Of a stretch of DNA of 64,000 nucleotides, positions 1-64,000 are shown piece by piece (positions within the stretch are counted from its first letter, which is position 1; the number at the start of each line of letters is the position of its first letter). The position numbers and the translations under genes were made by a program. The DNA lies in the NCBI GenBank assembly GCA_013360695.1, contig JABWBC010000003.1, forward strand, positions 1 through 64,000, in the 5' to 3' direction. The notes under the pieces are model-generated. The model ran no database searches. It saw only the letters and a list, made by a program, of their open reading frames with translations, and was not told the origin of the DNA. Origin of the DNA: Phycisphaerales bacterium. GTDB taxonomy: Bacteria > Planctomycetota > Phycisphaerae > Phycisphaerales > UBA1924.

Positions 1-1894
1 CGATTTCCGGGCCGGCGTCGGCGGGGATGGGCGCGAGCGTGACGGCGGCGGGCGGGAGCGCGAAGGTGGAGCCCGCGATCGACGCGAGTGATGCTGAGGA
101 ATTGCCCACGCCCTGACGCACGAGTTCCTGAATGAGCGGGAGCATCAGCGGTCGTGCGGGGAGATCGGTGGCGGAGAGGTCGATTGCGGCGGTGAAGAGG
201 AGGACGTTGCCGCGTGCGAGCGGGCGAGATGGGGCCGCGGCGGTCGCGCTTTCCGTGGTCGTTTCGGGTGGCGCGGGGATGAGGAGCAGGGGCGAATTGT
301 CGGAGAGCGACAGGAGCGCGAGGGACGGATCGGTCGGCGTGTCGAGGCGAAGACGCTCGCTGATGCGCACGGGCTTGGCGAGTTCGGCCAGTTCGGGCGA
401 GAGAAGCGAAAGGAGCGCGGCGGAGGAGTCGGGTTTGAGGCCGAGCGGTTCGGAGGGACGCGAGACCTCGCGGTCGCCGGGGATGCGAACCGAGAACCTG
501 GATTCGAGGAGGTCGAGCCAGGGGTGGGCGCGGGTGCCGGGCGGCGTGGCGAAGATGACGAGGCCGCCGGCGCTGGCGTAATCGGCGAGGCGTGACCAGG
601 CGCGATCGTCGAGCAGGTCGGGGCGCGGGGCGATGACGGCGTCGATGCCGGCGAGGGCTGAAGGTTCGGCGACGGCCCGGGGGTCGATGTCGACGACGCG
701 GATCGGCGAGGAATCGCCGGGCTGGGGCGAGAGCGCCAGGCGCAGCCAGTCGGCGGGCTCGAAGCGATCGATGCTGACGGCGAGCTCGAGACGCGGGGGC
801 GTGACGAGCGCGACCTGGATCGCGCGGCGCGCGAGCACGGGGCGGCGAAAGGTGTTGTCGGAGGCGATGGCGTCGCGGTCAATCGTGGCGATGAGGGCCG
901 AGGGGCCGGCGTCGGCGAGGGAGGCGGTCGGGATCGAGATTGTGACACTGGTCTCGCGATCGCCCGGGGCCCACTTGGCGATGGCGTCGGCGCTGGCGAG
1001 GCCCGAGGCGGCATTGGTTCCGGGCGCGGAGAGCTTGAGCTTGACGAGCGAGGTCGAGGCCTGCGAGGTGACCGGGCCGGTGCGGCGGAGGTGCACGCGC
1101 ACCTGGTCGTCGGCCTGGGTTCCCAGCGCGGCGCCGGCGAGGATAAGGGGGCGCAGGGGCTCGACGCGCGTGATGAAGACGTTGGAGACGGCGGTCTCGC
1201 GCGGCGGGGCGATCGAGAGCGACACGGGGACGGGCGAGGAGATCGACGCGAGCTTGCGCTGGGTGTCGAGCGAGCCGGCGAGGAACTCGCTGTGGAGCGA
1301 GAGCGTGATCGGCGGCGAGTCCTTGGGAGCGGCGGCGAGCTCCGAGGAGAGATGAGAGAACGCGCCGTCGAGATCGGCGGCGGAATCGGTCGGCGTGGTC
1401 TGCTCGATCAGGCGGCGGAGTGCGGGAAGATCGGCGGAGGCGGGGACGACGGCGGGATCGACGGGCGCGCCGAGGAAGATGAGCCCGGCGCGATCGCCGC
1501 GGGCGGGGTCGAGCGTGGCGAGTAGATCAACGGCGGTTTTTTTGTGGGAATCGAGGGCCGACTGGCCGTCGGGGTTGGTGAGGGTGGAGGCGAGGGAGTT
1601 GTCGAGCAGGATGTAGACGACGCGGGCGGAGCGAGTGGCGGCGGCGGAGGAGGAGAGGAGAGGGCGGGCGATCGCCAGCGCGATGAGCGCGACCAGGAGG
1701 CAGCGGGTGGCGAGCAGCAGCAGCTGCTCGAGCGTGAGGCGGCGGCGTTGGCGCTTGTAGGCCTCGATGATGAAGCGCATCGCGGCCCAGGGGATGGGCT
1801 GGCGGCGCTGGCGCGTGAGCAGATGGATGATGATCGGGATGGCGACGCACGCCAGGCCGACGTAGAGCAGAGTTGGATGGAGGAAGGATGGCAT
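1..1894 (-). CDS. BatA/aerotolerance-type membrane protein with vWA-like region (3' end beyond window)
   Basis: Manual minus-strand reading from ATG at 1894: MPSFLHPTLLYVGLACVAIPIIIHLLTRQRRQPIPWAAMRFI...; open to the window edge, so absent from the ORF track. N-terminal TM + LLTRQRR pattern is typical of BatA N-terminal domains. Confidence 0.8.
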   Translation of the reverse strand, partial: MPSFLHPTLLYVGLACVAIPIIIHLLTRQRRQPIPWAAMRFIIEAYKRQRRRLTLEQLLLLATRCLLVALIALAIARPLLSSSAAATRSARVVYILLDNSLASTLTNPDGQSALDSHKKTAVDLLATLDPARGDRAGLIFLGAPVDPAVVPASADLPALRRLIEQTTPTDSAADLDGAFSHLSSELAAAPKDSPPITLSLHSEFLAGSLDTQRKLASISSPVPVSLSIAPPRETAVSNVFITRVEPLRPLILAGAALGTQADDQVRVHLRRTGPVTSQASTSLVKLKLSAPGTNAASGLASADAIAKWAPGDRETSVTISIPTASLADAGPSALIATIDRDAIASDNTFRRPVLARRAIQVALVTPPRLELAVSIDRFEPADWLRLALSPQPGDSSPIRVVDIDPRAVAEPSALAGIDAVIAPRPDLLDDRAWSRLADYASAGGLVIFATPPGTRAHPWLDLLESRFSVRIPGDREVSRPSEPLGLKPDSSAALLSLLSPELAELAKPVRISERLRLDTPTDPSLALLSLSDNSPLLLIPAPPETTTESATAAAPSRPLARGNVLLFTAAIDLSATDLPARPLMLPLIQELVRQGVGNSSASLASIAGSTFALPPAAVTLAPIPADAGPEI

Positions 1895-1960
1895 GAGGAT
1901 CGGCGGCTGACGGGGAACTGGTGGTCGAAACGCCCTTCTTCACGGTCGGGCTACTGAAGT

Positions 1961-2040
1961 GGGCGAGGCGGCGAGAGAGCGGGGCGGGGAAGAAGCGGTC
2001 GAGTGGCGGAGTGGTCGAGTGGCAACGTGAAAGACGGAAG
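1961..2040. repeat. Degenerate 8-bp tandem array (octamer family, locus A)
   Basis: ...aagcggtc gagtggcg gagtggtc gagtggca acgtgaaa gacggaag; 8-bp register. Confidence 0.75.
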
Positions 2041-2080
2041 ACGCCCTCACGGGCGGTCGGGCCAATGACGTGCGGGAGGA

Positions 2081-3106
2081 CTAGCCGAATTTGGATCGTT
2101 TGAGCTGGGCGTTTCGGCGCGCGACGAACTGGGCGATGGGAGGCCCGAGCCAGTCGTGGGTGTTGACGAGCTGGTAGTCGAAGCCCATCGAGCGTACGGC
2201 TTTTTCAACGCTGGTGAGGTGGTTGCGGAAGACCTCGAGGTAGGCGTCGCGGATGGCGCGGGGGTCGATCTTGAGGCGGCCCTCGCCCTCGAGCCCTTCG
2301 AATGGCGCGATCTCGTCGATGTCGAAGTCGAGCTCGGCGCGATCGACGACCTGGAGGGCGATGACGTCGTGGCGGTGGTGCTTGGCGCGGGCGAGCGCGT
2401 CGCGCAGGTTCTCGATGTCCATGAAGAAGTCGGAGACGATCGCGATGAGGCAGTGGTTGGTGACCTTGGCGACGACCTGATCGATGGCGCGTACGAGGTC
2501 GGTGGGGCGTGCCTTGTTGTCGGGCGCGACGTAGTGGGTGGCGAGGGCGCTGACGATCTGGCGCCATGTGCCGCGGTTGCTGGAGCGGCGGATGGCGGCG
2601 CGGACGATGTCGGCAAAGACGATGAGGCCGGCGCGGTCGCCCTGGCGCAGGGCGATGGAGGAGAGGGCGGCGGCGATGGCGGTGGCGTGGTCGAACTTGG
2701 TCCAGTTGAGGCGCCCATCGGGGCTGGTGGTGCGCCCGGCGCCGGAGGCCTCGGCGAAGAGTCGCGAGCCGAAGTTCATGGAGCCGGAGGCGTCGACGAG
2801 GCAGATGAGGTCGAGGTTGGTTTCCTGCTGGTGCTGCTTGATCTGGAGCTTGTCGGTGCGGCCGAAGACGCGCCAGTCGAGGTGGCGGGGGTCGTCGCCG
2901 GGGACATAGGGGCGATGCTGGGCGAATTCGACGGAGAAGCCCTGGAAGGGAGAGCGGTGCAGGCCGGAGGAGAGACCCTCGACGATCATCTTGGCGCGGA
3001 GCTCGAAGCTGGCGAGGCGGGCGAGGGTCTGGGGATGGAGATAGAGCGACGCGTCGGCCTCGGCCGAGGGGCGTTCCGTCGCCACCTGCAGGCGGATCTC
3101 GTGCAT
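2081..3106 (-). CDS. DUF58 family protein (vWA-like)
   Basis: FAQHRPYVPGDDPRHLDWRVFGRTDKLQIKQHQQETNLDLICLVDASGSM; DUF58 signature. Start placed at MHEIRLQ. Confidence 0.9.
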   Translation of the reverse strand: MHEIRLQVATERPSAEADASLYLHPQTLARLASFELRAKMIVEGLSSGLHRSPFQGFSVEFAQHRPYVPGDDPRHLDWRVFGRTDKLQIKQHQQETNLDLICLVDASGSMNFGSRLFAEASGAGRTTSPDGRLNWTKFDHATAIAAALSSIALRQGDRAGLIVFADIVRAAIRRSSNRGTWRQIVSALATHYVAPDNKARPTDLVRAIDQVVAKVTNHCLIAIVSDFFMDIENLRDALARAKHHRHDVIALQVVDRAELDFDIDEIAPFEGLEGEGRLKIDPRAIRDAYLEVFRNHLTSVEKAVRSMGFDYQLVNTHDWLGPPIAQFVARRNAQLKRSKFG

Positions 3107-3173
3107 CGGGGGATGGTACCAGCCGACGGGCGGGAGTGTGCGGGAAAGGGCGGGTGGCCGGTATGATGCCGTC

Positions 3174-3656
3174 ATGGCATCGAACACAAGCTCGACGTTC
3201 GGATTCCAGAATCGGCGGGGCAGCTCGGGGCGGCTGATGTTCTACGCGATCGCGCTTCTTGGGATCGCGGGGGTGGTCGCCTATTTCGTGTGGTTCACGC
3301 CGTGCAACAGCGTGAAGCAGGCGGCGGCGATGTCGCGGGCCCAGGCGTACATCGATGCCCACCAACAGGCTTTCTTCAAGGAATGGAAGTTCGGCGCGAT
3401 CACGTGGCAGCCCCACACGGGTGGGCGCTGCGGGTGCCTCTTGGTGAGCGGGATGGTGTTGGACGAGGCCGACGCGGACGCGGCCAAGGCGACGATCGCG
3501 GCCACGTCACCGGATGTTGAAGTGATTTATCAGCTCGAAACGGCCGATAAGAGAAAGTGGGTTGAGTCCGTCCCGCCCGAGCGGCGCGAGGAGTTTGGGC
3601 TTCCCCTGAAGAAGGACGGCAGCCCCGGGCCGCTGGGCGATCCAGCGACGTGGTAG
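3174..3656 (+). CDS. Hypothetical single-TM protein
   Basis: MASNTSSTFGFQNRRG...LMFYAIALLGIAGVVAYFVWF; coding-like composition. Confidence 0.65.
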   Translation: MASNTSSTFGFQNRRGSSGRLMFYAIALLGIAGVVAYFVWFTPCNSVKQAAAMSRAQAYIDAHQQAFFKEWKFGAITWQPHTGGRCGCLLVSGMVLDEADADAAKATIAATSPDVEVIYQLETADKRKWVESVPPERREEFGLPLKKDGSPGPLGDPATW

Positions 3657-3672
3657 ACGGGGACGGGAAGGG

Positions 3673-4785
3673 ATGTCGATGGCCAAGCGGATCGGGCTGA
3701 TCACGGCGGGCGGCGATTGTCCGGGCTTGAACGCCGTGATCCGGGCGGTCGCCAAGCCGGCGATGCGCGAGGGTTTCGAGGTCCTCGGCATCTACGACGG
3801 GTTCCTGGGGCTGATCGAGAATCGGATGCATGTGCTCAGCTGGGCCGAGGTGTCCGGCATCCTGGCCCAGGGCGGCACGATCCTGGGCTCGTCCAACAAG
3901 GCCAACCCGGCACGGTTCGCGGTCGGCATCGGGGCGGACGGCAAGGCGATCATGGAGGATCGTCGCCCGCAGTGCCTGGAGCTGATCCGGCGCGAGAAGA
4001 TCGAGACGCTGATCGTCGCGGGCGGCGACGGGAGCATGACGATCGCGTCGGAATTGGCGGCGGCGGCGCACCAGGCCGGGCACTCGCTCAACGTCATGGG
4101 CGTGCCCAAGACCATCGACAACGACCTCGAGGGCACGGAGATCACGTTCGGATTCCAGACCGCGGTGTCGATCGCGGCCGAGGCGATCGACCGCGTGAAG
4201 ACGACGGCCGCCAGTCACCATCGCGTGATGGTGGTGGAGGTCATGGGGCGCAACGCGGGTTGGATCGCGCTGCACGCGGGCGTGGCGACGGGGTCGGACG
4301 TGATCCTGATCCCGGAGATTCCGTTTGACTTCGATGCGATCGCGGATTGCGTGCGCGTGCGCAGCCGCCACGGCAAGCGGTACAGCATCGTGTGCGTCGC
4401 GGAGGGGGCCAAGCCGCGGGGCGGGCAGTTGTTTGTTTCCAAGGTCGATCCGACATCGCCCGATCCGATCCGGCTGGGCGGCGTGGGCAAGGCGGTCGCG
4501 GACGAGATCGAGAAACGCACGGGGATCGAGTCTCGCTATGTCGTGCTGGGGCATGTGCAGCGTGGCGGCACGCCGGTCGCGGATGATCGCGTGCTGTCGA
4601 CGCTCTTGGGCGAGCGGGCGATCGCGATGGTGCTGGAAGGGAAGCGCGACCGCATGGCGGCGGTGCAGCGCGGGCGGCTGACGGACGTGGACATCAACCT
4701 GCCGTGCGGGAAGCAGCGGACCGTGCCGAAGGATGATCCCGTGATGCGTGCGGCGCTGGAGCTCGAGACGCACTTTGGGGATTGA
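3673..4785 (+). CDS. pfkA: 6-phosphofructokinase
   Basis: GLITAGGDCPGLNAVIRAV, GGDGSMTIA, PKTIDNDL, VMGRNAGWIAL, LGHVQRGGTP. Confidence 0.95.
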   Translation: MSMAKRIGLITAGGDCPGLNAVIRAVAKPAMREGFEVLGIYDGFLGLIENRMHVLSWAEVSGILAQGGTILGSSNKANPARFAVGIGADGKAIMEDRRPQCLELIRREKIETLIVAGGDGSMTIASELAAAAHQAGHSLNVMGVPKTIDNDLEGTEITFGFQTAVSIAAEAIDRVKTTAASHHRVMVVEVMGRNAGWIALHAGVATGSDVILIPEIPFDFDAIADCVRVRSRHGKRYSIVCVAEGAKPRGGQLFVSKVDPTSPDPIRLGGVGKAVADEIEKRTGIESRYVVLGHVQRGGTPVADDRVLSTLLGERAIAMVLEGKRDRMAAVQRGRLTDVDINLPCGKQRTVPKDDPVMRAALELETHFGD

Positions 4786-4795
4786 GGGCGGGGAG

Positions 4796-4875
4796 AAATC
4801 ACGGAGTCACGGAGTCCGAGGGGGCGCGAATCGCGACTTGTGAATGGTGAGTCATGGAAGGGCGGAGTGGCGGCG
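4796..4875. repeat. Degenerate 8-bp tandem array (locus B)
   Basis: aaatcacg gagtcacg gagtccga ... agtcatgg aagggcgg agtggcgg. Confidence 0.65.
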
Positions 4876-5109
4876 TGATCGTCCTTGGCCTGACATCAAG
4901 GCGTCGATGCCTCGCAGTATCCGCTGCATCCAAGAAAACAGGACCCCGACGCGACAAACGTCGGGGCCCTGGCTTTGGAGGAAAAGAGACGGGACATGAA
5001 CCGTCGCTGAACCGTCGTGATCGAGAGGCGAACTCGGTGAATCGCGGCTTGAATCTGGAGTCAGCGTGATCGAAGCCGCGTGTGTCGCGCGGGGTCGGTT
5101 GTTTCCGGG

Positions 5110-5772
5110 TTACGAGCGGCGGCGGCGAGCGGCAAGAAGGCCGCCCATGCCTAGGAGAGCCGCGGCGCCGGGGGCGGGCACGGCCTCATAGCGAACCTTC
5201 ACATTGTCGAGGCCCCACGATTCATCGCTCTTGCTCTGAAGGTTCTCGCCCGCGAAGCGGATCGCGATGCGGGCGCTGTCCTCCGCGGTGAACTGGAGCG
5301 TGATGTTGCGATAGACCGAGTCCTTCCAGGTGCTGGTGTAGCCCATGTGGAAGGGGCCCATGTCGGGGCGCCGGAACGACTGGTTGTTGTCCTGGTTGGA
5401 GAACGTCTCGCAAAGGAGGACGTCGTTGCCGATCGAGACCTTGAATCGGTCCGGGCCGTGGGTCTGGCTGTTGCCGTCCCACGAATCGATGATGTAGAGG
5501 TCGAAGGAAAGGGTGTAGAGGTTGTGCTTGCCGGCGCCGGGGTTGGCGGCGGTGGTGAGGTTGAGGTCGATGCGGTCGTTGGTGTAGCGCCCGTTGAACT
5601 GGGTGAAGTAGCGTCGATAGTCGGAGGCGACGCTGGTGTTGCCGGTCCAGGCGGTGCCCAGGCCGTTCTCGAAGTCGTTGGAGTAAAGGGTGTGCGTCTG
5701 CGCGCTGGCGCTGCCGATGGCGAGGCACGCGGTGATGACGCCCGGAGCAATACGCGAAATCGAAAGGCCCAT
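5110..5772 (-). CDS. Secreted protein with PEP-CTERM-like C-terminal sorting signal
   Basis: Signal peptide MGLSISRIAPGVITACLAIGSASAQ and C-terminus VPAPGAAALLGMGGLLAARRRRS. Confidence 0.8.
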   Translation of the reverse strand: MGLSISRIAPGVITACLAIGSASAQTHTLYSNDFENGLGTAWTGNTSVASDYRRYFTQFNGRYTNDRIDLNLTTAANPGAGKHNLYTLSFDLYIIDSWDGNSQTHGPDRFKVSIGNDVLLCETFSNQDNNQSFRRPDMGPFHMGYTSTWKDSVYRNITLQFTAEDSARIAIRFAGENLQSKSDESWGLDNVKVRYEAVPAPGAAALLGMGGLLAARRRRS

Positions 5773-5998
5773 GTCTCATTCCTCCTCTGTGTTCCGGGTC
5801 GGCGCGGAGCGACATCGCGTGCGGCGAACGCCGCCTTGTTGATGCCTGAACGTGTGCTGAACCGGAAGTTGTCGGCGGGTAAGCGGCCCGCCACAGTGAA
5901 CATGCCATGCACTTGCGTGCTTGGAAAGGAAAGAGAGCGATTCGAGGCGCGAGGGAAGGGCGTGTAACGCCGGTTCGGTCTGTGAGGGCAGCGAGGGG

Positions 5999-6062
5999 AA
6001 ATGGCCAAATCAGGAAGCGGCAGAGCGGCAGAGCGGCAGAGTGGTGAAGTGGTGAAGTGGTC
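5999..6062. repeat. Degenerate 8-bp tandem array, 8 units (locus C)
   Basis: aaatggcc aaatcagg aagcggca gagcggca gagcggca gagtggtg aagtggtg aagtggtc. Confidence 0.9.
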
Positions 6063-6095
6063 GTTATTCACTTGATGGGTGCTCGTCGATACGGC

Positions 6096-6151
6096 GCTGT
6101 CTCGCTGTCTTCTTTGGCAATTTGGCCAATTGGTGATTTGGCGACTTGCCC
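6096..6151. repeat. Degenerate 8-bp tandem array, inverse orientation (locus D)
   Basis: gctgtctc gctgtctt ctttggca atttggcc aattggtg atttggcg acttgccc. Confidence 0.85.
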
Positions 6152-6312
6152 CGCACTCGCTGTCTCACGTTTGGGACGAGTTCTGTCCGCCGCCTGCCTA
6201 GAATGTTGAAGAGTCCGTGACCATGTCGGTCCGCGGCCCTGCCGTTCATCCCGCCCATTCGCCCAGCGGCCCGGGCACAGCTTCGGCCGCCGCGATCGGA
6301 GTGTTTTCAAGC

Positions 6313-8250
<1,938 letters not shown>

Positions 8251-8317
8251 TCCCATCAGCCGGACGATCTCGGAGCGTGCGTGGGGTTGAAGGAGCGGGG
8301 TTGCCCCGTCGCGTTCG

Positions 8318-9487
8318 CTACGCGGCGTGGGAGTGCGCGCCGAGCGTGATCCCCGCCGCCGCAAGGATGGCGCGAGCGCGGTTGGCGTAGGTGAAGCGGG
8401 CCGCCAGCGATTGCTGCGACTCTTCGCGCGCGAGCCGCGCGCTCGGTGTCTCGCGGAGGAGCCGCTCGACGCACGCCGCCAGCGATCCGTGATCGTCGGG
8501 CGTGAACCACGCGACTGCGGGCTCCGCCACCCAGTTGCGCAGGCCCTCGATGCTCGACGCGGCGATCGGGCGCCGGGCGTTCAGGTATTCCGCGAGCTTG
8601 ACGGGGCTGGTCCAGCGAGCCGACACATGCCCGGCGCTGGGCGGGAGCAGCAGCACGTCGGCGTCCCACAGATGGCGCGGCACCAGCGCGTGCGGAACCG
8701 AGCCGAGTACCTCCACGTTCGCAAGCCCGCTCGCGGCGTCGCGAACTCGTGCGATGTCCTCGGCGAGGCCGCCCAGGAGTCTCCAATCGACCTGCGGCAA
8801 GCGTTCGGCGGCCTGCAGAATCGTGGGGATTCCCTTGTAGTCGTAGAGATGCCCGCTGTAGAGCGCGACGGGGCGGGTACGCGGCTCGGTGCGGAAGTCG
8901 TCGGGGCGACGGAACAGCTCAGGATCGGCGCCGTCGGGAACCAGGTGCACCCGCGCGGGATCGGCGCCGCGCGCGATGTAGTGGTCACGCAGCGCCGGCG
9001 CGATGGTGACGATCGCGTCGAGCGGGTGGGTCGCGGCGCGAGTGGCGGCGAAGACCTCGTCAAGGAGCGGGCGAGGATCGCCGACGTGCGCGTGGGTTTC
9101 CATCACGGTGGGGATGCCGGCACGCGGCCCGAGCAGCCCGCACTGGAAGTTTCGGGCGTAGAGAAGGTCCGCGCCGATTTCGCACGCGATGCGAACGCCC
9201 TCGGAGGCGAACGCGATGGACGCTTCACGCTCGCGAAGGCCCCGACCGGCGGTGATCGTGATGACGTCGAGCCCGCGCTCTCCGTAGGCGTCGAGCCACT
9301 CGTCGACCAGCGCCCGCGCGGGGTTGTCGGCGTTCTCCGGCGGCTGGCAGATGAGCGTGACGTGGAGGCCGAGCCTCTGAAAGCCGCCCGTGGTCTTGAA
9401 CGTGTTGATCGCGTGCGCCATCCCGCGCCCGAGCGGCATCTCGGCGATGCTGACGACGTGCGGGGTTGCCGGGCGAGTGATGTTCAT
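8318..9487 (-). CDS. Glycosyltransferase family 4-like protein
   Basis: VHLVPDGADPELFR, ALYSGHLYDYKGIPTILQAAERLP, VKLAEYLNARRPIAAS. Confidence 0.85.
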   Translation of the reverse strand: MNITRPATPHVVSIAEMPLGRGMAHAINTFKTTGGFQRLGLHVTLICQPPENADNPARALVDEWLDAYGERGLDVITITAGRGLREREASIAFASEGVRIACEIGADLLYARNFQCGLLGPRAGIPTVMETHAHVGDPRPLLDEVFAATRAATHPLDAIVTIAPALRDHYIARGADPARVHLVPDGADPELFRRPDDFRTEPRTRPVALYSGHLYDYKGIPTILQAAERLPQVDWRLLGGLAEDIARVRDAASGLANVEVLGSVPHALVPRHLWDADVLLLPPSAGHVSARWTSPVKLAEYLNARRPIAASSIEGLRNWVAEPAVAWFTPDDHGSLAACVERLLRETPSARLAREESQQSLAARFTYANRARAILAAAGITLGAHSHAA

Positions 9488-9511
9488 CGGCGGTTGTTCC
9501 GGCCTCGAAGG

Positions 9512-10279
9512 TCATGCGGCGTCGGAGCGGGACGAACCAGATGCGTGCCGATCGGTGCAGAGCCACGCCTGGCAGCACAGGGGGCTTCGATCGCGCCGGC
9601 GCAGGCGGAAATCTCGCTCTGCACCGAGAAGCGATGCTCGTTCGGCGTCGTCCTTGGGAAGCAGGCGGTGCGCCGCCGTGGTCAATCCGCGCGAGCCCAG
9701 ATATCGAGCAAACTCCTCGCGCGTCCATTCGCGCACGTGCTCGGGCTTGTTGCTCGCCATGCAATCGCGCCCGCGCTCGCGGGCACGCTCGGGCGTTGAG
9801 ATCAGGACCAACGTGCCGGCGTGCGACGCGCGCCGGATCAGCTCCAGCGTGGGCACGGGGTCGGCCAGGTGCTCGATCACGTCGGCGCAGATGATGAGGT
9901 CGAACGGCCTGTCGAACACCAGGCTCGGCCGCTCCAGATCGACCTCGAGCAGCGTGAACTTCGCTCCCTGCGCTCGGGCCGCGTCGAGCGCGGATGGCTG
10001 ATCGACGCCGACGATGTCGATGCCCAGCGGCGCCAGGTGCTTGATGAGCTTGACGCACGGGCCGCACCCCACGTCGAGCACGCGACGAAGCCCGCGTGTC
10101 TTCACAAGCTCCGCGGCCCAGCGATAGACGTGGTGCTGCCACTTGGCATTCTCGGCCAGTCGCCACGGTGCCCAGTACGCGCCGTTATCGCGCAGGGTGT
10201 CGTGGGTGAAATTGGCGGCCTGCTGGCGGTACTCCGGCGGCAGGCACAGGGACTGATTACTGGCGATGGTCGCGGGCAT
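9512..10279 (-). CDS. Class I SAM-dependent methyltransferase
   Basis: RRVLDVGCGPCVKLIKHLAPLGIDIVGVD ... DLIICADVIEHLADP. Confidence 0.85.
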   Translation of the reverse strand: MPATIASNQSLCLPPEYRQQAANFTHDTLRDNGAYWAPWRLAENAKWQHHVYRWAAELVKTRGLRRVLDVGCGPCVKLIKHLAPLGIDIVGVDQPSALDAARAQGAKFTLLEVDLERPSLVFDRPFDLIICADVIEHLADPVPTLELIRRASHAGTLVLISTPERARERGRDCMASNKPEHVREWTREEFARYLGSRGLTTAAHRLLPKDDAERASLLGAERDFRLRRRDRSPLCCQAWLCTDRHASGSSRSDAA

Positions 10280-10375
10280 CGGCGGGTCCTCACGGGTGCA
10301 AGATCGTGATCGGACCGCGCGGGCCGCGGGCTGAGAAAAAGTCCGGTAATCCTGGCGATTGGCGGCCCGGGCGGG

Positions 10376-10792
10376 CTACGGCCGCTTGAACAGCGAGCGC
10401 AGGCGTTCCTTCAGGGTCACTTCCGAGAGGTCCTGCAGCTCGCCGGCGTTGAGGAAGACCCCGCCGCAGACGGTGCAGGCGTCCATGTGGATGTGCGACT
10501 GGGTCCTGTCGGTGGTTGCGATCAGCGGCGACTTGTCACGCGGGCAATGGAGCTCGCCCAGTGCGCCGGCGGCGTTGGATTGAACGACCGCGCCGATGTC
10601 GAGCTTTTCCACGCCGTGCTTGCTGGTGAGCACCTTGTCGAGCTCGCGGGCGTCGAACCACATCCCGCCGCAGCCGGCGCAGCGGTCGATGGTGAAATCG
10701 CCGATGGCGACCTTCTCCATGAGGCGCGCGTCGAAGGGGCAGCGCAGTCGCGAGTCGAGGTGTTCGTCCTTGACAGCGTGGTGTTTGGCCAT
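10376..10792 (-). CDS. TFIIB-type zinc-ribbon protein
   Basis: CPFDARLMEK..TIDRCAGCGGMWFDARELDKVL and second CPRD..CTVCGGVFLNAGEL module. Confidence 0.8.
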   Translation of the reverse strand: MAKHHAVKDEHLDSRLRCPFDARLMEKVAIGDFTIDRCAGCGGMWFDARELDKVLTSKHGVEKLDIGAVVQSNAAGALGELHCPRDKSPLIATTDRTQSHIHMDACTVCGGVFLNAGELQDLSEVTLKERLRSLFKRP

Positions 10793-10848
10793 GGCGAAGA
10801 TAGTACCAAACCCGGGCGGGCGCATGGCCTGCCCCATAGACTGAGCCC

Positions 10849-11862
10849 ATGCCAACCCGCGCGTTTGCTCCGTGGTTTGATGCGCATCTTGATCTTGCCT
10901 ACCTCGCCGAATGCGGGCGCGACATGGACGCGCCGCTCGATGGCGCGGGCGGCCCGCATCCCCCCGCCGCCGTGACCTGGCCCGCGCTCCGCGATGGCGG
11001 CGTGCGATTCTGTCTCGGCACGATCTTCACCGAGGCCGACGGCACCGACGCCGTGGGCTATCCCTCGGGCGACGCGAAGTCGGCCGCGGATCGCGGACGG
11101 GCGCAGCTCGCGCAGTACCAGCGGGCGGCCGCGACCGGCAGAATTTCGCTCATGCCCCGGCGAGGCGTGGCGTGCGTCGGTGCGTGCGATACGGACGCGC
11201 CGATCTCGCTCGGAATCTTGATGGAAAACGCCGATCCCATCGCCTCGCCCGACGAACTCGAGTGGTGGGTGTCGCAAGGACTGGTCGCGATCGGGCTCTC
11301 GTGGGCCAAGGCCTCCCGCTACGCGGGCGGCAATTCGGTGACGACGGGATTGACCGACGCGGGCCGCGTGCTCGTGGGCGAGATGGACCGCCTGGGCGTC
11401 GTCATCGACGTTTCGCACCTCTCCGACGCCTCGCTCGCGCAGGTGCTCGAAATGACCGATTCACCCGTGATGGCGTCGCACTCGAACTGCCGAATGCTGC
11501 TCGAGAAAACCAATCAGCGCCACCTGACGGACGACGCGATCATCGAGATCGCGCGGCGCGGCGGCGTGATCGGGCTCAACCTGTATGGCAAGTTTCTGAC
11601 GCCGCCCGGGGCCGAGCGCACGCCCACCATCGACGACGCGATCCGCCACTTGGAACGCGTGTGCGAGCTGGTGGGGCATCGGCGAGCCGTGGGGCTGGGG
11701 AGCGACATGGACGGCGGGTTCAGCGCCGAGGGCCTGCCCGACGCCATCCGCTCGCCGCGCGATCTGTCGAAACTGCTGGAAGCGCTGCACGCACGCGGCT
11801 GGAGCGACGACGACCTCCGCGGCTTTGCTTGCGACAACTGGCTGCGCTTCTGGGGGTGGTGA
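10849..11862 (+). CDS. Membrane dipeptidase (peptidase M19)
   Basis: FDAHLDLAYL, VIDVSHLSDASLAQVLEMTDSPVMASHSNCR, GLGSDMDGGF. Confidence 0.9.
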   Translation: MPTRAFAPWFDAHLDLAYLAECGRDMDAPLDGAGGPHPPAAVTWPALRDGGVRFCLGTIFTEADGTDAVGYPSGDAKSAADRGRAQLAQYQRAAATGRISLMPRRGVACVGACDTDAPISLGILMENADPIASPDELEWWVSQGLVAIGLSWAKASRYAGGNSVTTGLTDAGRVLVGEMDRLGVVIDVSHLSDASLAQVLEMTDSPVMASHSNCRMLLEKTNQRHLTDDAIIEIARRGGVIGLNLYGKFLTPPGAERTPTIDDAIRHLERVCELVGHRRAVGLGSDMDGGFSAEGLPDAIRSPRDLSKLLEALHARGWSDDDLRGFACDNWLRFWGW

Positions 11863-11984
11863 GGCGAAAGACGCAAGGTCACAGCGAGTTTCGACACCGG
11901 AACCGGGAGGATTTCGACGAAGATACGGGTTCGGGAACGACGAACCATTCGACGCACCAGCATTTTCAGTATCTCGATGCTTGG

Positions 11985-12983
11985 TCAGTTCCCGGCGTTG
12001 ATTCCGCCCGCGCAATGCCAGCACCATCCCGACGGATCGCCGAGCGACGTGCTCGCGTTGCGCATCGCCGACCCCGCCAGCATCTCGCGTGCCGTCGGCG
12101 CCTTCGTCTGCTTCTTGGGCGGCAGCTTCGCCAGGAATTGCGCCCGGAAGCGGTCCTCATGAAAGCTATACGTCGTGCCCGCCGCCTTCTCCGCGTAGTA
12201 CTTCTTGTACCGCTTCTCCAACTCCGCGATGCGCGTGGCCGACGCGGGGTGCGTGGACAACATCTCCGGCGGGGCCTTGCCGCCCGATTCGCGCCCGAGA
12301 ATCTCCTGCACCTGGATCGCGCCGCGCGGGTCATAGCCGAGCCGTTCCATGTAGCGCATTCCCAGCCGATCGGCCTCGAGTTCATCATCGCGCGAATACG
12401 ACAGCACCACCACGCCGCCCACCGTCGCGCCCGCGCCCGCGCCGATCGCCGCGCCCGTCGTGCGATCCTCGGTGACGGCCGCGCCCAGCAGCCCGCCGAT
12501 CACCGCCGCGATGCCCACCGTCGCCACCTGCTTGCCGAAGCGTGCGTTGGTGTGCTTGCCTGTCACGTGCCCGACCTCGTGCCCGAGCACCGCGGCCATC
12601 TGCGCCTCGTTGGTCATCTTCTCCGCAAGTCCACGCGAGAAGAAGACCTTGCCGCCCGGGAGCGCGAACGCGTTGATCACGTCCGAATCCAGCAGCGTGA
12701 ACTCCCAAGGGAGCGACGGGTTGTCGGCCTCGGTCTGTTCCGCCAGGCGACGCCCGATGCCCGTGACATAGGCCTGTAGTTCAGGGCTCTGCACCTTGCC
12801 GCCAAACTCATTCACCAGTTCCGGGGAGGCCTCGCTGCCCAGCTGAATCTCCTCATCCCTTGTCATCGCGAGGTACTGACTCCGCCCGGTCGCCGCGTTG
12901 GTCTCGCAGCCCGTCATGGTCGAGGCGGCCCCGATCAGCGTCAGCACAAGTCCCAGGCAGTTCATCGCGCGGCAGCGGCTCAT
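11985..12983 (-). CDS. M48 family metalloprotease (lipoprotein)
   Basis: AAVLGHEVGHVTGKH (HExGH), ELEADRLGMRYM, lipobox-like STMTGCETN. Confidence 0.9.
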   Translation of the reverse strand: MSRCRAMNCLGLVLTLIGAASTMTGCETNAATGRSQYLAMTRDEEIQLGSEASPELVNEFGGKVQSPELQAYVTGIGRRLAEQTEADNPSLPWEFTLLDSDVINAFALPGGKVFFSRGLAEKMTNEAQMAAVLGHEVGHVTGKHTNARFGKQVATVGIAAVIGGLLGAAVTEDRTTGAAIGAGAGATVGGVVVLSYSRDDELEADRLGMRYMERLGYDPRGAIQVQEILGRESGGKAPPEMLSTHPASATRIAELEKRYKKYYAEKAAGTTYSFHEDRFRAQFLAKLPPKKQTKAPTAREMLAGSAMRNASTSLGDPSGWCWHCAGGINAGN

Positions 12984-13203
12984 GGTCAATGCTCCGTATT
13001 GGGGCGGGATTCGCCCGCCGCAATCGTGCGCCGGCAAACGCTCCGGGTCCAGTATCGGTTCAACGCCCCTCTACGCCCGCGGCTGTCATGCCCTCCATCC
13101 CTCCCCGCCCGGCGCTCCGGTTCTGCCCCTCCCGTCCGTCCGCCGTGCTTCTCCGTGTTGAGTGCTTTTCCTCTCCCGGATCTCCATTCCTAATCTTGTC
13201 CCG

Positions 13204-14019
13204 ATGCCCGGTTCGCCAATGAAATCTCCCGAACTGCCCGGCCCCGGTCCGGCCGGCGACGTCGCGCCCGCGTGGTCGACACCCGATCTCGCCGATCCGC
13301 ACACGCTCGCCGACAAGCCCGCGCGCGTGCAAAAGATGTTCGGCGCCATCGCGGAGAGCTACGACCTCAACAACCGCGTTCACTCGCTCTGGCAGGATCA
13401 GCGCTGGCGAAAGTTCGCCGTGCGATCGGCGATGGTCAAACTCGGCGAGCATGTGCTCGACGTCGCGTGCGGCACGGGAGACCTCACCGAGGCCTTCGCC
13501 AATTCTCCCGCCGCCCAGGTCACCGGCGTGGACTTCACCCGCGCCATGCTCGACATCGCCGAACACAAGCGCCCGGCGCGATTGCCGCCCGAGTTGGCCG
13601 CCAAGGTCAGCTATCAGGAAGGCGACGCGATGAACCTGCAGTTTCCGGATGCGTCGTTCGACGTGGTGTCGATCGCGTTTGGGATTCGGAACGTCGCGGA
13701 CCCCGCGAAGGCCATCGCGGAGTTCTTCCGTGTGCTCCGTCCCGGCGGGCGCCTCGTCGTCCTGGAGTTCGATCGCCCTCGCTGGTTCCCGATGAACATC
13801 TTCTATGACTTCTACTGCGGGTGGGTCATGCCCCGGACCGCGACGCTCATCAGCCGCGACCGATCCGGGGCGTATCGCTACCTGCCGCGTTCCGTCGGAA
13901 CGTTCATGAGCAGGTCCGAGATGTGCGGACGGATTGCGGGAACGGGGTTCTCGGACGTAAGCGCGACGGGGCTCTCGCTCGGAATCTGCGTGTGTTATCG
14001 GGCGTTTAAGCAGTCTTGA
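13204..14019 (+). CDS. ubiE: UbiE/MenG-type methyltransferase
   Basis: MFGAIAESYDLNNRVHSLWQDQRWR, LDVACGTGDLTEAFA, FGIRNVADPAKAIAEFFRVLRPGGRLVVLEF. Confidence 0.92.
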   Translation: MPGSPMKSPELPGPGPAGDVAPAWSTPDLADPHTLADKPARVQKMFGAIAESYDLNNRVHSLWQDQRWRKFAVRSAMVKLGEHVLDVACGTGDLTEAFANSPAAQVTGVDFTRAMLDIAEHKRPARLPPELAAKVSYQEGDAMNLQFPDASFDVVSIAFGIRNVADPAKAIAEFFRVLRPGGRLVVLEFDRPRWFPMNIFYDFYCGWVMPRTATLISRDRSGAYRYLPRSVGTFMSRSEMCGRIAGTGFSDVSATGLSLGICVCYRAFKQS

Positions 14020-14356
14020 TCGATCGAACGCCCGAAACCATGAAGAGCCACACATGCCGCTCTTGCTGCGCCCGGGCGGTTTGCCGATCCGACCGATGGC
14101 CGTTTCGGAAGAGTTCTCGGACTTTCGACTGGCTCGCGGGTCGGGTATGTCCGTTCTCGGACACCGCGCACGTCCGAGCCACCGATCCTGCGCCCCGGCG
14201 CGTGATTCACGCGATCCAATTCCAGCGCTCGATAGCACAACCGCACGAAGGACAGGGCCTGAGAGAGGCGGCGGGGCTGGATACCCCAACGCCAACAGCA
14301 CGCGCTGGCGTGCCGGTGGAACCGGCTACGGCAATGACGAACGGAGTCCACCGCTT

Positions 14357-15058
14357 ATGAATCTCGAAGCCATCGTCGAACGCTTCTTCGAAACCCTCAT
14401 CAACGGCGACCGCCCCGCGGCACGGCGCATCGTCGGCGAGGCCCTCGAACTCGGCCTCACCCCCGAGCGCCTTGTTCAGGACATGTACTGGCCCACATAC
14501 TCTCTGATCGACCGCCTGCACCGCGAGGACCAGCTCAGCGACGTCAGCTACAAACTCGGCACTCGCCTCCTCCGCGTCCTGGTCGACCGGACCTCGGCCG
14601 CCCTCACCCAACAAGCCCCCCGCGGCAAGTCGATCTTCGCGATGTGCGGCCCGACCGATTGCGATGAACTGGGTGCCCAGATGGCCGTCGACCTGCTCGA
14701 GGCCGCGGGCTTCACGACTCGCTTTCCGGGCGGGCAGCTCCCCAACGACGAAGTCCTCTCTCAGGTCCACGAGTTCCGCCCCGACATCCTGCTGCTCTTC
14801 TCGTCGGGCCCGAGTGATCTGCCCGGCATCCGCCAGCTGATCGACACCTTCCGCGAGATCGGAGCGCTTCCCAAGCTTCAAATCGCGGTTGGCGGCGGCG
14901 TCTTCGCCCGCGCCGAAGGCCTGGCCGAGGAAATCGGGGCGCACATCTTCGCCCCGACCCCCATCGCCATGGTCAGGACGCTGCTGGCCGATTCCGCCAC
15001 CTTCGCCGCCGAGGCCGAACGCGAGATTGTCAAGCGTCGCAAGGCTCGGGCGGCCTAG
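14357..15058 (+). CDS. B12-binding-like cobalamin-dependent regulator/corrinoid-like protein
   Basis: Helical cap (RLVQDMYWPTYSLIDRLHREDQLS) followed by Rossmann-like FAMCGPTDCDELGAQMAVDLLEAAGFTTRFPGGQLPNDEVLSQVHEFRPDILLLFSS. Confidence 0.75.
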   Translation: MNLEAIVERFFETLINGDRPAARRIVGEALELGLTPERLVQDMYWPTYSLIDRLHREDQLSDVSYKLGTRLLRVLVDRTSAALTQQAPRGKSIFAMCGPTDCDELGAQMAVDLLEAAGFTTRFPGGQLPNDEVLSQVHEFRPDILLLFSSGPSDLPGIRQLIDTFREIGALPKLQIAVGGGVFARAEGLAEEIGAHIFAPTPIAMVRTLLADSATFAAEAEREIVKRRKARAA

Positions 15059-15098
15059 TCAGCCGCACCCGCCCACAATCGTCGGAGTCACCGAACGA

Positions 15099-15125
15099 AA
15101 CCCGCCTGTCTGTGGCGGGTTTTTT
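15099..15125 (+). terminator. Rho-independent terminator
   Basis: AACCCGCC-tgtctgt-GGCGGGTT followed by T-run, directly downstream of the B12-binding-like gene. Confidence 0.85.
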
Positions 15126-15217
15126 CATGGCTGTTTGGCCGACGCGACGCATCCGCGCGGGGGCGCCGCTGGTATTCTGCTCTGGCAGGGCGTGCGCCCA
15201 GGGCCTCGGAGGAACGG

Positions 15218-15880
15218 ATGAAGCGATCCGAAGAGCAGGCATTGATACGGCGGGCTGCGGCGGGCGACCGGGACGCGGCGGGTGTGTTCATCCGCGCGTA
15301 CCAGAACCAGCTGTACGCGTATTTACTGCGCTTGTCCGGCCGGCGCGAGCTGGCCGAGGACATCGTGCAGGACGCTTTCGTGCGCGTGCTGACCAACCTC
15401 GATCGGTTTGATCCGCGATTCCGGTTCTCGACGTGGCTGTTCACGATCGCGCGGCGGCTTTTCATCAACGCGATCCAGAAGCATCAGCCCGCGTACGACA
15501 GCGACACCGTCTCCGCCCGCGCGGGCCGCACCGATCGCCCGGAAGCGCCGGTGATCCGTGAAGATTCCGAAGCCGCATCCCGCGATCAATTGCAGCGGGC
15601 GCTCATGTCGCTCTCGCTGGAGCAGCGTGAAGTGATTCTCCTGTTCCATCAACAGGATTGGCCGATCTGGCTCATCGCCGAGCACCTGACGATGCCCGAG
15701 GGCACGGTGAAAAGCCACCTGCACCGCGGTCGTCGCCGCCTGCGCGAGGCGATGGAGTCCGATCAGCGGAAGGCCGATCTCGGGCGCACCGACGCGTCCG
15801 TCCCGCGGGACATCGACGATGCCGAGGCCGAAATCCGTGTCGGCGCGATGATCCGCGCCCGGGAGGTGACGCATGACTGA
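15218..15880 (+). CDS. ECF-type RNA polymerase sigma factor
   Basis: AYLLRLSGRRELAEDIVQDAFVRVLTNLDRFDPRFRFSTWLFTIARRL; sigma-4 EQREVILLFHQQDWPIWLIAEHLTMPEGTVKSHLHRGRRRL. Confidence 0.92.
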   Translation: MKRSEEQALIRRAAAGDRDAAGVFIRAYQNQLYAYLLRLSGRRELAEDIVQDAFVRVLTNLDRFDPRFRFSTWLFTIARRLFINAIQKHQPAYDSDTVSARAGRTDRPEAPVIREDSEAASRDQLQRALMSLSLEQREVILLFHQQDWPIWLIAEHLTMPEGTVKSHLHRGRRRLREAMESDQRKADLGRTDASVPRDIDDAEAEIRVGAMIRAREVTHD

Positions 15881-16670
15881 GCGTCCCGACCCAAATCGGA
15901 TCACGCCCGAGATTCGGCGTCTGATCGACGCGTACCTTGACGCCCCGACCGACGCGTCTTCGCACGGGCCGGACGCGGCGCGGCTTGAGGAACTCGCGCG
16001 GACAAATCCCGCAATCATGGCAGAGCTCGAGGCCCAACGCTCCATGCTCGCGGCCCTCCGCGCCCCCAGCGCCCGGATCGACGTCACCGACGCCGTGCTT
16101 GCGAAGGTCCACGCCGAATCTCCGTTCGTGGAGATTGAGCGTCGCCATCGGCGCGCCCGCCGGCGTGCGGCGGTTTGCGTCAGCGTCGTGCTCGCGGTGG
16201 GGGGCGTCGCGATCCTCCAGTCCATGTACCCCGAGCTGTCGGATTTCGGCACGGGCGAGCGACCGATCTCGACCCTCACCGAAGCGAGTCGTCGCGACGC
16301 CGTTGACGGCGCCCAGGCCGTCGCCAGCGCCGTCGGCACGATCACCCGCACGCTCGTCGAGCCCGCACCCGACAACACACGCCGCTCCCTCCGCTCTCGC
16401 CCCGCCCTCCAGCTCGGCGATACCTCGCGCTACGAATCGTCCTTGTCCTGGCAGCTGACCTCGGCGTCCAGCACGCCCAGCGGCACGCGCCCTGCCGCGT
16501 GGATGCACCCCTGCGACGAGTCCATCTCCGTCGCCTGGCAGGCGCCCGCCATCGTCACCATCCGCGCCGGCGAATTGCCGCGCCGGGGTATCACGTGGGT
16601 CGGCGGCTGGCGGCAGCAGGTCCCCGGCGTTCCAGCCCAGGAGTTCGAGGGACTTTCGCCCCGAAAGTAA
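15873..16670 (+). CDS. Putative anti-sigma factor / single-TM protein
   Basis: Overlaps the sigma-factor ORF by 8 nt; TM segment RAAVCVSVVLAVGGVAILQSM. Confidence 0.7.
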   Translation: MTERPDPNRITPEIRRLIDAYLDAPTDASSHGPDAARLEELARTNPAIMAELEAQRSMLAALRAPSARIDVTDAVLAKVHAESPFVEIERRHRRARRRAAVCVSVVLAVGGVAILQSMYPELSDFGTGERPISTLTEASRRDAVDGAQAVASAVGTITRTLVEPAPDNTRRSLRSRPALQLGDTSRYESSLSWQLTSASSTPSGTRPAAWMHPCDESISVAWQAPAIVTIRAGELPRRGITWVGGWRQQVPGVPAQEFEGLSPRK

Positions 16671-16702
16671 GGGCCTGATCGTGACGGCGTGCGTGATCCG
16701 CC

Positions 16703-18421
16703 TTGGTTCTTTCCGGCGTCGGGCCTTCTCCCGCGTCGGGGTGTGTCTTCGTGGGAGCAAGCGTGACCCGATTTGAGCGCTGGTGCGCGGCCGTGTTGTC
16801 GTTGACGCTCTGCGTCGCGGCGATGGCGCGCCCACGCCAGGAAAACTCGGACCTTCTCGCCTCGCTCCCCGCCTCGGTCCATGCCGCCATCGTGATCGAC
16901 GACGCCGCCGCGCTCCGAAACTCGCCCGCCGGACGCACGCTCGAAAAATGGCTCACGACCGCCGGCCTGCTCACCGAGACGTCCGAGGCCTGGAAACAAC
17001 TCGCCTCCATCATCGACCTTCCCCCCGCTCAGGCCTTCGACGCCATGGTCGGGCGCAGCGTCGTCATCGCCCTGGAGTTCACCCCCGATCCGTCCCAGCC
17101 CGGAGGCGTTGAGACGTGCTGGGCCCTCATCAGCCGCATCGAGCCCGGATTCGAGAAACGCCTGTACGAGCGCCTCAAACCCGCGCCGCGCGGCGTCTCG
17201 GGCGGGCGTCCCGTGCTCACCTTGGAAAACGGCCGCTTCGAACTCGCCACCACCGATTCCGCCGACGCCCGAGTCCTCCCCGACGATCGACGCGCCACCG
17301 CCATCCTCGCTCCCGCGTCGTCATCAGACCTCTTTGACAAGCTGGTCGCCGGGCCGCGCCACGCCGGCCCGCGCCTCGCCGACGTCCCGGGCTTTGAGCA
17401 TGTCAGGAAACTCGGCGCCGAGCCCGTCCTCGCGCTCCTCCGCGGACCTCTCCCCGGCGTGTACGCCTCCCCGGAAAGCCTGAAAGAGACTCCCTCGATC
17501 CTCGCCATCGCCATGCGCCCCGCCGGCGACGCGCGCTGGGAAGCCACCATCGCCGGCAATCCCGCGCTCATGACCGCGTCCCGCCCCGCGGGCGGCATGG
17601 CGGCGCTCACCCTGCCCCGCGCCGCCATCCGACAGATCGCCGCCGATTCCATGTTCGTCTTTGCAGGCCCGACCGACGACCTCAACTTCTCGAAAATCCC
17701 CGGGCCCATGGGCGAGCAGATCGCCAAGCTGACCGGCCCGACCCAGGAGCTCGATGCGCTCCTCGGCCCGCGCATGCTTATGTGGATGCACCCCGCCGAC
17801 GCCACCTCCGCGTTCGCCATGTCCGTCGGCATCCAGATGTCCGACGTCACCCGCGGGAGCGACCTCGGCGATGCCCTGCTCACTCGCGTGCTCCGCGACC
17901 ACGCCTGTCCCACCGGGCCCGACGGCACCCGCCTCTCCAAAGAACTCAGCTTCGAAGGACTGAACCCCGAGGCCCAACGCATGGTCGAGTTCCGGGCCGC
18001 CGATCAGGTCGTACGCGAGGGCCAGGAGCGCGCCTTCATGGCCTGGTCCTACGAGCAATCCGGCCCCGGCGAACAAGGCTGGTGGATCGCGTCGCTGGCC
18101 CGCGGCGGCTCCACCCGCGCCGCCACCGCCGAAATCGAACGCCTGCGGGGCGTCGCCGCCGTCCCCGCCGAAGCCGAGCGCGATGTCTTCAGCGTCGTTC
18201 GACTCCGTCCCGCGGCCTTCGCAAAGCTCGCCGGACCCGCCGCCGCCGCCATCCCCATCCTCCGCTCCATGACCCAGATTGAGTCCGCCGGTTGGGAAGT
18301 CTTCCTCACCGACGCCGGCGCCGCGCACGGCACGGCCTGGCTCGAGTTTTCCAAGCCAAGCATCCAGCCGAACACTCCGCCGCCCGCACCCGACGCCGAT
18401 CCCGACACCGCGCCGCGATAA
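16703..18421 (+). CDS. Hypothetical secreted protein (start may be GTG, VTRFERW, ~16763)
   Basis: Long ORF with N-terminal signal-like segment RWCAAVLSLTLCVAAMA; same strand as flanking genes. Confidence 0.7.
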   Translation: MVLSGVGPSPASGCVFVGASVTRFERWCAAVLSLTLCVAAMARPRQENSDLLASLPASVHAAIVIDDAAALRNSPAGRTLEKWLTTAGLLTETSEAWKQLASIIDLPPAQAFDAMVGRSVVIALEFTPDPSQPGGVETCWALISRIEPGFEKRLYERLKPAPRGVSGGRPVLTLENGRFELATTDSADARVLPDDRRATAILAPASSSDLFDKLVAGPRHAGPRLADVPGFEHVRKLGAEPVLALLRGPLPGVYASPESLKETPSILAIAMRPAGDARWEATIAGNPALMTASRPAGGMAALTLPRAAIRQIAADSMFVFAGPTDDLNFSKIPGPMGEQIAKLTGPTQELDALLGPRMLMWMHPADATSAFAMSVGIQMSDVTRGSDLGDALLTRVLRDHACPTGPDGTRLSKELSFEGLNPEAQRMVEFRAADQVVREGQERAFMAWSYEQSGPGEQGWWIASLARGGSTRAATAEIERLRGVAAVPAEAERDVFSVVRLRPAAFAKLAGPAAAAIPILRSMTQIESAGWEVFLTDAGAAHGTAWLEFSKPSIQPNTPPPAPDADPDTAPR

Positions 18422-18430
18422 ACTCGCGAC

Positions 18431-19975
18431 ATGCTCCTCGGCATCGACATCGGAACGTCCTCCACCAAGAGCCTTCTCATCGACGAGCGCGGCCGCGTGC
18501 TCGCCGCCGCCAGCTCCCCCCACCCGATCCATCGCGACAAGCCGCTCTGGTCCGAGCAGGAGCCCGAAGACTGGTGGCGCGCGGTCGTCGCCTCCGTGCG
18601 CGAGGTGATCGCCAGGGCCTCGATCGATGCCTCGCACATCCGCGCCGTCGGTCTCTCCGGCCAGATGCACGGCGCGGTCCTGCTCGACAAATCCGCCGCG
18701 ACCGGCGGAGGGCACTCCGCCCCCGTTCTCCGCCGCGCCATCCTCTGGAACGACCAGCGTTGCGGAGAGCAGTGCGACACCATCGAACGCGCCGCCGGCG
18801 GTCGTCGGAAACTCGTCGAGATGGTCGGCAACGCCGCCCTCCCCGGCTTCACGCTCCCCAAGCTCATGTGGGTCCGCGATCACGAGCCCGCCGTGTGGGG
18901 CAAGACCCACGTCGTCGTGCTCCCCAAGGACTACATCCGCCTGCGCCTCACCGCCGCGATCGCCACCGACGCCGCCGAGGCGACCGGGATGCTGGCCCAG
19001 GACATCGACCGCCGCGCCTGGAACCTCGACCTGCTCTCGCGCGTCGGCATCGATCCCGCTGTGCTCCCGCCCGTGCTCGAAGCCTGCGAGGTCAGCGGCA
19101 CCATCACATCGTGGGCCGCGGACCAAACCGGTCTCCGCGCCGGCACGCCCGTCGTCGGCGGCTCGGGCGACAACCAGACCGGCGCCGTCGGCGCCGGCGC
19201 GATCCGCGAAGGACTCGTCCTCGCCACCCTCGGCACCAGCGGCGTGATCTACTCCCACACCTCAAAGCCCCGCAAGGACCTGCCCACCGGCGACGCCCCC
19301 GCCGGCCGCCTCCACGCCTTCTGCGCCGGCACCGGCACCGCCACCTCGCGCCAGGGTTGGTGCGTCACCGGCGTCATGCTCAGCGCCGCCGGCTCGCTCC
19401 AATGGCTCCACGACACGCTCTTCCCAGACAAGAGCTTCGACGATCTCATGTCGATGGCTGCAAGCGTTCCGCCCGGGAGCGAGGGGCTCGTCTTCATGCC
19501 GCAACTCACCGGCGAACGCTGCCCCTATCCCGATCCGCGCGCCAGCGGCGGATGGATCGGCCTCTCCGCCCGACACACCGCGCCCCACCTGGTCCGCTCC
19601 GTCATCGAAGGCGTCACCTTCACCATGGGACAGATCCTCGGCATCGTCCGCTCCGCCGGCATTGAAGTCCGCGCCATCCGCATCGGCGGCGGTGCGGCCA
19701 AGTCATCGCTCTGGCGCCAGATCCAGGCCGACGTCTACGCAATGCCCGTCGCACTTCCCAACACCGAAGAAGGCCCCGCGCTCGGCGCCGCCATCATGGC
19801 CGGCGTCGGTGCCGGCGCGTGGACCAGCGTGCAAGAAGCCTGCGGCGCCATCATCAAGGACCAGCTCGTCGTCGAGCCCGGCCCAGACTTATCGCGATAC
19901 CAATCATCGCGCGAGGTCCACGCGAGCCTCTATCCCTCCCTCCGCGCCGCCATGCACCAGCTCGCCGGCGCGTGA
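18431..19975 (+). CDS. xylB: FGGY carbohydrate kinase, xylulokinase-like
   Basis: LLGIDIGTSSTKSLLIDERG, VGLSGQMHGAVLLD, ILWNDQRC, GGSGDNQTGAVGAGAI, RIGGGAAKSSLWRQIQADV. Confidence 0.92.
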   Translation: MLLGIDIGTSSTKSLLIDERGRVLAAASSPHPIHRDKPLWSEQEPEDWWRAVVASVREVIARASIDASHIRAVGLSGQMHGAVLLDKSAATGGGHSAPVLRRAILWNDQRCGEQCDTIERAAGGRRKLVEMVGNAALPGFTLPKLMWVRDHEPAVWGKTHVVVLPKDYIRLRLTAAIATDAAEATGMLAQDIDRRAWNLDLLSRVGIDPAVLPPVLEACEVSGTITSWAADQTGLRAGTPVVGGSGDNQTGAVGAGAIREGLVLATLGTSGVIYSHTSKPRKDLPTGDAPAGRLHAFCAGTGTATSRQGWCVTGVMLSAAGSLQWLHDTLFPDKSFDDLMSMAASVPPGSEGLVFMPQLTGERCPYPDPRASGGWIGLSARHTAPHLVRSVIEGVTFTMGQILGIVRSAGIEVRAIRIGGGAAKSSLWRQIQADVYAMPVALPNTEEGPALGAAIMAGVGAGAWTSVQEACGAIIKDQLVVEPGPDLSRYQSSREVHASLYPSLRAAMHQLAGA

Positions 19976-20299
19976 CGCGCCTCCCCGTCCACGGCCCCGT
20001 CCTCGGGTCCGTGAACTTGGTGGGTCGGCGCTCCGTGCCGACATCTACTCCCGATACAACCCTTTTCGAGCAACATGATCGCCCTGATCAAGTCCCCGGC
20101 CTTAAGGAAGGCGCATCGGCGTCTCTTCTCCACTCCTCCGCTCCTCTCCGCTCTCCTCCGATTCCTCTGAGTTCCGTCTTCTCTTCCGGATGCCGAGTCA
20201 CCTACGCCGAATGCCGCGGATCCTCTCTGCGCTCTTCGTGCCCTTCGAGTTCCCTCTTCTCTTCCACCACTCCCCATTCCCGACTCCCGCTCCCCCGGT

Positions 20300-20343
20300 T
20301 AGTACACGCTTATCACCGCTTTGGTGCGCACCAAAGTGTCCGT
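20300..20343. repeat. 44-bp palindrome-containing repeat, copy 1
   Basis: tagtacacgcttatcaccgctttggtgcgcaccaaagtgtccgt; contains perfect 16-bp palindrome TTTGGTGCGCACCAAA (20320-20335). Confidence 0.85.
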
Positions 20344-20457
20344 TCCTTTGGCCGTTTTCCAGATTCCCGAAAAAAATCTTCGCGCCCTTCCTGCCCTCGC
20401 GCAACCCCCTCCGCGGCCTGCATTTCCGCCGTTGCCTGTCGCCCATTGCCCTCTAGC

Positions 20458-20501
20458 TAGTGCCTACTTACTACCGCCTTGGTGCGCACCAGAGTGTCCG
20501 T
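20458..20501. repeat. 44-bp palindrome-containing repeat, copy 2
   Basis: tagtgcctacttactaccgccttggtgcgcaccagagtgtccgt aligns ungapped with copy 1, 158 bp away. Confidence 0.85.
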
Positions 20502-20634
20502 CCGCCCCCTCTTGTGGAGAGCGCGTGCGTACCCCCGCGCCCTCACCTGGGCCAGGCCTCGGGCGAGTCCGCCCGCGGCGCAACCCCGGCGTCTTTGACA
20601 AGTGAATACATCGGTCGGGACCGGGCTCCGAGTG

Positions 20635-20659
20635 GCGTGGTCAACCCCGTTGACCACGC
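20635..20659. terminator. Strong stem-loop between converging transcription units (possible terminator)
   Basis: GCGTGGTCAAC-CCC-GTTGACCACGC, 11-bp perfect stem just past the 3' end of the minus-strand ORF ending at 20683; no clear T-run. Confidence 0.5.
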
Positions 20660-20682
20660 GCCGTGCGCTGCCGCCGCCTCGC

Positions 20683-21042
20683 TCACCCCTCGACGTCGAT
20701 CCGATGACGCTCTTCGTCGTGCGGCTTGGCGTGCGGGTCATACAGCGGGTGACGCTGGTGGTCGTCGTGCGCCTCTTCCTTCGAGTTGTCGGCCAGGTTC
20801 TTGACGGCCTCCACGCCCTCGGTGTTCACCACCACGTCGTCGCGCAGCTGCTCGCGCAGGGGCTTGGTCGATTCGGCGCGCGGCTTGCGGTCCGCCGCAA
20901 CCGTCCGCTCGGCCTGGTTCAGGCCCGCGATCGACTGCGCCATGCTCGTTCCCGCGATGTTGCTCACGACCGCGTTATCGACGCATCGCCGGAATGCGCT
21001 TGAATCCAAGCAAATCAACGCCGGTTCTGGGACGCGAAGCAA
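20683..21042 (-). CDS. Small hydrophilic hypothetical protein (alternative start at 20943)
   Basis: MAQSIAGLNQAERTVAADRKPRAESTKPLREQLRDDVVVNTEGVEAVKNLADNSKEEAHDDHQ...; plausible protein composition. Confidence 0.55.
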   Translation of the reverse strand: MLRVPEPALICLDSSAFRRCVDNAVVSNIAGTSMAQSIAGLNQAERTVAADRKPRAESTKPLREQLRDDVVVNTEGVEAVKNLADNSKEEAHDDHQRHPLYDPHAKPHDEERHRIDVEG

Positions 21043-21114
21043 ACCCGCCCGTGCCGAACGATGGGATCATTCCGACCCGCGTGCCCCAGGAAACCAATTC
21101 ACCACGCCGCCGCG

Positions 21115-23262
21115 CTACAGCCCATACTCAACCCATCGCGAGCTGACCTTGGCACGCATCTCTTCGCTCATGCACAAGAGCGGCGGGAACTCCCGCACCG
21201 GCTGCCCGTTCGCGTCATCACCCGGAAGTTTCGGCGTCGCGTCAAACGCCACCCGACGCCCGCACACGCTGAGATTCCGATCGCGATCCGGTGCGTAGTT
21301 CGCCATCCAGTGGAACATCGCGCGGTCGAGGTTGGACACGTCCGCCTCCGCGCCCACGACGATCGTGTAACGCGGCAGGGCGCACTCCTCCGTCAAGCCG
21401 CCGATCGCCTTGATGATCCGCACGCCGTCGCCCGCCTCGCGCTTCTCGGCTCGGATCACGAGCCAGTGGCCGCCGAGTTCTTCGGGCACGCGCGCGTCAA
21501 GCACTCCCGCGATGGCGCGAATGCGAGTCTCGGTGGCGCGGGCCGCGGCGTCCGTGGCCGCCGGGATCGGGCCGGACCTGCACAACTCCGCGCCGAGCCC
21601 TGTCACGCTGCGGTGCGTCTCGGCGGGAATGGTCTTGCGCGTCGCGTCGAGCCCCAGCTTGCCGCTCACGCCGAGGAAGGGCGCCGCGTGATCGAGAATG
21701 TCGACCGGCCCGCGGACGAGCTCGGAATCTCGCGCGGGCTCGCAATGCTCGCCCACGGCCTTGAGTACCGCGTTCGGATCGTGAACGTCGACATCCTCAT
21801 CAACCACCACGATCGTCTTGGTCCAGCTCATCTGGCCTGCGCCCCAGATCGCGTGCATGACGCGCCGCGCGTGGAGCGGATACTCCTTCTTGATCTTCAG
21901 GAATGCCGCGTTGTGGAACGCGCCGAACATCGGCAGGTCGTAGTCGATGATGTCGGGCACGATGGTGCGGAGCAAGGGCAGGAACAATCGCTCCGTCGCC
22001 TTGCCCAGGAAGTAATCCTCCTGCGGCGGGAGGCCCACGATCGTCGTCGGATACACCGGGTTCCTGCGGTGAGTGATCGCGGTGACCTCGAGCAGCGGGT
22101 AGCGATCGGGGAGCGAGTAGAAGCCCGTGTGATCGCCGAACGGGCCCTCGAAGACCGCGCCCTCGCCCAGATCACATGTGTCTTTGGCTTCCCTGCCGTC
22201 TTTCGCGAACTGGCGATTTCGTGATTTGGCAATTTCCTTGGGATCCCAGCCGATCAGGCCGGCGCGATGATCGACATACCCCTCGATCACGATCTCGGAG
22301 TTCGCGGGCACGTCGATGGGCACCGTCTTGCAGCGGACCAGCGGGATCGCCCCGCGATTGAGGAAGCCCGCGAGCAAGAGCTCGCTGATCCCGGGCGGCA
22401 TCGGCGCGGTGGCGGCGTAGGGCAGCACGCTCTCGCCGCCCAGCGCGATCGCGACCGGCATCGGCCTGCCGCGTGCCTTCCACGATCGCCAGTGACGCGC
22501 GCCGTCGTGGTGCATGTGCCAGTGCATGGCGGCGTGGCGACGCCCGAGCAACTGCACGCGGTACATGCCGATGTTCCGGCTCGGCGGAGCGGGGTTGCCC
22601 TCGTCGTCTGCGTGGATCGTGTGAATCCCGCCCAGCGTGATGTAGCGCCCGCGAAAATCTCGTTCCCATTCCGGGCCTGAGCTGATCCCCGCGATCCCGT
22701 CGTTGATCCCCGCGGGATAGCCGAGGCTCGCGTAGTCGCCGTCCATGGGCCAGCAGCGGAGCAGGGGCAAGCGCGTGAGGTCCACGTCCGCGCCCGTGCG
22801 AACCACCTCTTGGCACAGGCCGCTCTTGACTTTCTTGGGCGGGATCTTCGCCAGTTCGAGCAATTCCGGGAGCATCTGCAGCTTGGCGAGCAGCGTGGGA
22901 GGCGGCTCGGGCTTGATGAGTTTCCCGATCCGCTCGGCGAGGCCCTCAAGCCCGGCAAGACTGGTCGTGCCTTCCTCGCAGCCGAGCGCCATCTCGACGC
23001 GCCGGTAGCTTCCCCACGCGTTGATCAGGACCGGGAAGTCCGAGCCGGCGACGTTTTCAAAGAGGAGGGCCGAACCGCCCAGGCGGCACTGACGCGGGTC
23101 GGTGCGCTGCGAGCCCTTGGAGCCCGCCGAGGGTGCGGCGGACTTGCTCACGCGATCGGCGATCTCCGAGATTTCGAGCACCGGCGAGACCGGGGCCTTG
23201 ATCCGCCGGAGTTCTCCGGCACGATCCAGGGCGTTGATGAAGTCCTGCGTCGTCTCGTACAT
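21115..23262 (-). CDS. ubiD: UbiD family decarboxylase with insertions
   Basis: LLFENVAGSDFPVLINAWGSYRRVEMALG, EIVIEGYVD...EGPFGDHTGFYSLPDRYPLLEVTAITHRRNPVYPTTIVGLPPQEDYFLGKATERLFLP. Confidence 0.92.
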   Translation of the reverse strand: MYETTQDFINALDRAGELRRIKAPVSPVLEISEIADRVSKSAAPSAGSKGSQRTDPRQCRLGGSALLFENVAGSDFPVLINAWGSYRRVEMALGCEEGTTSLAGLEGLAERIGKLIKPEPPPTLLAKLQMLPELLELAKIPPKKVKSGLCQEVVRTGADVDLTRLPLLRCWPMDGDYASLGYPAGINDGIAGISSGPEWERDFRGRYITLGGIHTIHADDEGNPAPPSRNIGMYRVQLLGRRHAAMHWHMHHDGARHWRSWKARGRPMPVAIALGGESVLPYAATAPMPPGISELLLAGFLNRGAIPLVRCKTVPIDVPANSEIVIEGYVDHRAGLIGWDPKEIAKSRNRQFAKDGREAKDTCDLGEGAVFEGPFGDHTGFYSLPDRYPLLEVTAITHRRNPVYPTTIVGLPPQEDYFLGKATERLFLPLLRTIVPDIIDYDLPMFGAFHNAAFLKIKKEYPLHARRVMHAIWGAGQMSWTKTIVVVDEDVDVHDPNAVLKAVGEHCEPARDSELVRGPVDILDHAAPFLGVSGKLGLDATRKTIPAETHRSVTGLGAELCRSGPIPAATDAAARATETRIRAIAGVLDARVPEELGGHWLVIRAEKREAGDGVRIIKAIGGLTEECALPRYTIVVGAEADVSNLDRAMFHWMANYAPDRDRNLSVCGRRVAFDATPKLPGDDANGQPVREFPPLLCMSEEMRAKVSSRWVEYGL
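22179..22242. repeat. Degenerate 8-bp array inside ubiD coding sequence (locus E)
   Basis: gccgtctt tcgcgaac tggcgatt tcgtgatt tggcaatt tccttggg; encodes KEIAKSRNRQFAKDGREAKDTCD. Confidence 0.65.
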
Positions 23263-23273
23263 TGCACCAGCCT

Positions 23274-23966
23274 ATGCCCGAAGATCACTCCATGCCCGGA
23301 ACCGGCGGCACGCCGCCCGGCAGCGCCCCAGCCAAGGCCCATGAGCACGCGGAGCTGCGCGATTGGCCGGGCTACTTCCGTGCCGTCGCGGGCAAGCCCG
23401 CGCGCGAGACGCTGCTCAAAGCTCTGGATCTGTTCGACCGGGACGGCCCGTCGGATGTCCCACGATTTGCGATCGACCTTGGTTGCGGTTCGGGGCGCGA
23501 CACGTTCGAACTTCTCCGCCGCGGCTGGCGAGTGCTGGCGGTGGATGCCAGCGAGCTTGGGTTGTCGCTGCTGAAAAAGGAATTGCCCGCGGAGTACGCG
23601 GACCGGCTGGAGACGCTGCTGAGCACGTACGAGGATTTCATGCCGCGGGAGGCGGTGTTGCTGAACGCGTCCTACGCGCTGCCGTTCTGCGAGCCGTCGC
23701 GGTTCGATGAGGTGTGGGCGCGGATTGTCGGTGCAATCCCGACGGGCGGGCGATTCGCGGGGCAGTTCTTCGGCGAGCGCGACGACTGGGCGGTGCTGGG
23801 CGATCGGGTTCACCACACCCGCCCGCAGGTGGAGCGACTTCTCGCGGAGTTCACGATCGATCGCCTGCAGGAGGTCGAGAACCGCGAGGCGGGTGCGACG
23901 GGGGTCGTAAAGAACTGGCACGTCTTTCATGTCGTGGCGAAGAAGCGCGGGAAGGCCTCGCGTTGA
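23274..23966 (+). CDS. SAM-dependent methyltransferase
   Basis: RFAIDLGCGSGRDTFELLRRGWRVLAVDAS. Confidence 0.85.
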   Translation: MPEDHSMPGTGGTPPGSAPAKAHEHAELRDWPGYFRAVAGKPARETLLKALDLFDRDGPSDVPRFAIDLGCGSGRDTFELLRRGWRVLAVDASELGLSLLKKELPAEYADRLETLLSTYEDFMPREAVLLNASYALPFCEPSRFDEVWARIVGAIPTGGRFAGQFFGERDDWAVLGDRVHHTRPQVERLLAEFTIDRLQEVENREAGATGVVKNWHVFHVVAKKRGKASR

Positions 23967-24063
23967 AATCACAAGCGACGAATTCGGAACAAGCCGGATC
24001 GCGCCGGACGCCGCGAATGGTCGCAACCGGGCGTGCCCGACGCTGGTATTCTCTGAGCCACGC

Positions 24064-25137
24064 ATGAGCGCGATCCCGACAACCACCGTTTCAACCATGC
24101 CCTGGGCCGTCGATCTGGCCGACGTCGCCAAGACCTACAAGGGGCGGATCCACGCACTGCGCGGCGTGTCGATGAAGGTGGCGATGGGCGAGATTTTCGG
24201 TCTGCTGGGGCCGAACGGCGCGGGCAAGTCGACGCTGGTGAAGATCCTGATGACCGTGATCAGCCCGAGCCGAGCCCGGGGATCGGTGCTCGGGCATCCG
24301 GTGGGGCACAAGCCGACGCTGGCGCGGGTGGGATACCTGCCCGAGCATCATCGATTCCCGGACTATCTGACCGGCGGACAGGTGCTGGAGTTTTACGCCG
24401 GGCTGTGCGGCGTGGGCCGGGCCGATCGCAAGAAGCGGCGCGGCGAACTGTTGGAACTGGTGGGCATGACACGCTGGGGCGACACGCGCGTCAAGAGCTA
24501 TTCCAAGGGCATGCGTCAGCGCATCGGCATCGCGCAGGCGCTGATGAACGACCCCGATCTGGTCGTGCTCGACGAGCCCACGGACGGCGTGGACCCGGTG
24601 GGGCGGCGTGACATCCGCAACATCCTGCTCGAAGTGAAGCGGCGCGGCAAGGCGGTGTTCCTCAACAGCCACCTGCTCAGCGAGCTCGAGATGGTGTGCG
24701 ATCGCGTCGCGATCCTCGTCCAGGGCGTCGTCGCGTCGCAGGGAACGATCGGCGAGCTGACGGAGGGGCGCGAGCGGTACGAGATTGAACTGGGCGTGGA
24801 TCGCGCGCCGATCGACGTGCTGCGCGAACTTTCACCCGAACTCGCGGCGGCGGGAGCGCTGGCGAGCGGCGAGAAGATCGAGCACACGCCGACGATGCTG
24901 CGGGTCGCGACGGGCGATGCGACGCGCGTGCAGGGCCTGGTCGATCTTTTCCGTGGGCGCGGCGTGGTGATTCGCGCGTTGCGCCCGGTTCGGCCCTCGC
25001 TGGAGGACCTGTTCATGCAGGCCGTCACCGACCCGACCACCGGGCACGTGCTCGATCCCGGGGCGGCGGAGGACAGGAAGAACGGCGGGGGCGTGGGCGG
25101 GCAGGGCGGCGCTACGGCGCGTGGGGGTGTCGCGTGA
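24064..25137 (+). CDS. ABC transporter ATP-binding protein
   Basis: Walker A GLLGPNGAGKSTLVKIL; signature SKGMRQRIGIAQALMNDPDLVVLDEPTDGVDPVGR. Confidence 0.95.
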   Translation: MSAIPTTTVSTMPWAVDLADVAKTYKGRIHALRGVSMKVAMGEIFGLLGPNGAGKSTLVKILMTVISPSRARGSVLGHPVGHKPTLARVGYLPEHHRFPDYLTGGQVLEFYAGLCGVGRADRKKRRGELLELVGMTRWGDTRVKSYSKGMRQRIGIAQALMNDPDLVVLDEPTDGVDPVGRRDIRNILLEVKRRGKAVFLNSHLLSELEMVCDRVAILVQGVVASQGTIGELTEGRERYEIELGVDRAPIDVLRELSPELAAAGALASGEKIEHTPTMLRVATGDATRVQGLVDLFRGRGVVIRALRPVRPSLEDLFMQAVTDPTTGHVLDPGAAEDRKNGGGVGGQGGATARGGVA

Positions 25138-26333
25138 CGCAGACCATCGCGCTGCTCGTCGATGCGTACCGGGAGCTGAACGCCAAGAAGCTCTTCTGGA
25201 TCACGCTGGTGCTGTCGGGCTTCATCGTGGCGGCGTTCGCGTGCGTGGGGCTGGATGCGCAGGGGCTGAAGATCCTGTGGTGGTCGTTCCCGATCCCGAT
25301 GTTCAACACGGGGACGATCAGCCTCGACCTGTTCTACAAGTTCGTGTTCGTCAACTTCGGCGCGGCGCTGTGGCTGGCCTGGGCCGCCATGATCCTGGCG
25401 GTGGTGTCGACGGCGTCGATCATCCCGGACTTCGTGTCGGGGGGCGCGGTCGAGCTGTCGCTCTCCAAGCCGATCGGGCGGCTGCGATTGTTCCTCACCA
25501 AGTATGTCACGGGACTCTTGTTCGTGATGCTGCAGGTGGGTGTGTTCTCGCTGGCGTCGTTCATGGTGATCGGGCTGCGCGGAGGGGCGTGGGAGCCGCG
25601 GCTGTTCCTGGCGATCCCGATCGTGGTGGGGGTGTTCAGCTATCTGTACTGCATCAGCGCCCTGGTGGGCCTGCTCACGCGCTCGACGGTGGCGGCGCTC
25701 CTCTTGACGCTGCTCTTCTGGATCTTCCTGTTCATCCTCAATTCGGCGGACGCCGCCACCCTCGCCATCAAGACCGACATGGCGGGGCGGCTGACGGCCC
25801 AGGAAAAACGGCTGGTGCGTCAGCAGGCGGAAGTGGAGCGGCGTGAGCACTGGGCCGCGGACCTGCTCAACGAGAAGGCGCGGGCGGAGGCCAATGAGAA
25901 GGGCGAGCCCGAGCCGGCGCCCGCGGCGTGGACGCCCGAGCAACTGGACGCGGCGGACCCGACGCTGCCGAACGTGCGCGGCGAGCGCGGGCGGCTGGAG
26001 AAGCAGATCGAAGAATCCACGGACAACATCAAGCAGCTCAAGCGCTGGAACGACGGGTTTGTGATCGCCAAGACAATCTTTCCGAAGACCACCGAGACGA
26101 CGGGGCTGCTGGAGCGCGTGCTGGTGAGCGATTCGGACCTGGAAAAGCTGGCCAAGGCGTTCGGCGGCGAGGAGCGTCGCGGGCGGCGCGACCCGGATCG
26201 ACCCGACAGCGACCTGGAGATGGAGCGGGCCATGCGCGATCGGTCCGTGGGCTGGATCGTCGGGACGTCGCTGGGGTTTGAGGCGCTGGTACTGCTGGCG
26301 ACGTGCTGGATTTTCTGCCGCCGGGATTTCTAG
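25134..26333 (+). CDS. ABC-2 type transporter permease
   Basis: Multiple TM segments, 4-nt overlap with the ATPase gene. Confidence 0.85.
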   Translation: MTQTIALLVDAYRELNAKKLFWITLVLSGFIVAAFACVGLDAQGLKILWWSFPIPMFNTGTISLDLFYKFVFVNFGAALWLAWAAMILAVVSTASIIPDFVSGGAVELSLSKPIGRLRLFLTKYVTGLLFVMLQVGVFSLASFMVIGLRGGAWEPRLFLAIPIVVGVFSYLYCISALVGLLTRSTVAALLLTLLFWIFLFILNSADAATLAIKTDMAGRLTAQEKRLVRQQAEVERREHWAADLLNEKARAEANEKGEPEPAPAAWTPEQLDAADPTLPNVRGERGRLEKQIEESTDNIKQLKRWNDGFVIAKTIFPKTTETTGLLERVLVSDSDLEKLAKAFGGEERRGRRDPDRPDSDLEMERAMRDRSVGWIVGTSLGFEALVLLATCWIFCRRDF

Positions 26334-26380
26334 GGGCGGGGTCGTGGCCCGCGCGGCGTGATTTCGGCTACCATCGGCGT

Positions 26381-27979
26381 ATGCCGACCCTTCGAAAATC
26401 CGTACGGACATCTGTTGGCCGCGCCCTGGCGGGTGTGCTGGTCGCCGCGTCGTTGTCGCTGGCCGCGCCGCACGCGCGCGCGGACGAGTTCCTGGACAAG
26501 CTGAACGCGAGCCTGGCGGATGTCAGGAACCCGCAGAGGAGCGACCTGGTGCTCTTGCCGCTGCTCGCGAAGATGCAGCCGGCGCCGGCCAAGTACGCGA
26601 GGCTCGAGTCGCTGGCGCCGCTGTATCCGGGCTCGCCGGCGATGGCGGAGCTTTCGGCGTGGGCGAGCGCGCCGACGCAGAAGGCGATCCTCGACGCGAT
26701 CGCCAGCGTGGCCAAGGAGGACGACTATCGCAAGGCGATGGCGTTCGCCCAGCCGTACGGCGTGGAGGGCGTGCCGGTCGAGATGGTGTCGGCCCGTCTG
26801 TACACCGAGCTGGGCGACCCGCCGACCTTGGCGGGGGCGAAGTTCTATTACATGGATTCGATCCGTGCGATGGAGGTGCTGGTCCACGCCGACGCGATCC
26901 GTCGCGCGGGCGAGGGCGACACGATCGGCTCGATCAAGCTGCTGTGCGATTGGACGTTTTTCTGCCGCCAGATGACGGATCGGCGGTTTTTCCGCGAGGT
27001 GGTGTGGGCGTACGAGGCGATGATCGTGGCGCAGGAGCGTCTGCGCGACCTTGCGTACTGGGACACGCGCACGAAGAAGGCGCTGGAGCAGGCGTCGCAG
27101 CGCGATCAGCTTCCGGCGCTGGTGGCGCGGATGGACGAGGGCAAGGGGTACCTGGAGATGTCGCGCCTGCGCCTTCCGATCGGTGATCGGCTGGGGAGCG
27201 AGCAGGCGGTGGCGCGGGTGTACCAGCCGCGCGGCGGGGTGGACGCGAACGTGTTCGCGACCAGCATGTCGCGGATGGGCTCGTCGGAGTATCCGCTGCG
27301 TCTGTTCGGCGAGGCGGCCCGCTGGCAGGCGGCGGCGGGCACGCAGAAGAACTGGTTCGAGATCAACGAGCAGTTGCCGAGGCTGTACGCGGATTGGGAG
27401 TCGCGCTGGCGCCTCGACCCGTTCGACAAGCTGATGGAGAAGCCGTTCGTGTACGCGACGTTCGACCGCGCCGGGTTCGCGGTGCTGGACGCGACGGCGC
27501 CGGACATGGGGAGGCTGTTCACGCTGCGCCAGCAGTTGCAGGTGGAGCTGGCGGGCACGCGGCACGCGCTGGCGATCGTGGGGTACACGGCGGCGGCCAA
27601 GGCGTTCCCGCCGCAGTTGTCGTCGATCAGGCCGCAGTGGGTCCGGGCGTTGTCGGTGGATGCGTACAACCCGAACCGGGCGCGGGGCGCGGTGCCGCCG
27701 TTCGAGTTCTTCGTGCCGATGCGTGACCAGAAGGTCGATGCGCGGGGCGAGGCCAAGCCTCACGAGGTGAAGGTGTTCGTTGCGGGCGGCGCGAACTTTG
27801 ATCTGAAGCTGCGCGACGATCAGTTCCTGCTGTACTCGACGGGGCGTGACGGCGCGAACAATTACGCGGGGCGGGTGGACAACCGCCCGGACGCGGGCAT
27901 CGGCACGGACTACCTGATCTGGCCGCCGGTGTCGTCGTTGTATCGCCAGCACCTCTTGGACCTTGGGCAGATCAAGTGA
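26381..27979 (+). CDS. Hypothetical secreted protein
   Basis: Signal peptide MPTLRKSVRTSVGRALAGVLVAASLSLAAPHARA; long ORF with coding composition. Confidence 0.75.
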   Translation: MPTLRKSVRTSVGRALAGVLVAASLSLAAPHARADEFLDKLNASLADVRNPQRSDLVLLPLLAKMQPAPAKYARLESLAPLYPGSPAMAELSAWASAPTQKAILDAIASVAKEDDYRKAMAFAQPYGVEGVPVEMVSARLYTELGDPPTLAGAKFYYMDSIRAMEVLVHADAIRRAGEGDTIGSIKLLCDWTFFCRQMTDRRFFREVVWAYEAMIVAQERLRDLAYWDTRTKKALEQASQRDQLPALVARMDEGKGYLEMSRLRLPIGDRLGSEQAVARVYQPRGGVDANVFATSMSRMGSSEYPLRLFGEAARWQAAAGTQKNWFEINEQLPRLYADWESRWRLDPFDKLMEKPFVYATFDRAGFAVLDATAPDMGRLFTLRQQLQVELAGTRHALAIVGYTAAAKAFPPQLSSIRPQWVRALSVDAYNPNRARGAVPPFEFFVPMRDQKVDARGEAKPHEVKVFVAGGANFDLKLRDDQFLLYSTGRDGANNYAGRVDNRPDAGIGTDYLIWPPVSSLYRQHLLDLGQIK

Positions 27980-28079
27980 GGCGAGCGATCGCGGCCGCGG
28001 GACTTCCGGAGCAGGTCATCGAGGCGCCGCATCCCGCGACGCGGCCACGCTTCGTTTTCGGCGACGCCGGAGGGGCGGG

Positions 28080-28111
28080 TTCACTTTGCCACTCCGCCGC
28101 TTTGCCACTTC
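28080..28111. repeat. Degenerate 8-bp tandem array (locus F)
   Basis: ttcacttt gccactcc gccgcttt gccacttc, immediately upstream of trxB. Confidence 0.8.
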
Positions 28112-28129
28112 ACTCTTTGTGAGGCACGA

Positions 28130-29110
28130 ATGACGACCCCTGAAACACACAAGCTCGTGATCATCGGTTCGGGCCCGGCGGGCTGGACGGCCGCGATCTA
28201 CGCCGCCCGCGCTCAGCTCCGTCCGGTCGTGTATTCCGGCGTGCCCAAGCAGAATCCGTCGATCGTTCTCCCGGGCGGGCAGCTCATGCTCACGACCGAG
28301 GTGGAGAACTATCCGGGATTCCCGCACGGCATCATGGGCCCGGAGATGATGGCCAAGTTCCAGGAACAGGCCGAGCGATTCGGGACCAGCGTCATCGGCG
28401 AGGATGTCGAGCGCTGCGATTTCTCGCAGCGCCCGTTCGTTCTGCACACCAGCGACGGAAAGCAGGTCCGGGTGCACGCGGTCGTCATCGCGACCGGCGC
28501 GACGGCCAACTGGCTGGGGCTCAAGAACGAGATGCGCCTTGCGACTTCGGGCGGCGGCGTGTCGGCGTGCGCCGTGTGCGATGGGGCGCTCCCCGTCTTC
28601 CGCGACCAGCCGCTCGCGGTCGTGGGCGGCGGCGACACCGCGATGGAGGAAGCGACCTATCTGACCAAGTTCGGCTCGACGGTCTACATCATCCACCGGC
28701 GCGATTCGCTCCGCGCCAGCAAGATCATGCAGAAGCGGTTCCTCGATCGGCCCAACGCCCGGGTGCTGTACAACAAGGCGGTGGTCGACGTGCTGGGCGG
28801 CGACCGCATCAGCGGCGTGCTGCTGGAGGACACCGTGACCAAGGAACGATCGGAGCTCGCCCTCGCGGGTCTCTTTGTCGCGATCGGGCATACGCCCGCG
28901 ACCTCGTTCCTGAAGGACAGCGGCGTGGAGCTCGATGAGGGCGGGTACGTGGCGCTCAAGACACGATCGAGCTACACCAATATCGAGGGCGTGTTCGCGG
29001 CCGGCGACGTCGCGGACAGCCACTACCGCCAGGCGGTGACGGCGTCGGGCATGGGGTGCCAGGCGGCGCTGGACGCGGAGCGCTGGCTGGCGGCCCGGGG
29101 AATCGACTGA
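28130..29110 (+). CDS. trxB: Thioredoxin reductase
   Basis: IIGSGPAGWTAAIYAARA, SACAVCDGALP (CxxC), VVGGGDTAMEEA, GVFAAGDVADSHYRQAVTASGMGCQAALDAERWL. Confidence 0.95.
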   Translation: MTTPETHKLVIIGSGPAGWTAAIYAARAQLRPVVYSGVPKQNPSIVLPGGQLMLTTEVENYPGFPHGIMGPEMMAKFQEQAERFGTSVIGEDVERCDFSQRPFVLHTSDGKQVRVHAVVIATGATANWLGLKNEMRLATSGGGVSACAVCDGALPVFRDQPLAVVGGGDTAMEEATYLTKFGSTVYIIHRRDSLRASKIMQKRFLDRPNARVLYNKAVVDVLGGDRISGVLLEDTVTKERSELALAGLFVAIGHTPATSFLKDSGVELDEGGYVALKTRSSYTNIEGVFAAGDVADSHYRQAVTASGMGCQAALDAERWLAARGID

Positions 29111-29136
29111 AGCGGCTCCAAGGAACGCGTCGCGGC

Positions 29137-29925
29137 TCAGCGCGCCACGCGGGGCGGCGGGGCGGGGGGGTCGGCGACCGGCTTGCTTAGGCCGAGCTTT
29201 TTGAGCAGGCCCTTGAGATCGCCGGGCCAGGGCGAATGCACATCGACCGTCGCGCCGGTGAGCGGGTGATCGAAGACGACGCGGTGGGAGTGGAGCGCGA
29301 GGCGCGGCGCCGCGTCGCGCACGCCGGGCGGGGCGTACAGGTCATCGCCAAGCACCGGGCATCCGATCGCGTTGAGGTGGACGCGGATCTGGTGCAGGCG
29401 CCCGGTGAGCAGGCGGCATTCGACCAGCGACGCGACGCGCGAGGTTTCAAGCACGCGATAGGCCGTGATCGCGGGCTTGCCGGCGCGCGAGATGCGGGCG
29501 AGGCGCGGCTTGCCGGTGGGGCGGTGCGAGAGGTCGCGGGTGTGGTCTTCGGCGATGGGCATTCGCAGCACGCCCTTGGGCTCCTTGGGCGCGCCCTTGA
29601 CGACGGCCCAGTAGAACTTCTTGATGGTGTGGTGCTCGAATTGCGCCCGGAGATTGTCGTAAGAGTCAGTTCGGAGCGCGACGATGAGGATGCCGCTGGT
29701 GGCGCGGTCGAGGCGGTGGAGGAGTCCAAAGTCGCGTGATTGCCCGAGGTTCTGCAGCGCCGGGCCGAAGCGGGCGAACAGGCCATTGAGCAGCGAATCG
29801 TCTTCGTGAGCAAGGCCGGGCTGAGTGACGGTGCCGGGGGGCTTGTTGACGACGACGAGGGCGTCGTCCTCAAAGAGGATTTTGAACGTGACTTTGTCGT
29901 TGGGTTGAACGCTGAACGTCGGCAC
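29137..29925 (-). CDS. RluA-family pseudouridine synthase (GTG start inferred)
   Basis: VVVNKPPGTVTQPG, LLHRLDRATSGILIVA, LLTGRLHQIRVHLNAIGCPVLGD. Confidence 0.9.
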   Translation of the reverse strand: MPTFSVQPNDKVTFKILFEDDALVVVNKPPGTVTQPGLAHEDDSLLNGLFARFGPALQNLGQSRDFGLLHRLDRATSGILIVALRTDSYDNLRAQFEHHTIKKFYWAVVKGAPKEPKGVLRMPIAEDHTRDLSHRPTGKPRLARISRAGKPAITAYRVLETSRVASLVECRLLTGRLHQIRVHLNAIGCPVLGDDLYAPPGVRDAAPRLALHSHRVVFDHPLTGATVDVHSPWPGDLKGLLKKLGLSKPVADPPAPPPRVAR

Positions 29926-29932
29926 GCGCACC

Positions 29933-30697
29933 TCAGGTTGTTGGCGGCGTGAATGCGCACGCGGCGTGGTCAAGGTACCAGCGGAGCTCGCCGCCCACGG
30001 GGCGGATCGAGAGCCAGGGGTGGAGCGTCGCGGGGGGCGCGTCGCTGAGCATCTCAAGCGTGGCGCGGCTCGACTCGCCCGGCGCGAGCATGGCGACAAA
30101 GCGCGCGGCGTTGAGCATGCGCCGGGTCATGGCGAAGCGCTCGTCGAGCGGGCGCTGGAAAAACAGGCGGTCCTCGGGGTCGGCGGGCATCGCGCGGCTG
30201 GCGGCGGCCTCGTCGGGCGATGGTACGCCCAGCAGGACGAAGTCGAGGCGATCGTGGCCCTTTTCGCGCCAGCCGAGATGCTCGCCGAGCTGACGCTCGT
30301 ATTCGAGCGCGGGATCGGCGGAGGTGAAGGTGACGGCGTGGGCCTGCTCGGGCGGCATGTCGGACTGGTCGACGATCAGGCCGCGGAGCATGTCGAAATT
30401 GGCGGGGCGAGAGGGGCCGGGGGAGAGGTGTTCATCGACGAGCCAGAGGTGCGTGCGTTTCCAGGGGATGTCGCGGAGGGGCGGGTCGTACATCAGGCGG
30501 CGGAGGAACGGCTCGACCGGCGCCGAGACCGAGATCGCCAGGTGGAAGTCGCCGAACGCGCGCACGCAGTTGCGCGAGTGGATCATGAGGTCCGCGGCGG
30601 CGGCGTCGATCGCATCGTCCGCGGCCTGGCGCACGATCACCGTCCCCGGGAGGCGGGGCGGGACGGGCTCGGGGACAAGGTCGTACGATTCGATCAT
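29933..30697 (-). CDS. 6-phosphogluconolactonase-like protein
   Basis: FHLAISVSAPVEPFLRRL..IPWKRTHLWLVDEHLSPGPSRPANFDMLRGLIVDQ. Confidence 0.8.
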   Translation of the reverse strand: MIESYDLVPEPVPPRLPGTVIVRQAADDAIDAAAADLMIHSRNCVRAFGDFHLAISVSAPVEPFLRRLMYDPPLRDIPWKRTHLWLVDEHLSPGPSRPANFDMLRGLIVDQSDMPPEQAHAVTFTSADPALEYERQLGEHLGWREKGHDRLDFVLLGVPSPDEAAASRAMPADPEDRLFFQRPLDERFAMTRRMLNAARFVAMLAPGESSRATLEMLSDAPPATLHPWLSIRPVGGELRWYLDHAACAFTPPTT

Positions 30698-30737
30698 CGC
30701 TCCGGGTATTGTGGGCGCTGCAAGGGCGGAACGCCAG

Positions 30738-30840
30738 TCGGAACGGGAGTTTGTGGGGCGGAGGGTTAGGGGCAATCGGCAACAGGCAATGGGGCGTGGG
30801 CAGTGGGGAAGACGGCGGGCGCGTGGCGAGCGAGTGATTC
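30738..30840. repeat. Highly degenerate 8-bp periodic region (locus G)
   Basis: gtggggcg gagggtta ggggcaat cggcaaca ggcaatgg ggcgtggg cagtgggg aagacggc. Confidence 0.45.
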
Positions 30841-30893
30841 AAGCGTTGCGGTCGCCCGCGGGTTGGTGAGGCGCGGCGCGTGCGTCGAGTGAA

Positions 30894-32054
30894 GTGAGCG
30901 AGGCGGGAGATCTTGTGACACCACTGGCGCGGATCATCGACGCGAATCTGAACCGGGCCCGCGAGGCGCTGCGCACGTTGGAGGATTTGGCGCGTTTCGT
31001 GCTGGATGACGAAGCGATGTGTGCGCGGCTGAAGCGGGCGCGGCATGGGCTGGTTGAGGCCGCGGAGATGCTGCCGATCGATCGGGCGGCACTCCTTGCG
31101 TGGCGCGATACGCCGGGCGACGTGGGGACGCGTGTGAGCGCGCCGGGCGAGTACCAGCGCACAACGGCGGGCGACATCGCGGCGGCGGCGTTCGGGCGCT
31201 TGCAGGAAGCGCTACGCTCGATGGAGGAGTGCGGCAAGGCGATGTCAGAAGGCGTGGTCGCGGGCCTTGGTGCGAGCGCTGGTGTGAGCGCGGAGGGGGA
31301 CGACCGCGAACCGACCCTCGTGGGACGTGGGCATGGCGGTGCGGTGAACGCCGCCGGGGCATTTGAGTCGATCCGCTACGAGTCATATGAGATCGAGCGA
31401 TTGCTGTTGCAGCGGCTTTCCGCCGGGCGGCCAGGGCAATGGACGCTGTGCGTTCTGCTCACGACGTCGATGTGCGCCCACCACTCGCTGCCGCGCGTCG
31501 CGGAGCTGTGCATCGAGGGCGGCGCGTCGGCGCTGCAGGTGCGCGAGAAAGACATGGACGCACGCGAGTTCCTGAGCGTGATTCGGCGCGTGATGGAGAT
31601 CGCGAGGCCCGCCGGCGTGCCGGTGATCGTCAACGATCGCGCGGACCTCGCAATGCTCGCGGGGGCGGCGGGCGTTCACGTCGGCCAGAGCGATCTCTCG
31701 GTGCGCGATGTTCGACGCCTGGCGGGCGCGTCGCTCCTCGTGGGTGTTTCGACGACGAACCCAGAGCAGGCGCGACGGGCGGCGGCGGACGGCGCGGACT
31801 ACTGCGGCGTGGGCCCGATGTTCGCGACGACGACGAAGGAACGAGCCCCGGCGGGCGTGGCGTATCTGCGTGAGTATCTCGGGGAGACGGCGTGCCGCGG
31901 TGTACCGCACCTGGCGATCGGGGGAATCTCCCCCGACAACGTCGGCGAACTGGTCGAGGCCGGCTGCCGCGGCGTGGCGGTGTCGGGCGGCGTGTGCCGG
32001 TCGAGCGACCCGCGGGGTGTGTGCGAGCGATTGGTCGCGGCGCTCCAGCGGTAG
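30894..32054 (+). CDS. thiE: Thiamine-phosphate synthase with N-terminal ThiD2-like domain
   Basis: N-term ARIIDANLNRAREALRTLEDLARFVLDD; C-term ALQVREKDMDAREFL, VIVNDRADLAMLAGAAGVHVGQSDL, GVSTTNPEQARRA..DYCGVGPMFATTTK. Confidence 0.88.
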   Translation: MSEAGDLVTPLARIIDANLNRAREALRTLEDLARFVLDDEAMCARLKRARHGLVEAAEMLPIDRAALLAWRDTPGDVGTRVSAPGEYQRTTAGDIAAAAFGRLQEALRSMEECGKAMSEGVVAGLGASAGVSAEGDDREPTLVGRGHGGAVNAAGAFESIRYESYEIERLLLQRLSAGRPGQWTLCVLLTTSMCAHHSLPRVAELCIEGGASALQVREKDMDAREFLSVIRRVMEIARPAGVPVIVNDRADLAMLAGAAGVHVGQSDLSVRDVRRLAGASLLVGVSTTNPEQARRAAADGADYCGVGPMFATTTKERAPAGVAYLREYLGETACRGVPHLAIGGISPDNVGELVEAGCRGVAVSGGVCRSSDPRGVCERLVAALQR

Positions 32055-32095
32055 GTGCTCATTTGCGCCGGCGTCGCGGGCCGATACACTCCGGT

Positions 32096-33319
32096 ATGCC
32101 CGTTACCTTTCAGCAGCACCGACTCTCCAACGGCCTGACGATCATCGCGGAGACCGACCCCTCGGCCCACACGACGGCGGCGGGTTTCTTCGTCAAAACC
32201 GGGGCCCGCGACGAGGCCGCCCCGGTGATGGGCGTCAGCCATTTCCTTGAACACATGATGTTCAAGGGCACCGACGACATCTCGGCGGAAGAGCTGAACC
32301 GGCGCTTCGACGACCTAGGCGCGCGGAACAACGCGTTCACCAGCGCGGAGATGACATGCTTCTACGCGAGCGTGCTCCCAGAGCGGTTCGATGAGGTGGT
32401 GTCTTTGCTCGCCAGGATGATGCGCCCGGCGCTGCGCCAGGCGGACTTTGACACCGAGAAGGGCGTGATCCTCGAAGAGATCGCGATGTATAAGGACAAC
32501 CCGTTCTGGGTGCTGTACGAGGCCGCGATCGAGAAGCACTTCGGCTCGCACCCGCTCTCGCACCGCGTGCTGGGCACGACCGAGACCATCACGGCGCTGC
32601 AGCGCGACCAGATGATGGAATATTTCCGCGCTCGCTATTCCGCGGACAACACAACGCTGGCGGTGGCGGGGCGCGTGGACTTTGCAAAGCTCGTCGCGCT
32701 GGCCGAGAACATGTGCGGCTCGTGGGAGCGCACGGGCGCGGCTCGCGACGCCAACCGCCCGCGCCCCGTGGGCGGTGAGTTCACGATCGAAGACGACAAA
32801 GTGAGCCGTGCGTACATCCTGGGCCTGGCCGATGCGCCGGCGATCGAGGACGAGCGGCGGTACGCGGCGGGGATGCTGGCGCAGGTGCTGGGATCGCCGG
32901 ACAACAGCCTGCTCCACTGGGCGCTCATCGAGACGGGCCTTGCGGAAGAGGCACAGGCCGCGTTCGACGCGCACGACGGCGTGGGGCACTATTTCATCTA
33001 CGCGTCGGCGGACCCGGCGCGGATCGATGACGTGTGGGCGCAGGTGCAAACGCAGGTCGGCCGATTGATCGACGCGGTGACGCCGGACGACCTGGAGCGG
33101 CTGCGCAACAAGGCCGCGACGGCGTTGACGGTGGGCGGCGAGCGCCCGGGCGATCGCATGCACCGGCTGGGTCGGCTCTGGACGACGACCGCGCAGTACC
33201 GCCCGCTGGAGACGGAATTGGAACGAATCACGAAGGTGACGCTGGATGACCTGCGCGCGGTGGCGACGGCGTATCCGATCAGGCCGGTGACGGTGGGGAA
33301 GCTGGTGCCGAAGGGATGA
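32096..33319 (+). CDS. M16 family zinc peptidase
   Basis: GVSHFLEHMMFKGT (HxxEH), RFDDLGARNNAFTSAEMTCFYASV. Confidence 0.93.
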   Translation: MPVTFQQHRLSNGLTIIAETDPSAHTTAAGFFVKTGARDEAAPVMGVSHFLEHMMFKGTDDISAEELNRRFDDLGARNNAFTSAEMTCFYASVLPERFDEVVSLLARMMRPALRQADFDTEKGVILEEIAMYKDNPFWVLYEAAIEKHFGSHPLSHRVLGTTETITALQRDQMMEYFRARYSADNTTLAVAGRVDFAKLVALAENMCGSWERTGAARDANRPRPVGGEFTIEDDKVSRAYILGLADAPAIEDERRYAAGMLAQVLGSPDNSLLHWALIETGLAEEAQAAFDAHDGVGHYFIYASADPARIDDVWAQVQTQVGRLIDAVTPDDLERLRNKAATALTVGGERPGDRMHRLGRLWTTTAQYRPLETELERITKVTLDDLRAVATAYPIRPVTVGKLVPKG

Positions 33320-33534
33320 GGGCTTCGGATTCGCTTGATGGCATCGAGCCGGCTGCGCACCGTTTGCTGCTGCCGCAGGCCGAGGTCGTGAAGCCAGCGT
33401 CGCGAAGATGCGGCCGCGGCACGTATGAAGACACCGACCGCGAAGTCGCCGCCGGTGGTGGGAATTCCTGGGTGCATTGGGGTTCGTGAGGCGTCGAGAC
33501 CGGGTGAAGCACACCGATCCGGCGACGGTCGCGC

Positions 33535-35646
<2,112 letters not shown>

Positions 35647-35681
35647 GGCCGAGCCTCCTTGCACAGATTGACCAACCGGCG

Positions 35682-35697
35682 GTGCGCGATCGCGCAC
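35682..35697. promoter_or_regulatory. 16-bp perfect palindrome upstream of prkA
   Basis: GTGCGCGATCGCGCAC, equal to its own reverse complement, 36-51 bp upstream of the inferred prkA start codon. Confidence 0.5.
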
Positions 35698-35947
35698 ATC
35701 GTCCTATCGGCACCGGGCGGGCCTCGCACAACTCGGACCCGCGATCTCTCCAGAGTTCGATACGCACAATTCGCCCGGCGTATTCACAATCTGGGGGAGT
35801 TACACGCCCGCGCAAACTCCGCGCCGATCGGGCGCGAGTCGTGGCGATGGCAGCCTCGGTGCTGGGGCTTCCGCCCGGTCGGCGGGCGATGGACGCTGGG
35901 CGGGGGGCGGCCCGGCACGGCGCGGGGCCTGGCACTAGGCTTGGGGC

Positions 35948-36919
35948 ATGAGCACCGGCCCCAAGGTCTGCGTCGTGGGTTCCGTCAACATGGACATCGT
36001 GGTGCGCTGCCCACGCCTGCCCAGGCCGGGAGAGACGCTTCTGGGAAGCTCGTACAAGGCCTTCCCGGGCGGCAAGGGGGCGAACCAGGCGGTGGCGGCG
36101 GCAAGGCTTGGCGCGCGGGTCACCTTAGTCGGCGCCGTTGGCGATGATGCGCACGGACGCGAGCTGTTCAAAACCCTTGAGGGCGAGGCGATCGACCTCT
36201 CGCACCTGTTCGTGCGCTCCGGGCGGGCCTCGGGGCTGGCGATGATCACGGTGGCCGAGGGCGGCGAGAACACCATCATCGTCGCGCCGGGCGCGAACGC
36301 GACGCTCACCGCGGACGAGGTGTCGTTGGCACGCGTGGCGATCGAAACCAGCGACGTGCTTCTGATGCAACTCGAAACTCCCACTTCCGCGGTGCTGGCG
36401 GCGGCCAAGATCGCGGCCGACGCGGGCAAGCCCGTGATCCTCAACGCCGCGCCGGCCCGCGCGATCCCGCCGGAACTGGCGCGATTGGTGAGCGTGCTGG
36501 TCGTGAACCGGACCGAGGCGGGAATCCTGGGCGGATTGGACCCGAGCGTGGAGCCATCGCGGCTGGCGCTGCGCTTGGCGGATGCCGGGCCGACGGCGGT
36601 GGTGCTGACGCTGGGGAGCCAGGGCGCGGTGGTGGCGTATCGGAATCGCCCCAAGCGCGTGGGGAGTTTCTCGGTGCAGGCCGTGGATTCGGTCGGCGCG
36701 GGCGATGCGTTCGCCGGCGCCCTGGCGTTCGGCTGGCCGGCGGTTCACGCCGCGTTCAGGGCCAAGAGCCCCGATGAGTTCGCGCTCCTCGACCTGGCGC
36801 TGGCGATGGCGTCGGCGGCGGGGGCGCTGGCGACGACCAAGGCGGGCGCGATCCCGTCGCTCCCGCACAAGGGCGAGGTCGATGCGCTGGTGGCCCAGCA
36901 CGCGGGGAGCATGTCATGA
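35948..36919 (+). CDS. rbsK: Ribokinase (PfkB family)
   Basis: VVGSVNMDIVVRCPRLPRPGETLLGSSYKAFPGGKGANQAVAAARLGA; VDSVGAGDAFAGALA. Confidence 0.93.
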   Translation: MSTGPKVCVVGSVNMDIVVRCPRLPRPGETLLGSSYKAFPGGKGANQAVAAARLGARVTLVGAVGDDAHGRELFKTLEGEAIDLSHLFVRSGRASGLAMITVAEGGENTIIVAPGANATLTADEVSLARVAIETSDVLLMQLETPTSAVLAAAKIAADAGKPVILNAAPARAIPPELARLVSVLVVNRTEAGILGGLDPSVEPSRLALRLADAGPTAVVLTLGSQGAVVAYRNRPKRVGSFSVQAVDSVGAGDAFAGALAFGWPAVHAAFRAKSPDEFALLDLALAMASAAGALATTKAGAIPSLPHKGEVDALVAQHAGSMS

Positions 36920-39678
36920 GCAGGACGATCGATCTAGGCGGCGCGTGGCGATGCCGTGCGGATGCGGAGGATCGCGGCGCGCGCGAGCGCTGGTCTGCTT
37001 CCACGCCGAGCGAGGGCTGGAGTGTCATCGACCTGCCCGCGCCGGCCCAACGAACGCTCGGGCTGGATCACAAGGGAGTCTCGTGGTATCAGCGGCAGGA
37101 GCCCGCGCCGGTGCTCGAGCCCGGCCAGCGGCTGTGGCTGTGCTGCGAATCGGCCGCGAACGACGCGGAGTTCTGGGTCAACGGCACGAGCCTCGGTCGG
37201 AACGTGGGCGACTACATCCCGTTCCAGTTCGAGGTGCCGAACGAAGCTGCGAGTGGAGCCGCGAGCGGGACGCTCAACATCGTCGCGCGGGTGGACCAGA
37301 TTCACGCGCCGCCGCCCGCGCCGGGCGTGCTGGTGCAGAACGGGCACATCACCAAGGGCTTCCACGACGTGCTGAGCCTCCAGCACGCGGGGTTGTGGGG
37401 GCGTGTGACGCTGCGCGTCACAGGGCCGGCCGCCATCCGTCCCGGCGGCGTGCGGATCATCGCGGACCCGGAGAGCGGCAGGGTGCGCGCGCTGGTCGAG
37501 CTGGTCGATGCGCATCCCGCGTCGCTGCGGGTCCGCATCGCCGATCCCGAAGGGCACGAGGTCGCGACGCTGGAGGGAGAGTTCGAGCGCGGAGCGACGG
37601 CACTGGAACTGTGCGGGTGCGTGGTCTCTCCATCACCCTGGAGGCCCGATTCGCCGTCGCTTTACAACGCCGGCGTCGAGGTGCTATGCAACGGCGTTTG
37701 CTCGGATTCGCGCGACCTGCGCTTCGGTTTCCGCAACGTCCGCGTCGGCGGGACCAACAACTCACGCATCCTGCTCAACGATCGCCCCTTCCAGATCCGC
37801 GGCGTGCTCCACTGGGGGCACGAGCCGGCGCACATCTCGCCCGCGCCCTCACGCGGCCAGGTGCGGGCGGAGTTCGCGATGCTCCGGCGCATGGGATTCA
37901 ACTGCGTCTGCCTGTGCATGGTCTACCTGCCCGAGTATTACTACGACCTCGCGGACGAGATGGGCATGCTGATCTGGCAGGAGCATCCCGTCTGGAAGTC
38001 GCCCATGGGCGACGAACACATCCCGGAGTATCGGCGCTTGTTCGCGGAGTATTTCCGGCGCGATCGCAACCATCCGTCCATCATCCTCGTCAGCGGGAGC
38101 TGCGAGCACGAAAACTTCAACAAGAAACTCGGCGCGTGGTGGTGGGATCGCGCCAAGGAGGAACTGCCCGATCGCCTCGTGCAGGTGCAGACGGCGTTCA
38201 TCGACTGGGCCGACCCCGATCGCGTCGATCTCTACGACGAGCATGTGTACGACAACTCGGGGCGATGGATCGATTTCCTGGAGGACGTGCAGGCCAAGAT
38301 CGCGGGTCTCACGCCCCGCCCGTTCATCATGGGCGAGACGATCATCGCCAACGCGTGGCCCGACACGAAGGCGCTGGCGGCGCTGGCCGAGCGGTCGCCG
38401 CGTCCGTGGTATCTGACCAAGGGGCTGGAGGAGTGCGCCGCTCTTGAGACGCGGATCGAAGCGCGGTGGGGGAGCGAGACGCTCGCACGGTTCCGGCGCC
38501 AGGCCGACGCGTTTGCGATCGGCATCCGGAAATTCCAGGTCGAGGCATTCCGCGCCTATGAGAACCACGCCGGCTGGGTTATGAACCATATCCGAGACGT
38601 GCCGGCCTGCCGCTGCGGGTACATGGACGACCTGGATCGCTGGCGCTACACAGCCGAGCAGACGCTCCCCTGGCTCGCCGACGCGACGCTGCTCCTGCGC
38701 ACGCCCGGCCAGTCGCTGGCGGCGTGTCCGGGCGCGGCGACGATCGCCATTCGCCTGGCGAACTTCGCGGGGCGCGACATGCTCGGGGAGGTCGAGCTCG
38801 CGGACGATTTCGGCGAGCGCCGGTCGGCGAGCATCCGGGCCGAAGCCGGGCGAATCTCGGACGCCTTATTCACCCTTGACCACCCCGAGGTTCGCGTGCC
38901 GACGAAGCGGACGATCGAAGCCAGGCTCGCGGGCGCGCCCCCGAACTCCTGGGGAATCTGGGTCTTCCCGAAGCGCCACGACTACCGGGCGAGCGACGGC
39001 GTGCGCGTGTTCGCCGGCGCGCCTTTCAGCGACGATGAGCGCGAGATCGAGTTCGAGGAGCGGTCGTACAGCAGCGGGTGGGGCTTGAAGTGTCGGACGT
39101 GGACGCCGCGGTTGCCCGATCCCGCGGCGCTCCTGCCGGGTGTGGCGGCGTGCGACGAATCGCATCTGGACGCCAACGTGCTGGTCACGCACCGGCTGAC
39201 CAGCCGGATCACAAATTGGATCGCGCTGGGCGGGCGCGCGGTGTTGCTGGCGTCGAGATTGAAGGGTGGCATGGAGTCCGCGTTCATCAATTTCTACGGG
39301 CAAGTGCCGCTGGTCATCGAGGGGAGCGAGCGGGCGTGGCCGATCTCTCCGGGCGAGAGCGACTGGATCGTGGACCTGATTCATCACGACTTGTCGCGGC
39401 GTTCGGCGCGGGCGATCCCGACCGAAGCCCGCGGGCTGCTCGGGCAGGTGGAGCCGATCGTGCGTCTGATCTTCACGCACGACTCGGGGGTTCCGCGGCA
39501 CTTCGACGCGGTCTTCTCGACCAGGGTCGGGCGCGGGATGTTGGTGGTGTCGTGCGTGGATCACGCGTCGGTCTCGGGCGGCTATCTGCTCGATCGGCTG
39601 GTGGCGTATGCGGGAGGCGGCGAGCTGCCGAGCCCGGAACTGAGTGCGCCGGACGCGTTCGCGGTGGAATCGGCGTGA
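36916..39678 (+). CDS. Glycoside hydrolase family 2-like protein
   Basis: GVSWYQR..., ILLNDRPFQIRGVLHWGHEP, LADEMGMLIWQEHPVWKSP, RDRNHPSIILVSGSCEHEN; ATGA overlap with rbsK. Confidence 0.85.
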   Translation: MSRTIDLGGAWRCRADAEDRGARERWSASTPSEGWSVIDLPAPAQRTLGLDHKGVSWYQRQEPAPVLEPGQRLWLCCESAANDAEFWVNGTSLGRNVGDYIPFQFEVPNEAASGAASGTLNIVARVDQIHAPPPAPGVLVQNGHITKGFHDVLSLQHAGLWGRVTLRVTGPAAIRPGGVRIIADPESGRVRALVELVDAHPASLRVRIADPEGHEVATLEGEFERGATALELCGCVVSPSPWRPDSPSLYNAGVEVLCNGVCSDSRDLRFGFRNVRVGGTNNSRILLNDRPFQIRGVLHWGHEPAHISPAPSRGQVRAEFAMLRRMGFNCVCLCMVYLPEYYYDLADEMGMLIWQEHPVWKSPMGDEHIPEYRRLFAEYFRRDRNHPSIILVSGSCEHENFNKKLGAWWWDRAKEELPDRLVQVQTAFIDWADPDRVDLYDEHVYDNSGRWIDFLEDVQAKIAGLTPRPFIMGETIIANAWPDTKALAALAERSPRPWYLTKGLEECAALETRIEARWGSETLARFRRQADAFAIGIRKFQVEAFRAYENHAGWVMNHIRDVPACRCGYMDDLDRWRYTAEQTLPWLADATLLLRTPGQSLAACPGAATIAIRLANFAGRDMLGEVELADDFGERRSASIRAEAGRISDALFTLDHPEVRVPTKRTIEARLAGAPPNSWGIWVFPKRHDYRASDGVRVFAGAPFSDDEREIEFEERSYSSGWGLKCRTWTPRLPDPAALLPGVAACDESHLDANVLVTHRLTSRITNWIALGGRAVLLASRLKGGMESAFINFYGQVPLVIEGSERAWPISPGESDWIVDLIHHDLSRRSARAIPTEARGLLGQVEPIVRLIFTHDSGVPRHFDAVFSTRVGRGMLVVSCVDHASVSGGYLLDRLVAYAGGGELPSPELSAPDAFAVESA

Positions 39679-39737
39679 TCAAGGGCGTGCGGTTTGCCGA
39701 CGCCCGTCCGCGGGGCTAATCTTTCCGTCCACACCCT

Positions 39738-39821
39738 GCGGCTGTGGCGGAACTGGCAGACGCGCTAGATTCAGGTTCTAGTGGGGTAACACCCGTGGAG
39801 GTTCGACTCCTCTCAGCCGCA
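39738..39821 (+). tRNA. tRNA-Leu(CAG)
   Basis: gcggctg/cagccgc acceptor stem, D-arm, anticodon arm ctaga-ttCAGgt-tctag, long variable arm, TPsiC gttcgactc; no encoded CCA. Confidence 0.95.
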
Positions 39822-39855
39822 TTTTTTCGATTCACGCCTCTCGGAGGTCCTCGTC

Positions 39856-40080
39856 ATGGGCTTCGATGACATGGAAAAGAGCGACAAGATCAAGCTGTTT
39901 GTCGCCATCGGCGTGCTGGTGGTTGCGATCGGCGCGATCGGTTGGTATTTCTTTGGGTCGGGCGGCGGACCGTCGCCGACCGATACCCCGGCCGCGGCTC
40001 CCGCGCCGGATGTTTCGAGCAAGGACAAGAATGCCCCGAAGCCCGCGAGCAACCGTCGCACCGCTCCCGGCGGCAACTAG
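39856..40080 (+). CDS. Small single-TM hypothetical protein
   Basis: MGFDDMEKSDKIKLFVAIGVLVVAIGAIGWYFFGSGGG, directly after tRNA-Leu. Confidence 0.65.
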   Translation: MGFDDMEKSDKIKLFVAIGVLVVAIGAIGWYFFGSGGGPSPTDTPAAAPAPDVSSKDKNAPKPASNRRTAPGGN

Positions 40081-40135
40081 AGGCGAAGTGGTTTACGCCG
40101 TTCTTTGCGACGCTTCGGCGCGGTAGGCTGTCCGC

Positions 40136-41137
40136 GTGTCGCTCCTCTATGCCGGTATCGATGAAGCCGGGTTCGGCCCGCTCCTGGGCCCGATGTGCGT
40201 GGCGCTCTGCGCGCTCCGCATCGATCCCTGGCGCGACGGCGATGCCCCGCCCGATCCGTGGGCGATGCTGGCGCCGATCGTCTCGCGCGAGCCCGCCCGG
40301 TCCAAGAGCGTGACGCCGATCGCGGTCGCGGATTCCAAGCGGCTCAAACTCCCAAACTCGGTCGCCAGCGGCAAGCCCCTGCTCCACCTCGAACGCGGCG
40401 TGCTTGCTTTCCTTCGCGCCTCGGGAATCGAGCAACCCGCCGATGATCAGGCGCTCTTCGACGCGATCAAGCTCTCGATCCCCGGGCATCCGTGCTACCG
40501 CGGCGAGTCCACGCCGCTCCCCACCGCGTGGCGGCCCGAGCAGCTCTCGATCGCGGTGAACCAGCTCATGCCCGCGATGAATCGCGCCGGTGTTTCGCTG
40601 GCCGGACTGTCGTGCCTCTCGATCGACGAGCCGCAGTTCAATTCGATCATCGAAAAGACAGGCTCCAAGGCGTCGGTGTCCCTGTGGGCGGTGCGTGAAC
40701 TGATCCATCGGGCGCTGGCGCCGAGCACCGACCCGTCGGAGTCGATCCGCATCGTGTGCGACCGATTGGGCGGACGCGAGGATTACACCAAGCCCCTGGA
40801 GCGAATGCTCCCGGGCGCGAGCGTCACGCCGCTGGAACACGCCGAGCACCACAGCCGATACTCGATCACGCTCACGGATTCGCGCGTGGTCATCGTTCAC
40901 TTCCAGACTGAGGCGGAGTCGGCCCATTTTCCGGTCGCGCTCGCCTCGATGACGGCCAAGTACGCGCGGGAACTCCTGATGGCCCGTTTCAACCGATACT
41001 TCGGTGCGCGGGCGCGGGACCTGGGCGTCGAGCTCAAGCCCACCGCCGGCTACACGCTCGACGCCCGACGCTGGCTCGCAGACGCCAGAGATATTCTGAG
41101 CGAGGCCGAGCGATCGGCGATCGTCCGCAACGCGTAA
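40136..41137 (+). CDS. Divergent RNase HII-like protein
   Basis: AGIDEAGFGPLLGPMCVALCAL, VADSKRLK, IVCDRLGG, ALASMTAKYARELLMARFNRYF parallel RNase HII motifs GIDEAGRGPLAGP, DSKKLS, VDGN, ASIxAKVxRDxLM. Confidence 0.7.
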   Translation: MSLLYAGIDEAGFGPLLGPMCVALCALRIDPWRDGDAPPDPWAMLAPIVSREPARSKSVTPIAVADSKRLKLPNSVASGKPLLHLERGVLAFLRASGIEQPADDQALFDAIKLSIPGHPCYRGESTPLPTAWRPEQLSIAVNQLMPAMNRAGVSLAGLSCLSIDEPQFNSIIEKTGSKASVSLWAVRELIHRALAPSTDPSESIRIVCDRLGGREDYTKPLERMLPGASVTPLEHAEHHSRYSITLTDSRVVIVHFQTEAESAHFPVALASMTAKYARELLMARFNRYFGARARDLGVELKPTAGYTLDARRWLADARDILSEAERSAIVRNA

Positions 41138-41146
41138 AGTCACCCG

Positions 41147-42277
41147 ATGAGTCTCGCCAAGCGCATGCTCGACCTTGCCGCCCGCCACGCGCTGCGTGCC
41201 GCGGGCGATGTGGAGCCCAATCCGCTCGTGGGCTGCGTGATCGCGCGGAGCGAACAGGTTCTCGGTATCGGGCATCATCGCAAGTTCGGCGGGCTGCACG
41301 CCGAGCGCGAGGCGCTGGCGTCGTGCAAACGCCAAGGGTACGAGCCGCGCGGCGCGTCTGCTTATGTCACGCTCGAGCCCTGCAATGGCCAGGGCAAGCA
41401 GCCGGCTTGCGTCGACGCGCTGCTCGAGGCCGGGATCGCGCACGTCGTGTATGCCGTCGCCGACCCGAACCCCGCCAAATCGGGCGGAGCGGCCCGCCTG
41501 TCGTCGCACGGCGTGTCGGTCGAATATTCGCGCGAGAGCCCGCTGGCGTGCTCGCTGGCCCAGCCGTTCTTGCGGAGATTGGCGACGGGCAGGCCCTGGG
41601 TGATCGCAAAGTGGGCCCAAACGATCGACGGCCGCGTCGCGACCCGCACCGGCGAATCCAAGTGGATCAGCAATCCTCGCTCGCGCGCCCGCGTGCATCG
41701 CTTGCGCGCACGCGTCGACGCGATGCTGACGGGCATGGGCACGATCCTGTCCGATGATCCGATGCTCAACGCACGCGACGTGCGCCGGGTTCGCCGCCTG
41801 GCGCGGCGTGTGGTCGTTGACAGCGACCTCGATATTCCGCCCGAGTGCGCCATCGTGAACACGGCCTCGGAAATCCCGACCATCGTCGCGTGCGATCAGG
41901 ACATCTCGAGCAGCGGCATCACGGCGCCGCGCCGCACGATGCTGCAAGACAAGGGCGTCGAGATCATCGGCGTTCGCGCCGACGAACGCGGCGGGATCGA
42001 CCTCGGCCACATGCTCGAGCGGCTTTCCGCGGACTTCGGCGTCGCGAGCGTGCTGGTCGAGGCCGGGCCGCGCCTCCTGGGCTCGCTGATGCGTGACGAT
42101 CTCATCGACGAGGCGGTGGTCTACATCGCACCGCTTCTTTTCGGCGACGAGATGGCGCGATCATCGATCGAGGGGCACATCGTGGGCTCGCTGGCGGGCG
42201 TGCCGCGCTTTGGTGTGCACCGCGTCACGCGCGTGGGCGACGATATCGAGGTGACGTACCGGCGGCGCTTCGACTAG
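41147..42277 (+). CDS. ribD: Riboflavin biosynthesis deaminase/reductase RibD
   Basis: HAEREALASC, AYVTLEPCNGQGKQPACVDALLEAG, PWVIAKWAQTIDGRVATRTGESKWISNPRSRARVHRLRARVDAMLTGMGTIL. Confidence 0.95.
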   Translation: MSLAKRMLDLAARHALRAAGDVEPNPLVGCVIARSEQVLGIGHHRKFGGLHAEREALASCKRQGYEPRGASAYVTLEPCNGQGKQPACVDALLEAGIAHVVYAVADPNPAKSGGAARLSSHGVSVEYSRESPLACSLAQPFLRRLATGRPWVIAKWAQTIDGRVATRTGESKWISNPRSRARVHRLRARVDAMLTGMGTILSDDPMLNARDVRRVRRLARRVVVDSDLDIPPECAIVNTASEIPTIVACDQDISSSGITAPRRTMLQDKGVEIIGVRADERGGIDLGHMLERLSADFGVASVLVEAGPRLLGSLMRDDLIDEAVVYIAPLLFGDEMARSSIEGHIVGSLAGVPRFGVHRVTRVGDDIEVTYRRRFD

Positions 42278-42286
42278 GGCGCCGCG

Positions 42287-43504
42287 CTACGACCCGCGTT
42301 TCCAGAACGCCAGCGATTCCTGCACGCTCGCCTTGATCACGCCCGCGCTGGTCTGCACGCTCAGCGCGGTCCCGCTCGTGGATCGTTCCCACTTCACCTG
42401 CGCAAAGCAGACCGGCGCCGCGCCCAGCATCGGCGCCACGGTCGAACTCGTCACCGCGCCCACGACTGTTCCCGCAGCATCTGGTGCACTGGCGCCGTCC
42501 AGTACCGGCGCCCCGCCCGTCGGGAGCGCAGGCTCGCCCGCAGCCTCATCGATCACCCGATCAAGCCGCAGCGCGACGAGGCACTGCTTGGGATGCCCGC
42601 GGCTGTGCATCCTCGCCACGATCTCCTGCCCGAGGTAGCACCCCTTGGTAAAGCTCACGCGATCCGCGAGCACGCCCGATTCCGCCGGGAGCGATTCGGG
42701 CCCGAAATCGATGTTGTAGAGAGGCGTGCCGGCCTCGATCCGCGCGATGTTGAAGGCGTGCCAGCCCACGCGAGCGAGCCGCACACGCCGATTTAGAGAG
42801 GTCGGCTCCCCCGATCGCAACGCAGCCGCCCCGGATTCCCGCTCACCCGCCAGCTCGAGCAGTGTTGTGTACAGGCGAGCCGCATCGTCCATCCCGCACA
42901 GGATTTCGACGCCGATGTCGCCCGTTGCGTCGAACCGCCACAGGGTCACGGGCACTTCCGCCAACTGCGTTTCGATCGCGTCGCCCACCGGCGGGAGCGA
43001 CGCGCCAAGCCCCGCGAGCAATTCCGCGGCCGTCGGCCCGTGAATCGCCAGGCGATACGTCTCGCCCGACAGGTCGCGCAGACTCACGTCCTCCGTGATG
43101 ATGAACGACGCGAGGCTCCGGGCGGTGCGCTCCAGCGCCAGAATGTCGACGTCGATCAGCGTGCGACCCGCCATGTGCACGACCTGCACGTCCGCGTCGA
43201 TCCGCCCCTTGCGGTTCAGCCAGAACGCACGACGAACCGAGCCGGGCTGAACGCCCTTCAGTTCCTGCGTCAACATGCGGTTGAGAAAGTCGAGGCGATC
43301 CGCGCCCGTCAGTTCGATCGTCGCGCGCATCGCCTGGTCGAGCAGGCCCGCGTGCTTGCGGATCGCGGCGTACTCGATCTCAAGCTCGCCGAAGATCTGC
43401 GGCACGTCGACGGGCACGCCGCCTACGCCTTCTGTCGGCCCGTACACCGCCAGCATCGCTCCGGCCTGTTCGTGAAGTGGTCGCAGCGGTGTCCGGCGTC
43501 CCAT
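42287..43504 (-). CDS. YgfZ/GcvT folate-binding protein
   Basis: FLNRMLTQELKGVQPG, FTKGCYLGQEIVARMHSRGHPKQCLVALRL. Confidence 0.9.
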   Translation of the reverse strand: MGRRTPLRPLHEQAGAMLAVYGPTEGVGGVPVDVPQIFGELEIEYAAIRKHAGLLDQAMRATIELTGADRLDFLNRMLTQELKGVQPGSVRRAFWLNRKGRIDADVQVVHMAGRTLIDVDILALERTARSLASFIITEDVSLRDLSGETYRLAIHGPTAAELLAGLGASLPPVGDAIETQLAEVPVTLWRFDATGDIGVEILCGMDDAARLYTTLLELAGERESGAAALRSGEPTSLNRRVRLARVGWHAFNIARIEAGTPLYNIDFGPESLPAESGVLADRVSFTKGCYLGQEIVARMHSRGHPKQCLVALRLDRVIDEAAGEPALPTGGAPVLDGASAPDAAGTVVGAVTSSTVAPMLGAAPVCFAQVKWERSTSGTALSVQTSAGVIKASVQESLAFWKRGS

Positions 43505-43599
43505 CGCGTTCTCCCGTCGAAATCGGCAACTTCGTCCCCGGCGCGAGGGTATGCTCATCCACCCGCGCGAGTGTGCGGCATTGATTGAAAGGCTCTCTC

Positions 43600-44670
43600 G
43601 TGAACATCGATCTTCTCAAGCGTCTCTGCGAAACCCCCGGCGTCCCCGGCCGCGAAGAACGCGTCCGCAAGCTCATCGAATCCGAGATCAGCGGCCTGTT
43701 CGACGAGGTGCGCACCGACGCCATGGGCTCCCTCATCTGCACCCGCCACCCGCGCAAGGGCAAGAAGCCCGCCAAGAAGAAGTCCGACGCCCGCCCGACC
43801 CGCGTCATGCTCCTCTGCCACATGGACGAGATCGGCTTCTACGTCACCGCCATCGACAGCAAGGGCTTCCTGTGGATGAACCCCGCGGGCGGCTTTGACA
43901 CCCGCAATCTCTTCTCGCGCCGCGTCCTCGTCTGCGCCGACTCCGGCGACTACAAGGGCGTGATGAACCCGGGCGGCCGCCCCGTCCACATCTCGTCGCC
44001 CAAGGATCGTGAGAAGGTGCCGGAGGTCAAGGAGTTCTTCGTCGACATCGGCCTGCCCGGCGATCAGGTCAAGAAGAAGATCAAGGTCGGTGACTACGTC
44101 GTCATGGACGAGCCCCTGATCGAGGTCGGCAACAAGATCGTGAGCAAGGCGCTCGACAACCGCGTCGCGTGCTGGCTCGGCATCGAGTCGGTGCGCCAGC
44201 TCGACAAATCGGGCGAGGGCAACTCGTGCGAGGTCGTCGTTGCGTTCACGACCCAGGAAGAAGTGGGGCTCCGCGGCGCCAAGACCGCGTCCCACGCCGT
44301 CGCGCCCGATGTCGGCCTGGGAATCGACGTCACCCTCTCCTGCGACACGCCCGGCGTGCCCGAGGAGGAAGCGGTGACCGTGCAAGGCCGCGGCTTCGGA
44401 CTGCACATCAAGGACTCGTCGTTCATCAGCGATTACGCGCTGACGGCCGAGTTCGAGGACCTCGCCAAGAAAAAGAAGATCGCCTACCAGCGGACCATCC
44501 TGGCCGCGGGCGGGCAGGACGGCGCGGCGGCCCAGCAGGCGGCTGCCGGCGCTCGGGCCCTGGGCATCACCGTCGGCACGCGCTACATCCACACCGTGAC
44601 CGAGATGATCGACAAGAAGGACCTGGCCGCGGCCCGCGACATCCTCGCGGCGTACATGGCGAAGGCGTAA
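43600..44670 (+). CDS. M42 family metallopeptidase (GTG start; ORF track uses upstream TTG)
   Basis: LLKRLCETPGVPGREERVRKLI, LCHMDEIGFYVTAID, KALDNRVACWLGIE, FTTQEEVGLRGAKTAS. Confidence 0.92.
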   Translation: MNIDLLKRLCETPGVPGREERVRKLIESEISGLFDEVRTDAMGSLICTRHPRKGKKPAKKKSDARPTRVMLLCHMDEIGFYVTAIDSKGFLWMNPAGGFDTRNLFSRRVLVCADSGDYKGVMNPGGRPVHISSPKDREKVPEVKEFFVDIGLPGDQVKKKIKVGDYVVMDEPLIEVGNKIVSKALDNRVACWLGIESVRQLDKSGEGNSCEVVVAFTTQEEVGLRGAKTASHAVAPDVGLGIDVTLSCDTPGVPEEEAVTVQGRGFGLHIKDSSFISDYALTAEFEDLAKKKKIAYQRTILAAGGQDGAAAQQAAAGARALGITVGTRYIHTVTEMIDKKDLAAARDILAAYMAKA

Positions 44671-44721
44671 GCGACGATTCGATCGCGGACCTTCGCGATT
44701 CGAGCAATAAACGAGTCATTG

Positions 44722-44754
44722 CACGGGCCCGACTTTGGGCCCGTGTTTCCTTTT
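44722..44754 (+). terminator. Rho-independent terminator
   Basis: CACGGGCCC-gacttt-GGGCCCGTG-tttcctttt after the M42 gene. Confidence 0.85.
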
Positions 44755-44917
44755 GGCAGCGTTCGCGTCGGTCTGCGCGACGCAATCCGCGATGATTCTG
44801 CGCTCGATGCCCCCAAAAGAACACGCCGACCACCCTCCCGGCGATCGGCGCGCGTGATTCCCGTGATGGATGTGCGCTCGCGCGATCACCGCGCGACGCA
44901 TGTGGACCGACCTTGTC

Positions 44918-45499
44918 TCAATGCACCAAGTTCGTCGCCGCCTCGATCGACTCGATCACCTGGCGGAGTTGGAACGGCTTCTTGAGGAATCCGTCGTAGC
45001 CCTGCCCGCGCAGGCCGTGGGCCTGCCCGTCCGTGAGCTTGCCGCTCATCGCGACGATCTTGGTGAACTGCAGGTGTTCGTTCTTGCGGACCATGTCCAT
45101 GAAGGCCTTGCCGTCGCCCTCGCCTCCGATGTGGAGGTCGAGGAGGATGCAATGGGGCTTGAAGCGTTCGCACTCCATGCCGGCCTGGAACCCCGAGAGC
45201 GCGGTGCGCACCTCGTAGTTGGTCTGCTCGGTGAGGATCTTCTCCATGGTCTCGACGATCTCGCGTTCGTCGTCCACGATAAGCACGCGCGTGCGGCCGC
45301 TCGAAATCCCCTCCAGCGGGATGTTGTGCGCTTTCATGAACTTGATGAGTTCGGCGGTCGGGATGCGTCGGTCACGCGATCCCGGAATCCGGTACCCCTT
45401 GAGGGTGCCGGAGTCGAACCATTTGGAGACGGTGCGCGGCGCCACGTTGCAGATCTTCGCCACTTCACCGGTCGTCAGGACTTCTTTTTCGATGGGCAT
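44918..45499 (-). CDS. HTH (excisionase/MerR-like) + receiver domain regulator
   Basis: LTTGEVAKICNVAPRTVSKWFDSGTLKGYRIPGSRDRRIP then TRVLIVDDEREIVETMEKIL..CILLDLHIGGEGDG..KIVAMSG..GYDGFLKKPF. Confidence 0.92.
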   Translation of the reverse strand: MPIEKEVLTTGEVAKICNVAPRTVSKWFDSGTLKGYRIPGSRDRRIPTAELIKFMKAHNIPLEGISSGRTRVLIVDDEREIVETMEKILTEQTNYEVRTALSGFQAGMECERFKPHCILLDLHIGGEGDGKAFMDMVRKNEHLQFTKIVAMSGKLTDGQAHGLRGQGYDGFLKKPFQLRQVIESIEAATNLVH

Positions 45500-45866
45500 C
45501 GTCTCACCTCGAATCACGCAGGGGTGGGCGTGCCGAGCACTCGGCCCCCGGAGACCCCGGTAGATCGGCGTCAATCCAACCCCTCTTGACCGCAGAATCG
45601 ATCCCGACGGAAAGTTCCCGTTCTGGGACCCTGATTCGTCCCCCGGATTGACATGCCCAAGCACGCCCCGTTACAGTGACCTCCCCTCGATTCCCACCCC
45701 CGACGCATCAGCGCCGGGCTTGGTGTCGTATCGGGGCCAACCTATCGGGCGGAACGGGCAAAAAACGCCGTTTCCCCGTCCACGCGATCTGGGGCCAACC
45801 ACCCCACATGCGTGGCGTTTCCCGAAGATTCCCGTTCGTTCCGGCCTTGCCGAGCAGGAGCCAATC

Positions 45867-48068
45867 GTGTCGAAGTTCGCCCGCCGCCCGGTTTTTTCCG
45901 TCCTGCCCTTCGTTCTTCTTTCTTTGGCCGGTCTGCCCGCCAGCGTCGCGCACGCTCAGGATGCGGCCGCGAGTGAGGCCCAACCGGCCGAGAAGGCGAC
46001 CCCCGTCGACCTCCTCAAGGATTTCATCTACTACACCCGCATCGACAATTACGAGGTCGCCGCGGGGTATCTGCGCCAGTTGAAGGACCTGAATCTGAAG
46101 CCGGTCGAGCTGGTACAGCTTGTCGAAGGCTCGGACCAGAAGGACCGCTTCGAGCAGACCGTTCCCCGGGCCATGCGAAAGGTGGAGCTGGAGGAGCTGG
46201 CGGGCTGGTTGTTCAAGACTTACGAGCAGGGCAAGCTCGAGCGGGCCCGTGACCCGGAGCAGATCAAGGCAAATATTGCGCTCTTGTCGGGCACCATCCG
46301 CGGACGCCTGCTGGGCAGCGAACGTCTGAAGATGGCGGGTGAATACGCCATGCCGCAGCTACTGGCGGCGTATCTCGATCGCAACAACCCGGCGCTTTCG
46401 AGCCAGGTTCGCCAGGTCATCGTGTCGCTGGGCTCCCACGCCGTGATTCCGCTGGTGACGGCCCTGCCGAAGGTCTCCGCCGAGCAGCAGGAATTGGTTG
46501 TAAATCTCGTTGCCGACGTTCCTTACGCAACGTCGATCCCGTTCCTTTCCGATCTGGCCGCGACCAGCGCGGTCCAGCCGGTGAAGGACGCCTGCCAGCG
46601 CGCGATCGAACGCCTGGGCGGCGCGCCCGCCGGCGCGGACGTCGCCGGGCTGTACCAGTCGCTGGCCGAGAGCTATTACCAGGAACGGAAAGAACTTACG
46701 AGCTTTGCGGGCGAGGATTTTCAGCTCCTTTGGTCGTTTGATCCCGGCACCGGGCTGCTCATGAGCGCGATCCGCACACCGGTGTATCACGAGGCGATGG
46801 CCATGCGACTGGCGACCCGATCGCTCGAGCTTCGGCCCGATAACCCCGATGCGCTCGCCTTGTGGGTTTCTTCGAACTTCTCGCGCGAGATCGACACGCC
46901 CGCCGGGTATGAGAACCCGACCTACGCCAAGGGGCGCCGCGACGCGATGTACTACGCCGTTGCTTCGGGCGCCGGGGTTGGTCAGCGAGTTCTCGGACGT
47001 GCAATTTCGACCAACGACACCCCGCTGGCCCGCCGGGCGATCGCGGCCATCGAGCAGACTGCGGGCGGAAGTTCGCTGTGGGCGGACATGGCCGGCCAGC
47101 GCCCGCTGCTTTCGGCGCTGACGTATCCGAATCGACGCGTCCAGTTTGACGCGGCCTTGGCCCTGGCGGCGGCCCAGCCCAACACCGCGTTCGACGGCTC
47201 GGAGCGGGTGGTTCCGATCCTGGCCGGCGCGATCCACGAGAGCGCCAACATGGTGGCGGCCGTGGTCGCCCCGGATAACGAGACGTACCAGGCCGTGCGC
47301 GGGATGCTGGAGCGGATGAAGTTCTCGGTCCTGGCGTATGGCAAGACGCTGGACGAGCTGGCGCCCGCGATCGCGGAATCGCCGAGCATTGATCTGGTGG
47401 TGGCGGCCAATCTCGCCGGCGACGCGACGCCCGCGTTCATCGATCAGGTCCGCGGCACGCCGCGTGTCTCGGCGGCCCCGATCATGGTGCTGACGCGCGC
47501 CGACGTGTATCAATCCCTGCGTCGTCGTTATGAGACCGACCAGACGGTGTCGGTGCGTCAGAGTGCGCTGGCCGAGGCGACGGTGGCCAAGGCGGTGCAG
47601 CAGCTCATCGATGACGCCTCGGGCGGCGCGCTCTCGACCGACGAAGCCTCTTCTTACGCGAAGCGCTCGCTGGCGGCGCTTCGGGACCTTGCGGTGTCCG
47701 GTAACTCGGTGCTGAACGTGTCGGAATCGACGACGGCGCTGATCGCGGCGCTGGGCGAGCGGAAGGGCGCGATGCGCCTGGATATCGCGGAGATCCTGGC
47801 CCGCATCGGCCAGGATCGCTCGCAGATCGCGCTGATGGACGCCGCCATGGCGTCTTCGGGCGCGGAGCGCGTCGCGCTCATGCACAAGGTGACGGCGTCG
47901 GCGCGGCGTTTCGGCTCGATGCTCCAGCCGCGGCACGTTGATCAGATTGCCGAGCTGGTCGCCAAGGGCCCGGACGCGGAGGCGAATGCGGCCGCGGCGC
48001 TCTTGGGCGCCCTTGGGATGAAGGACAACCGCGTGGTGCCGCTGATTCTTGAGCACGCGAAGAAGTAG
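45867..48068 (+). CDS. Secreted HEAT-like repeat protein with receiver-like segment (GTG start inferred)
   Basis: Signal peptide VFSVLPFVLLSLAGLPASVAHAQ; alpha-helical repeat segments; FSVLAYGKTLDELAPAIAESPSIDLVVAANL...APIMVLTRADVYQSLRRR. Confidence 0.7.
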   Translation: MSKFARRPVFSVLPFVLLSLAGLPASVAHAQDAAASEAQPAEKATPVDLLKDFIYYTRIDNYEVAAGYLRQLKDLNLKPVELVQLVEGSDQKDRFEQTVPRAMRKVELEELAGWLFKTYEQGKLERARDPEQIKANIALLSGTIRGRLLGSERLKMAGEYAMPQLLAAYLDRNNPALSSQVRQVIVSLGSHAVIPLVTALPKVSAEQQELVVNLVADVPYATSIPFLSDLAATSAVQPVKDACQRAIERLGGAPAGADVAGLYQSLAESYYQERKELTSFAGEDFQLLWSFDPGTGLLMSAIRTPVYHEAMAMRLATRSLELRPDNPDALALWVSSNFSREIDTPAGYENPTYAKGRRDAMYYAVASGAGVGQRVLGRAISTNDTPLARRAIAAIEQTAGGSSLWADMAGQRPLLSALTYPNRRVQFDAALALAAAQPNTAFDGSERVVPILAGAIHESANMVAAVVAPDNETYQAVRGMLERMKFSVLAYGKTLDELAPAIAESPSIDLVVAANLAGDATPAFIDQVRGTPRVSAAPIMVLTRADVYQSLRRRYETDQTVSVRQSALAEATVAKAVQQLIDDASGGALSTDEASSYAKRSLAALRDLAVSGNSVLNVSESTTALIAALGERKGAMRLDIAEILARIGQDRSQIALMDAAMASSGAERVALMHKVTASARRFGSMLQPRHVDQIAELVAKGPDAEANAAAALLGALGMKDNRVVPLILEHAKK

Positions 48069-48109
48069 GGAACGCCCCAAGCGACGAAACTCGGACCTGA
48101 AAAGGAATG

Positions 48110-48136
48110 AACCCGGGCTTATCGGCCCGGGTTTTT
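48110..48136 (+). terminator. Rho-independent terminator
   Basis: AACCCGGGC-ttatcg-GCCCGGGTT followed by Ts. Confidence 0.85.
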
Positions 48137-48424
48137 TCATTCTCGGGCGTGCCACGCGGAGCCCGGATCGAGGGTGGGGGCGTCGCCGTCGTTACAGAGC
48201 GCATGACCGGCGCGCCGCGGGGGCGAGCGGAGTGTGCGGTCGAAAGTGCGCCGTGGCTACGGCCGATGTCATGGGTGCTCGTGACGAGGTGTCACGAGAT
48301 TCCGTCGGGCGCCGCGAGCGTGCGATGGGGATTGAGGGTCGGTCGTGTGTCGCGATCGATCGTTCGGCTTGCGGACCAGTGGCCCGCGGCCCGGTCCGAA
48401 CGCCCGGAATGAGGAGTCTGCAGC

Positions 48425-48862
48425 ATGCGTACCCGCCGTTTGAGCAAGGCCTTCACGCTTGTCGAAATCCTGATCGTCGTCGTCATCCTCGGCATTCTCG
48501 CCGCGATCGTCGTGCCGCAGTTCACGAACGCGACGCAGGACGCCCAGGTGGGCAACCTGCGTGCCCAGATCAAGAGCATCCAGAACCAGCTCGAGCTGTA
48601 CCGGGCCCGCAACAACGCGTACCCGACGCTCGCGCAGCTCACGGCCGACTCGGCCAACGCCGACTTCGCCGACCTTGGCTGGGGCGCGATGATCGACGGG
48701 AACTACCTGAAGGCTCCCGCGAAGAACCCCTACAACGGCTCGTCCATCGTCGCCGCCGAGGCCACGGAAGGCAACGGCTGGCACTATGACGAGGATACCG
48801 GCGTGCTCGGCGCCTGCTACTACGACGAGACCACCGAGGCGATGACCCCCGGTACTCCGTAA
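48425..48862 (+). CDS. Type II secretion/pseudopilin GspG-like protein
   Basis: Prepilin motif KAFTLVEILIVVVILGILAAIVVPQFTNATQDAQ. Confidence 0.92.
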   Translation: MRTRRLSKAFTLVEILIVVVILGILAAIVVPQFTNATQDAQVGNLRAQIKSIQNQLELYRARNNAYPTLAQLTADSANADFADLGWGAMIDGNYLKAPAKNPYNGSSIVAAEATEGNGWHYDEDTGVLGACYYDETTEAMTPGTP

Positions 48863-48966
48863 GCGTGTGCTGATCTGAGTTGAACCAGAACGGCCGGACC
48901 CCTGACCGGGCCCGGCCGTCTTTGTTATCCGGGCTTGAGTGGTGATTCCCGACGGGAGCGACGCGA

Positions 48967-49386
48967 ATGCAGCTACGGCGCGCCTTCACGCTGGTTGAGA
49001 TTCTGATCGTGGTGGTGATCCTGGGCATCCTGGCATCGCTGGTGGTGCCGAAGTTCAGCAACGCGGTGCAGGAGAGCTCGGAGACCGCGACGCTGGACCA
49101 GCTCGACAAGGTCCGTCGGGCGCTGGCGGTGTATTTCGTGCAGAATCAGAGCGCGTATCCGGCCATCACTGAGGGCGAGGGGACGTGGGCGGAACTGCTC
49201 CCCAACTACATGCGGACGCCGCCGGTCAACGCCTGGGTGAGGCCCGAGAACGCGAAGAAGATCGTGATCGGGGATCACGCCGACGATGCGTGGCAGGGCG
49301 ACTACGCGTGGATCTACAACCCGGAGAACGGGCAGGTCTACGCCGGCGGCTTCAGCGCCCAGGACCAGCCATTCCCGCGCGAGTGA
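48967..49386 (+). CDS. Second GspG-like pseudopilin
   Basis: RRAFTLVEILIVVVILGILASLVVPKFSNAVQESSETATLDQLDKVRRALAVYFVQN. Confidence 0.92.
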   Translation: MQLRRAFTLVEILIVVVILGILASLVVPKFSNAVQESSETATLDQLDKVRRALAVYFVQNQSAYPAITEGEGTWAELLPNYMRTPPVNAWVRPENAKKIVIGDHADDAWQGDYAWIYNPENGQVYAGGFSAQDQPFPRE

Positions 49387-49443
49387 CCCTTACTTTGGCG
49401 AGTTCTCCTGATCGCGGGCCCGCGAACGCCCGATGAGCCACTC

Positions 49444-49785
49444 ATGGAATCCAACACACCCACCCCGCGCTCGCGCCATGCATATCACAACCTGATGCTC
49501 ACGCTCCTGGTCGCCGGCGTCGGCGTGCTGATCCTTGATCGCGCGCCCTCGGAGCCGCGGCTTTTGGACGTGTCGAGCGCGATGGCGCAGCCGCCGGAAG
49601 AAGAGAGCGTGGAGTCGACGGGCGGGCGTGTGAACCCCGCGGACCAGCGCAAGCAGATCATCGCGGAGCTGAAGACGCTGAACACGAAGGTGTCTCAGCT
49701 CGAAGCGACGCTGAAGAAGGGCATCAAGATCACCGAGATGCCCAAGCAGAAGGACGCGGCCGACGCGCCCACCAAGGCAAACTGA
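49444..49785 (+). CDS. Small TM + coiled-coil hypothetical protein
   Basis: YHNLMLTLLVAGVGVLIL and KQIIAELKTLNTKVSQLEATLKKG; within pseudopilin cluster. Confidence 0.7.
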   Translation: MESNTPTPRSRHAYHNLMLTLLVAGVGVLILDRAPSEPRLLDVSSAMAQPPEEESVESTGGRVNPADQRKQIIAELKTLNTKVSQLEATLKKGIKITEMPKQKDAADAPTKAN

Positions 49786-49804
49786 GCCGGAAGGGGAGGG
49801 AGAC

Positions 49805-50314
49805 ATGCGTCGTCCGTCGGCGCGTGCGTACACGCTGATCGAGCTCCTGATCGTGATCCTCGTCCTGGGGATCGCGGCGGCGCTGATCGTTCCGTCCATG
49901 GGCGGCACGGGTTCGCTGCGCGTGCAGGCGGCGGTCCGAACGATCGTGGCGGACCTGACCGAGGCGCAGTCCGACGCGCTGGCGTTCCAGAAGGGGCGCG
50001 CGGTCGTGTTCGACGCCGACACCAACAGTTATTCGATCGTCGACGTCAACAGCGCGGAGCTGGACGTCGAGAACGACCTGATCCGCCGGACCGTCATCCA
50101 GGGCGCGGAGTTCGGCGACGCGCGGATCACCAGCGTCGACTGCGACGACGATACCACGCTGGTCTTTGACGAGATGGGATCGCCCGTGCAAGAGCCGATG
50201 GGCAGCGACCCGGCGGCGAACGGCACGATCGTCGTCTCGGGCTCGGGCCAGGAGTTCACCATCACCATCGAGGCCTACACCGGGCGCATCACCGTCGCCC
50301 GCACCGGAGGCTGA
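49805..50314 (+). CDS. GspH-like minor pseudopilin
   Basis: RAYTLIELLIVILVLGIAAALIVPSMGG. Confidence 0.9.
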   Translation: MRRPSARAYTLIELLIVILVLGIAAALIVPSMGGTGSLRVQAAVRTIVADLTEAQSDALAFQKGRAVVFDADTNSYSIVDVNSAELDVENDLIRRTVIQGAEFGDARITSVDCDDDTTLVFDEMGSPVQEPMGSDPAANGTIVVSGSGQEFTITIEAYTGRITVARTGG

Positions 50315-50320
50315 GCACGC

Positions 50321-50596
50321 GTGCGAGAGTCACGGTCCAAGAACCAACCAGCGCGTGTCCGGCCGTTCGCGGCCGTGCTCGGCATGTGTGCCCTGGCCGC
50401 CACGCTCTTGCTGTGGACCAAACTGCGCTTGGTGAACGGGATCCCGCGGACGGCGGTGGCCGAGCCGATGCCCGAGATGGTGGATTCCACGCCGGCGAGT
50501 CCGAACGCTGAGCGTCCCTCGCTCCCCAAGGGCGATGCTCCGCCGGGGCCCAACGAGGACTGGTCGGAGCGCGACCGCATCCCTCCGTTTGAATAA
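50321..50596 (+). CDS. Small membrane protein in secretion cluster
   Basis: RPFAAVLGMCALAATLLLWTKLRLVNGI; tightly spaced after the GspH-like gene. Confidence 0.6.
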   Translation: MRESRSKNQPARVRPFAAVLGMCALAATLLLWTKLRLVNGIPRTAVAEPMPEMVDSTPASPNAERPSLPKGDAPPGPNEDWSERDRIPPFE

Positions 50597-50979
50597 CCGA
50601 ACGCCTGCGCCCACATGCCACGCTTTGCGTCGGTCGTCCTATGGGGCGGCGCGCGGCCACGTTGTCGTCGCGCGTTGAGCGTACGCCGCGCGAATCTCTG
50701 CCGCGACAGGCGCGGTGCTTCACATCGCGCGCTCATCCGTTCGCGCAAACTCTGCTTCACGACGTGCTTTCCCAAGCCGCACAGTCGCGCTGTGCGTTCG
50801 AGACCGACCACGCGAAGGAGCGAAAAGCGATTGTTCGCCAAGCACGCGTGACAACAGGCCGAAAACGAAGCTGCTCCGTGGGCGGATTCCGTCCATGCAC
50901 CGTCGCCCAACTCCGGGCGAGCCGGCGGAAAGGCCGCCGATCGGGAACCATCCACGGGCAGACAAGAGGAAGACTCGTC

Positions 50980-53900
50980 ATGCGGCACCAGCCCACCGAT
51001 CGGCGTGAAGTCAGCGGCCGTTCCAACCGTCAGGCGACCTGGTCGGCGGTCGCGACCGTCATGATCGCCGGCACGAGCGTGGCCCTCGCGCAGTCCGCGA
51101 CGCCCGCCCAGCCCCCGGTCAACACCGGCCTCTCCAATCTTCCCATGCTCCCGCCCACGCCCAAGCAGGCGACCGGCGGCGGCGCGAGCCAGAACCGGAA
51201 CTTCACGCCGCCCACGCCGAGCGAGCCGCCCGCGGGCGAGCCCATGTATGACGCCCAGGCCGCCGGCGAGCCCGGCAATGAGCCGGCGCCCGGTGACGTG
51301 AAGGTCGACGATAACCTGATCGTGGACCTGCATCTCAACAACGAGGACCTCTCCAAAGTGCTCGAGATGCTCTCCATCCAGAGCCAGCGCAACATCGTCG
51401 CCTCGGGCGGCATCAGCAACGCCAAGGTCTCCGCCAACCTGTACGGCGTGACCTTCTACGAGGCCCTTGACGCCATCCTGCACCCGAACGGCTACGGCTA
51501 CATCGACCGCGGGAACATGATCTACGTCCACACGCTCGAAGAGCTGAAGCAGATCGAGCAGGCCTCGCGCGTCCGCGTCTCCAAGCTCGTCACACTGAGT
51601 TATCTCAACGCCATCGACGCCGCCGAGTTCGTCAAGCCCCTGCTCTCCGAGGGCGGCTCGATCAAGACGCCCGGCAAGACCAAGGACTTCTCGATCCCCG
51701 GCGAGACGCCGACCGGTGCTGACGAATACGCCCTGGACGCGACCCTGGTCGTGTACGACTACGAGGAAAACGTCGCCGAGATCGAGAAACTCTTAAAGGG
51801 CCTGGACACCAAGCCCGCCCAGGTGCTGGTCGAGGCGACGATCGTGCAGACCGCGCTCAACGAGAACAACGCCTTCGGCGTCGACTTCTCGCTCATCGCC
51901 GACATGAACTTCGCCGACTTCTCGGGCATTGGCGGCCCGCTCAAGGCCGTTGATTCCATGATCTCCGGCAAGGGCGGCCAGCTCACCGGCGGCAGCAGCG
52001 TCCCGCTGCAGGTGCCCGCCGACGACGAGGGTCGCGGCCTGGTCAGCACGCCCGGCAACACCGCCGGCCCCGGCACGCTGAAGCTCGGCATCGTCGATAA
52101 GGACGTCGCCGTCTTTGTCAAGATGCTGGACGAAGTCTCGGACACGACCATCCTCTCGAATCCGAAGATCTTGGCCGTCAACCGCCAGCCCTCGCGGGTC
52201 CTGGTCGGCCGCAAGGTCGGTTATCTGAGCACGACCTCGACGGACACGACCACGACGCAGACGGTCGAGTTCCTCGACACCGGCACCCAGCTCTACTTCC
52301 GTCCCTTCGTGTCGCTCAACGACAACATGATCCGAATGGAGCTCAAGCCGCAGGTCTCGGAAGCGGTTATCCGCGACGCGACCGACGTCACCGGCGCCGC
52401 CGTCACAATTCCCGATGAGATCACCAACGAACTGGTGACAAACGTGATGGTGAAGGACGGCCAGACGATCGTACTGGGCGGTCTGTTCCGCGAATCGACC
52501 CAGTCGAGCCGCAAGCAGGTCCCCTTCCTGGGCGACATTCCGCTGATCGGCACCGCATTCCGGGGGCACGAGGATGAGGTGCAGCGCTCCGAGATCATCT
52601 TCCTCATCACGCCCTCGATCGTGAAGGATGAACTCCTGGACAGGCACGGCAAGGCGGCCAAGGACTACATCGACCACGCCCGCACCGGCTCGCGCGAGGG
52701 GCTGCTCCCTTGGAGTCGCGACAAGATGACGGGCATGAAGCTCATCGAGGCCCAGAAGCTGGCCGCGGCGGGCGACACGGAGAAGGCGCGCTGGAAGCTG
52801 CAGCAGTCGCTGTCGCTCAACCAGAACCAGCCCGATGCGATCGGACTTCTCAAGGAACTGGGCGGCGACGTGACGACGTGGTCGAGCCGCAGCCTGATGG
52901 AAGACATCATCAATAACGAGGTGAAGACCGAGCTGAAGACCTCGAAGTTCGAGTACGACCCGAATCACTGGCCGACGCCCGAGAATCACAACGGAAGCCA
53001 CGGGGTGAACCACAGCGCCTATCAGGGCGAGCCGGTTCCGCCTCAGACCAACGCGACGGATGACAGCGCGAGCGTGACCTTCACGCCGGGCGACGCCCCG
53101 TCGAGCCAGCCGACGACCGAACCCGCCGTCGATCTCGTGCCGACCACCACGGATGGCACTGACCCGAACACGGACGGCTTTGCGACGCCGGATTCGAGCA
53201 TCCAGCCCAACACCGGCAGCCAGACCGAGCCGACGCCGACCGATGCGAACTTCGATAACTCGACGCAGCCCCAGGCCGATCCCCAGACTGAGCCAACGCC
53301 CGAGCCGACGCCCGCGAGCAACGAGTTCGTGCCGCCCACCCCGAATGAGACCCCGAGCGACACGACCAACCAGACCACTCCCGCGACACCGGAGAGCGAC
53401 ACAACCGATCAGGGTGTGAACACGACGGGCAGCAGCACGTCCTATGACTCGGGCTCGATCGCCGGCTCGACGACCCCGGAAACCGCCACCAACTCGCACA
53501 CCGACACCACGACTTCAACCAACACGACCAACACGACCGACTCTGGCGCGACCACGAACACCGATACGGCCATCGCCGGCACGCAGGCCGAACGCCAGGT
53601 TGCCCCCACGGATGCTTCCAATACCAACACCGCCACCAGCGTCGCCGAATCCAGCACGACCAGCTTCACGCCGGTGAACACCGATTCCGGTGCGACCCCG
53701 ACCCCCGACCAGGCCCCCGACCCGACTCCCGGCCAGACCTCCGACGCCGCGTCGAACGCGACACCATCGAGCACCGACTCGTCGCCCGCCAACACAACCG
53801 AATCCAGCCCGACCTCAAACACCACCAACTCGACCACCGCGCCGACGAACAACACGAACAACACCGACACCACGGGCGCCTCGTCGCCGACGGAGAGCGC

Positions 53901-54681
53901 CGCGACCGAGCCGACCGCCAACTCCACGACCCCGTCTTCCGATGCCGCGGGCACCATGCCGACCGAAGCGTCGAACAGCACCAACCCGTCGAACACCGAC
54001 GCCACCACCGATAACACGAACACGAACACGACCACGAGCGCGAGCACCGACACAACCCCGACCGACTACGCCAACCAGCCCAATTCCGGCTTCGAGGCCA
54101 GCGAGTCCACCACCAGCCAAACGGCCAACGCCTCGACCGCCGGCGCCACGAATGAAGCGTCCGCTGGCGTCGTCCACGGCGAGAAGTCCAACCTTGACCT
54201 CCTGACCAACGCCATCAACACCCAGGGCGGCAATCAGGCGAGCACCTCGGAAAACGCCGAGAACTCGCCAATGTCAGAGAACTCGTCGTCCCAGAACGCC
54301 GACAACAACACCGCGGCCGGCTCGGCGTCGGACGCCCAGTCCACGTCCCAGACCCAGAGCCAGACCACGAGCAAAGCCTCCGCCGCTTCCAAGTCCAAGA
54401 GCAAGACCGGCAAGGAAGCGACCACCAAGGAACTGAAGCCCGGCAAGTCCGACGCCGCGACGAGCAAGACCACCGCGAACTCCAAGACCGCCAAGGCCAA
54501 CACCAAGGCGAACACCAAGGACAGCAAGGCCGCCAAGACCAAGGCCGCGCAGGAAGCCAAGAAGAAGAAGTCCAGCTGGGGCATCTTCGACTTCCTCCGT
54601 CCCAGCGATGACGACGAGAAGCCCGAGACAACCGTGACCAAGGGGCAGGACGACACGGGCCCGCCCGGTGAACAGAAATAG
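50980..54681 (+). CDS. Secretin (GspD-like) with long low-complexity C-terminal extension
   Basis: DLHLNNEDLSKVLEMLSIQSQRNIVASGGISNAKVSANLYGVTFYEALDAIL; VMVKDGQTIVLGGLFRESTQSSRKQVPFLGDIPLIGTAFRG; extension from ~53041. Confidence 0.9.
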   Translation: MRHQPTDRREVSGRSNRQATWSAVATVMIAGTSVALAQSATPAQPPVNTGLSNLPMLPPTPKQATGGGASQNRNFTPPTPSEPPAGEPMYDAQAAGEPGNEPAPGDVKVDDNLIVDLHLNNEDLSKVLEMLSIQSQRNIVASGGISNAKVSANLYGVTFYEALDAILHPNGYGYIDRGNMIYVHTLEELKQIEQASRVRVSKLVTLSYLNAIDAAEFVKPLLSEGGSIKTPGKTKDFSIPGETPTGADEYALDATLVVYDYEENVAEIEKLLKGLDTKPAQVLVEATIVQTALNENNAFGVDFSLIADMNFADFSGIGGPLKAVDSMISGKGGQLTGGSSVPLQVPADDEGRGLVSTPGNTAGPGTLKLGIVDKDVAVFVKMLDEVSDTTILSNPKILAVNRQPSRVLVGRKVGYLSTTSTDTTTTQTVEFLDTGTQLYFRPFVSLNDNMIRMELKPQVSEAVIRDATDVTGAAVTIPDEITNELVTNVMVKDGQTIVLGGLFRESTQSSRKQVPFLGDIPLIGTAFRGHEDEVQRSEIIFLITPSIVKDELLDRHGKAAKDYIDHARTGSREGLLPWSRDKMTGMKLIEAQKLAAAGDTEKARWKLQQSLSLNQNQPDAIGLLKELGGDVTTWSSRSLMEDIINNEVKTELKTSKFEYDPNHWPTPENHNGSHGVNHSAYQGEPVPPQTNATDDSASVTFTPGDAPSSQPTTEPAVDLVPTTTDGTDPNTDGFATPDSSIQPNTGSQTEPTPTDANFDNSTQPQADPQTEPTPEPTPASNEFVPPTPNETPSDTTNQTTPATPESDTTDQGVNTTGSSTSYDSGSIAGSTTPETATNSHTDTTTSTNTTNTTDSGATTNTDTAIAGTQAERQVAPTDASNTNTATSVAESSTTSFTPVNTDSGATPTPDQAPDPTPGQTSDAASNATPSSTDSSPANTTESSPTSNTTNSTTAPTNNTNNTDTTGASSPTESAATEPTANSTTPSSDAAGTMPTEASNSTNPSNTDATTDNTNTNTTTSASTDTTPTDYANQPNSGFEASESTTSQTANASTAGATNEASAGVVHGEKSNLDLLTNAINTQGGNQASTSENAENSPMSENSSSQNADNNTAAGSASDAQSTSQTQSQTTSKASAASKSKSKTGKEATTKELKPGKSDAATSKTTANSKTAKANTKANTKDSKAAKTKAAQEAKKKKSSWGIFDFLRPSDDDEKPETTVTKGQDDTGPPGEQK

Positions 54682-54721
54682 AGCCCGCGACGATGGAGCG
54701 CGGGCGCCAGGAGAACCGACC

Positions 54722-55993
54722 ATGGCTTTCCAGACCCGCCGCGTTTCGAAGTCGCTCGACAACAAGCAGGTGTGTGGGGGCCTCGACACGCTCACGCGGG
54801 TCGGGGCCTTTCTCGTTATGACCGCCGGCCTGGCGATCGGCGGGTGTGGCGCCAGCACGGGCGGCGGTTACACGACCGAGCACATCTCGGCCGCCAAAGA
54901 GAAGATGAACATCATGAAGAGCGCCACCGAGTGGGAGATGGCCCACCAGGCGTTCCTCGCAGGCGAACTCGACAAGGCCCTCAAGGGCGTTGATCGCTCC
55001 ATCGCCATCAACGACAACGTGCCCAAGAGCCATGTGCTCAAGGGCCGCATCCTCATGGAGCGTGGCGAGCTGGAGGGCGCGATCGAGTCCTTCAACAAGG
55101 CCGCCACGCTCGATCCAACCTTCGTCGATGCGCCGTATTACCTCGGCATCGCCTATGAACGCATCAATCGCCGCGAACCGTCGCTGGCGGCGTACCAGAA
55201 GGCCGCCGAACTCGAACCCTCCAACGCCCAGTATGTCATCGCCGCCGCCGAGATGATGATCGACCTGGGACGCAGCGACGAGGCCGAGACCTACCTGACC
55301 GAACGCGGCGGGAGCTTCGAGAACAACGCGGGTGTTCGCCAGACGCTCGGGCACCTCGCGATGATGCGTTCGGACTCGACCAAGGCGGTCGCGCTCTTCA
55401 ACGAAGCTCGCCTGCTCGCGCCCGACGATAACGCCATTCTCGAGGACTTGGCACGCGCCCAGGTCGCCGCGACGCAGTTCGCGGACGCGGAATCGAATCT
55501 CTCGCGCCTGCTCAAGTCGCCGGACATGAGGGAACGCCGGGACCTGCAGCATCTCCGCGCCCGCTGCCTGGTCGAAGTCGACCGCAAGCTTGATGCACGC
55601 GAAGCGCTCATCGCGCTGACGCAGGGTCAGGCCGGCGCCGCCGACACCGAGGCCTGGGTGCAGCTCGGCAATCTCAGCTACGTCCTGAAAGACGCGACGC
55701 GCACTCGTCAATGCGCCGCGCGCGTGATCGCGCTGGCGCCCGATCGCGTCGACGGCTACGTGCTCCGCGGGCTTCAGCTGCGGCGCGACGCCAAGCCCAA
55801 GGACGCACTGGCGAGCTTCGACAAGGCCCTCGCGCTCGGCGCCAAGTCCGACGTCTTGATCCTCAAGGGCATGGCGCTCAAAGACCTGAACCGCACCGAC
55901 GAAGCACGGGCCGTCTTCGCGCAGGCGCTCCAGACCAACCCGCAGGACCCCGCGGCGGCGGCGATGCTGACGCAGGTGGACGAACAGAACTGA
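54722..55993 (+). CDS. TPR-repeat lipoprotein
   Basis: Lipobox-like AIGGCGAST; multiple TPR-like segments (SHVLKGRILMERGELEGAIESFNKAATLDPTFVDAPYYLGIAYERINR). Confidence 0.85.
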   Translation: MAFQTRRVSKSLDNKQVCGGLDTLTRVGAFLVMTAGLAIGGCGASTGGGYTTEHISAAKEKMNIMKSATEWEMAHQAFLAGELDKALKGVDRSIAINDNVPKSHVLKGRILMERGELEGAIESFNKAATLDPTFVDAPYYLGIAYERINRREPSLAAYQKAAELEPSNAQYVIAAAEMMIDLGRSDEAETYLTERGGSFENNAGVRQTLGHLAMMRSDSTKAVALFNEARLLAPDDNAILEDLARAQVAATQFADAESNLSRLLKSPDMRERRDLQHLRARCLVEVDRKLDAREALIALTQGQAGAADTEAWVQLGNLSYVLKDATRTRQCAARVIALAPDRVDGYVLRGLQLRRDAKPKDALASFDKALALGAKSDVLILKGMALKDLNRTDEARAVFAQALQTNPQDPAAAAMLTQVDEQN

Positions 55994-56003
55994 GCCGGCC
56001 TGA

Positions 56004-57863
56004 CTATTCCGCGATCCGCAAGTCCAAGAGCTCGGGCTCAACCTGCCCGTTCCAGTCCGAGAGCTTCGGCGACACCACCGCCTCGATCATCGTGCCCGCG
56101 CGGATGTCGCCCGCGAAGCGATTCCACAGGTTCGCCCAGTTCCACGCGACGACGCGCACGTGCCGCCCGCGCTCGCCCGCGAGCTGTAGCGAGAGGTGCT
56201 TGCCCTGCGTTCCCAGCGCTCGAGGCCTATCGACCACGCGCGCCCGCGTCAGGCGCACCCGCACCGACGGATTGCTCTGACCGAACGGCGCGAGGGCCGC
56301 GAGCTGGCGAACGGCGCTTTCGCTCAGTTCTTCGATCGCGGCGTGCGTGTCCACCCACAGCGAGCCGACCAGACGATCGGGCGAGATGGCGCGATTGGCG
56401 ATCTCGATGAACGCCTCCGTGAACTCCGCGATGCGCGACGCATCGAGCGACAAGCCCGCGGCCATGGCGTGCCCGCCGCCCGACTTCAGCATCGGGCGGC
56501 ATGTCTCGATCGCCTCCGCGAGGCTGAAGCCCTCGACGCTCCGGCCCGAGCCGTGATACAAATCGCCGTCGCGCCCCATCAGAATGGTGGGGCGGCTGAA
56601 TCGCTCGACCAATCGCGAGCACACGATGCCCACGACGCCGCGATGCCATGATTCGTGCGCCAGCACGATCGCGCGCCGATCGGGCGAGGTCATGCCCGAC
56701 TGCTCGGCCAGCTGCGCCGCGTGCTCAAAGATCTTTTTCTCCGTGTCCTGCCGCTCGCGGTTGAGCTTGGTGAGGTTCCGCGCGATCTCCCGGGCGCGAT
56801 CGGGCGACGCGACCGTGAACATCTCGACCGCTTCGCGCGCGTGCCCCATGCGCCCGCACGCGTTGAGCCTCGGCCCGAGCTTGAAGCCCACGTCCTCCGA
56901 GCTCACCGACGCGCCGTCGAGCCCCGACGCCTCCACGAGCGCCTTCATCCCCACCAGCGGCGAGGTCTTGATCCGCGAGAGACCGAACCGCGCAATGACG
57001 CGGTTCTCGCCGATCAGCGGCACGACGTCCGCGATCGTTCCGAGCGCCGCCAGCGCCAGGAGATCGAGCAGGAGCGCCCGCATCTTCTCGCTCACCTTGT
57101 CGCCGCCGGCGTGCGTGGTCGCCAGGCGCCACGCCAGCTTGAACGCGACGCCAGCCCCGGACAAATCGCCGAACGGGTACCTCGATCCCGGCACGCGCGG
57201 ATGCACGAGCGCGAAGCACTCGGGCATGTCCGCGGCGCTGGCGGGCGGCGTGTGATGGTCCGTGATGATGAGGTCCACTCCACGCTCGCGCGCGACGCGC
57301 GCCGGCTCGACCGCCGTCACGCCGCAGTCAACCGACACGATGACCTTTGCCCCGCTGCTCGCGAGCTCGCCGATCGCCTCGCCCGAAAGGCCATAGCCCT
57401 CGTCGAGGCGGTGGGGGACGTAGGTGTCGATGATCGCGCCGGGCTCGAGCGTCCTGAGCGTGTGATAGAGGATCGTCGTCGCCGTGACCCCGTCCACGTC
57501 GTAATCGCCGTAGATCACGATCGGCTCGCGCGACGCCGCGGCGTAGAGAAGTCTTCCCGCGGCCTTGTCGATCTCCGGGAGCAGGCCCGGGTCGTGCAGC
57601 TGCTTGAGGCTCGGCTCGAGAAACTCGCGGGCCGCCGCCGAATCCGCCAGCCCCCGCGCCGCGAAGACACGGCCTACGAGCGGCTCAAACTCGGGCGACG
57701 CGGGCACCTCGACCGCCCTCCTGATCTTCCACAAGCGCGTCAGGCCGCGAACGATGGCGCCCGCCTCGTCGGCGCGACGCGCCGGCGTTCCCGCGTTCGA
57801 CGTGACATGAGCCGCCGGCGCGTCAACGATGTTTGCGGATTGCTCGCTGGCTGAGGTCGACAT
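56004..57863 (-). CDS. recJ: Single-stranded-DNA-specific exonuclease RecJ
   Basis: IVIYGDYDVDGVTATTILYHTLR, IVSVDCGVTAVE, LIITDHHTPP, ESWHRGVVGIVCSRLVERFSRPTI, KSGGGHAMAAGLSL. Confidence 0.95.
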   Translation of the reverse strand: MSTSASEQSANIVDAPAAHVTSNAGTPARRADEAGAIVRGLTRLWKIRRAVEVPASPEFEPLVGRVFAARGLADSAAAREFLEPSLKQLHDPGLLPEIDKAAGRLLYAAASREPIVIYGDYDVDGVTATTILYHTLRTLEPGAIIDTYVPHRLDEGYGLSGEAIGELASSGAKVIVSVDCGVTAVEPARVARERGVDLIITDHHTPPASAADMPECFALVHPRVPGSRYPFGDLSGAGVAFKLAWRLATTHAGGDKVSEKMRALLLDLLALAALGTIADVVPLIGENRVIARFGLSRIKTSPLVGMKALVEASGLDGASVSSEDVGFKLGPRLNACGRMGHAREAVEMFTVASPDRAREIARNLTKLNRERQDTEKKIFEHAAQLAEQSGMTSPDRRAIVLAHESWHRGVVGIVCSRLVERFSRPTILMGRDGDLYHGSGRSVEGFSLAEAIETCRPMLKSGGGHAMAAGLSLDASRIAEFTEAFIEIANRAISPDRLVGSLWVDTHAAIEELSESAVRQLAALAPFGQSNPSVRVRLTRARVVDRPRALGTQGKHLSLQLAGERGRHVRVVAWNWANLWNRFAGDIRAGTMIEAVVSPKLSDWNGQVEPELLDLRIAE

Positions 57864-57962
57864 CCGTTCCGTCTTCTCCCCGCCGCGTTCCGTCGCGGCA
57901 ACTCAGAATAGCGTTCCCGATCCGCCGCGAACATCACCGCGATACCACAAACGGAGGCCCCG

Positions 57963-58559
57963 ATGGTCAAGCTCAATCGCATCTACACCCGAACCGGCGA
58001 CGACGGCACCACGGGCCTGGCGACCGGCGAGCGCGTCGCCAAGGACGACCTCCGCGTCGAGTGCTACGGCACGGTCGACGAGGCCAACTCTTTCCTGGGC
58101 CTCGCGGTCGTCGCCTGCGCCGCGATTCCCTTGCTCGCCGAGATGACCGGCGTGCTCCGCTCCATCCAGCACGACCTCTTCGATCTCGGCGCTGACCTGG
58201 CTACGCCCGTTTCGCCCGATGAAAAGCCCGGCCAGCGCCTCCGCATCCAGCCCGCTCAGACCGATCGACTCGAGCCCCTCATCGATCGTTTCAACGACGG
58301 CCTCGCCTCGCTCAACAGCTTCGTGCTCCCGGGTGGAAGCCCCGCGTCGGCCGCCCTTCACGCGGCCCGCACGGTCGTCCGCCGCGCCGAGCGCCTCGCG
58401 GTGCAACTCCGCCGCCACGATTCCCAACACACCAGCGCGGAAACCGTGCGATTTCTCAATCGCCTGAGCGACCTCCTGTTCGTGCTCGGGCGCGTCGCCA
58501 ACGACATGGGTGCCGCCGACGTACTCTGGGTTCCGGGCGCCAACCGCCCCAAATCCTGA
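57963..58559 (+). CDS. PduO-type cob(I)alamin adenosyltransferase
   Basis: RIYTRTGDDGTTGLATGERVAKDDLRVECYGTVDEANSFLG; TVVRRAERLAVQL; FLNRLSDLLFVLGRVAN. Confidence 0.93.
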   Translation: MVKLNRIYTRTGDDGTTGLATGERVAKDDLRVECYGTVDEANSFLGLAVVACAAIPLLAEMTGVLRSIQHDLFDLGADLATPVSPDEKPGQRLRIQPAQTDRLEPLIDRFNDGLASLNSFVLPGGSPASAALHAARTVVRRAERLAVQLRRHDSQHTSAETVRFLNRLSDLLFVLGRVANDMGAADVLWVPGANRPKS

Positions 58560-58623
58560 TCCCGCCACGGACGCCGTTCTTGCCGGTATCCTGTTGAGGC
58601 CGCTCCGGCGTCCGGTGTCATCC

Positions 58624-60108
58624 ATGGCCAGCAACCACAACAACAACCCCCGAACTCCGCCACGCCGTCCCGCGCCGGACTCGCGCAGCGCCGCGTTCAC
58701 CGCCGACATCCGCCACGAGTTCGAGGCCGAGACGACCCAGCTCCTCCGCGGCAAGTTCCTCCTCTTCAACGCCCTCCTCGGCCTCGTCTGGCTGCTTTTC
58801 CTCATCCTCTCTCTTTACGCCCTCGGCCTCCAGCTCCTCATCAAGACCGGCGGGGTCGAGGGTCTGAACTTTTCCTCCGCGTGGAGCGCCCTCTTCAACA
58901 TGCCGCGCGGCGTCGTGCCGCGCCCCTTCTTCGACCTCGTCGCCATCATCGCCTATTCCGCTTCGTTCGTCGCCGTCCGCCGCGGCAGCGTCACCGATCA
59001 GGACCTCCTCAAGCTCACCTTCTGGCTCGTCTTCCTCGACGGTGCGCTCCGCATCGTCATGGGCTGGCTCGGCGTCGGACACGGGATCGGCCTGGGCGGC
59101 GTCATCCTCTGCCACGTCATCGCCGCCCTGACGCTCCCCTGGAGCGCCCGCGACGCGTTCCGCCCCATCGCCCTCATCCTGGCGCTCTACGCGATCGTCC
59201 GCCTCGTCCGCACCGACCTTGATTGGTCCGAAAAAATCTGGGGCGTCGTGTGGAGCCTCTTTCTCGCCGCCCCCGGCACCTTCATCGCATGGCTCCGTCA
59301 TTCGCGCCGCCTCGATACCTACCGCAATCGCTTCTTCCAGCGCCGCTACGGCGAACTCCGCCGCGAACTCGTCGACGCCCGCCGCATCCACGAGGCCCTG
59401 TTCCCCGCCCCGGTCACGCAAGGCCCCCTGCGCTTCGCGTATGAATACGAGCCCATGCGCCAGATCGGCGGCGATTACCTCTACGCCACCTCCGCGCGCC
59501 AGGGAGACCAGGCCGATCGATTCTCCGTCGTCATGCTCGATGTCACCGGGCACGGCATCCCCGCCGCCCTCACCGTGAATCGCCTGCACGGCGAGCTCGA
59601 ACGCGTCTTTGCCGAGAACCCCGACGCCGCCCCGGGCGACGTGCTCAAGCTCCTCAATCGCTACATCCACCTCACGCTCGCGAACCACTCCGTCTACGTC
59701 ACGGCCCTCTGCCTCCGCGTCGATTGCACCCGCGACCACCTCGAATACGCCAGCGGCGGACACCCGCCCGCGTTCCTGCGCGCGGTCGACGGCACCGTCC
59801 ACGAGCTTCCCTCAACCAGCTTTGTCCTCGGCGCCTGCGCCGACCCCGACTTCGAACCCGATCCAAAGTCCATGCGCTTCGGACGGGGAGACGTCATCAT
59901 TGGCTACACCGACGGCGCCATCGAAGCCCGCGACCGCGCCGGGCGAATGCTGGGCGTCAAGGGCTTTGCCAAGCTCGTCGCGTTCACCACGCCCGACCCG
60001 CAGCTCGGTTGGACCGGCACGCTTCTCAAGGCGGTCGAGCAGCACCGCTACGGCCCGCCGGCCGACGACACGCTCGTCATCGAGATCGCAAGGCCCGTGA
60101 CCGCGTGA
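58624..60108 (+). CDS. Membrane-anchored SpoIIE-family PP2C phosphatase
   Basis: Several TM segments then IGGDYLYATSARQGDQADRFSVVMLDVTGHGIPAALTVNRLHGEL, YASGGHPPAFLRAVDG, IIGYTDGAIEARD. Confidence 0.92.
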   Translation: MASNHNNNPRTPPRRPAPDSRSAAFTADIRHEFEAETTQLLRGKFLLFNALLGLVWLLFLILSLYALGLQLLIKTGGVEGLNFSSAWSALFNMPRGVVPRPFFDLVAIIAYSASFVAVRRGSVTDQDLLKLTFWLVFLDGALRIVMGWLGVGHGIGLGGVILCHVIAALTLPWSARDAFRPIALILALYAIVRLVRTDLDWSEKIWGVVWSLFLAAPGTFIAWLRHSRRLDTYRNRFFQRRYGELRRELVDARRIHEALFPAPVTQGPLRFAYEYEPMRQIGGDYLYATSARQGDQADRFSVVMLDVTGHGIPAALTVNRLHGELERVFAENPDAAPGDVLKLLNRYIHLTLANHSVYVTALCLRVDCTRDHLEYASGGHPPAFLRAVDGTVHELPSTSFVLGACADPDFEPDPKSMRFGRGDVIIGYTDGAIEARDRAGRMLGVKGFAKLVAFTTPDPQLGWTGTLLKAVEQHRYGPPADDTLVIEIARPVTA

Positions 60109-60233
60109 TGCCGCGCCCGTGATTGGGTTTTCTTGTCGAGTCAAAACCGGGGCACAAACGCACAACGCCGCCGTGCCACGAAACGCTCGTTTCTTCTTCC
60201 CTCGTGCCAAGTGCCAAGTGCCTCGTCCCCCGC

Positions 60234-60539
60234 CTAATCCTTCACTCCCTCAACTCCCACGACCGTGTACTTCTGGAGGGCCTTCTCCAGGTCCACGCCG
60301 TTGATGTTGGCGAGGGTGGTGAGCCAGGCGATGACGTCGGCGAATTCCTCGTCGAGGTTGGCGCGTTCCTCGGGGCTGGGTCGCTTGCCCGGCGCGTTGT
60401 TGTGGAGCGCGGTCGCCAGTTCGCCGACCTCTTCCATCAGCCACATGAACGTGCCGGGTGTGCCCCGGGCCGAATCGGTCTTGTAGTAGCGGTCGTGGAT
60501 GAGTTTCTGAAACGCGGCGAAGGTGATGGGCTGCGACAT
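60234..60539 (-). CDS. MazG-like nucleotide pyrophosphohydrolase
   Basis: MSQPITFAAFQKLIHDRYYKTDSARGTPGTFMWLMEEVGELATALHN...NLDEEFADVIAWLTTLANINGVDLEKAL. Confidence 0.88.
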   Translation of the reverse strand: MSQPITFAAFQKLIHDRYYKTDSARGTPGTFMWLMEEVGELATALHNNAPGKRPSPEERANLDEEFADVIAWLTTLANINGVDLEKALQKYTVVGVEGVKD

Positions 60540-60553
60540 GAAGCAAGCGTAGG

Positions 60554-60617
60554 AAAGCGATCCAGCGATCCAGCGACACGGCGACACGGCGACACAGCGA
60601 GACAGGGAGAACGGGAG
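60554..60617. repeat. Degenerate 8-bp tandem array, 8 units (locus H)
   Basis: aaagcgat ccagcgat ccagcgac acggcgac acggcgac acagcgag acagggag aacgggag. Confidence 0.9.
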
Positions 60618-60913
60618 TTGGAACGTCTTGGGCAAGCGGTCCAGAGGACGGCCCGTTCGCTGGCAAGTCATTCGCTCGAGCCCGGCGAGCGAGTCAGGCG
60701 GCACTGCAGGATCGGGCAGGCTTCTCCGTGCCGCTTCTCCGGATCGCCCCGTCCGTCCATGTTCGGCGTTTACTCCCCTGCCTCGCTGGCTTGCTGTGTC
60801 ACTGACCCCTTTGGATTTGCCATTCGCCCATTTGTCTCCCCCTTCCTCCCGGCTAACATTCCCTCCCTTGCCCGGACGCGGTTTTCCTCCGCCCCGGCAC
60901 TTTGAGAGCGACC

Positions 60914-61288
60914 ATGCCGACGATCAATCAGCTTGTCCGAAGCCCCCGCCGCCCGCTGGCCAGCAAGTCCAAGGTCAAGGACCTGAACCTGTCCCCGCAG
61001 AAGCGCGGCGTGTGCCTCATCGTCCGCACCACCACCCCGAAGAAGCCCAACTCCGCCCTCCGAAAGATCGCCCGCGTTCGCCTCTCCAACGGCAACGAAG
61101 TGACGGCCTACATCGGCGGCGAAGGACACAACCTTCAGGAGCACTCCATCGTGCTCGTCCGCGGCGGCCGCGTCCGCGACCTCCCGGGTGTCCGCTACCA
61201 CATCGTTCGCGGCTCGCTCGACTGCCTCGGCGTCGAGAACCGCAAGCAGAGCCGCTCCAAGTACGGCGCCAAGCGCGGCAAGAAGTAA
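60914..61288 (+). CDS. rpsL: 30S ribosomal protein S12
   Basis: [14 protein letters not shown]...[58 protein letters not shown]. Confidence 0.98.
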
Positions 61289-61293
61289 TCACG

Positions 61294-61320
61294 CACCCCC
61301 GCGCGTTGCGGGGGTGTTTT
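61294..61320 (+). terminator. Rho-independent terminator between rpsL and rpsG
   Basis: CACCCCCGC-gcgtt-GCGGGGGTG-tttt. Confidence 0.8.
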
Positions 61321-61432
61321 CGTTTTGGGCCGAGGACGTCTCGGCCCGGCAGTAATCTGGCGTGGCTTCCCCAGGCACGCCGGGTGAACCGAGCCCCGCA
61401 ACCGTGCGGCTCGCAGCCAAAGGAGTTTTCAG

Positions 61433-61927
61433 ATGGGTGGAAGAATCACCGCCGCCAGCAAGCAGCTTCGCCCCGACCCGCGTTTTAACGATCGGGTTGT
61501 CTCGCGTTTCATCAACTGCGTGATGCAGGACGGCAAGAAGGCCGTCGCCCAGCGCGTCGTCTATGACGCCATGGACGCCATCGAGGCCAAGCTCGAAAAG
61601 GAAACCGCGCCCGACAAGCCGGCCAACGCCTTCGAACTTTTCCAGAAGGCCATCGAGAACGTCAAGCCGTTCGTCGAGGTCCGCTCCAAGCGAATCGGCG
61701 GCGCCAACTACCAGGTTCCCATGCAGGTCAACAAGAAGCGCCAGCAGTCGCTGGCCTTCCGCTGGATCCTCGAGGCCGCCCGCGGCGAACGCGGCCGCCC
61801 GATGCACCAGCGCCTCGCCGAAGAGCTCTACAACGCCGCCAAGGGCGAGGGCAAGGCGATGCAGACCCGCGAGCAGACCCACAAGATGGCCGAGGCCAAC
61901 CGCGCCTTCGCCCACTTCGCGAACTGA
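61433..61927 (+). CDS. rpsG: 30S ribosomal protein S7
   Basis: DPRFNDRVVSRFINCVMQDGKKAVAQRVVYDAMD...VEVRSKRIGGANYQVPMQV..RWILEAAR. Confidence 0.98.
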   Translation: MGGRITAASKQLRPDPRFNDRVVSRFINCVMQDGKKAVAQRVVYDAMDAIEAKLEKETAPDKPANAFELFQKAIENVKPFVEVRSKRIGGANYQVPMQVNKKRQQSLAFRWILEAARGERGRPMHQRLAEELYNAAKGEGKAMQTREQTHKMAEANRAFAHFAN

Positions 61928-61977
61928 TCGCGATCCGCAAGCCGTTCGCGAAACCGACAACTCCCGATCGACCCCGC

Positions 61978-62003
61978 AGCCCCCGAGCAATCGGGGGCTT
62001 TTT
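61978..62003 (+). terminator. Rho-independent terminator after rpsG
   Basis: AGCCCCCGA-gcaa-TCGGGGGCT-ttttt. Confidence 0.85.
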
Positions 62004-62323
62004 CTTTGACGTGGAGGCGGACCTCGTTATTGGGCGCAGTCCCCGTCTGAGAATCTCCCGCGCAGCGTCCGATAGCGCCGGAGGCTGGAGGGTCTATGCC
62101 GGATTGGCCGCGCCACATGACGTCCGCCCATCGCATTTCCATTGATGGAACTCAAGGTATCGGGCACACTTGATCGGGGAGTGCCGCCGTCCAGATCGCT
62201 CGGCGCGCGTGCCCCGGCGCGATGCCCCATGGCGTCGCGCGCGATCCGCCGGTGGTTCGAACAGTTCGGCGTGCGGGCGTTGGCGAGACAGTTCAAGAAC
62301 AGGGTTTGAGAGAGGATCGACCG

Positions 62324-63091
62324 ATGAAGACCGTGATCGCGTGCGTGGCGGGCGTACTTCTTTTGTGCGGCTCGGCGGCCGAGGCGCAGACGCGCGTGGA
62401 ACGCAACTTCCGCGATCGTGATTCACGCCCCCTCGCGACCCGCCCCGCCTACCCCCACGGACGCGCCGACGACGTCCGCCGACCCGGGTTCAACGGCAAG
62501 GAATGGCGCGGCGAGTCCATCGTCGGCGGGCGCACGCAGTGGCCCGCGGCGTGGCGCGATCCGGGCCCGGCCGCGTACGGCGCGCTCGGCCACGAGGACG
62601 CGATGGTCTACGCCCGTGTCGGCGAAGTTGTCGTCGCCTTCTCGCCCTGGGAGCATCCCGGCAATGATCGACTGGAATACGCCCGCCAGTCGTGGCTGAA
62701 GGAAAACGGTTATGTCGGCGGCGTGCGCACCTTCGTAAACGACACGCTCAAGCGCCCCGAAACCCTTGCGAGCGCCGAGCCCGCGGCCAAGAAACACGAG
62801 ATCGTCCCCCGCGCGATCATCACCATCCCGATCGACATCCCGCGCTTCAAGGGCCATCAGGAAGTGAAGGCCGACGAAGAGGCGACGCCGGCGAGCGCGA
62901 CAAACATCGACGCGAAAACCGAGACCAAGCTCGCGGACGCGAAAGCGGGCGAGAAGCTCAAGATCTCCTGGCCGAGCGGCGCGCCCAAGGACGCGATCGC
63001 GCGCACCGAAAAGCCGAACGACGTGAAGATCGCAACGAAGCAGGACGATGCCAAGTCCGAGCCCAAGCCGGTCGCCTCGGCGGAGAAATGA
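62324..63091 (+). CDS. Hypothetical secreted protein
   Basis: Signal peptide MKTVIACVAGVLLLCGSAAEAQ; lysine/alanine-rich C-terminal half. Confidence 0.75.
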   Translation: MKTVIACVAGVLLLCGSAAEAQTRVERNFRDRDSRPLATRPAYPHGRADDVRRPGFNGKEWRGESIVGGRTQWPAAWRDPGPAAYGALGHEDAMVYARVGEVVVAFSPWEHPGNDRLEYARQSWLKENGYVGGVRTFVNDTLKRPETLASAEPAAKKHEIVPRAIITIPIDIPRFKGHQEVKADEEATPASATNIDAKTETKLADAKAGEKLKISWPSGAPKDAIARTEKPNDVKIATKQDDAKSEPKPVASAEK

Positions 63092-63095
63092 GAGG

Positions 63096-63135
63096 AAGTC
63101 ACGGAGTCACGAAGAGACGAAGTGGGGGCGGGCGG
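63096..63135. repeat. Degenerate 8-bp tandem array (locus I)
   Basis: aagtcacg gagtcacg aagagacg aagtgggg gcgggcgg; closely resembles the start of locus B. Confidence 0.7.
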
Positions 63136-63209
63136 TTCCGCGCGTCGTTCGCCGCGGAGCGAATGCCGCGGTGCAACATACAACCTCTGTGTGTGCGAGG
63201 GGAGGTCGG

Positions 63210-63243
63210 AGCCCCCGAGTCAAATCGGGGGCTTTCGTTTTTG
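63210..63243 (+). terminator. Rho-independent terminator
   Basis: AGCCCCCGA-gtcaaa-TCGGGGGCT-tttcgttttt; same stem arms as the rpsG terminator. Confidence 0.8.
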
Positions 63244-63291
63244 ACCGGGCGAATCAAACGGCGCCTCACAAACGGTTGATATCCTCTCGCC

Positions 63292-63960
63292 GTGGAGCGA
63301 TTGCCGTTTGATCCATCCAAGATGTCGGGCGCGGCCGACAAGCCCAAGGCGTCGAGCGCCGCCAAGCGTGCCGAAGCCAACGCAGAAGCCAAGCCCGACG
63401 ACCATGCCGCCGCGTCAAGCGCCCGCGACGGCACGCTCACCGTTACCCAACTCGCCGGCGCGATCGATTCGGCCCTCAAATCCGGCGTTCCCGCCCGCGT
63501 CCGCGTGATCGGCGAGGTCAGCGGTTTCCGCGATCGCACCCACTGGTACTTCGATCTCAAGGATGCCAACGCCGTCGTCTCGTGCGTGGTCTTCCAGTTC
63601 GCGGCCAGGAAAGTCGGCTTCACCCCGGAGAACGGGCGAGAGGTCGTCGTGTCCGGTCGCATCGATTTCTACGCCAAGGCCGGAAAGGTCTCGCTCATCG
63701 CCGACAAGGTCGAGCCTATCGGCGCGGGCGCGCTCGAGCTCGCGTACCGCGCCCTGGTCGAAGAGCTGCGCGGGCTGGGATGGTTCGACGTCGCGAGAAA
63801 GCGCCGCGTCCCGAGCTTCCCGCGCAAGATCGCGGTGGTGACGAGCCGGACCGCGGCCGCGTTGCAGGACGTGCTCGTCACTATGAAACAACGCTGCCCC
63901 GCCGTTGGCGTGCTGCTGGCCGACGTGCGCGTGCAGGGCGACGGCGCCGCGGCGGAGTAA
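63292..63960 (+). CDS. xseA: Exodeoxyribonuclease VII large subunit, N-terminal part only
   Basis: OB-fold region RVRVIGEVSGFRDRTHWYFDLKDANAVVSCVVF and RKIAVVTSRTAAALQDVLVTMKQRCPAVGVLLADVRVQGDGAAAE, then stop; remainder of the XseA catalytic domain missing. Confidence 0.85.
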   Translation: MERLPFDPSKMSGAADKPKASSAAKRAEANAEAKPDDHAAASSARDGTLTVTQLAGAIDSALKSGVPARVRVIGEVSGFRDRTHWYFDLKDANAVVSCVVFQFAARKVGFTPENGREVVVSGRIDFYAKAGKVSLIADKVEPIGAGALELAYRALVEELRGLGWFDVARKRRVPSFPRKIAVVTSRTAAALQDVLVTMKQRCPAVGVLLADVRVQGDGAAAE

Positions 63961-63966
63961 GGCCAG

Positions 63967-64000
63967 ATGGCACATAAAAAGGCAGGCGGCAGTACCCGCA
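63967..64000 (+). CDS. rpmA: Start of ribosomal protein L27 (partial, runs off window)
   Basis: ATGGCACATAAAAAGGCAGGCGGCAGTACCCGC = MAHKKAGGSTR, the L27 N-terminus. Confidence 0.8.
   Translation, partial: MAHKKAGGSTR

Follow-up and report, generated by a model that had tools for sequence, protein, structure and literature searches.

How did a stretch of octamer-like DNA come to lie in frame within a conserved enzyme gene? The question was raised by ubiD in the window (the whole stretch of DNA that was analysed, 64,000 nucleotides long), in which the initial annotation had noticed 8-bp units resembling those of an intergenic array at 6096-6151. The extra UbiD segment is read here, with a probability of about 0.8, as an old, decaying repeat copy of ~59 bp, made up of a CCAAAT-dialect octamer array and a GA-rich tail, which entered a loop tolerant of indels, with the frame kept, in the ancestor of the genus. 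It belongs to a wider class of octamer repeats of Phycisphaerales and relatives, the complete palindromes of which also enter essential genes. The features of the window are collected in Table 1.

Table 1. Positions of ubiD, its insert and the intergenic octamer arrays in the window.
Feature	Positions	Strand	Evidence or remark
ubiD, 715 aa, intact	21115..23262	minus	Pfam UbiD/UbiD_C/UbiD_N (PF01977, PF20695, PF20696)
In-frame insert, decayed dispersed-repeat copy (octamer array and GA-rich tail)	~22177..22235	minus	UbiD residues ~341-365
Octamer-array portion of the insert, AAATTGCC AAATCACG AAATCGCC AGTTCGCG AAA	22201..22235	minus	~4 degenerate units
GA-rich tail of the insert, GACGGCAGGGAAGCCAAAGACACA	22177..22200	minus	pairwise alignment with L073
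Intergenic copy of the ubiD-insert element: CCAAAT-dialect array, then AGACAGCG units	6095..6157	minus	top-scoring array of the window
Neighbouring octamer array, AGCGGCAG and AGTGGTGA dialect	6016..6061	minus	Tandem Repeats Finder; pattern match
CCACTC-dialect octamer array, intergenic	1993..2030	minus	pattern match; gene calls
CCACTC-dialect octamer array, intergenic	28081..28110	plus	pattern match with 1-2 mismatches; gene calls

The UbiD linker and its insert

The protein of the window was found to have E. coli UbiD (5m1d/2idb) as its top Foldseek match, and no second copy of the gene was found in the genome. The linker, defined as the span between IEGYV and EGPFGDH and compared across thirty relatives, was found to contain 41 residues in the window species and 40, 41 and 46 residues in three congeners, whereas insert-free relatives contained 22-29 residues (median 24), in agreement with the short linker expected of the family. 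The excess over this median is ~17 residues and not the about 38 that had been annotated, since HRAGLIGWDP and LGEGAVF belong to the ordinary family linker, the frame of which (HEAG.IG.DPR..LGPGAVF) was conserved across UbiD relatives. The annotated interval of 22179-22242 was near right and was corrected to that of Table 1. The octamer part was found to encode the peptide cycle IAKSPNRQ, and insert-spanning peptides would include IAKS.NRQIAK in UbiD and HSATLPLGHSATS in the ValS of the relative G013.

All four species of the window genus were found to contain the insert, each with the frame kept, and it was absent from most relatives; it is thus genus-wide and not strain-specific, which points to an old, decaying insertion. 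In the codon view the octamer part was traceable in all four species, which were found to retain an ancestral GAAATCGCCAAATCGC...GCCAAATCGCCAAA pattern, decayed differently in each. The protein identity of the insert with the congeners was 19/25, 13/25 and 7/31, against 95, 92 and 91% in the rest of UbiD, and the insert is the most rapidly changing part of the protein. The insert carriers of the window genus formed one clade in the UbiD tree (100/100), and insert-free species were interspersed among the other carriers on weakly supported joining branches, so that the tree is compatible with a common as well as with a separate origin for the insert of the window genus and that of G013.

The mean AlphaFold pLDDT was 83.8 for the window UbiD and 81.8 for the G013 UbiD, and values below 50 over at least 3 residues were found only at residues 347-363 and 340-373, respectively, that is, at the inserts. 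The insert of the window is therefore predicted to be disordered within an otherwise confident model, in line with the suggestion that it is tolerated in a loop. The presence of the segment in frame in all four congeneric species would also fit a functional, selected extension of the genus in which the octamer appearance is secondary. This reading is quite improbable in view of the low identity of the insert, its predicted disorder and the presence of unrelated inserts at the same place of UbiD in other genera.

Octamer register and dispersed copies

An 8-column octamer matrix was trained on 37 units, all of them from CCAAAT arrays that lie between genes at other loci. When both strands of the window (127,938 positions) were scored, the ubiD insert, which was found in the CCAAATCG octamer register, ranked second, behind 6096-6151 itself, and its score was matched by 0/1000 dinucleotide shuffles in each of the four congeneric species; the likeness noticed in the initial annotation was thereby borne out. 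A pattern search of the window with at most 2 mismatches gave 12 matches (0.52 expected), one of which was located at 22208-22229 in ubiD. The degeneracy of the ubiD array could be taken to favour a chance likeness of coding DNA or an assembly artefact, but this reading is hardly credible, as both the shuffles and the presence of the insert in four separately assembled genomes contradict it.

The homology was found to continue beyond the array. The whole insert, including its tail, aligned to the intergenic loci L073 and L101 and to 6096-6151 of the window, the tail matching the GAAGA...GAGACAGCG tail of the intergenic copies; the ubiD insert of G003 gave alignment scores of 58 and 61 against L073 and L101, with shuffle maxima of 33 and 32. 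Further copies of the 6095-6157 element were found at G000:C77 (87%), C59 (86%) and G003:C188 (79%), G000 being the genome of the window (89% complete). Since the alignment also covers the GA-rich tail beyond the array, a dispersed element that was inserted is favoured over local replication slippage, by which an 8-bp stretch native to ubiD would have grown where it stood, without any DNA having moved. Slippage surely acts on the arrays, given their tandem units, the number of which (3-8) varies between loci, and the UbiD linker varies in length by up to 6 residues within the genus. As the source of the insert it is nevertheless unlikely: the ubiD units share their sequence with a genome-wide family, the insert-free relatives L005 and L007 scored at shuffle level at the ubiD site and so contained no octamer-like seed, and slippage does not make two-armed palindromes such as that of the relatives' UbiD insert. 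The annotated idea of a dispersed array captured in frame was thus supported, and neither of the two outcomes named in the annotation as refuting it (conservation in distant UbiD homologues with unrelated DNA; a chance register on shuffling) was observed. Of the two processes suggested there, expansion into genes is less supported than movement, as sequence shared with a genome-wide family is not expected from local slippage.

The three-unit octamer pattern was found 53 times in G000, with 1 match of the reversed control, and 121, 106 and 82 times in G003, G013 and G001, respectively. It was abundant in G001, G003, G013, G044, G045, G048 and G056 and absent from most other family members; G040 and G052 contained many matches but were left out of the array-rich genomes because their reversed controls matched too. 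The arrays of the window's genome were nearly all intergenic, and most copies were single arrays without a second arm. In the comparison of filled and empty sites at 6016-6150, G003 was also found to contain the array and the region of G002 was unalignable. A further 8-bp tandem array (AGCGATCC / CGGCGACA / CAGCGAGA) was observed at 60556-60610, overlapping the called ORF 60234-60704; it is related to the AGACAGCG units that adjoin the CCAAAT array at 6095-6110.

Palindromic forms in relatives and the UbiD loop

The complete octamer palindrome of G013 and G045 was found to contain two inverted arms of 3-5 octamers each around a short loop, AAGTGG(CRRAGTGG)n - short loop - (CCACTYNG)nCCACTT, with a length of about 90-125 bp; the G013 palindromes measured 71-125 bp between the pattern edges. 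Three short-loop palindromes of G045 contained a common loop sequence. The G013 loops were mostly unalignable, an outcome not expected if a single master element had simply been copied and pasted.

Complete in-frame palindromes were found in G013 in UbiD, error-prone DNA polymerase (two), ValS (three), a histidine kinase and DusB; in CarB and Mfd one octamer arm each was recognised. G045 contained in-frame palindromes in CarB (two), RluD and a Snf2 helicase, and PurL of G009 contained a one-arm array. No second close copy of ValS or CarB was found in the palindrome-bearing genomes (G013, G045), and the PDB alignments of ValS, CarB and RluD were interrupted at the inserts and resumed within a few template residues. 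At residues ~560-620 of the ValS in L149 (G013:C11:37000-43000) a further repetitive insert, EAPARFVEAPARSAEAPTRFVEAAARSAEAPTRS, was observed, of a type unlike the octamer palindromes.

In a scan of GTDB genomes 19 stretches were found to contain the strict palindrome. Most came from Phycisphaerales and other planctomycete MAGs, from which it is mainly known, and the rest from individual MAGs with the labels Prevotella, Elusimicrobia and Anaerolineae. More in-frame cases, named by eye from the flanking protein, were found in CarB (two genomes, the same loop as in G013), PurL and a squalene-hopene cyclase-like gene. The strict pattern was present in 1/392 sampled genomes, a count from a sample without G013 and with a pattern that misses other dialects, and a phylum-wide distribution was set aside for this reason. 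In CarB of L140, L240 and L249 (three genomes) the octamer palindrome was observed in one loop, after ...VVERL and before GLIVQFGGQTPLNLA. In the MAGs with the labels Prevotella, Elusimicrobia and Anaerolineae (L235, L241, L242, L246) the octamer palindromes, with the same AGTGG core, were intergenic; these labels may reflect misbinning.

Folding of the UbiD linker DNA gave hairpins in three other genera, G013 (z -6.6), G015 (z -7.2) and G033 (z -5.5), each with 0/200 shuffles, and the three inserts were of three different sequences. No hairpin was found on folding the linker DNA of the window (z 0.2), nor in the window genus, and a palindromic ancestor is therefore not required for its ubiD copy. 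The UbiD of G015 (L012) was observed to contain an in-frame inverted pair of a 26-bp arm, GGTGGGCCGCCCCTCCGGGGCGGCAG, that recurs at dozens of sites across the G015 genome (78 BLAST matches, both strands counted); this insert looks like an inverted REP dimer.

Tolerance, mechanism and known repeat systems

As 8 and 3 are coprime, an octamer array encodes the same 8-residue cycle in all frames. The units free of stops in all six frames amounted to 94% in G013, 84% in G000 and 76% in G045, against 70% of random octamers (GC 0.66), percentages that are descriptive only as the units are not independent. An 8-bp unit that is not divisible by three, of which most variants are stop-free in six frames, would make insertion into genes unusually harmless, and in-frame insertions may well be neutral. 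The chances appear evenly balanced for the broader proposal that Phycisphaerales carry previously undescribed, protein-coding mobile palindromes of 8-bp tandem units, stop-free in every frame by unit length and composition, and that several palindromic repeats, unrelated to one another, have landed repeatedly in certain loops (UbiD, CarB).

As for the UbiD insert, a dispersed array would have been copied in frame into the loop of the genus ancestor and would persist because the frame was kept and the loop is disordered and tolerant. The octamer copies presumably move as DNA; as a working guess, dispersal could be non-autonomous via a single-stranded hairpin intermediate, with selection filtering the insertions and leaving frame-preserving events. 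Neither target duplication nor a mobilising enzyme was found for the octamer elements. A Y1/RAYT transposase as the mover was rejected, as the counts of PF01797 do not follow the arrays: they were 0 in G000, with 53 array matches in a genome 89% complete, and 9-10 in the array-free G032, G039 and G043. Template correction of the arms within the hairpin was also rejected, as facing variable positions of G013 were no more alike (0.653) than those of shuffled arms (0.700 +/- 0.029). Viral spread was rejected as the strict palindrome pattern was found 0 times in viral contigs.

Rickettsia palindromic elements (RPEs) are dispersed, non-autonomous palindromes of ~100-150 bp that interrupt a wide range of unrelated genes, often essential ones, without loss of frame and add a translated peptide to the product (Ogata et al. 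2000, 2002, as cited in PMC10969869). The octamer elements resemble them in their in-frame position within unrelated conserved genes (UbiD of the window; CarB, ValS, RluD, DusB, Mfd and error-prone polymerase of relatives) and differ in lineage, apparently in sequence, and in arms built of degenerate 8-bp tandem units. The long hairpin of RPEs was found in the G013 UbiD insert and not in that of the window, which at ~59 bp is also shorter than the RPE range; the G013 palindromes measured 71-125 bp. The relatives' palindromes thus work like RPEs, the window copy being at best a one-armed or decayed representative.

REPs and REPINs are palindromic repeats that are scattered as single units or inverted dimers and in some cases lie within ORFs, DNA repair genes among them (Di Nocera et al. 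2013, PMC3733652; PMC3116915). A REP is one fixed palindrome of 20-40 bp with a GTAG or CGTC end, whereas the arms of the octamer elements are tandem octamers, their arrays show no link to Y1 transposase counts, and no GTAG/CGTC tag was noticed among the listed G013 and G045 elements. MITEs have terminal inverted repeats and a target-site duplication; inverted arms are present in the relatives' elements, and no direct duplication was seen in the listed flanks. The TAACTGA heptamers of Beggiatoaceae contain stops in three forward frames and lie at gene edges (PMC4679880), whereas the octamers are mostly stop-free and are found mid-gene. PARCEL elements are palindromic coding repeats, sporadic among genomes, that form 25-residue tandem domains in proteins without assigned function (PMC2996958); the octamer elements share the palindromic coding character but are single inserts in conserved enzymes. 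Short tandem repeats also include the cyanobacterial STRR heptamers, which, like the TAACTGA family, resemble the octamers in having short, degenerate units in tandem, most of them dispersed in intergenic DNA. By these comparisons the octamer elements appear to be a separate, octamer-built version of the RPE and intragenic-REP principle, of which no report from planctomycetes was found in the literature searched, which reached few subscription papers.

Most descriptions of in-frame palindromes in essential genes have so far concerned Rickettsia and a small number of genomes rich in REPs, and in the Phycisphaerales version a single essential tRNA synthetase (ValS) contains as many as three copies. 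The availability of filled and empty homologues allows questions on element movement, on protein tolerance and on the seeding of new protein segments to be asked, and the repeated insertion at the same UbiD and CarB loops makes such tolerance sites directly testable. Outside coding sequence, some intergenic arm pairs of G045 (L107, L108) were observed to flank a terminator-like hairpin, filling the space between a stop codon and the next gene.
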